Of a stretch of DNA of 29,765 bases, positions 1 through 29,765 are shown one piece after another. The notes below the pieces were generated by a model. The model was not told the DNA's origin. It saw nothing but the letters and a program-made list of their open reading frames with translations, and made no database searches. A program made the position numbers and the translations under genes. Each line of letters opens with the position of its first letter. The first letter of the stretch is position 1. Source of the DNA: a virus; the IMG/VR virus record IMGVR_UViG_3300030060_001426, positions 1 through 29,765 of that record. One strand, written 5' to 3'.

Positions 1-3000
1 TTTTCTTTTTCAAGCTCTCTTTGCTCTCTCTTTTTAATAGTTACTTGTTTCTTTTCTTCAGCTATCTCTTGTTTAACCTCTTCACGAGCCATACGCTTAG
101 TATCTAACGTAACCGTATACTCATCTTTCTGCCCTTCATTTCTAATAACTTTTTCACCAACACCTAAGTCCCAAGAACTCCAACCAAGAGTTAACATTAA
201 TCTTTGTAGATTAGTATTTTCTTGATTCATTGCTTCACGCAAGTTATCTATCTTACGTATACCTCTAGCCATAGGTATATTTGTTGTAGCTTCTACTACA
301 TAACCCATAGCTTCCCATGTAGGATTATCGTAATCAAGTAAATCCATGCGTGAGAATAAACCTTGATTAAACTTTCTAACTTGAGAAGCTTGAAATAATT
401 TTCTAGCTTTTGATCCTAGCGGTGGTGAAACTTGTAAACCTTCAATAACAACTTGACCGTAATCAGCTCTCCAGCCTTTAGCATCTTGTTCCATATACTC
501 TATGAAAGCGTTTTTAACCGTAGCTAAAACAGCGCCAGCTATACCAGAACCTCTTAATAAAGAGTCTATCATGCTATTTACTATTCTCCCTTCTTTAACT
601 TCTTTTCTTTCATCATCTTCTTCGCTATCATCAAATGCTAAAGCAAATAACGCATTTTGCAACGATGCAAATATAAAGTTTTGTATAGCGCCGTAATAAA
701 CTATTCTAGATATATTACTTTTCCAGTCACCACGTTTATTAATTAAATCACCAGCGGCTTTTTTAATTAAACGATTATACTGCATAGGTGTATTAGCGAA
801 GGCTAGTATTATACGGCCTAAGTTAGAAGCTTGTTGTTGTGATATACGATCAGGTCTAGCAGACTGCTGTGTCTCTTCAGCTATTTCTCTAAAATCTAAC
901 ATTGCTTGATCTTCAGCTTCTTGTTGTGATCTACCTTCTTTTATATATTTTCTAACTCTGTTTCTATAAAACGTAGCACCACCTGAAGCAATAGCGAAGC
1001 TATCTGCAACCTGTGTAGGTGTAAAACCTATTTTAAGTAAATATCTAAGAGCTGCTGTTGCTTTATTTTTAGCACCAGCTACAGCACTAGCAAGTTCAGC
1101 TTCGTTTACGTTAGTAGCAAGACCCGCTCTTCTGTTTTTTAAAAAATCAGAATTAAATAAAGAGCTAAAATCTGACCAATATTGTTTTTGATTAGCAAAA
1201 GCTCTACCAGCAGCAAATATATTATTATCTTCAAAGTTTATAAAGTTAACTGTAGATAACGTTTGTAGCACAGCAGATCTAGCGTTAAAGAACATGATAG
1301 CACCAACAGAGCTATTGATCCAGTTGTTCCATTGATTTTCAAACTTAGTTCTACCTCTACGTCTATTTTGACCAGTTTCCATACGGTATAATATATCTTC
1401 TAGTGCAGATCTAAAATTAGTACCGTAAGTAGCTTCTATTTTATTTAAGTTTTCAGGTGAAAATATCATGTCTTTATTTTCAACCCACTCTTGTAAAAAT
1501 TGTTTTCTTGATATTTTATCTGTAACGCTTTGAAGATCAGCAGCAATATTACCCATATCCCAACCTTCTTCTGGCTTTATATAACCTTCTGTACGTTTAC
1601 TAATAGCACCAACACCATCAGCAAAAGCTCTAAGCTCTGGATCAGACTGAACTAATCTTATCAACTCTTGTTGAGCGTTCTTAGCTAAACCAGGTATTTC
1701 ATAACCAGCTTTGTTGAATAGGTAAACTCTAATAGCACCATCAAAAGTAAATCCTCTTATAGGTGAAAGCTTGCCTAGCTTTTTTCTAACACTAGGAAGT
1801 TGTTTACGTAAAACTCTATATTGATCACGTATACCTTGTTTCATAGAGCTCATTTCACGATCTGCTCTAGCAAAAGGTTTAATTAAAGCTTCTTCAAAAA
1901 ACTTTATATCAGCGTTACCTTGCTCACCTTTACCTACAAAGTATCGTAGTAAACCTGTAAAATCTTCAGCAGAAGGCGGCACAAACAATGTAAAACCACC
2001 TACGTTTTTACCTCGCTTTCTACCTTCAACTAATGAAAATCTTTTTTCAGCACCAACACCTTTAGTACGCTCAAGCATCTCGTTAAACTCAGTAGACATA
2101 GTTTTGCTAAAGTTAATTCTAGCTTGAACAGACTTACCTTTAATATCCAACTGATCAAATACATGTTTAACAGCTTTAACATTAGGCAAAGCATCGTCTA
2201 CAAAATACATATCATTATAACCCTCTGCATACTTTTCTAAAAACCAAGCAGCCTTTGCGTCACCCGTGCTATTAGCTAAGCCCGTTATATTTTTAAGTGG
2301 AATATTTACACCTTTTGTTTTAAGCCACTCGTGTATTGCTGTAGCAGACTCTTGTGGTCTAGCTGTTAATACAAATACATTTTTAGTACCATACTTCTTA
2401 ATTTGATTTTTCATCTTCTGAAGTAACGGTCCATCAACACCACCTCTTACGTTTACAAAATCTGTAAAATCAAAGTCGTATCCTAGCTTTTGGTATCTAG
2501 GTCCTTGTATAGGCCATTGACCTGAGCTAATTCTAACTTGCTCTTTTGTTTCAGGATTTGTAGCTATAATAAAGTTTTCACCATCAATTATTAAAGTTTC
2601 GTCAAAATCAAACGTTGACATACCTCTAGACTTAGCAGATCTGCTTTGATAAAGATAAGCATTGCTGGCATCTTTTAAAGTTTTACTTCTTTTTGTTTCT
2701 GGCCTTACAATATAACTGTCTAAGTACTTTTGCATTTTTCCTTTAGCATCAGCAGTAGTCATTTCATTTGTAAACACTTGAAATAACAACTCTTGCTGCA
2801 TTGAAATAATATCTTGCGTCATGTGTAGTGATTTATCTACACCAACGTTAAATGTTTCTGCTAAAGTTCTACCATCTGATAATGTTATTACGTTTGGATT
2901 AATACCGTAATAAGTTTTACCGTTTAACTTATATTCTTTTTTATTTACTACCGGATTTATATATCTAACCCAATAAGGCATTATACCAAACAAGACGTCG

Positions 3001-6000
3001 TGGTAATATTCTTGAGGTATTTTATCAGCATATTCACCTAGTAAATCGTCAAATATTTTTGGTAAAGCTCCTTGAACAAAGTTTTCGTTCATTTGTTGTA
3101 GCATACCAGCATCTAAAACACCCATGTTAGCTAAATCCCAAAGCATTTGAGCATGCTCAGTAGCTGGTTGTGCGTGTTCTTCTCTATTAACTAAGCCTAA
3201 TGTATTATGAAAACCATACTTAGAGTTTATTCTTACAAAGTTTTTTTGATTAACAGGCGTTGACTCTAAAGCTGCAGCCCAAAACTTTCTGTTATTTTTA
3301 TCTTTAACACTTTCTTGTATAACTAACCATGTTTGAGAAAAACCTATTTCAGAGTTATTTAAAAAATCTTGGTTCTTTTGTTTTTTCCAAAAGTTTTGAG
3401 CCCAGTCATTATTTTGTTTACCATATTCTTTTCTTGAGCTAATAGCTTTTAAAACATCAGTTTCTTCTGCAAACTCTACATTTTTAAACTGCTCGTTAAA
3501 CTGACCTTTGTTTGCAAATAAATGTTTGTTGCTAGCGGGAAGATGTTTTGATCTAGACTCTTCAAAATTAGGATCGCTCTTTAGTATTGTTGTACCATCA
3601 TTTAAATAGTATTTTTTATCAATTTTTTTACCACTTGCATCTTTAACGTCATCAAACTTTCCGCCTGAGCCAGTCAACTGCATTAACCAAAAACTCTTAG
3701 GCATTTGTTTAGAACCATTTTGAGTAATCCATTTGATCATCTCGTTTCTGTCAGTGTCTTTAGTAAAATTTAATCTACTGTATTCGTGAGTATCTGCTAG
3801 TGTATTCCATGATTTTGAAAATAAAACCGGCGACATACCGTCTGATATTGTAGCAAGCTGTGGATTTTGTTTTCTAAGCTCTTGATTAGTTATGACTTTA
3901 CCAAGAAGATCAGCTAAGGCTATTATTCTAGCCGATGTATTTCTATCACGTGTAGGAGTACCGTCTACTATACCTACTAAAGCTAATAATTCAGAATCTA
4001 ATATATTAGTTCTTTTAACTTGAGTTTTTAATCCAGCTTTTGTTTTAGCTCGTGAAGATCTTTTATTATAAAAAGTATCTAATATTGTTTTAGGTACACC
4101 TGTAGCTTTACCTTCTGAATTAAATCCTTGTGGTAAAACCTGTATCATTAAAGCTGCGTTTTTGTTAAACCAGCGTTGAGCTGAAGCAACTTCTGCAGCT
4201 GTAAGATTTGCTTTACTTTTTATTTTTTTAGAAGATATACCTAATAGTCCACCAACAATATCTGATACAGCATTAGGCACATTTTTAAAACTAGTTAACG
4301 TTATAGGATCAATATTAGCATTAGTAACAGCTTCAGCGGCTTGACTAGATATATTTAAATTATCAGCAACATCAATTAAACTTGTTCTTCTTTCAGGTTC
4401 AGCAATTGCATCTTCAGCTGTTTCTTCTGCGGCAACGCCTCTAGCCTCTGTTATGTCAGCTTCAAAGTTTTCTTTTAATATTTTTTTAGCAGCTTCAATA
4501 GCTCTAGCTGGTAAGAATTTATTTATATAAGCTGCTAACGGAACACCAGACTGTGGATCATAATCGTTAACTAAACCATATAAACCTCTTTGACTAAGCT
4601 CTATTTCAGTCATAAGTAGTTCTTCATCATAACCTGGTACTTCACTATATTTCCTAGCTAACCTGTTTGTTATAGGTTTAAAAGCTTCTATAATATCAAA
4701 TATACCTTCCGACCCTCTTTCGCTATATATTTGTTGAACAGCAGCCGAGGCTTCAGATCTAGACTGTTGTTGACCTACTGTAGATTCTGTTTGTATTTCT
4801 CTTTCAACTTGCGTAAGCGCTCCTTCAATTTTTTTATTATTAAGTAGCTGTTGTTGTGATCTTGTTAGTCTTCCCTTTTTTATGCTAGTATTATAATCTT
4901 TAATAAAGTTAAATACATCTTGTGAAGTATTAAACTTTATTTCAGAACCTAACACATTTTGTCCAACTCTTCTAAGAAAATCTTTTATCTTAGTCATTGG
5001 TGTTGTTTCTATACTTATATCACCAGAAGCTAAAGCATCAGAGGCTAGCGTTAAAACTTCTACAGCTTGTTGAGAAGGATCATCTTGATACAACTCTAGT
5101 TTTTTTCTAAACTGACTGTTTTTAAACTGAACTGGATCAAGATCTTGTAAAAAACTACCAAGAGCTTGACCAACTGAAAAAGCAACATCAGGGTTTGTGT
5201 TTACTGTTTCCGCTATTAACTTATGTAAAAACTCATGAGCAGCTACGTTTGAGTTACCACCACTAAGAGCTACAGCTTTGTTAAGAAACATTTCACCTGT
5301 TCTAGAATCAAAAAATCCCTCTTGTCTAGAATTATAATCAGCTACTTCTTCACTAACACCATTTTGAATTAAATGATTTTTTAATTCTTCTGAGTTTTCA
5401 AAAGACTGTATCAAATTACCAGACACCTTGTTTACATTGTTTATTGTTTTGTCTAGTATCTCTTCTCTTCTTCGTATTACATCTGTGTTTTGTATAGCTT
5501 CATCTAAACCTTTTATTTTACTATCTATTTCACCATGAAAAGCTTTGTCTATATTTTGTTTTTTATTTACTAATCTTTGTTTTTCAACTAATAAATCTAA
5601 TTGCTCTGTAGTAACAGTTTCTGGAGCAGATTTTATAGCATTTCTAATCTCGTAAGCATGCGCTTTAGTGTCCATCACTTGCTCGTAGTTAGCTCTAGCT
5701 GCATCCTTAGATTTTTCATTATATCTTCTATCGTTTGCTACTTTTTTAGCATGAATAAGTGCCATTTCTTCATCAAGCTCTATAGTTTTTATTATTTCAT
5801 CAGCATTGTTTCTATACTGATCATAAATAATTTCTTTACTTTTTTTATAAGTTTTTGGAGCTTGAACAGTTCCAAGAGAACCAGATAAAAGTAAAGTACC
5901 AACTATAACGTTTCTTTGAGCTTCAGCATCTAAAAACTCAGAGTGAAAGTTTTCTAGAGTAGCTAGCTTTGCTATATCTTGCATTGCCATCTCTACTTCT

Positions 6001-8168
6001 TCTTCCCCAAGTTCCTTTGCTATGTTTGTTGTAAACTGTTTAAAAACTTTTTTTGTAGCTTCTACAGTAGTCGCTTTCTTTAAACTACCAATAAAGTTAC
6101 TTAATATACCTTGACCTGTTGGTGTTTTAAAAAAGTTTCTATCAGGCATTATCATCTGAGACAAACCTGTGGCAAAAGACATAGCGTTAGCGTAAGCAAG
6201 AGCTTGATTATTATCTAAACCTTGGTTTAAGCCATCAGTGTAGTTATCTGTTATAGTCATTCTATAGGTTGCGTCAAGCATCCTAATACCTTGTTTTATC
6301 TTTGTTGAGTTCTTAGCTATTGGAGCAAAGTTCTTTAAAAGATTAGCTCCTCTAGTATACATAGTAGTTCCTTGTACAACGCTTTGAACTCCACCAGAAT
6401 ACATTATACCAATTGTAAAAGGTAACATTTTAGCTACCATTTTAGTAGAGTTTCTAAAATTAACGTTGTAAGCGTCTGGATCTATGATTTGCTCAAACGT
6501 GCTTTTATTTCCTGGATCGTAAAGTTTGTTAGATATATCCGCGCCTATGTCAGACTCAGCAAAAAGTTCAACTTCGCCTGGTTTCATCCAAGCTTCTAGT
6601 AAGTATTCATTGTGATCAAAATACTCTGTATCTTTAGCAGCAAGGCCAGTTGTTGTCATAAGTTGGTAACCTAAAAAACCGCCTAAACCCACAGAGGATT
6701 TATATAACAATGTAGAACCTTCGTTTGCAAACGTAGCTATAGCGTCCCAGCTTTCATAACCTTTCTTTTTCCACCAAGACTCTGTCTCTAAACTTTTCTT
6801 TATAAACCTGTCCTTATATTCTTGTATCTTATCTGTTACCTCAAAACTACTGTTAAAAGCTTGCTTTGTCGCATCATAACCTAGCTCAGTATAAACTTTA
6901 CCTAAATAATCGTTAGCTTTGTCGTACTCTTTTAAAATTACTTGCTCTCTATTTTTCAGCTGCTCGTAACTTTGCATTAGCTGATTATTTTGAGTAACTA
7001 AATTATTATAAGCAATTATATCTTCTTGACTAGAGTTTTCATTTACGTCACCTAGTAAGTCTAGTTGTCTTTTTAATTCTTTTTGCTGCGCATCAAATAC
7101 TGAAAATTCTTTTTGTAATGCCTCTGCTTGAGACTGTAAAGTGTTTGTCATACCTTCGTATGCAGTGTATTTTTGTTCTAAAACCTTTGATTTAGCTGCT
7201 GTTATGATGTTTTCTTTTTCAGATAAAGATAATATAAACTCATCGTCTTGAGCGGCTCTATCAAAACCTTCAAGACCAATTTGTAAATAAATTTCTTTTT
7301 CTATTTCATTGGTTATTTCTATAGACTCTTCATCATTATCATCCCAAGACATTGAAGTTAGATCATCGTCTTGAGTAACAGTTGTAAGATTATCTTTACC
7401 TTTGTTGATTATTTCTTCTTGATCGTATCTATTCTTTTTTAAGATGCCACTTTCTAAATCTCTAGCGTTTTGTAAAAGTTCATTAGCTTTTTCTATCGCT
7501 TCAACTTCGCTAAACCCATACTGTTCCATGTAAAGCTGCACATTCATAGCGTGCATTTTATCTTCTTTTTCGTTAGCTATTTTAAGATTTTCTTTTCTAG
7601 TATCATATTCTAAAGATCTTTCATAACGAACTGGATCTTGTGTTATTTCTAAATTTTTCTTTTCATAGTCTTGCATTGCTTTCAATGCATCAGCAGCCGC
7701 TTGAGACATAGAGCCGTAATCAGCTACAGCTTGATTATATGTTTTTTTAAGATCTTGGTAATAATTATCTACAGATAAATTTAGTTTGTTTAGTGTTTGG
7801 GGAAGTTGTTGTCGACGGTTTTCAGAAGCTTCAAACTCTTCTTTAGTTAATAACTTGTCATTTTTAACATACATTGTATTTCCACTAATAGCTTGTTGAA
7901 AAAGCTCTTCTTGTGTAGGAGGTTCACCTTCATCAGTAGCTAACGTAAATTTAGACTTTGGTTGTGATACCGAAGAAGTAGTTTCCGAGCTGGATGCCAT
8001 ATCGTTTCCCGACGCTACAGGCGCATCCTGTACCGCAACGTCTTTTGTCTTTTCCACAAGACCTTTCTTTTTCATTACGTCCATGTATGAATCAAAGTCC
8101 ATACTATGCACTTTCGCAGCACTCTGTAGTTGTTCTAAAGAGTATTCTTTGCCATTAATTTCGTACAT
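1..8168 (-). CDS. Giant polyvalent internal virion/ejection-type protein (partial, C-terminus beyond window)
   Basis: The frame reads from ATG at 8168 to the window edge without a stop, giving about 2722 residues with the C-terminus missing. The start lies 5 bases after the preceding stop and is preceded by an A/T-rich tract. Residues 120-450 are charged and helical. Hydrophobic, glycine-rich stretches occur near 480-505, 571-600 and 750-765. HEFLH at 978-982, with E1037 in a following AVEVLTLAS helix, resembles a zinc metallopeptidase. Residues 1156-1232 resemble sigma-70 region 2 (RGLYGLVNDYDPQSGVPLAA, then an R/K-rich helix). Residues 1850-2010 hold HAD motifs: FDFDET (D1854, D1856), VLTAR (T1935) and FVDDAL (D1991, D1992). 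The rest is helical, with a hydrophobic stretch at about 2485-2515, and resembles the C-terminal helical domains of phage large polyvalent proteins. As the last gene after the hub and small ejection-type proteins, it is inferred to be packaged and ejected. Function is not established. Confidence 0.85.
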   Translation of the reverse strand, partial: MYEINGKEYSLEQLQSAAKVHSMDFDSYMDVMKKKGLVEKTKDVAVQDAPVASGNDMASSSETTSSVSQPKSKFTLATDEGEPPTQEELFQQAISGNTMYVKNDKLLTKEEFEASENRRQQLPQTLNKLNLSVDNYYQDLKKTYNQAVADYGSMSQAAADALKAMQDYEKKNLEITQDPVRYERSLEYDTRKENLKIANEKEDKMHAMNVQLYMEQYGFSEVEAIEKANELLQNARDLESGILKKNRYDQEEIINKGKDNLTTVTQDDDLTSMSWDDNDEESIEITNEIEKEIYLQIGLEGFDRAAQDDEFILSLSEKENIITAAKSKVLEQKYTAYEGMTNTLQSQAEALQKEFSVFDAQQKELKRQLDLLGDVNENSSQEDIIAYNNLVTQNNQLMQSYEQLKNREQVILKEYDKANDYLGKVYTELGYDATKQAFNSSFEVTDKIQEYKDRFIKKSLETESWWKKKGYESWDAIATFANEGSTLLYKSSVGLGGFLGYQLMTTTGLAAKDTEYFDHNEYLLEAWMKPGEVELFAESDIGADISNKLYDPGNKSTFEQIIDPDAYNVNFRNSTKMVAKMLPFTIGIMYSGGVQSVVQGTTMYTRGANLLKNFAPIAKNSTKIKQGIRMLDATYRMTITDNYTDGLNQGLDNNQALAYANAMSFATGLSQMIMPDRNFFKTPTGQGILSNFIGSLKKATTVEATKKVFKQFTTNIAKELGEEEVEMAMQDIAKLATLENFHSEFLDAEAQRNVIVGTLLLSGSLGTVQAPKTYKKSKEIIYDQYRNNADEIIKTIELDEEMALIHAKKVANDRRYNEKSKDAARANYEQVMDTKAHAYEIRNAIKSAPETVTTEQLDLLVEKQRLVNKKQNIDKAFHGEIDSKIKGLDEAIQNTDVIRRREEILDKTINNVNKVSGNLIQSFENSEELKNHLIQNGVSEEVADYNSRQEGFFDSRTGEMFLNKAVALSGGNSNVAAHEFLHKLIAETVNTNPDVAFSVGQALGSFLQDLDPVQFKNSQFRKKLELYQDDPSQQAVEVLTLASDALASGDISIETTPMTKIKDFLRRVGQNVLGSEIKFNTSQDVFNFIKDYNTSIKKGRLTRSQQQLLNNKKIEGALTQVEREIQTESTVGQQQSRSEASAAVQQIYSERGSEGIFDIIEAFKPITNRLARKYSEVPGYDEELLMTEIELSQRGLYGLVNDYDPQSGVPLAAYINKFLPARAIEAAKKILKENFEADITEARGVAAEETAEDAIAEPERRTSLIDVADNLNISSQAAEAVTNANIDPITLTSFKNVPNAVSDIVGGLLGISSKKIKSKANLTAAEVASAQRWFNKNAALMIQVLPQGFNSEGKATGVPKTILDTFYNKRSSRAKTKAGLKTQVKRTNILDSELLALVGIVDGTPTRDRNTSARIIALADLLGKVITNQELRKQNPQLATISDGMSPVLFSKSWNTLADTHEYSRLNFTKDTDRNEMIKWITQNGSKQMPKSFWLMQLTGSGGKFDDVKDASGKKIDKKYYLNDGTTILKSDPNFEESRSKHLPASNKHLFANKGQFNEQFKNVEFAEETDVLKAISSRKEYGKQNNDWAQNFWKKQKNQDFLNNSEIGFSQTWLVIQESVKDKNNRKFWAAALESTPVNQKNFVRINSKYGFHNTLGLVNREEHAQPATEHAQMLWDLANMGVLDAGMLQQMNENFVQGALPKIFDDLLGEYADKIPQEYYHDVLFGIMPYWVRYINPVVNKKEYKLNGKTYYGINPNVITLSDGRTLAETFNVGVDKSLHMTQDIISMQQELLFQVFTNEMTTADAKGKMQKYLDSYIVRPETKRSKTLKDASNAYLYQSRSAKSRGMSTFDFDETLIIDGENFIIATNPETKEQVRISSGQWPIQGPRYQKLGYDFDFTDFVNVRGGVDGPLLQKMKNQIKKYGTKNVFVLTARPQESATAIHEWLKTKGVNIPLKNITGLANSTGDAKAAWFLEKYAEGYNDMYFVDDALPNVKAVKHVFDQLDIKGKSVQARINFSKTMSTEFNEMLERTKGVGAEKRFSLVEGRKRGKNVGGFTLFVPPSAEDFTGLLRYFVGKGEQGNADIKFFEEALIKPFARADREMSSMKQGIRDQYRVLRKQLPSVRKKLGKLSPIRGFTFDGAIRVYLFNKAGYEIPGLAKNAQQELIRLVQSDPELRAFADGVGAISKRTEGYIKPEEGWDMGNIAADLQSVTDKISRKQFLQEWVENKDMIFSPENLNKIEATYGTNFRSALEDILYRMETGQNRRRGRTKFENQWNNWINSSVGAIMFFNARSAVLQTLSTVNFINFEDNNIFAAGRAFANQKQYWSDFSSLFNSDFLKNRRAGLATNVNEAELASAVAGAKNKATAALRYLLKIGFTPTQVADSFAIASGGATFYRNRVRKYIKEGRSQQEAEDQAMLDFREIAEETQQSARPDRISQQQASNLGRIILAFANTPMQYNRLIKKAAGDLINKRGDWKSNISRIVYYGAIQNFIFASLQNALFALAFDDSEEDDERKEVKEGRIVNSMIDSLLRGSGIAGAVLATVKNAFIEYMEQDAKGWRADYGQVVIEGLQVSPPLGSKARKLFQASQVRKFNQGLFSRMDLLDYDNPTWEAMGYVVEATTNIPMARGIRKIDNLREAMNQENTNLQRLMLTLGWSSWDLGVGEKVIRNEGQKDEYTVTLDTKRMAREEVKQEIAEEKKQVTIKKREQRELEKE

Positions 8169-8173
8169 ATTAT

Positions 8174-9931
8174 TTAATTATTTGGATCCAAATTAGGATC
8201 GTAGTTAGGAGAATTAGTAGTATACGTATCTTTACCATTACCTCTATTCTCAGCATTTACATATTGATCGTGAAGATCCATTAACTGATCCATGTAGTAT
8301 GTTATTAGCTCATCTCTTATTTTTTGACCAATAGTTATATCTTCACCTGGTAATTTTTGACCCCAGTCAAAAGAGTTGTCAGGATCAAAATATTTATTTA
8401 AAGGCATATAGTTTTCTATAAGATAATTATCATCAACCATTGGCTCTTCGCTACCTGGTACTCTAAACCTTTTGTAAGTTTCTAAAAACTCATTAGCTTC
8501 TTCTGGAGTTATTTTGTCATCAGCCATTAAATCATTATAAACTTCATCTTTTAAACCTCCACTACCTTTGTATTGATTAATAGTATCTGTAGCCCATTGA
8601 ACTTTAGCAGACTCTAAACCATCATTAGTATAGTTATTTATAAATGATTTACCATTATTACTAAATTCAGGAAAGTCATACATCCAAGACATTAATACTT
8701 TTTTATTAACATCTTCACCTTCTCCAAATATTTGATTTAAATTAGCTCTATATTTACCTTGATCAAAAAACATATTATTTCTTTGATCTTTTACAACTTG
8801 ATCTCTTAACGCATCAAAGTTTTCTTGACCAGTTTCATCTATCTCGTATATACCTTCTAAAGCTTGATCTAGTGTAGTTTTAAATATACCAGATCCATCT
8901 TTACGCATCACATGAAATACAACTTGACCATTTTCATCTATCTCCATACCAGCTTGCTTAGTCATTATTTCATTAAGATTGTGATAAGACTCTGACTCTC
9001 TTGTAGCTTTTGAATATCTAAATCTTCCATCATCTTCTTTATCACCCATACCATGCATGTCTGCCCACTCAGCTTTAGCATCTTGCAATAGCTCCATTGT
9101 ACCGTTTAATCTTTTGCTTGTAGCGTCTAACTGACCCATCTGCATTTTAAGTTCTTGAAACTTTTCAGAGTTAGGATTAACTCTTCTAGCCTGTCTTCTT
9201 AGTTCTGCTAGTTCTTTTTTCTTTTGTGTAGCCCAGTTAGTACAAGATAATTGACCGTTTTTAAAATCGTTGAAGCCATTTTGTACATCATCTATATTAA
9301 AGTTTTGTAACTCTTTTTCAACAGCGTCTCTGTTTCTTTTTCTAATTAAAGATATTATATCTAACCCAGCGTCTAAAGCTTGAAAGCCAATATTCTCAGG
9401 TTGACCAACCATGCCTCTACCTATTTTATAAAAAGCTTCTACGTTAGCTCTGTATGCTTTTTTAATAGGTGATTTCATTTTATTTGGTATGCTAATATTA
9501 GTTCTAGTATCAACACCCATGCTCTCAGCAAGCTGTCTATGTTTTTCTCTTAGTTTTTCTTTTTTATCTGGGTCAGTTTCGTTTTTAATTTTTTCTAACA
9601 ACTTTTCAGATTTTTCTTGAGCTTTATTTGCTTTATTTTCTTCGCGTTTTTGCAGGCGATCTTCTTCTCTTTGAGCTCTTCTCTCTTCTCTTTGATCTAT
9701 AAACTCTTGTTCTTTTTGGCCAAGCTTAGAGTCTTTGTAAGCTTGAGTTGATCTATATTCTTGTACGATGTTATATATGTCAGTAAGACCTTCGTTTAAC
9801 TCTTTAGAACCATCATTAGCTGTTAAACCACCAGTAACAACAGGGCCGCGACTTTTTCTTAGCTCAGCCATATATTCCTCAACATCAGCTTTTGATGCGT
9901 CTCTATAATTTTGTGATACGTCTTCAGCCAT
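8174..9931 (-). CDS. Charged helical virion protein, probable internal/cargo protein (585 aa)
   Basis: I recognise no enzyme family. Residues about 65-145 are extremely rich in E, K, R and Q (QREERRAQREEDRLQKREEN) and should form a long coiled coil or single helix. Residues 150-330 are basic and helical. The C-terminal half is acidic, with a short D-rich turn (MADDKITPEEANEF) that resembles half an EF-hand but lacks the full loop. The last 20 residues are N/D/P-rich and probably disordered. It lies between the 267-aa ejection-type protein (6-base gap) and the giant protein (5-base gap), so all three are probably co-translated parts of one internal complex. Its N-terminus (DVEEYMAELRKSRG, residues 16-29) resembles the N-terminus of the giant protein. 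Internal core or cargo protein is inferred from position and composition only. Confidence 0.85.
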   Translation of the reverse strand: MAEDVSQNYRDASKADVEEYMAELRKSRGPVVTGGLTANDGSKELNEGLTDIYNIVQEYRSTQAYKDSKLGQKEQEFIDQREERRAQREEDRLQKREENKANKAQEKSEKLLEKIKNETDPDKKEKLREKHRQLAESMGVDTRTNISIPNKMKSPIKKAYRANVEAFYKIGRGMVGQPENIGFQALDAGLDIISLIRKRNRDAVEKELQNFNIDDVQNGFNDFKNGQLSCTNWATQKKKELAELRRQARRVNPNSEKFQELKMQMGQLDATSKRLNGTMELLQDAKAEWADMHGMGDKEDDGRFRYSKATRESESYHNLNEIMTKQAGMEIDENGQVVFHVMRKDGSGIFKTTLDQALEGIYEIDETGQENFDALRDQVVKDQRNNMFFDQGKYRANLNQIFGEGEDVNKKVLMSWMYDFPEFSNNGKSFINNYTNDGLESAKVQWATDTINQYKGSGGLKDEVYNDLMADDKITPEEANEFLETYKRFRVPGSEEPMVDDNYLIENYMPLNKYFDPDNSFDWGQKLPGEDITIGQKIRDELITYYMDQLMDLHDQYVNAENRGNGKDTYTTNSPNYDPNLDPNN

Positions 9932-9937
9932 ATTAAA

Positions 9938-10741
9938 TTAATTTTTTCTATTTTTTCTTTTATTTCTGTAGTACTCTTTGTTAGCTTTTTTCTTTCTAGT
10001 TAAAGCAGCTTTTGTTTTATAGTCTTTTTTAAAGAAAGCACCAACCATATCGGTAAGACCACCAAATATATTTTGTGTTTGTTGATTTTTATTGGCTGTA
10101 TGTTGCGCAAGTTGTCCAGACTCCATAGCCATTAAACCTTCTTGTCTACTAAGTTCTGATTGTTGTCTAAACATTTCACCTTGACCTCTAAGCTGATCAG
10201 CAAACATTTGTCCTTGACCTCTTAACGATTGAACATCCATACGACCTCTTCTAGCAGCCTCTTGATTAGCCGCTGCTTGTTCAGCTTTCATTCTTTTATT
10301 AGTAGCTTCTTGTTGACCTATAGAAGCAGATGAAGCTCTCGCAGCTTGATTACCAGCGCTAACTAACGCTTGAATATTACCAGCATCGAAACCACCAGCT
10401 TCTTGCATAGCACCCATAACGTTAGCTTGGTTTTGTTGAGCAGCATCTCTTTCAAACTCAGCTTGTTGAGTGTTAACCTCTAAGTCTTCAGCTGTGTTTT
10501 CCATGTTTTCATAATGGTTTTTAGCTTGAGCATAAGGATTTTTAACACCAGCATACGGGTTTGTTATAGGCATGTTTTCGTATTTTTTCATACGCTGCTT
10601 AAGCTTTTTTTGAGCTTTCTTCTCTTTTTTCTTAGCCTTTCTTCTTCCAAAAAGTCCAGATATAGCTTTAGCAGCGCCAATACCTACCGCTACAGCACCT
10701 AATACTGGAAGAATTTTTAAAGGTGAATTTTTATTTGCCAT
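9938..10741 (-). CDS. Ejection/DNA-transfer-type protein, Gly/Ala/Gln-rich with N-terminal hydrophobic segment (267 aa)
   Basis: Residues 8-31 form a hydrophobic, small-residue-rich segment (VLGAVAVGIGAAKAISGLFG) with glycine-zipper spacing, suited to membrane insertion. A strongly basic stretch follows (GRRKAKKKEKKAQKKLKQR). Residues 75-220 are Ala/Gln/Met-rich and helical and include a tandem 11-residue repeat (LRGQGQMFADQ, then LRGQGEMFRQQ). The last 30 residues are very basic. This layout and composition is like that of short ejected inner-core proteins of podoviruses (T7 gp14 and P22 gp7/gp20 types), which line a channel across the cell envelope; homology is not claimed. It precedes two larger candidate internal proteins, and a 52-base A/T-rich gap separates it from the gene before it. 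Confidence 0.8.
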   Translation of the reverse strand: MANKNSPLKILPVLGAVAVGIGAAKAISGLFGRRKAKKKEKKAQKKLKQRMKKYENMPITNPYAGVKNPYAQAKNHYENMENTAEDLEVNTQQAEFERDAAQQNQANVMGAMQEAGGFDAGNIQALVSAGNQAARASSASIGQQEATNKRMKAEQAAANQEAARRGRMDVQSLRGQGQMFADQLRGQGEMFRQQSELSRQEGLMAMESGQLAQHTANKNQQTQNIFGGLTDMVGAFFKKDYKTKAALTRKKKANKEYYRNKRKNRKN

Positions 10742-10793
10742 TATATTTTTGTATATATTAATTATACCTGTATATTATTACACTTTTTAGTGC

Positions 10794-11168
10794 TTATTTA
10801 CTGCTTTCAGATATACCTGCGTTAACCTGAAATATCTCTACTTTACTCGTAGAGTCGTTGACTAACTTGACCTCTGCATAGTATCCTACCAAAGAAGATG
10901 AGTTAGCTGTATTGTCTTTGCTAAAAAACAAAAAGTCTGTAGTAGCAGGTAGAGGTATGTTATCATCGTGATCAACAATAATTGTTCCTCCAGTAGCTGT
11001 TCTGTTTACAGCTGTGACTAAACCCATTTTGTTCATACCACTATAACCATTGCTAGCTTGTCTTTGACCAGCAGAAAAAGCCCATTGAGTATAATATACT
11101 GTATCACCAACCTGTACAGATCGATTTATTTCATGATTAAACGTTAATGTTACTGATATTATCGCCAT
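10794..11168 (-). CDS. Small beta-rich virion-associated protein, function unknown (124 aa)
   Basis: The start is 3 bases after the stop of the large hub gene, indicating coupled translation. The sequence is made of short alternating hydrophobic/polar strands with many T, V, S and N residues (VGDTVYYTQWAF, GLVTAVNRTATGGTIIVDHD, YYAEVKLVNDSTSKVEIF), predicting a compact beta-barrel or sandwich. There is no signal peptide, membrane segment or cysteine. Its position between the tail hub and the ejection proteins suggests a small tail or tail-plug component, or an accessory to the hub. I do not recognise a named family. Confidence 0.75.
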   Translation of the reverse strand: MAIISVTLTFNHEINRSVQVGDTVYYTQWAFSAGQRQASNGYSGMNKMGLVTAVNRTATGGTIIVDHDDNIPLPATTDFLFFSKDNTANSSSLVGYYAEVKLVNDSTSKVEIFQVNAGISESSK

Positions 11169-11171
11169 ATA

Positions 11172-14100
11172 TTAAAAGCTGTGATCGTGAGCAGCTGTTA
11201 GTAGTGAAGCCTTTGTGCTACCAAACAAAATCATGTTTGCAGTTTCGTTTTCACTTGTACCAGTATACTTACAGGTTAATGTTATTGTTTCTTGTATCGT
11301 GCCTCCAGATCCAGTTGTTGCAAAAGCAAACTCAAAGTCATAATCACCCCTTGTTGAAGAGTTTACAGCAGCTAAGTGTTTTTTCTCTGAATTTAAAAAT
11401 TCTGCGCTACCTACAAACCCAGCAGCCGTGCCACCTGGTAAATTTCCAGCATGAGCAAATCTAAAACCTTGCGCAGTTTTCATACTAACAGTAAATATAG
11501 TTTCTTCACTAGTACCTAGATCCGCACCATTTACTATAAAGCTAGATTGAGGGAAAGAATCTCTACCTGTTTGGAAGTTGTTGTTGGTAACATTTGTAGT
11601 AATAGCATATTTACTAGAAGTAGCAGCCATCTCTATAAAGTCTTTTGTGTTACCAGTTGGATCACTACCGTCAAACGAAGCTTTCATAACAGCGGTGTTA
11701 GTTATTAGTGGCGTACCCATAGCTGTAACTTTTACACTACTAGTACCAACTGCAGCCGTAGAGTTAGAAGTACCATCTACGTTTATTTCTATTGTAACAT
11801 CGTCTTCAATAGTAAATGAGTTAAAAGCAAAATCAAACTGTACGCCTAGATTTTTTGCCATATTAGAACATATTATCTGAGATACCTTAGCGCCACCATC
11901 AAAACCAGTATCACCGTCGTTGTATATAGCTTGTCCGTTAACAAGTGTCGGATCATCTACGTTGGCTACTTTTACTATATCGTCTTCTACAAAAGTAAAA
12001 CCTTCATCAGGTATCATTAACACTGTAGCGTTTAAATCTTGTAAATTAGTACCACTAGGTACTGTTTGCTGGTGTTCAACTACAGTAACGCCACTGCCAG
12101 CATCTGTGCCGTTATCAGCTTTATGAATTATATTTACTGTAACCTTGTGTCTAGTTAAACTAGTTATTGTTTCATCTACAGAAGGATCTTCTGTCCTTAA
12201 CGATGATCCAGATGGAAAACTATTTTGAGGTGTAGAAAGCATTGTGTAATTACTCCAGAAAGCGTTTTCATAAACCCACTTCATCACAGCTTCAGAGGTG
12301 TTAATACCTACCGCAGGGCATGTGTGTTTTATAACAACTTTACCTTGTATACAGTTACCAGCACTATCAAAAGCTGTTTCTTCCCAGAATATTTTGTAAA
12401 TAGACCCGTCAGCCGTAGTTATACCATAAGGATATGGATACAACGGTGAGAAAGCATTAGTCATTGGTAAGCCACCAAATTGATTTAAAATTGCTGCACC
12501 CTGCAAGTTAGGTGGATCAGCTACAATCATAGGTAAAAACAAACTCTTTATCCAAGCATCAGCCAAAGTAGTGGCACCTGGGAAAGAAGATCCAACGGCT
12601 GGTATAAAGTGACCAGGTGTTGCGTCTACAAAAAAGCTACAAACTTCTATTTCTTGACCAATAGGAGCTAAACCAGATATATTATACGCTCTAACAGTAG
12701 AGCCACCTAATAAAGATGGTACTATGTTTGGACCATTAGCTAAAAATATAGCGCCAGGCGTAAAAGAAGAAGGAACTACTGGATTAGTAAACGTATAAGG
12801 CGTAAAACCTAAATTACCAGTATAATTGTCAAAAGGTGCAAACTCTAATCGCAATTGAAACTTAGCGGTAGCAGGTGTTGTTGATACGCTAGATATAGGA
12901 ACGTTAAACGATTGATTAGACGTATAAGTAGCTGATGAGTATGTCACTGTTACAGTAGCAACACCACCAGATATAGAAGTATTAGCACTAGCTACACCAG
13001 TAGGTAAAGTACCTAGAGTTATAGCTGTTACTGAGTTACCACTTGTAGGATTAACAGTGAAAGACTGTGTTCCAGGTGATGAACTAAAGTTAGAACCTGA
13101 CTGAATATTAGACTGTACATTAGGAGTTACAGTAGCATTAGTAACAGAGCTACTAGATGTAACAGTTGACGTTATAAATAGACCAACATTTGTACCACTA
13201 GAAGATACACCTCCAGCAGCAGGGCCTAAGCCTTGAACAGAAAACTCATGTGAGTCTACATTACCTTGTCCACCACCACCACCTTGAGCATTAGTAAATG
13301 TAGTAGCTTCTCCAATTATATTGTTAAACCACTTACCTTCTTTTTCTCTAAACTCTAAAACTTCACCAGTTTGTTGATCAGTAATAATAGATTCTACGTG
13401 CCAACCATTATAAGCATCGTCATTATAATACTCTTGATCTGAAAACACTAACGTAACACCACTACCAATAGATAAAGCTTGGCTTAGTGTTAAACCTGTA
13501 CCAGCAGCATTAATAGCTGTAACAGTAACAGGATTAGCTTGAGGTGTTTGATCAAACGAAGAATCTGTACTAGTTACCATTTGACCAACTGTTAAACCAG
13601 TGACGGTAGCAGAAAGTGTAACAGAAGTGCTATTAGATGTTGTACCAGTAGTTGTACCTGTTCTATGATTAGCTAGCACTTTTGCTTGCGTGCCTTCATA
13701 GCTCATAGTTTTAAAGCTTTTAATAACAGCAGGTGCGTCATTAAATATAGGTGTTATAGTACTGCAGTATTGAACACCGTAAAAGTTGTTTCTAGTAATA
13801 CTAGCGCCAGCTAAGTCGTTGTCAGCGTGAAGGAACATATCACCTTGCTTAAACGTATAATATTGATTATTTAAAGAAACACTAAACTCAGGTATATAAG
13901 ATCTAAAACTAACCCAAGAGTTTGTTTTTTCATTAAAAGATACTGTTGTAACTCTTTTTGTAACATCTACTGTAGCGTCACCATCAGTATCATCTTCACC
14001 TAATTTATTGTGTATTGTTAAATCATATTCGCCTTTTCTATCGTTAAACCCACCGTAAAGCCCTACAGCTGACTTAAGCTCGTCAGCAAAGTAATCGTGC

Positions 14101-17100
14101 ATACCTATGTCTGATATTACAGTAATACCGTCTCTAGATAATCTACAAACAGAACCTCTATCTCTATCTGCAAAGTAACATCTGTATTCATCGCTAGCAA
14201 ATGACTCTGGGTTTCTTGATATACCATGATCACCAGCAAAAGGTATCGCTTGGCCTAATACCATTTTAGTCGATGTTACATTTGTATTACCATCAGCGTT
14301 AAATAAAGCGTCTTTGTTAGATAACACTTTTAATACTTTGTTTTCACAAAAAGCTAATATATCTGTGTTTCTAGTAAATGTTTTTTGTATACTACCATAC
14401 TCTGGATTTAAATCTTTTGTAATACCTTTGGCTGTTATAAACTGATTTAAATTATTAACACCAGTCTTAGAATTATATAAGCCAGAGAATATCATACCGT
14501 GCTTTCTCTCTTCCTCTTTGTAGTCTGTTGAGAAAGTAGACACTCTAACACCGTTATCTAATCTAGGCGCGTTAAAATCATCTAGTACTCTGTCTGACTC
14601 AACACCGTTACCGTAAGACCAGCAGTTGTACCATGGTAACAAATGTTCAGCACTAACACACTCGCTCACAACTTCTATTGTATCTGTGTTTATGTAGCTT
14701 TGATTTTGTCTATTTTCTATCTCACATATTTGCGCACTACCAGTATTTAAACCAGCGTTTAATTGAACTTCAGCTACCACGCCAGTAGCTGTTTTAAACT
14801 GCATACCTATTCTACCTAAACTTGGTCTTTCATCGTTACCGTTAAATATTTGAAGAGTACTTTTAGAACCATCAGGTCTAACAACGTGTAAACTACCAAA
14901 CTTAGCAAAAGAGCCTGTTAAATTTAAAACAGGGCTTGTAGTATTAAAGTTACCAGCGTAATTATCTGGAACAAAACCAACTGGTGAAACAGTATCTAAG
15001 TAATAACCTTGATCAGTGTTAGAGTATTGAGGAAAAAATGTTCCTGCTAAATAACCTTTTGAAACTGGTACAGCGGTACCATTGTACGAATTCATTGGAA
15101 ATGGTAAGTTAGGTACACCAAAGTTTACAACTCTATCTAACTGTATTTGTTGTACTCCACCTTTTTTACTAGAACCTTTTATATTTTTAACTATAGCATA
15201 TAAGTCTTCAAAATATCCTTTTTGCTTACCTTGATACAGCTTCATTGTGGTTGAAGGTATACTACCAGTACCATGACCATTGTTAACGGTAACAGGACCA
15301 TGACTAAACGTTGGTTGAGTTAAATCAGCTACATCAGAGTTATAACCTACTCTATATCCATATATTCTATCACCAACATTTATATGACTTTCTATATTGT
15401 CTTCATTTAGTTCAACTGGGTAAGTTCTAGGTATTTCGTAAAATATATCTAAATCTAAGTCTTTATCTGGTTTAGTTTCAAAAACCACACCATCATAAGA
15501 AATACCTACAGTGTGAGCTATAGGTGGGCTTACCGTGAAATCTATAGACTCTTCTACAGGATTAAACGATAAAGACCTAAGTAGTTTACCATCAGCTTTT
15601 ATTTTAACATAAAACTTATCTCTAGTATCTGTAATGCCATTCATAGAAGGAACAGGTACTCTTTCAGGTGCATTAGTAGTAGCGTTTGCTTTGTACTCTG
15701 GATTTACTATTGTTGGTATTTCGTTTGATATTTCTAATACCTTGTAAGGCTCGTAATCAGATATATTATTATCTTGACCTAATACTTTTATACCAGAACC
15801 TCTACCGTGCTTTAAATATAAAAAAGTATCATCTTGTATTTTGTTTCTATCTTCAGAGTGAAAAGCAACGTAATATTCTGTAACCTGTGTTGCAGAAGTT
15901 TTAACAGGATAAAACTTATAAGCAGTTACATTGTAATATTCGTTAGAAGTTTCTTTTATGTAAAATCTATAGTCAGTAGCCCAGTGTGGAAAATTACCAT
16001 ATACATTAGTATCAAAACTAACACTAAGCTTTTTACTTAAATGTGCTTCGTGAAAAGGAGTTGTAAAAGTACTTTCAGGTGCTAACACTACAGGCGACTG
16101 TCTACCAAATCTATCTAAATACACAACACCCAAAGTGTATGTACGACCAGATTTAACAGATGGATTAGGCATACCATATTCTTGATTGGTACCAAAGTGT
16201 TTATACGCTTGAGTTTTAGCACCGTTAAAAAGTCTACTAGTTTCCTTTCTCCAACCAATAACAAATCTAGGTTTTACGTCATTACCGTTTTTATCTACTA
16301 AATCATAGTTTTGAGTATAATTACTATATATTATTCTGTTAGCAGATATACATTGTGTTTTAGCTTTTCTAGGAACGTTATCAAACGGTCTTAGTATTTG
16401 ATCTGAAGGTATTGTACTTCCAAACTTTTCACCAACTAATCTAAATACACCTCTAGTATTACCATAACTTTTATTAGGAAAACTTGTATGTGTAAATGGC
16501 GCTGAGTTTACAGAGCCAAAACCAGGAAGATTTGCACTAACTGGTCCAACTCTATTAGGATGCATAGGGTGACCCGCTGCGTTTTCACCAAATATAGTCT
16601 TTAAATATTTACCATCATCGTCTTTCCAAGCATTAGAATTTTTCTTAATAGTTTTTAGTAAGTATATATTTTCTATACCGTCAAACTTACAAACTATATC
16701 TATAGCCTCTACATCGTGTGGAGTTTCTGGATCTATAAAGTCTTTTATTCTTAAATCTCTAATATCATTTTCCATTGCTTTTTCCGTACCACTCTCAGCA
16801 TCAAACATTATTCTTGTTTTAGGCAAGAAAGCAGGCATTGAAAAAGGAGAGAAAGCAGACTTCTGACCATCGTCATATCTATATCTTGTAGCTATTCTAG
16901 GAAACTTCTTACGGTACATAGGCTCTTCAGACTCTACTAAGTCTGCATGCCAGTATTCAACACCTTTTTTAGCACCAAAATTTTGACTGTTATTTAAAGA
17001 TTTACTCTTTTCTATTAACTGTACATCAACAGCTACAACATGAGACCAGTCTACTTTTTCTACAAAAGGCGTTCCAGATGTACTAGTTCCTCTATTAAAT

Positions 17101-19745
17101 GTTCTAACTGGTTTTACAGAAAAGTTTATAACATCACCACTAACTAAAGATGTTTTTATATTTTTCGAAAGACTAACAATTGTATTACCAGTGCTATGGT
17201 CTACACCAAAAACATAGGTATCGTAGTCTATATTATCATCAGCTGCTCCAGCTGCGTCTACACATAAAACTTTTTGACCTTTTTCTATTAAACGATTTAC
17301 ACCGTTCATAGTTATTTGATTTTGACCAGCAGAAGCTCCAGTAGTTAACGTTCCAGCTGTAACTATACCATTACCAGTACCAGCTGTAGAGCCATTACCA
17401 TCAAGTGGTCCACTATGATGTACGTTTATAATTTGAACAATACACCATCTAGAAGAAGTTTGCGATCCACTACCAGCGTCGTTTAAATTTGATGTAACAC
17501 CGCCGTATTTAGTTGGATTATCAACAGCTGGAAAAGACCATAGTTTCAACTTGTCTCCACGTCTCCAAGAGTGATTTCTAATATCATTATCTTTTTCTGT
17601 TTGATGAGGATAAAACCCAGGATATAATAATTCGTTGTTTATATTTCTTCTAACTTGTAATCTTACTGTTCTTGGTCGGTTTTGAAAATCAGTATTACTA
17701 GTAACATTTTTTGGCACAATTTCACTACCTCTAGACAAAGCACCTATAAAGTCTCCGTTACCAGAAGGCTCAAAGCTATCATCAGGAGCTGTTTGACCAG
17801 CCGGTGTGGTTCCGCTCATACTAGGTCCAATATTACTCAAATTGGTAGTAGGATCATAAGTATCAGTAGGATTAGCGTTATAGTTATCTTGAACTCGAAT
17901 ATCTGCAGATGTACCTTGTGGATATACAGTACTGTTTCTTTTCCACTCAGAAAAATGCCTAGCTTCTCCATATTGATCTCCACCCATAATAGCTTGTAGA
18001 GGATCTAAATAAACAAAGGGTACACCAGGTGTTTTAGCTTGCAAGCCGATAGCGTGTGTTGGTCCTATTCTTCTACTTCTTTTCATTTCAAGCTTAGGAG
18101 GATTTTTAGGAGCTCTTCTAATAACCGTAATATCTTCTAAAACATAAGGTCTTATTTTGTTTTGTTTTAACACACCGTATTTCTGATCAGCACTACCAAA
18201 CTCTTCGCTAATGTTAGCGTTGTAAATCATTTTAGTAGTGTAGTAAAAGTTAGGTCCATAGCTAACACTAAACTGTTGACCTACACCTTGTATTGGTATT
18301 TGAGTAGCGTAATTAGAGCCCCATTTACCTTTAGCTATATCTATTCTTTTAGGTTCTGTTCTTCCATCAGTATAGTATATGATACCATCAACAATATCAA
18401 TACTGTTTATTTTGTTTGCTCCTGGTGTTGGATTATCTATAACTGTTTCTGTACCAGGACAGTCTGTTTGTGTATATTCGTATTTATCACCAGTAACAAA
18501 ATCTAATAGTTTTTCCTTGCTAAACTCTAATACAACACCATCAGTAATATTCTGTTGTGTTATTTCACATGGCTTATCTAGTCTAATAGTTATCTTAGGT
18601 GTGCTAACACCACCAACAACATCACTACTAAATGTAATATCTTCGATATGTACTTTACCTAAAGGAGTATTGCTTAACGCAACCCCAGAAGGATTTAAAG
18701 CTGTTTCCCATATATTTGTTCCATCTGGCAGCAATGCTTTAACCTCCATGCCAATCTCCATGCCGTTAGCGTAGTTCATGTTACTAGACGAAGTAACAGC
18801 CGTAGTAGCTGAGTTAGTTGTTGTTACCTCTATATCAGTAAACTTTTGCCCAATCGGAACTTCTTGACCATGTTCAAATTTCGCAAGTGGTGCTCTTCTA
18901 ACCGTGTGCACGTCTACAAAGACAGCTTGCATTTTATCTGTTTGCACATTAGCTATTGTTGTAGAGTTTTCAGGTTCTATTTCTACAATAGCATCTGCTC
19001 TAGCTCCAACTAAAACAGCGTTTGAAAAAGTTAATCTATCAGCAGCTGCAACCGTACTGTTTGGAGTTTTCGATAAAGTGAGTGTAGTACCACTAATAGC
19101 AGCTACCGTCGTACCGTAAGCTATACTACTAGCATTAGTACCATTAGCAACATGTTGCCCAACCGCTATATTAGCATTAGCAGAATCTAAAATAATTGTT
19201 ATGGTTGTTGAATTTGAAGCTACGTTTTGATTAGCTACTACGCCACCCACAGCTGCTTCAGCATCAGTAAATAAAGCGTTAGCTAAAAATTGATATATTT
19301 TATCTGTTTGATTGTCTACTACAGCACCAACAGTTTCACATTGCTCGTGGAAAGTACTACCGTTAAAAGCACCTTGATTTGTTGGAGTGTAAAATTGAAA
19401 GTTTTTGTAAAGATCATATACTGTTTGTGCTTTAGCGCTATCATCGTCCCAGTCTAAAGCAGTAAAAGCATTTTGTATTTGCGTAGGAGTTACAGTGTTA
19501 GTATTAACAGCTATAGGTATAGTAGTGTTGTTATTTTGTGCTAGCTCGTTCCAGAAAGGTTCTTGAACTTTAATACCACCTATAGATGTATTACCAGGTA
19601 AATTTCTAGCAGTACCTATTTCAGCATCTTCAGCAGTAGATACTTCTATATTTAAAGCATCTCTATATTCACCATTAGGTACAAGTCTTTCGTCGAGGTC
19701 TTTGTTCATACGACCTCTCATAAAATTTCTAGTTAATTCAGCCAC
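11172..19745 (-). CDS. Tail hub / stabilisation protein (P22 gp10-like type) with large beta-rich C-terminal extension (2857 aa)
   Basis: The N-terminus (RMNKDLDERLVPNGEYRDAL, then NIEVSTAEDAEIGT) and the later YYTDGRTEPKRIDIAKG are signatures I associate with phage stabilisation/tail hub proteins of marine and crAss-like podoviruses. These plug and extend the neck below the portal and ring proteins. At 2857 residues it is several times longer than the P22 protein. Three diverged beta modules are inserted at residues 177-241, 803-876 and 2037-2102. A GGGGG linker at 2155-2159 separates the hub from about 700 Ser/Thr/Val-rich residues that look like fibre or adhesin beta domains and could contact the host. 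The hub-type core runs through at least residue 2000 (QYYTFKQGDMFLHADND). Start ATG is 3 bases after the upstream stop. Only the hub role is reasonably supported; receptor binding by the C-terminus is inferred. Confidence 0.9.
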   Translation of the reverse strand: MAELTRNFMRGRMNKDLDERLVPNGEYRDALNIEVSTAEDAEIGTARNLPGNTSIGGIKVQEPFWNELAQNNNTTIPIAVNTNTVTPTQIQNAFTALDWDDDSAKAQTVYDLYKNFQFYTPTNQGAFNGSTFHEQCETVGAVVDNQTDKIYQFLANALFTDAEAAVGGVVANQNVASNSTTITIILDSANANIAVGQHVANGTNASSIAYGTTVAAISGTTLTLSKTPNSTVAAADRLTFSNAVLVGARADAIVEIEPENSTTIANVQTDKMQAVFVDVHTVRRAPLAKFEHGQEVPIGQKFTDIEVTTTNSATTAVTSSSNMNYANGMEIGMEVKALLPDGTNIWETALNPSGVALSNTPLGKVHIEDITFSSDVVGGVSTPKITIRLDKPCEITQQNITDGVVLEFSKEKLLDFVTGDKYEYTQTDCPGTETVIDNPTPGANKINSIDIVDGIIYYTDGRTEPKRIDIAKGKWGSNYATQIPIQGVGQQFSVSYGPNFYYTTKMIYNANISEEFGSADQKYGVLKQNKIRPYVLEDITVIRRAPKNPPKLEMKRSRRIGPTHAIGLQAKTPGVPFVYLDPLQAIMGGDQYGEARHFSEWKRNSTVYPQGTSADIRVQDNYNANPTDTYDPTTNLSNIGPSMSGTTPAGQTAPDDSFEPSGNGDFIGALSRGSEIVPKNVTSNTDFQNRPRTVRLQVRRNINNELLYPGFYPHQTEKDNDIRNHSWRRGDKLKLWSFPAVDNPTKYGGVTSNLNDAGSGSQTSSRWCIVQIINVHHSGPLDGNGSTAGTGNGIVTAGTLTTGASAGQNQITMNGVNRLIEKGQKVLCVDAAGAADDNIDYDTYVFGVDHSTGNTIVSLSKNIKTSLVSGDVINFSVKPVRTFNRGTSTSGTPFVEKVDWSHVVAVDVQLIEKSKSLNNSQNFGAKKGVEYWHADLVESEEPMYRKKFPRIATRYRYDDGQKSAFSPFSMPAFLPKTRIMFDAESGTEKAMENDIRDLRIKDFIDPETPHDVEAIDIVCKFDGIENIYLLKTIKKNSNAWKDDDGKYLKTIFGENAAGHPMHPNRVGPVSANLPGFGSVNSAPFTHTSFPNKSYGNTRGVFRLVGEKFGSTIPSDQILRPFDNVPRKAKTQCISANRIIYSNYTQNYDLVDKNGNDVKPRFVIGWRKETSRLFNGAKTQAYKHFGTNQEYGMPNPSVKSGRTYTLGVVYLDRFGRQSPVVLAPESTFTTPFHEAHLSKKLSVSFDTNVYGNFPHWATDYRFYIKETSNEYYNVTAYKFYPVKTSATQVTEYYVAFHSEDRNKIQDDTFLYLKHGRGSGIKVLGQDNNISDYEPYKVLEISNEIPTIVNPEYKANATTNAPERVPVPSMNGITDTRDKFYVKIKADGKLLRSLSFNPVEESIDFTVSPPIAHTVGISYDGVVFETKPDKDLDLDIFYEIPRTYPVELNEDNIESHINVGDRIYGYRVGYNSDVADLTQPTFSHGPVTVNNGHGTGSIPSTTMKLYQGKQKGYFEDLYAIVKNIKGSSKKGGVQQIQLDRVVNFGVPNLPFPMNSYNGTAVPVSKGYLAGTFFPQYSNTDQGYYLDTVSPVGFVPDNYAGNFNTTSPVLNLTGSFAKFGSLHVVRPDGSKSTLQIFNGNDERPSLGRIGMQFKTATGVVAEVQLNAGLNTGSAQICEIENRQNQSYINTDTIEVVSECVSAEHLLPWYNCWSYGNGVESDRVLDDFNAPRLDNGVRVSTFSTDYKEEERKHGMIFSGLYNSKTGVNNLNQFITAKGITKDLNPEYGSIQKTFTRNTDILAFCENKVLKVLSNKDALFNADGNTNVTSTKMVLGQAIPFAGDHGISRNPESFASDEYRCYFADRDRGSVCRLSRDGITVISDIGMHDYFADELKSAVGLYGGFNDRKGEYDLTIHNKLGEDDTDGDATVDVTKRVTTVSFNEKTNSWVSFRSYIPEFSVSLNNQYYTFKQGDMFLHADNDLAGASITRNNFYGVQYCSTITPIFNDAPAVIKSFKTMSYEGTQAKVLANHRTGTTTGTTSNSTSVTLSATVTGLTVGQMVTSTDSSFDQTPQANPVTVTAINAAGTGLTLSQALSIGSGVTLVFSDQEYYNDDAYNGWHVESIITDQQTGEVLEFREKEGKWFNNIIGEATTFTNAQGGGGGQGNVDSHEFSVQGLGPAAGGVSSSGTNVGLFITSTVTSSSSVTNATVTPNVQSNIQSGSNFSSSPGTQSFTVNPTSGNSVTAITLGTLPTGVASANTSISGGVATVTVTYSSATYTSNQSFNVPISSVSTTPATAKFQLRLEFAPFDNYTGNLGFTPYTFTNPVVPSSFTPGAIFLANGPNIVPSLLGGSTVRAYNISGLAPIGQEIEVCSFFVDATPGHFIPAVGSSFPGATTLADAWIKSLFLPMIVADPPNLQGAAILNQFGGLPMTNAFSPLYPYPYGITTADGSIYKIFWEETAFDSAGNCIQGKVVIKHTCPAVGINTSEAVMKWVYENAFWSNYTMLSTPQNSFPSGSSLRTEDPSVDETITSLTRHKVTVNIIHKADNGTDAGSGVTVVEHQQTVPSGTNLQDLNATVLMIPDEGFTFVEDDIVKVANVDDPTLVNGQAIYNDGDTGFDGGAKVSQIICSNMAKNLGVQFDFAFNSFTIEDDVTIEINVDGTSNSTAAVGTSSVKVTAMGTPLITNTAVMKASFDGSDPTGNTKDFIEMAATSSKYAITTNVTNNNFQTGRDSFPQSSFIVNGADLGTSEETIFTVSMKTAQGFRFAHAGNLPGGTAAGFVGSAEFLNSEKKHLAAVNSSTRGDYDFEFAFATTGSGGTIQETITLTCKYTGTSENETANMILFGSTKASLLTAAHDHSF
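13440..13637 (-). repeat. Diverged beta module, copy 3 of the hub protein (residues 2037-2102)
   Basis: The copy starts SNSTSVTL, contains LTVGQMV, then VTAI and GLTLSQ, and ends VTLVFSD. It matches copy 1 in the order and spacing of these landmarks (66 versus 65 residues). It lies just before the glycine linker. The repetition is visible at protein level only. Confidence 0.6.
17118..17339 (-). repeat. Diverged beta module, copy 2 of the hub protein (residues 803-876)
   Basis: This is the most divergent copy: GASAGQNQITM, then EKGQKVLC, a longer middle, TIVSLSKN and SGDVINFS at the end. Landmark order (small-residue start, GQ.V, xLS, final FS) follows copies 1 and 3, and it is about 74 residues long. 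Confidence 0.5.
19023..19217 (-). repeat. Diverged beta module, copy 1 of the hub protein (residues 177-241)
   Basis: The copy starts SNSTTITI, contains IAVGQHV, then VAAISG and TLTLSK, and ends RLTFSN. It is inserted within the N-terminal hub region, where it interrupts otherwise non-repetitive sequence. Modules of this kind are known as insertions in phage tail proteins. Confidence 0.6.
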
Positions 19746-19748
19746 GCT

Positions 19749-20633
19749 TTAGTGTTTTATATGTTTAGATTTACCTCTTAATATTTGAGTAATCTCTTCT
19801 AATTTAATATTTGACAACCTAAGCTTTGCTTTTCTTTTTGTTGCAAAAGCTTCTCTTTTAAACCTCGCAATCATATATTCTGGCACGTTTGCTTTTGTAG
19901 ACAGTATAGCGTATGCTATTTGCTTATACATAGCTTCTTCAGCAAACTTGTGTACTTTCATTTCAGCGTCAGTTCCTAAGCTGTCACTTATGTACTTTAG
20001 TATCACAGTATTTCCGCTAACATTAGAGCTAAAATGTATTCTTCCTTTGTTTTCGTTTATATAAAAAGATCCGTTAGTTTGAGCAAACTGAGGATCAATA
20101 CCATATCTACCACCAACTAAATCATCATATTCATCACTATCGTAGTCGTTTATACTAGCGTCACCAACAGTACCATCGTTATAAAGATCCCAGGTGTTAG
20201 ATTGATCTTGTAGGTCTACAGCGCCGTCAGCATTATCATCTATAAAGTTTTCGTTACCTATAGAACCAGTTTGTTTAGGAGCTGTAGGATCACTAGTGTA
20301 AGATGTAGGATATAATACTTGATGTATACCATTAGTATCAATTTTTACTATTTTTACATAGTTAACATAATCTTGTGGTAAAGTCATTGTTAAAGTTGCA
20401 GGAACTTCTATTTCCCAAGATTTAGTACATTTAAAAACATCAAAGCTAAACTCTTGTAAAGCTCTTTGTGCGTGAAAAGCTACATCTGTTCTTTTTATTT
20501 TAGATATTATTTTTTCCTCACCAACATAAGCTATTATAAATTGATTTATAATATGCTCTAGCGATGTAAATTGATAATCACCATGATCTGAACCAGAGTA
20601 GTACGAGGCTTGTGTTGCTGTAATTAATCCCAT
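19749..20633 (-). CDS. Neck/tail-ring protein, head-tail connector type (294 aa)
   Basis: The N-terminal half is helical (LEHIINQFIIAYVGEEKIIS, then RTDVAFHAQRALQEFSFDVF) followed by strands (WEIEVPATLTMTLPQDYVNY), a layout shared with podovirus connector and tail-tubular proteins (T7 gp11 or P22 gp4 position). Residues about 125-180 are an acidic insertion (DDNADGAVDLQDQ, DYDSDEYDD). After it, strands (GRIHFSSNVSGNTVILKYIS) lead to a C-terminal helical, basic tail ending GKSKHIKH. Position directly before the hub and after another ring-type gene supports a role in the neck stack joining portal to tail hub. The order suggests it contacts the hub, but this is inference. Confidence 0.8.
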   Translation of the reverse strand: MGLITATQASYYSGSDHGDYQFTSLEHIINQFIIAYVGEEKIISKIKRTDVAFHAQRALQEFSFDVFKCTKSWEIEVPATLTMTLPQDYVNYVKIVKIDTNGIHQVLYPTSYTSDPTAPKQTGSIGNENFIDDNADGAVDLQDQSNTWDLYNDGTVGDASINDYDSDEYDDLVGGRYGIDPQFAQTNGSFYINENKGRIHFSSNVSGNTVILKYISDSLGTDAEMKVHKFAEEAMYKQIAYAILSTKANVPEYMIARFKREAFATKRKAKLRLSNIKLEEITQILRGKSKHIKH

Positions 20634-20636
20634 TTA

Positions 20637-21386
20637 TTATACCTTTTCTTGTTGTATTTTTTGTATATCTTTACTTCCAGCTACTTGTATTAAACCTGGA
20701 TCTGCTAAAACAATACCAGCTAATTCTAGTATTTTATATATTAAAGTGTTTTCTTCTGATGGATGCAGAGTGAAGTCAACGCTGTTTGACGGATCCCAAA
20801 GCGGATATTCGTTACCACCGCTAGAGCTTGGTATCAATACATAGCCCCAATAAACCTCTGCGGGTTTAGCTACATAGTTAACAGTTACATTACTTGTTGA
20901 ATAAGCGCCACTAGGATTTGTAGCAGGAAATAACTTTATAACAGTATTAGATTTTCTAACGTATACAGGTCTAACTCCAACGGGCGCAGCTATTGCTGTT
21001 CTTTCCATGTAGTGTAAATCGTTCTTTTCAACTCTTTCAACTTCTACATCATAAGCACCACCTACAGCGTAAAATACAGTTCCAAGCTTATGAACGTCTG
21101 TTGGTAGTGTAGCTTCATTTGTACTAGCTATAGCTGTAACAGCTACTTTGAATTTTTCAAATGGTGATATTTTTTCAGCTAAAATATCTATTAAATCAGA
21201 GTATTCAGTAGCGTTACCAGCTTTTTGATCGTTCCACTGTTTTATATCGTAAAAGTATTGCTCAAATATAATATCTTGAGCTTGATTAGCAAGTAAGTTA
21301 AACTCTAAAGGTGTTATATAACCTCTTTGTTCTTTATTAGCGAGCGCTAAAACTTTTTGATATACTGAATCTACACTTATTGCCAT
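20637..21386 (-). CDS. Neck/ring-type structural protein, tail-adaptor candidate (249 aa)
   Basis: The N-terminus (SVYQKVLALANKEQRGYITP, then EFNLLANQAQDIIFEQYF) matches the opening I recognise in uncharacterised structural proteins of marine phages, always close to the capsid and tail-hub genes. Helices cover residues 1-45 and about 60-75. A beta-rich middle follows (TLPTDVHKLGTVFYAVGGA, then VRPVYVRKSNTVIKLFPATN) and the C-terminus is helical (ENTLIYKILELAGIVLADPG). The gap to the next gene is 3 bases, so the pair is probably translated together. A 12-bp hairpin lies just upstream of its start. Adaptor or ring protein is inferred from context. Confidence 0.75.
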   Translation of the reverse strand: MAISVDSVYQKVLALANKEQRGYITPLEFNLLANQAQDIIFEQYFYDIKQWNDQKAGNATEYSDLIDILAEKISPFEKFKVAVTAIASTNEATLPTDVHKLGTVFYAVGGAYDVEVERVEKNDLHYMERTAIAAPVGVRPVYVRKSNTVIKLFPATNPSGAYSTSNVTVNYVAKPAEVYWGYVLIPSSSGGNEYPLWDPSNSVDFTLHPSEENTLIYKILELAGIVLADPGLIQVAGSKDIQKIQQEKV

Positions 21387-21407
21387 TTATATATGTTTTT
21401 ATAGTTA

Positions 21408-21436
21408 AGCAACCACCCTGTAATAGAGTGGCTGCT
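21408..21436 (-). other. 12-bp RNA hairpin in the leader of the 249-aa gene, no U-tract
   Basis: Arms 21408-21419 and 21425-21436 pair over 12 positions, with two G-U wobbles in the minus-strand RNA, around the 5-base loop 21420-21424. Downstream of the stem the transcript continues UAACUAUAAAAACAU without a run of U, so it is not a normal intrinsic terminator in either direction. It fills most of the 64-base gap between two structural genes. A processing site, a 3' stabilising stem for the upstream mRNA, or a translational control element would fit. Confidence 0.6.
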
Positions 21437-21450
21437 CTACTATAGTATAG

Positions 21451-22296
21451 TTACGCGTTTAAACGTTTTTCTATGTTGGAGTAAATCTCCATACCTTCAT
21501 CTGTTTTAAACCAAGCGGCTAAAGCAGAATATGGGTGTTCATCAAATGGTACTGTCATAATTTTTCTATCATTTGATCCCCACATAAAGTTACGTTGATC
21601 ATTTGATAATTTAATTATACCAGCTTCTGTAGCTTTGATACCAAAGTTTCTAAGTTGTACGTTATCGTCTGTAGTTAATTCTAAGAACAGCTTAGGATTT
21701 TTCTTAGCAAATAGTAGTAAATCTCTTCTAAGTTCTTTAGAACTCATCTGATTAACTCTAGATCCTATTTCTACTCTCATTATAGCTTCAGCCATATCAA
21801 TATCCATTGATCTTGCTATAGTTAAAGCTTCAACTTCAAACTCTAACCAGTCTAGCTGAGTTTCAGCTTCTCTAACCGGTTTGTATTCGTAAAACAACTT
21901 ATCTCTATGCGGATGGTATAAAGATAATAGCTTTTGTAAAACAGTTTCTTCTTTTGGAACAAACAAAGCCCCACTTCTAAAAATAATATGAGACAGTCTT
22001 TGATCACCTTTCATCTCATCTACAAAAACTGTTTGCTGGTTTTGACAATACTTTAATTCTCTTTGAACTTGTTTATCTTTGTCAAACCAATATATACCTG
22101 CAGCTTTTACTGATCTAGACAAAGGTTTATTATTACCTTTTAAATAATAAACTCTATCTTTCACTTCCCACTCAGGTTTTTTTGGTTGTGGCTTAGCTAC
22201 TGGTTTAGGAGCTGGAGCCACTGGTTGTTCTATTACAACCGTATCTTCTACTTGAGGAGCTACCTCAACTTTTTTAGCTGTTTGTTTTTTTGCCAT
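21451..22296 (-). CDS. Conserved structural-module protein of unknown function after the capsid gene (281 aa)
   Basis: Residues 1-42 form a flexible K/A/P/V-rich linker (VAPAPKPVAKPQPKKPEWEV). The rest looks folded: a strand-rich part (DRVYYLKGNNKPLSRS, HIIFRSGALFVPKEETVLQK), then helices with many acidic residues (LDWLEFEVEALTIARSMDID), a conserved-looking SSKELRRDLLLFAKKNPKLF stretch and a C-terminal helix (HPYSALAAWFKTDEGMEIYS). Proteins of this kind sit beside capsid or neck genes in marine phages but have no assigned role. The flexible basic N-terminus would suit binding to the capsid interior or to nucleic acid. It is the first gene after the capsid terminator, so its expression should depend on read-through or on a promoter in the short A/T-rich gap. 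Confidence 0.8.
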   Translation of the reverse strand: MAKKQTAKKVEVAPQVEDTVVIEQPVAPAPKPVAKPQPKKPEWEVKDRVYYLKGNNKPLSRSVKAAGIYWFDKDKQVQRELKYCQNQQTVFVDEMKGDQRLSHIIFRSGALFVPKEETVLQKLLSLYHPHRDKLFYEYKPVREAETQLDWLEFEVEALTIARSMDIDMAEAIMRVEIGSRVNQMSSKELRRDLLLFAKKNPKLFLELTTDDNVQLRNFGIKATEAGIIKLSNDQRNFMWGSNDRKIMTVPFDEHPYSALAAWFKTDEGMEIYSNIEKRLNA

Positions 22297-22316
22297 AATA
22301 TAATATAATAAAAATT

Positions 22317-22346
22317 AAAAAAAAGATCGAGGACCGAAGTCCTCGA
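22317..22346 (-). terminator. Strong intrinsic terminator after the major capsid gene
   Basis: On the minus strand the sequence is TCGAGGAC-TTCG-GTCCTCGA (arms 22339-22346 and 22327-22334, loop 22335-22338), then GATC-side bases and eight T (22317-22324). A perfect 8-bp stem closed by a UUCG tetraloop plus a U8 tract is a textbook intrinsic terminator. It begins 14 bases after the capsid stop codon and points with transcription. It would trim or reduce transcription after the capsid gene. Confidence 0.93.
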
Positions 22347-22360
22347 CCTAATAATATTGC

Positions 22361-23869
22361 TTACTTCATTAACATGAAGTTGTTAGCACCTTGAGTAACC
22401 AAACATCTTTCAGAAAGCATGTGGATTTGCATTGCATCTAAAGCAGATGTAGCAGCACCAACTGAACCAGTAGTCCAAGTTTTCATTTTTCTGTTGTCAG
22501 TTTGAGAAGATCTGTATCTAACGTGTAAGAACGGACGCTTAAGGTTTTTACCTAGCATTTGGTCATACACAGTAGAAGTTCCAGCTGGAATAAAGACACC
22601 TCTAATCGCGTTAGCTCCAGCAGTAGCGTTAACACCACCACGAGTAGCTTTGTCGTTTAAGTATCTGAAGTCAGACTTATAGAAGTCGTAAGAACCTCTT
22701 CGGAAACCAGAGAAACCTAAGTTTAAAGCCATATCTTCTGAATTGTTGAATACTCCGTAAGAAGTACCACCAGCTCCGTAAGAATTCATTGAAGCTAGCA
22801 TGTCATCAATAGCTAAAGAAGTACCTCTGTTTACAAACATCATGTATTCTTCAATAGCACCTTGAGAATCAAACTCAGCTAAAATAGCATCGAACTCAGC
22901 TAAATCAGTAGCAGCATTAACACCAGTTACACCAGTAGTAATATTACCTCTGTCTTCGATAGCAGCGAATAAACCTTCAGTACCAAAGTTTGTGTCAGTA
23001 TCAGAAGCAGCTATACCACCATTATCAATTTGAGAAGTACCTGTTACACCTTTAACAGACTCAAGCATTGACATTTCTAAGTAATCAGTAAAACGAGCTC
23101 TAGTATCAGACTCAGCTTTTAAGTACCATAAGTAACCTGATTGTCCTTCTTCACCAGAAATCTCAACCCAACCAATACGAGCTGTATCAGAACCTGATAC
23201 TTCGTAGTAGTCTTTCATGATAATTGGCTTGTTGCTGAACGACTTGAACTGTGGCTCATTAGCTCCTCTTGACTCTTGAGCTGCACCACCAGCACCACCA
23301 GCACTATAAGAAACTCCTTTCTTGTAGTCAGAACCATAAACAAGTAATGTAACCGCTTGCGCAGTACCATTAGTGCTTAAACCAGCTTGCTCATACGGAG
23401 CTAAATCTAGTACATTGTTAGCCACAGTTACAACTAAACATTTAACAACTCCGTTAACAGAGTCAGAAATAATAACTGTATCGTTAACTCTAACACCATG
23501 CTGATTGTTAGTACCAGCTAAAGCAACACCATCGATGTTGTGTGTTAATGTCATTTGAGGAAGAGCAGCACCACCAGTTGGTGTAATACCACCGTTAGTA
23601 GCTAATGTTCCTCTGTATGATAGATGTAATCTACCTTGTTCAGACCATACAACTTGATCAGCTGCCATAGCCTCTTCAGCTCCAACTTGTGATAAGAAAC
23701 CTGAAATAGTTCTTGGTCCGAAAACCTCAGCTTCTTTCTCCATTAGATCTGGTAAATATTGCTGTGCCCAGTCATTTGCACCGGACGTAAAATCTAGGAA
23801 GTTTGTAGATAACGCTTGCTGATGTACAGCTGGTACGCTATTCAAATTTCCTCCTGCAGTAATTGCCAT
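22361..23869 (-). CDS. Major capsid protein (502 aa)
   Basis: The length, the position after portal and scaffold, and the sequence style indicate the major head protein, presumably with the HK97 fold. The N-terminal arm (residues 1-60) is followed by FGPRTISGFLSQVGAEEAMA and VVWSEQGRLHLSYRG. A glycine/alanine-rich loop occurs near 190-205. Helices such as TDYLEMSMLESVKGVTG and TDLAEFDAILAEFDSQGAIE, the strand EEYMMFVNRGTSLAID, and the C-terminal LHVRYRSSQTDNRKMKTWTT and DAMQIHMLSERCLVTQGANN complete it. I see no separate protease gene and no obvious cleavage site. Codon choice looks more even than in neighbouring genes, as expected for a highly expressed product. The gap from the scaffold stop is 20 bases and the terminator follows immediately. 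Confidence 0.93.
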   Translation of the reverse strand: MAITAGGNLNSVPAVHQQALSTNFLDFTSGANDWAQQYLPDLMEKEAEVFGPRTISGFLSQVGAEEAMAADQVVWSEQGRLHLSYRGTLATNGGITPTGGAALPQMTLTHNIDGVALAGTNNQHGVRVNDTVIISDSVNGVVKCLVVTVANNVLDLAPYEQAGLSTNGTAQAVTLLVYGSDYKKGVSYSAGGAGGAAQESRGANEPQFKSFSNKPIIMKDYYEVSGSDTARIGWVEISGEEGQSGYLWYLKAESDTRARFTDYLEMSMLESVKGVTGTSQIDNGGIAASDTDTNFGTEGLFAAIEDRGNITTGVTGVNAATDLAEFDAILAEFDSQGAIEEYMMFVNRGTSLAIDDMLASMNSYGAGGTSYGVFNNSEDMALNLGFSGFRRGSYDFYKSDFRYLNDKATRGGVNATAGANAIRGVFIPAGTSTVYDQMLGKNLKRPFLHVRYRSSQTDNRKMKTWTTGSVGAATSALDAMQIHMLSERCLVTQGANNFMLMK

Positions 23870-23889
23870 AATAAAAAGTTTTTAAATTA

Positions 23890-25050
23890 TTAATTTTTGT
23901 TTTTAATTTTAAATTTGAACTGAGGACCATCATCATTAAGAACTCTAACCGATGGACCACTTTGTTGAGGTTCACTCAACTCTTGTCTAGGTGTCATATC
24001 GATATTTTTAGAATTAGCAACACTATTTTTCATAGCATCAGCTCTTCCTTGTTCGTAAAAATGATTTGCTATAGCGTCTGCATTCATAGCTGTAAATAAA
24101 CCTTTGTGATAATCACCTTCGTTAGACATCATACCGTTTTCATCTAGAAACTTTCCGATAAAATTATCAATATCAGTCTGTTCTTTTTTAACTTTATTTA
24201 CATCTTGAACATTATACCTAAATCTTTTGTCGCCGATGTTATATTCAAAACCTTTGAATTGATCGCCGAAAAACCTATTAGTTTTCGTGTGGAAATCATT
24301 TGTAATCTGTTCGCTTCGCTTAGCAATTTCCTGTTGTTCATTGTAGAAATTAAGTGCCTCTTGTTGCTCACTCGTAAGCTTTGAGCCAGCTTTAATTTCT
24401 TCGTAGTATTTGGACTTTAACCCGTCCAGGTGGTTTCTAGCATCGGCAACTTGCTCTTTTAATGCTAGCTTTTTTCTTCGTATTTCTTTTTCAGTATGCT
24501 CTTCTTCGTCATAAGCAAACTGATCTTCCATTAAGAAGTTTATTTCTTCATTTGTAAGATGAGGTTTTGTTTGTTTGTAATATTCGTGTAGTAAATCATC
24601 ATTATCTAATTTACTGTAATCTTGATTAAGTTTTACATAGTCATTTAAATTACCACCAGTATCAGCCATAAAATCCATAAGCTTTGTTATACCTTCTGGT
24701 AATTCTTGTCCTGTAGCTTCAGCTACTTCAACAGCTTGCTCTATTTTTTCAGCAACCTTTTGTACTTTTTCTTCGTGTGTTACCTCTTCTACAACTGGTG
24801 TTTCTTTTACCTCTTCTTTTACTTCTTCAACCTTTGGCTCTTCAGCTTTAGGTTCTTCTTTTTTAGATAAATCAACTTTTACTATATCTGGTTTATCTAC
24901 AATCTCAGGCTTCTTTTTCATTTTAGCCTGTACTTTTGTAACATCACCTTTAGGTTCTTTACCTTCTGGTGCTTTAGTGTTTTCAGTAGTTTTATCCACT
25001 ACTTCTTTAATCACTTCTTTTTCTTCTTTTTTAGTTTCTTTTTTTGCCAT
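23890..25050 (-). CDS. Scaffold-like, highly charged capsid assembly protein (386 aa)
   Basis: Residues 1-115 are low-complexity K/E/V/P sequence (KKEEKEVIKEVVDKT, EEPKAEEPKVEEVKEEVKET), certainly extended or helical and disordered. Residues about 115-290 are helical and acidic (DDLLHEYYKQTKPHLTNEEI, EKEIRRKKLALKEQVADARN). The last 20 residues are basic (FKFKIKNKN). Position between portal and major capsid genes, acidic helical composition and a basic C-terminal tail are all typical of phage scaffolding proteins, whose C-terminus binds the coat protein during head assembly. There is no sign of a protease catalytic triad, so I do not call a fused prohead protease. The start is preceded by a 31-base A/T-rich gap. 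Confidence 0.8.
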   Translation of the reverse strand: MAKKETKKEEKEVIKEVVDKTTENTKAPEGKEPKGDVTKVQAKMKKKPEIVDKPDIVKVDLSKKEEPKAEEPKVEEVKEEVKETPVVEEVTHEEKVQKVAEKIEQAVEVAEATGQELPEGITKLMDFMADTGGNLNDYVKLNQDYSKLDNDDLLHEYYKQTKPHLTNEEINFLMEDQFAYDEEEHTEKEIRRKKLALKEQVADARNHLDGLKSKYYEEIKAGSKLTSEQQEALNFYNEQQEIAKRSEQITNDFHTKTNRFFGDQFKGFEYNIGDKRFRYNVQDVNKVKKEQTDIDNFIGKFLDENGMMSNEGDYHKGLFTAMNADAIANHFYEQGRADAMKNSVANSKNIDMTPRQELSEPQQSGPSVRVLNDDGPQFKFKIKNKN

Positions 25051-25081
25051 GATAAAATATTATAAAATTATAAGTTAAAAA

Positions 25082-27505
25082 TTATATAGAATCAAAATCT
25101 CCTAATTGAGACTCATTAGTCATACTACCTGTTCTTTCAAAGTTTTTAGGAGGTGTTTGATTATTTCTTTGATCTATTAATTCAGACTGTTGCGTTGCCT
25201 GTATTCTAGTTCTTTGATCTTTACGATCTTCTCTGTTTTTCTCAGCGTTACCAGCTTGTTGCATATCCATTTGTTTTAACTGCATTGCAAACTGATGTTC
25301 CATTTGCATTAGTTGTTTTTTGATTTGAGCTTCTTGCGCTAATATCTGAGATTTACCATCTGTTTTTAATGACTCAAGTTTCATTTGAGTATCAAGCATA
25401 GATTTATTTTTCTTTGTTTCTGCTTCAGCTGATGCTCTAGCTGCTTCTGCTTGAGCTTCACCCTGAGCTCTGGTTTGTTCTAGTTGGTTTTGTTGATCTG
25501 CTTCAGCTTTCTTTTTTCTACGTAACTTAAGAAGTTGATTTGCAAGTTTTACGTTTTTAATAGCTCTTAGATCGATAGCATCCTCTAACTCTATGCTTTG
25601 TTGTTGTAAAGCAGACTGTATGTTATTTTCTAACATTTGTTTTTCTTCTTCGTCTGGCTCTAATTCTAAAAATATACCAAAGTCATATAAATGTAAGTTA
25701 GCCATTTCTTCTAACGTAGCTACGTTGTGAACACCTATTGACTCTATAAAAGCATCTTTTGTAGGTGAATACTCTACAATGTCAGATATTCTAAGTGATA
25801 ATTGTTCAGCAACCTCCGTAGTTAAAAACATACCACTTTGTAATATATGTCTTGTGGCTGTGTTACTATTTGCCGCAGCTAACTTCTGTACTCCAACTAA
25901 AGATCTTTCTGCAGGTGTAGAACCATCACTAGCCTCGTTTAATCCGGTTACATCACGAATCATTTGTAAATAATAGTTATAGTTACCAACTAAAGATTGT
26001 AGTTTGTTACCACCCGGACCATTTTGTATTTCTTGTATTGGCATTTTACCAGGGTTGCCATCACCATCCTGCGTGTATGATCTACCAACTATAGAACCAG
26101 TTTGAAAGAACATGTTTAAAGCTTCTTGTGGATTGTAATTTGTACCGTTACCTAAATCAACTTCAGCCAAACCATCAACGTCTAAGAAAACACCATCAGG
26201 TGTTATTCTTGATAATACTTGTTGTATTTTAAGATGTGTTAGTTGTATCATATCAGCAAAACCTGTTATACGACTAACTAAAGAATTTATTCTACCCTCA
26301 TACATTCTAGGAGCTGTTATAGCGTAGTTCATTTTAACCTTAGTGTAATCACTTTTAGGTCTCATCATATTTCTAGCTTTCTCCCACTTTATAAGTTTGT
26401 CAGTACCTAGTATTAAAGCTCCTTCAAATAAAACCTCTACAGATTTAGCTAACTTTTCATAAGTACCATTCATTGATTTAGGTGGATTAAAACTATCATC
26501 TTTTTCTATAACCTTCTCTCCACCACTAGACATTTGTTTTAACTTAAACACTTCGTTCATGTATGTTTTGTAGTTAAAATACAATACATCTATTTTGTTA
26601 TTATCACTATCAGATATACTTCTATGTGAACCGTACATTTGTGAAAAAGTACCTCTGCTTTTCTTAGATATTTCTTTTAATTCTTTTTCGTCTAAATAAG
26701 GAAATTGTTTTACAAGCTCGTTTATTGGTATAGACTTTACTTCGCCAACATAGTATATGTCTTCAAAATAAGGTGATTCAGAATATGAATAAACTAGATT
26801 AGCAGGATCAACATAATCTATTGTAACACCTTCAGATGTATTGAAACAAGTTTTAACAGCACCAATACCACAAACAGTTAAATCTTGATAAAACCTTCTT
26901 TTTATTAAATCAAATCTATTACCTTTCATTAAGGTTTTTATAGCTTGTTCTTCAGCTATTTCAATACCTTGTTTATATGATAACTGCATGTGAAGATTCA
27001 TTTCTTCTTCACTTGTTGGTAGTTTTTCCTCTGGATTATCTTGAACAAATATACCAAAGTTTTCAGAACAAAACTCGTTAAACTCTTTTAACTTCATATC
27101 TTTTTCTATTGAAGCCATGTAGTCTGTTCTTCTTAAAACACCATTAGGATCTTGTGACGTTGCTTTTATTTCATACAATCTTTCAGCTATACCATTTACA
27201 ACTATATCAACAAACTTAGGTATAATAGGTACTGGTGTCCAGTCTAAATTTAAATAAGATAAATCACCATTAATAGATAATTCATCTTTGTATTTTTGTA
27301 CAGACTGCTCTCCTCTAGCGTATAATCTTAGCTCGTGAAACCTTCTATAATTACCGCTCCATCTAGACTGTGTATTGCCTCTAGATCTATCAAACCATTC
27401 GTGCTGTATTGCTTTGGCTACTTTTAAACCGTAGTCGTAACTGATTTTTTCTAAATCACTAACAACCTGGCTAGGAAAATGTCTATTATATATTGTTTCA
27501 GCCAT
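25082..27505 (-). CDS. Portal protein, crAss-like type, with long coiled-coil C-terminal tail (807 aa)
   Basis: Position one base after terminase, its length, and the sequence style identify the dodecameric portal through which DNA is packaged and ejected. The segment NLDWTPVPIIPKFVDIVVNG near residue 90 is a pattern I associate with portals of crAss-like and marine Bacteroidetes phages. The middle (YPYLDEKELKEISKKSR-type helices, RMYEGRINSLVSRITGFADM, then GLNEASDGSTPAERSLVGVQ) corresponds to stem and wing regions. Residues 661 to about 780 are a Q/E/K/A/M-rich coiled coil (AQGEAQAEAARASAEAE, QLMQMEHQFAMQLKQMDMQQ), probably a barrel reaching into the head interior, and the final 25 residues are polar and disordered. 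The stop of terminase (TAA) and this ATG are separated by a single base, implying translational coupling. Confidence 0.93.
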   Translation of the reverse strand: MAETIYNRHFPSQVVSDLEKISYDYGLKVAKAIQHEWFDRSRGNTQSRWSGNYRRFHELRLYARGEQSVQKYKDELSINGDLSYLNLDWTPVPIIPKFVDIVVNGIAERLYEIKATSQDPNGVLRRTDYMASIEKDMKLKEFNEFCSENFGIFVQDNPEEKLPTSEEEMNLHMQLSYKQGIEIAEEQAIKTLMKGNRFDLIKRRFYQDLTVCGIGAVKTCFNTSEGVTIDYVDPANLVYSYSESPYFEDIYYVGEVKSIPINELVKQFPYLDEKELKEISKKSRGTFSQMYGSHRSISDSDNNKIDVLYFNYKTYMNEVFKLKQMSSGGEKVIEKDDSFNPPKSMNGTYEKLAKSVEVLFEGALILGTDKLIKWEKARNMMRPKSDYTKVKMNYAITAPRMYEGRINSLVSRITGFADMIQLTHLKIQQVLSRITPDGVFLDVDGLAEVDLGNGTNYNPQEALNMFFQTGSIVGRSYTQDGDGNPGKMPIQEIQNGPGGNKLQSLVGNYNYYLQMIRDVTGLNEASDGSTPAERSLVGVQKLAAANSNTATRHILQSGMFLTTEVAEQLSLRISDIVEYSPTKDAFIESIGVHNVATLEEMANLHLYDFGIFLELEPDEEEKQMLENNIQSALQQQSIELEDAIDLRAIKNVKLANQLLKLRRKKKAEADQQNQLEQTRAQGEAQAEAARASAEAETKKNKSMLDTQMKLESLKTDGKSQILAQEAQIKKQLMQMEHQFAMQLKQMDMQQAGNAEKNREDRKDQRTRIQATQQSELIDQRNNQTPPKNFERTGSMTNESQLGDFDSI

Positions 27506-27506
27506 A

Positions 27507-29723
27507 TTAATTCTTAATTATTCTACTCATATTGCCTTGATTACTATATTTAGCAAAACTTATGTTGAGCGGTTCTTTTTCAATTTTAGCGTTTGGCGTG
27601 TAAAGATGTTTGTTACAAGCCATTATGGCTAAACCACTACTTATCGTTGCGTCAAACTTCGTTCTTTTTGTTATATCAAATCTAGCCCAGTCGTTTAATG
27701 TCTTATTAAAATACATATTACCGATCTCGCCACCATCCATGAAACCTACTTTACCTTGTATGTACATTTCAATCGCTGCTGCGTGAGCTTGTTTTATGTC
27801 TTCGCTTGAATTAGGTATACCACCTACTTCTTTTTCTGCTACAGATAGTTTGTTCCAAACTCTATCAGGTCTATTCATACTGTAACCTCTGTAACCTCTT
27901 CTTCTTAGATAATATAATAATCTAGGTTTGTTATTCTCCGCCAGCATTGGCATACCATAAAAAACCAAAGCCATTAAAACATCTTCAAAAAATATCTCAG
28001 CTGTTGCTGGTCTAGCTATATATTCTAAAAAAAACTGACTAGATGGTACTTCCTCCATGCTAAACTTTGTTAATCCATGTAAAGCTCCTTTCGATCCTTT
28101 ACCATCTACAGTTCCTGATATATCGTATGAGTCACAACCAAAAGCACCTAGTAGTTCGTTACCAGGATACCTAATGCCGTTTTTCATTATTATTCTGTTT
28201 TGTAGGTGTTGAGGTGGTACCCAACTTACAGCAAACCTACCTTTTGGATCTGGATAAAAAACAACCTGTGTATCTTTTATACCACTAGCCCATTGAAAAT
28301 TACCAGTTGTAATTCCTAACGTTCTAGACATTTCTTCGTTGTAATCTATCTGTTCATATATTTTAACTAGATTAAATATACTTCCTATAGCTTCATCTCT
28401 AAAAGCGTGCTCAGTTGTTCTTGGAAACTGACGGTAAAATTCATTTAAAGCATCTTGATCAGATTTTAAACCATCAGCCTCGTTGTTCCAATGCTCAATT
28501 ATACCAACGTCAATTAATTCACCATCTGGTCCGAGTACATCATTGTCTGGATTATCAAAGACTGGATGTCCGTATTCATCAATAAATCCTTCATAGTTCC
28601 ATTCCATTGGGATAAAAAGAGAATATAAACCAGACTTTGTTTGTCCATTACGATTTCGCTTTGTAACGTCTGAATCATAATATAGTTTTTTAAAATTGTC
28701 TCCTCCTTTGTCAAGGGCGTTTGAAGTTGAGCCCATCATACACTTGCCTACTATTCTACTACCTAATCTAAGACAAGTTTTTGTAACCCTCCAGTTATTT
28801 AATATATTGTCAGGCCTTTCCCACTTACCACTTTCATCGTGTACTAGTAAGTTTAACTTTTCACCATCATAACTGTTGTCACCTGTATTTTTCCAATCTA
28901 TAGTTGTATCTAACCCTTCTAGCTCTTCTATTGTTTCGTTTGAAGTTATTTTCTTTCTTGTAAACTTACTCGCGGGTACTCTATAAGCAAGCTCGGATTT
29001 AGGACGATCCATACCATCTTGAATAGGCTTAAAGAAAAAAGGATAATTAATACTAATAGGTACAACTTTGTCTGTAAACATTTTTTTTGCATCTGAACCT
29101 GTTTTTGATAATATACCATATCTACTATCACTTGCTAAAGTAGCTAAATTAACTGTTTCTGCGCTAGACATAAAAGAAAACCCACTACGTCTGTTTTTAA
29201 GATAACACATACCGTAGCATCTTTTATCTGCTTTACAAGCCTCCCAAAATATATAAAACAGTCTATTGGCTTCTCTAAAATCAGGAGCACCTACATCTAT
29301 TTTGCTCCATTGTAAATACATGTAGTGAGCTCCGGTTATGTATATTGGTTTATTGTTATTTACAAACCAAAAACCTTCATCTCTTCTTTTAAACTCTTCG
29401 TTAATAAAATCAAACCACTTTTCTTTTTGTTCTTCTGGATAAGCTCTCCAGTCAAATATATTTTTAAGCTTACTTAGTTCTTTTGGATATTCTATTTTTT
29501 GCCACTTGTTTTCTTGCAGTCTATGTACTTGCACGGGCACAGGTGGTAAAGCAATTCGCAGGTTTTGTATTTCAAGTATTTCACCAATTTTACCAGTTTT
29601 TGATATAACGATAATATCATGTTCTTTATTGTATCCATATTTCCATTTTTTACCACGGTTTAAACGTGTTATTGTTGTTTTTTTTACAGGTTCTATAACC
29701 TTAACTAAATTTTGACTGTACAT
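27507..29723 (-). CDS. terL: Large terminase subunit (ATPase and nuclease, 738 aa)
   Basis: This is the packaging motor. The ATPase domain has a Walker A-like loop at 176-183 (KNRRSGFS), Walker B at 290-297 (LNLLVHDE, with D296 and E297) and a coupling motif at 331-335 (GSTSN). Upstream, YITGAHYMYLQWSKI (128-142) and FYIFWEACK match the adenine-side region of crAss-like terminases. The C-terminal RNase H-type nuclease has candidate acidic residues D531 and D534 (AFGCDSYDIS), E567 (FFLEYIARP), D581 and D691 (KFDATISSG). Walker A lacks the usual lysine before the Ser/Thr, having GF where GK is expected; arginines R178/R179 may substitute, as in other phages of this type. No small terminase gene is visible. 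The start overlaps the stop of the preceding gene by one base (TAATG). Confidence 0.95.
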   Translation of the reverse strand: MYSQNLVKVIEPVKKTTITRLNRGKKWKYGYNKEHDIIVISKTGKIGEILEIQNLRIALPPVPVQVHRLQENKWQKIEYPKELSKLKNIFDWRAYPEEQKEKWFDFINEEFKRRDEGFWFVNNNKPIYITGAHYMYLQWSKIDVGAPDFREANRLFYIFWEACKADKRCYGMCYLKNRRSGFSFMSSAETVNLATLASDSRYGILSKTGSDAKKMFTDKVVPISINYPFFFKPIQDGMDRPKSELAYRVPASKFTRKKITSNETIEELEGLDTTIDWKNTGDNSYDGEKLNLLVHDESGKWERPDNILNNWRVTKTCLRLGSRIVGKCMMGSTSNALDKGGDNFKKLYYDSDVTKRNRNGQTKSGLYSLFIPMEWNYEGFIDEYGHPVFDNPDNDVLGPDGELIDVGIIEHWNNEADGLKSDQDALNEFYRQFPRTTEHAFRDEAIGSIFNLVKIYEQIDYNEEMSRTLGITTGNFQWASGIKDTQVVFYPDPKGRFAVSWVPPQHLQNRIIMKNGIRYPGNELLGAFGCDSYDISGTVDGKGSKGALHGLTKFSMEEVPSSQFFLEYIARPATAEIFFEDVLMALVFYGMPMLAENNKPRLLYYLRRRGYRGYSMNRPDRVWNKLSVAEKEVGGIPNSSEDIKQAHAAAIEMYIQGKVGFMDGGEIGNMYFNKTLNDWARFDITKRTKFDATISSGLAIMACNKHLYTPNAKIEKEPLNISFAKYSNQGNMSRIIKN

Positions 29724-29765
29724 TACTTAGATCTACCTTCTGCGAATCCTTTAAAGACTTTTTTC
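29723..29765 (-). CDS. C-terminal end of an unidentified upstream gene (partial)
   Basis: The minus-strand frame entering at the right edge reads KKVFKGFAEGRSK and stops with TAA at 29723-29725, whose last A is the first base of the terminase ATG. This TAATG overlap is typical of co-translated phage genes and supports a real upstream gene in the same operon, possibly the small terminase or another packaging gene. Only 13 residues are visible, so no family can be assigned. Confidence 0.5.
   Translation of the reverse strand, partial: KKVFKGFAEGRSK

Follow-up and report, generated by a model that had tools for sequence, protein, structure and literature searches.

The window analysed here is the whole of a linear IMG/VR virus record of 29,765 bases, and the record is partial. 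Its minus strand carries a podovirus-like structural module, in which the terminase large subunit, the portal, and more head and tail proteins were recognized by PHROGs. This TerL-portal-capsid-tail module ends with a giant ORF (3-8168, minus strand) as its last gene. The terminase is nearest to that of an uncultured Manatee Spring phage (63.5%), followed by those of phages of Flavobacterium, Cellulophaga, Tenacibaculum, and Maribacter. Because of these terminase relatives, the host of the window phage is probably a member of Flavobacteriia. A second giant ORF (11172-19745, minus strand, 2857 aa) matches a PHROGs virion structural protein, and its C-terminal half is repetitive and of low complexity. 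The features of the first giant protein are as follows.

3..8168, minus strand: giant multidomain protein P0001, 2722 aa, with the ORF open at the window edge
4842..5339, minus strand: metallopeptidase-like module, residues 944-1109, with HEFLH at residues 978-982 (window 5223-5237)
4473..4742, minus strand: sigma region (1.2-)2-like domain, residues 1143-1232 (AlphaFold2 model, fold matches, and hhalign with controls)
4596..4625, minus strand: helix equivalent to region 2.2, with the family acids D45 (37/50), E46 (49/50), and E48 (45/50) in model numbering
4521..4544, minus strand: VPLAAYIN, the equivalent of region 2.3, with 8/8 positions invariant in the 50 aligned members
4422..4466, minus strand: conserved, predicted-disordered tail FEADITEARGVAAEE after the sigma-like domain (sequence and model)
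3807..4379, minus strand: downstream partner domain, residues 1264-1454 (HMM, 69 of 81 giants)
2181..2612, minus strand: HAD-like phosphatase motifs FDFDETL, LTARP, and FVDDALPN, residues 1853-1996 (motifs read, Pfam null)
729..1481, minus strand: conserved C-terminal module, residues 2230-2480, homologous to Gundel_1 gp074

Two modules of the giant have distant homologues in cultured phages: for the C-terminal module this is gp074, a virion protein of Tenacibaculum phage Gundel_1 (E 3e-11), and for the peptidase module it is elemo gp18 (E 1e-10). Homology also links these two proteins with one another and with phi18:3 gp123, which is encoded by the last structural gene of that phage and owes its annotation as a structural protein to MS/MS. 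Thus, the distant homologues of the giant in cultured phages are annotated as virion or structural proteins, one of them by MS/MS, which bears out the first-pass annotation where it took the giant for a virion-type protein. The location of the window giant in the virion is well supported by inference from these homologues.

In 80 of the 81 distinct giant ORFs that carry the sigma-like domain, the HExxH peptidase-like module immediately precedes it on the N-terminal side, and the HExxH motif suggests a peptidase activity. HExxH also occurs in elemo gp18, Gundel_1 gp074, and the giant of MW202828. The downstream domain of about 190 residues was predicted alone with a pLDDT of 89; no fold match was found in the PDB, which is no proof of a new fold. 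It was considered as a region 3 or 4, but a separate model and search gave no sigma-like match. The HAD-region module is present in 63 of the 81 giants and the C-terminal module in 57, truncated ORFs lowering these last figures. In the tail after the sigma-like domain, Phe, Asp, and Glu are invariant at model positions 93, 96, and 99. The tail motif, F-x-x-D-[IV]-x-E-A-[RK]-G-V-A-A-E-E, might mark a site of processing or act as a binding peptide.

The giant resembles the phage polyvalent proteins (PMC5512222) in being giant and multidomain, in lying beside virion genes, and in combining an HExxH peptidase-like module with enzyme-like modules, the domains other than the sigma-like one being defined by motif or HMM. 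No large-polyvalent Pfam domain was detected in P0001, and sigma domains are nowhere mentioned in the text of the polyvalent-protein paper (Iyer et al. 2017, PMC5512222).

A domain resembling sigma region 2

The first-pass annotation had placed a sigma-70 region-2-like segment at 4473-4703 on the minus strand. This placement corresponds exactly to residues 1156-1232 of ORF 3-8168, and the quoted motifs are present. The residues were correct, while the domain turned out to be slightly longer: since the helix preceding the quoted start superposes on region 1.2, the start was moved to residue 1143. The sigma-2-like segment in the giant is confirmed as a real observation.

AlphaFold2 with 50 relatives gave a pLDDT of about 94 across model residues 1-90. 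In the VIA comparison, the best 50 matches were all sigma factors (50/50), the top one with a Z of 8.9 and 2.5 A over 85 residues. Foldseek matched the SigE N-terminal domain with a probability of 1.00 and a TM of 0.68 of the target at an E of 0.2, the individual Foldseek E-values being not significant. Since such a Z can also arise from common helical arrangements, what counts is the uniformity of the VIA list and its fit to the sequence register. The top BFVD match is a protein of another uncultured virus (E 1.9e-7), and most of those after it are phage sigma factors. By AlphaFold2, VIA, and Foldseek together, the predicted model matches sigma regions 1.2-2 and has the three-dimensional fold of region 2 rather than some other fold.

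The sequence points the same way when profiles are compared. A profile of 31 relatives was aligned by hhalign with 11 real bacterial sigma factors (plasmid-borne), giving 79%, a P of 1.7e-5, and a score of 34.0, and the register agrees for helix 2.1, region 2.2, and region 2.3. In the controls, the maximum was 22.8 for 200 column shuffles and 14.4 for 44 other windows from the same giant proteins, and the reversed profile scored 11.2. Thus, a chance helical similarity was ruled out by the shuffles and decoys, and the claim of a sigma region 2 fold in the first-pass annotation holds. Taken as single sequences against the bacterial sigma profile, the window copy scored 30.3 and T4 gp55, whose role as a sigma factor is biochemically proven, 19.3, while residue-shuffled members reached at most 22.8. 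Among NCBIfam matches of the 31 members, sigma models are the commonest (SigI 13 with a best E of 0.0098, SigK 3, FliA 1); these matches are weak taken singly, though concordant. Two of the six marginal PDB sequence matches are sigma factors in the same register.

Curated Pfam models, including PF04542, did not detect the domain, the window copy staying silent even at E 10, and single-sequence searches of the segment against Pfam, PHROGs, and the PDB gave nothing useful. The similarity is thus seen by profile-profile and structure comparison, and not by curated Pfam. The first-pass expectation of a profile match to sigma region 2 therefore stood for profile-profile comparison, where it is significant, and failed for PF04542. 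Its remark that no clear region 4 follows was right, since PF04545 found none in P0001 at E <= 10. Because neither PF04542 nor a region 4 was found, I call the element a sigma-2-like domain and not a sigma factor.

At the level of residues, the P-x-x-G...Y pattern, to whose conservation the first-pass annotation had tied its claim, is kept in the family (Tyr in 50, Pro in 49, and Gly in 48 of 50 members). Among the same 50 members, the sigma70 glycines G408 (46/50), G411 (50/50), and G424 (48/50) are kept, and in the -10 element the equivalents of F419, Y430, and W434 are always aromatic (50/50). Thus, the domain is like region 2 of the sigma-70 family (RpoD, RpoS, and the SigE N-domain) in predicted fold, helix order, and sequence register, and in the conserved equivalents of G408, G411, G424, and Tyr430. 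At the clamp positions, D403 is Asp in 37/50 and Thr in the window copy, Q406 is replaced by Glu in 45/50, and neither E407 nor N409 is conserved. By analogy with sigma70 and gp55 (PMC7892883), the region 2.2-equivalent helix may face the RNA polymerase clamp. Unlike the sigma-70 family, the domain has no PF04542 match, carries a four-residue insertion before region 2.2, and has other invariant residues in regions 2.3-2.4, with the sigma70 -10 residues Y425, K426, W433, Q437, and T440 replaced by the (near-)invariant V, P, K, A/S, and I. It also stands without a region 3 or 4, embedded in a virion-type protein of more than 2700 aa.

T4 gp55 offers a parallel, as it also has a region 2 without a region 4 (PMC7892883), and its fold matches the model with a Z of 6.9 and 3.5 A over 88 residues. 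In gp55, F86, Y97, and T99 are required for the -10-like element, and acids of the third helix lie on the clamp (PMC7892883). F86, Y97, and T99 align with the invariant Y61, Y72, and N74 of the domain, the equivalence coming from the alignment; by this measure, the domain has both a gp55-like predicted fold and its pocket residues. Of the three clamp-binding acids of gp55, only E70 has an equivalent that is acidic in the majority of members, and the window copy has Thr there. Direct profile comparison of the domain family (A4) with gp55 gave no similarity (0.4%, score 14.6). Unlike the domain in the giant, gp55 is small, made during infection, and equipped with a sliding-clamp-binding tail. 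Since gp55 also lacks most of the sigma70 -10 residues, their loss in the domain is alone no argument against DNA recognition; the replaced residues are no evidence for it either. The net charge of helix 66-89 is +3, and DNA binding by this helix is possible.

Distribution, constraint, and transcription setting

A scan with the domain alignment detected relatives at 181 or more IMG/VR loci; 80 of these were retained, and the alignment comprised 87 sequences. The domain shows 69% identity within the family, a figure that is not counted as evidence of conservation because the loci were retrieved with patterns of this very domain. Among 31 diverse members, 25 columns are invariant. A fairer measure comes from locus L002, which had been found with patterns that lie elsewhere in the protein, outside the segment. 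Between the window and L002, dN/dS by a simple counting method is 0.009 for the segment (dS 0.52) versus 0.18 over the shared protein. In this one pair, the constraint on the segment is very strong, and no other module of the giant is held more tightly. Thus, it is not a relic, and the degenerate structural relic that the first-pass annotation had left as an option is contradicted.

The domain always lies within a giant ORF, and no instance was found outside. Twenty-nine giants without the canonical domain keep the other modules, and 7 of these 29 carry a divergent version detected by HMM; the version in L011 shows a direct similarity to bacterial sigma (score 25.2, E 8e-4). Divergent versions with the other modules kept indicate that the slot between the peptidase and the downstream domain is maintained in position despite the divergence of its sequence. 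Seven to eight distinct architectures lack the canonical domain, which is thus replaceable or divergent. The giants of L005 and L007 are 72-74% identical to that of the window over the C-terminal third, while the middle shares almost nothing with it. These two giants also lack the sigma-like domain, an instance of cargo swapping among close relatives.

The domain was absent from cultured phages in tblastn with two queries, and from Gundel_1, phi18:3, phi38:1, elemo, and MW202828. A pattern scan of 84,980 bacterial and archaeal genomes found no relative. With a family that is common in IMG/VR but absent from the cultured phage records and, by pattern, from these genomes, a widespread transcription-related protein would have gone unnoticed.

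Seventeen related records of 54-72 kb were examined for polymerases and sigma factors. No T7-type polymerase (PF00940) was found in the 17 records, phage T7 being detected as a positive control, and no beta-prime catalytic domain (PF00623), whose controls were also detected. A scan of four near-complete records for a D-x-D-G-D type motif gave no candidate. The first-pass idea of an alternative to carrying a virion RNA polymerase agrees with the absence of the two tested families, PF00940 and PF00623, from the related records, N4-type and highly diverged polymerases lying outside these models.

PF04542 matched in 16 of the 17 records, weakly in G014. In 15 of them, the matching ORF is 233-274 aa long and has regions 2 to 4, as in a real sigma factor. 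The PF04545 matches in the relatives fall in stand-alone ORFs of about 255 aa, not in the giants. In each of the four records examined in full, the giant contains the domain, and one or two sigma genes are present besides. These stand-alone factors (L135:943-1701 and its homologues in G001-G016, G006 having two) belong to a non-structural module; among cultured phage records, stand-alone sigma gave only four weak matches, in human faecal phages.

With a separate sigma in 16 of 17 records, the virion segment is not the only sigma-like element of these phages. In the window record, which is partial, no separate sigma gene was seen. With none of the tested polymerases and a sigma of their own, the related phages very probably use the host RNA polymerase and reprogram it with that sigma. 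Descent of the giant's domain from the phages' own sigma factor was considered and is unsupported, the profile score against phage sigmas being 22.8-23.2 versus 24.3 for shuffles; against bacterial sigmas, unlike phage sigmas, the domain profile exceeds the shuffles. The domain is thus not demonstrably derived from the separate sigma.

Possible roles of the sigma-2-like domain

The following model is proposed. The giant virion-type protein of these podovirus-like marine phages, relatives of Flavobacteriia phages, carries the sigma-2-like domain as cargo and would enter the cell together with the DNA. The adjacent peptidase-like module may free or process the domain, which would then dock on the beta-prime clamp helices of the host RNA polymerase at time zero. 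Two outcomes are conceivable. By a -10-like contact, the domain may assist in the opening of phage early promoters, much as the sigma-2-only factor gp55 does at late ones, or it may keep the host sigma off the enzyme until the separate phage sigma is made. That a virion-delivered sigma-2 module binds the host RNA polymerase in one of these two ways, gp55-like or as a competitor of the host sigma, has in my view an even chance of being true.

The narrower version, in which a virion-packaged, peptidase-released sigma-2-like factor programs the host RNA polymerase for early promoters at time zero, is tentative and on balance doubtful, although the domain may work like a sigma factor. Against the model as a whole stand the lack of a region 3 or 4 in the giant, the replaced sigma70 -10 residues, the clamp acids of gp55 that are mostly not kept, and the architectures without the canonical domain; a promoter role is also less necessary because a separate sigma factor is present. 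A transcription tool for early infection that lies next to a peptidase is not without precedent, since a metallopeptidase is fused to nearly all virion RNA polymerases of N4 (PMC5512222). Like the N4-type virion RNA polymerase, the domain is a possible injected, peptidase-fused tool of early transcription; unlike that complete polymerase, it is a sigma-2-like domain alone and would need the host enzyme.

The domain may also be nothing but a competitor of the host sigma, which occupies the beta-prime clamp helices upon injection and turns host transcription off with no promoter recognition. The conserved acids of the region 2.2 helix (E46 and E48), the replacement of several sigma70 -10 residues, the lack of a region 4, and the later appearance of the phage's own sigma are consistent with this. 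However, the best-conserved stretch is the equivalent of region 2.3, which touches DNA in sigma70 and gp55, and a mere blocker needs no such conservation. I regard competition alone as rather unlikely.

Reuse of the sigma-2 fold in the virion or in ejection, for binding of phage DNA or an ejection protein and with no RNA polymerase contact, also seems unlikely. It would suit a domain that sits inside a virion-type protein, always in the giant ORF, with a positively charged helix 66-89, but the sequence is nearer to bacterial sigma than gp55 is, which would be unexpected after such a change of role.

PhyR is a sigma-mimicking response regulator. The domain might likewise mimic sigma in order to bind an anti-sigma factor or another sigma-binding host protein and so free the host sigma, which would agree with the region 2 fold match and the changed DNA-contact positions; yet there is no partner candidate and anti-sigma contact usually exceeds region 2, which makes this quite improbable.

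A functionless degenerate relic or a chance resemblance, for which only the silence of the curated Pfam models speaks, is strongly disfavoured by the dN/dS at the given dS, the invariant columns, and the shuffle, reversal, and decoy controls.

Phage polyvalent proteins that bring effectors into the cell have been described before, but no description of a virion-carried sigma element was found in the open-access literature. N4-type and jumbo phages package whole polymerases. To my knowledge, how early transcription proceeds in phages that have no RNA polymerase of their own, strong host-type promoters aside, is known for few systems. If the model of a packaged module acting on the host RNA polymerase is true, these phages inject a tool that acts on the host transcription machine at the first moment of infection. 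A packaged sigma-2 module would be a much smaller solution than a packaged polymerase, and this alternative to polymerase packaging would be widespread among uncultured marine phages.
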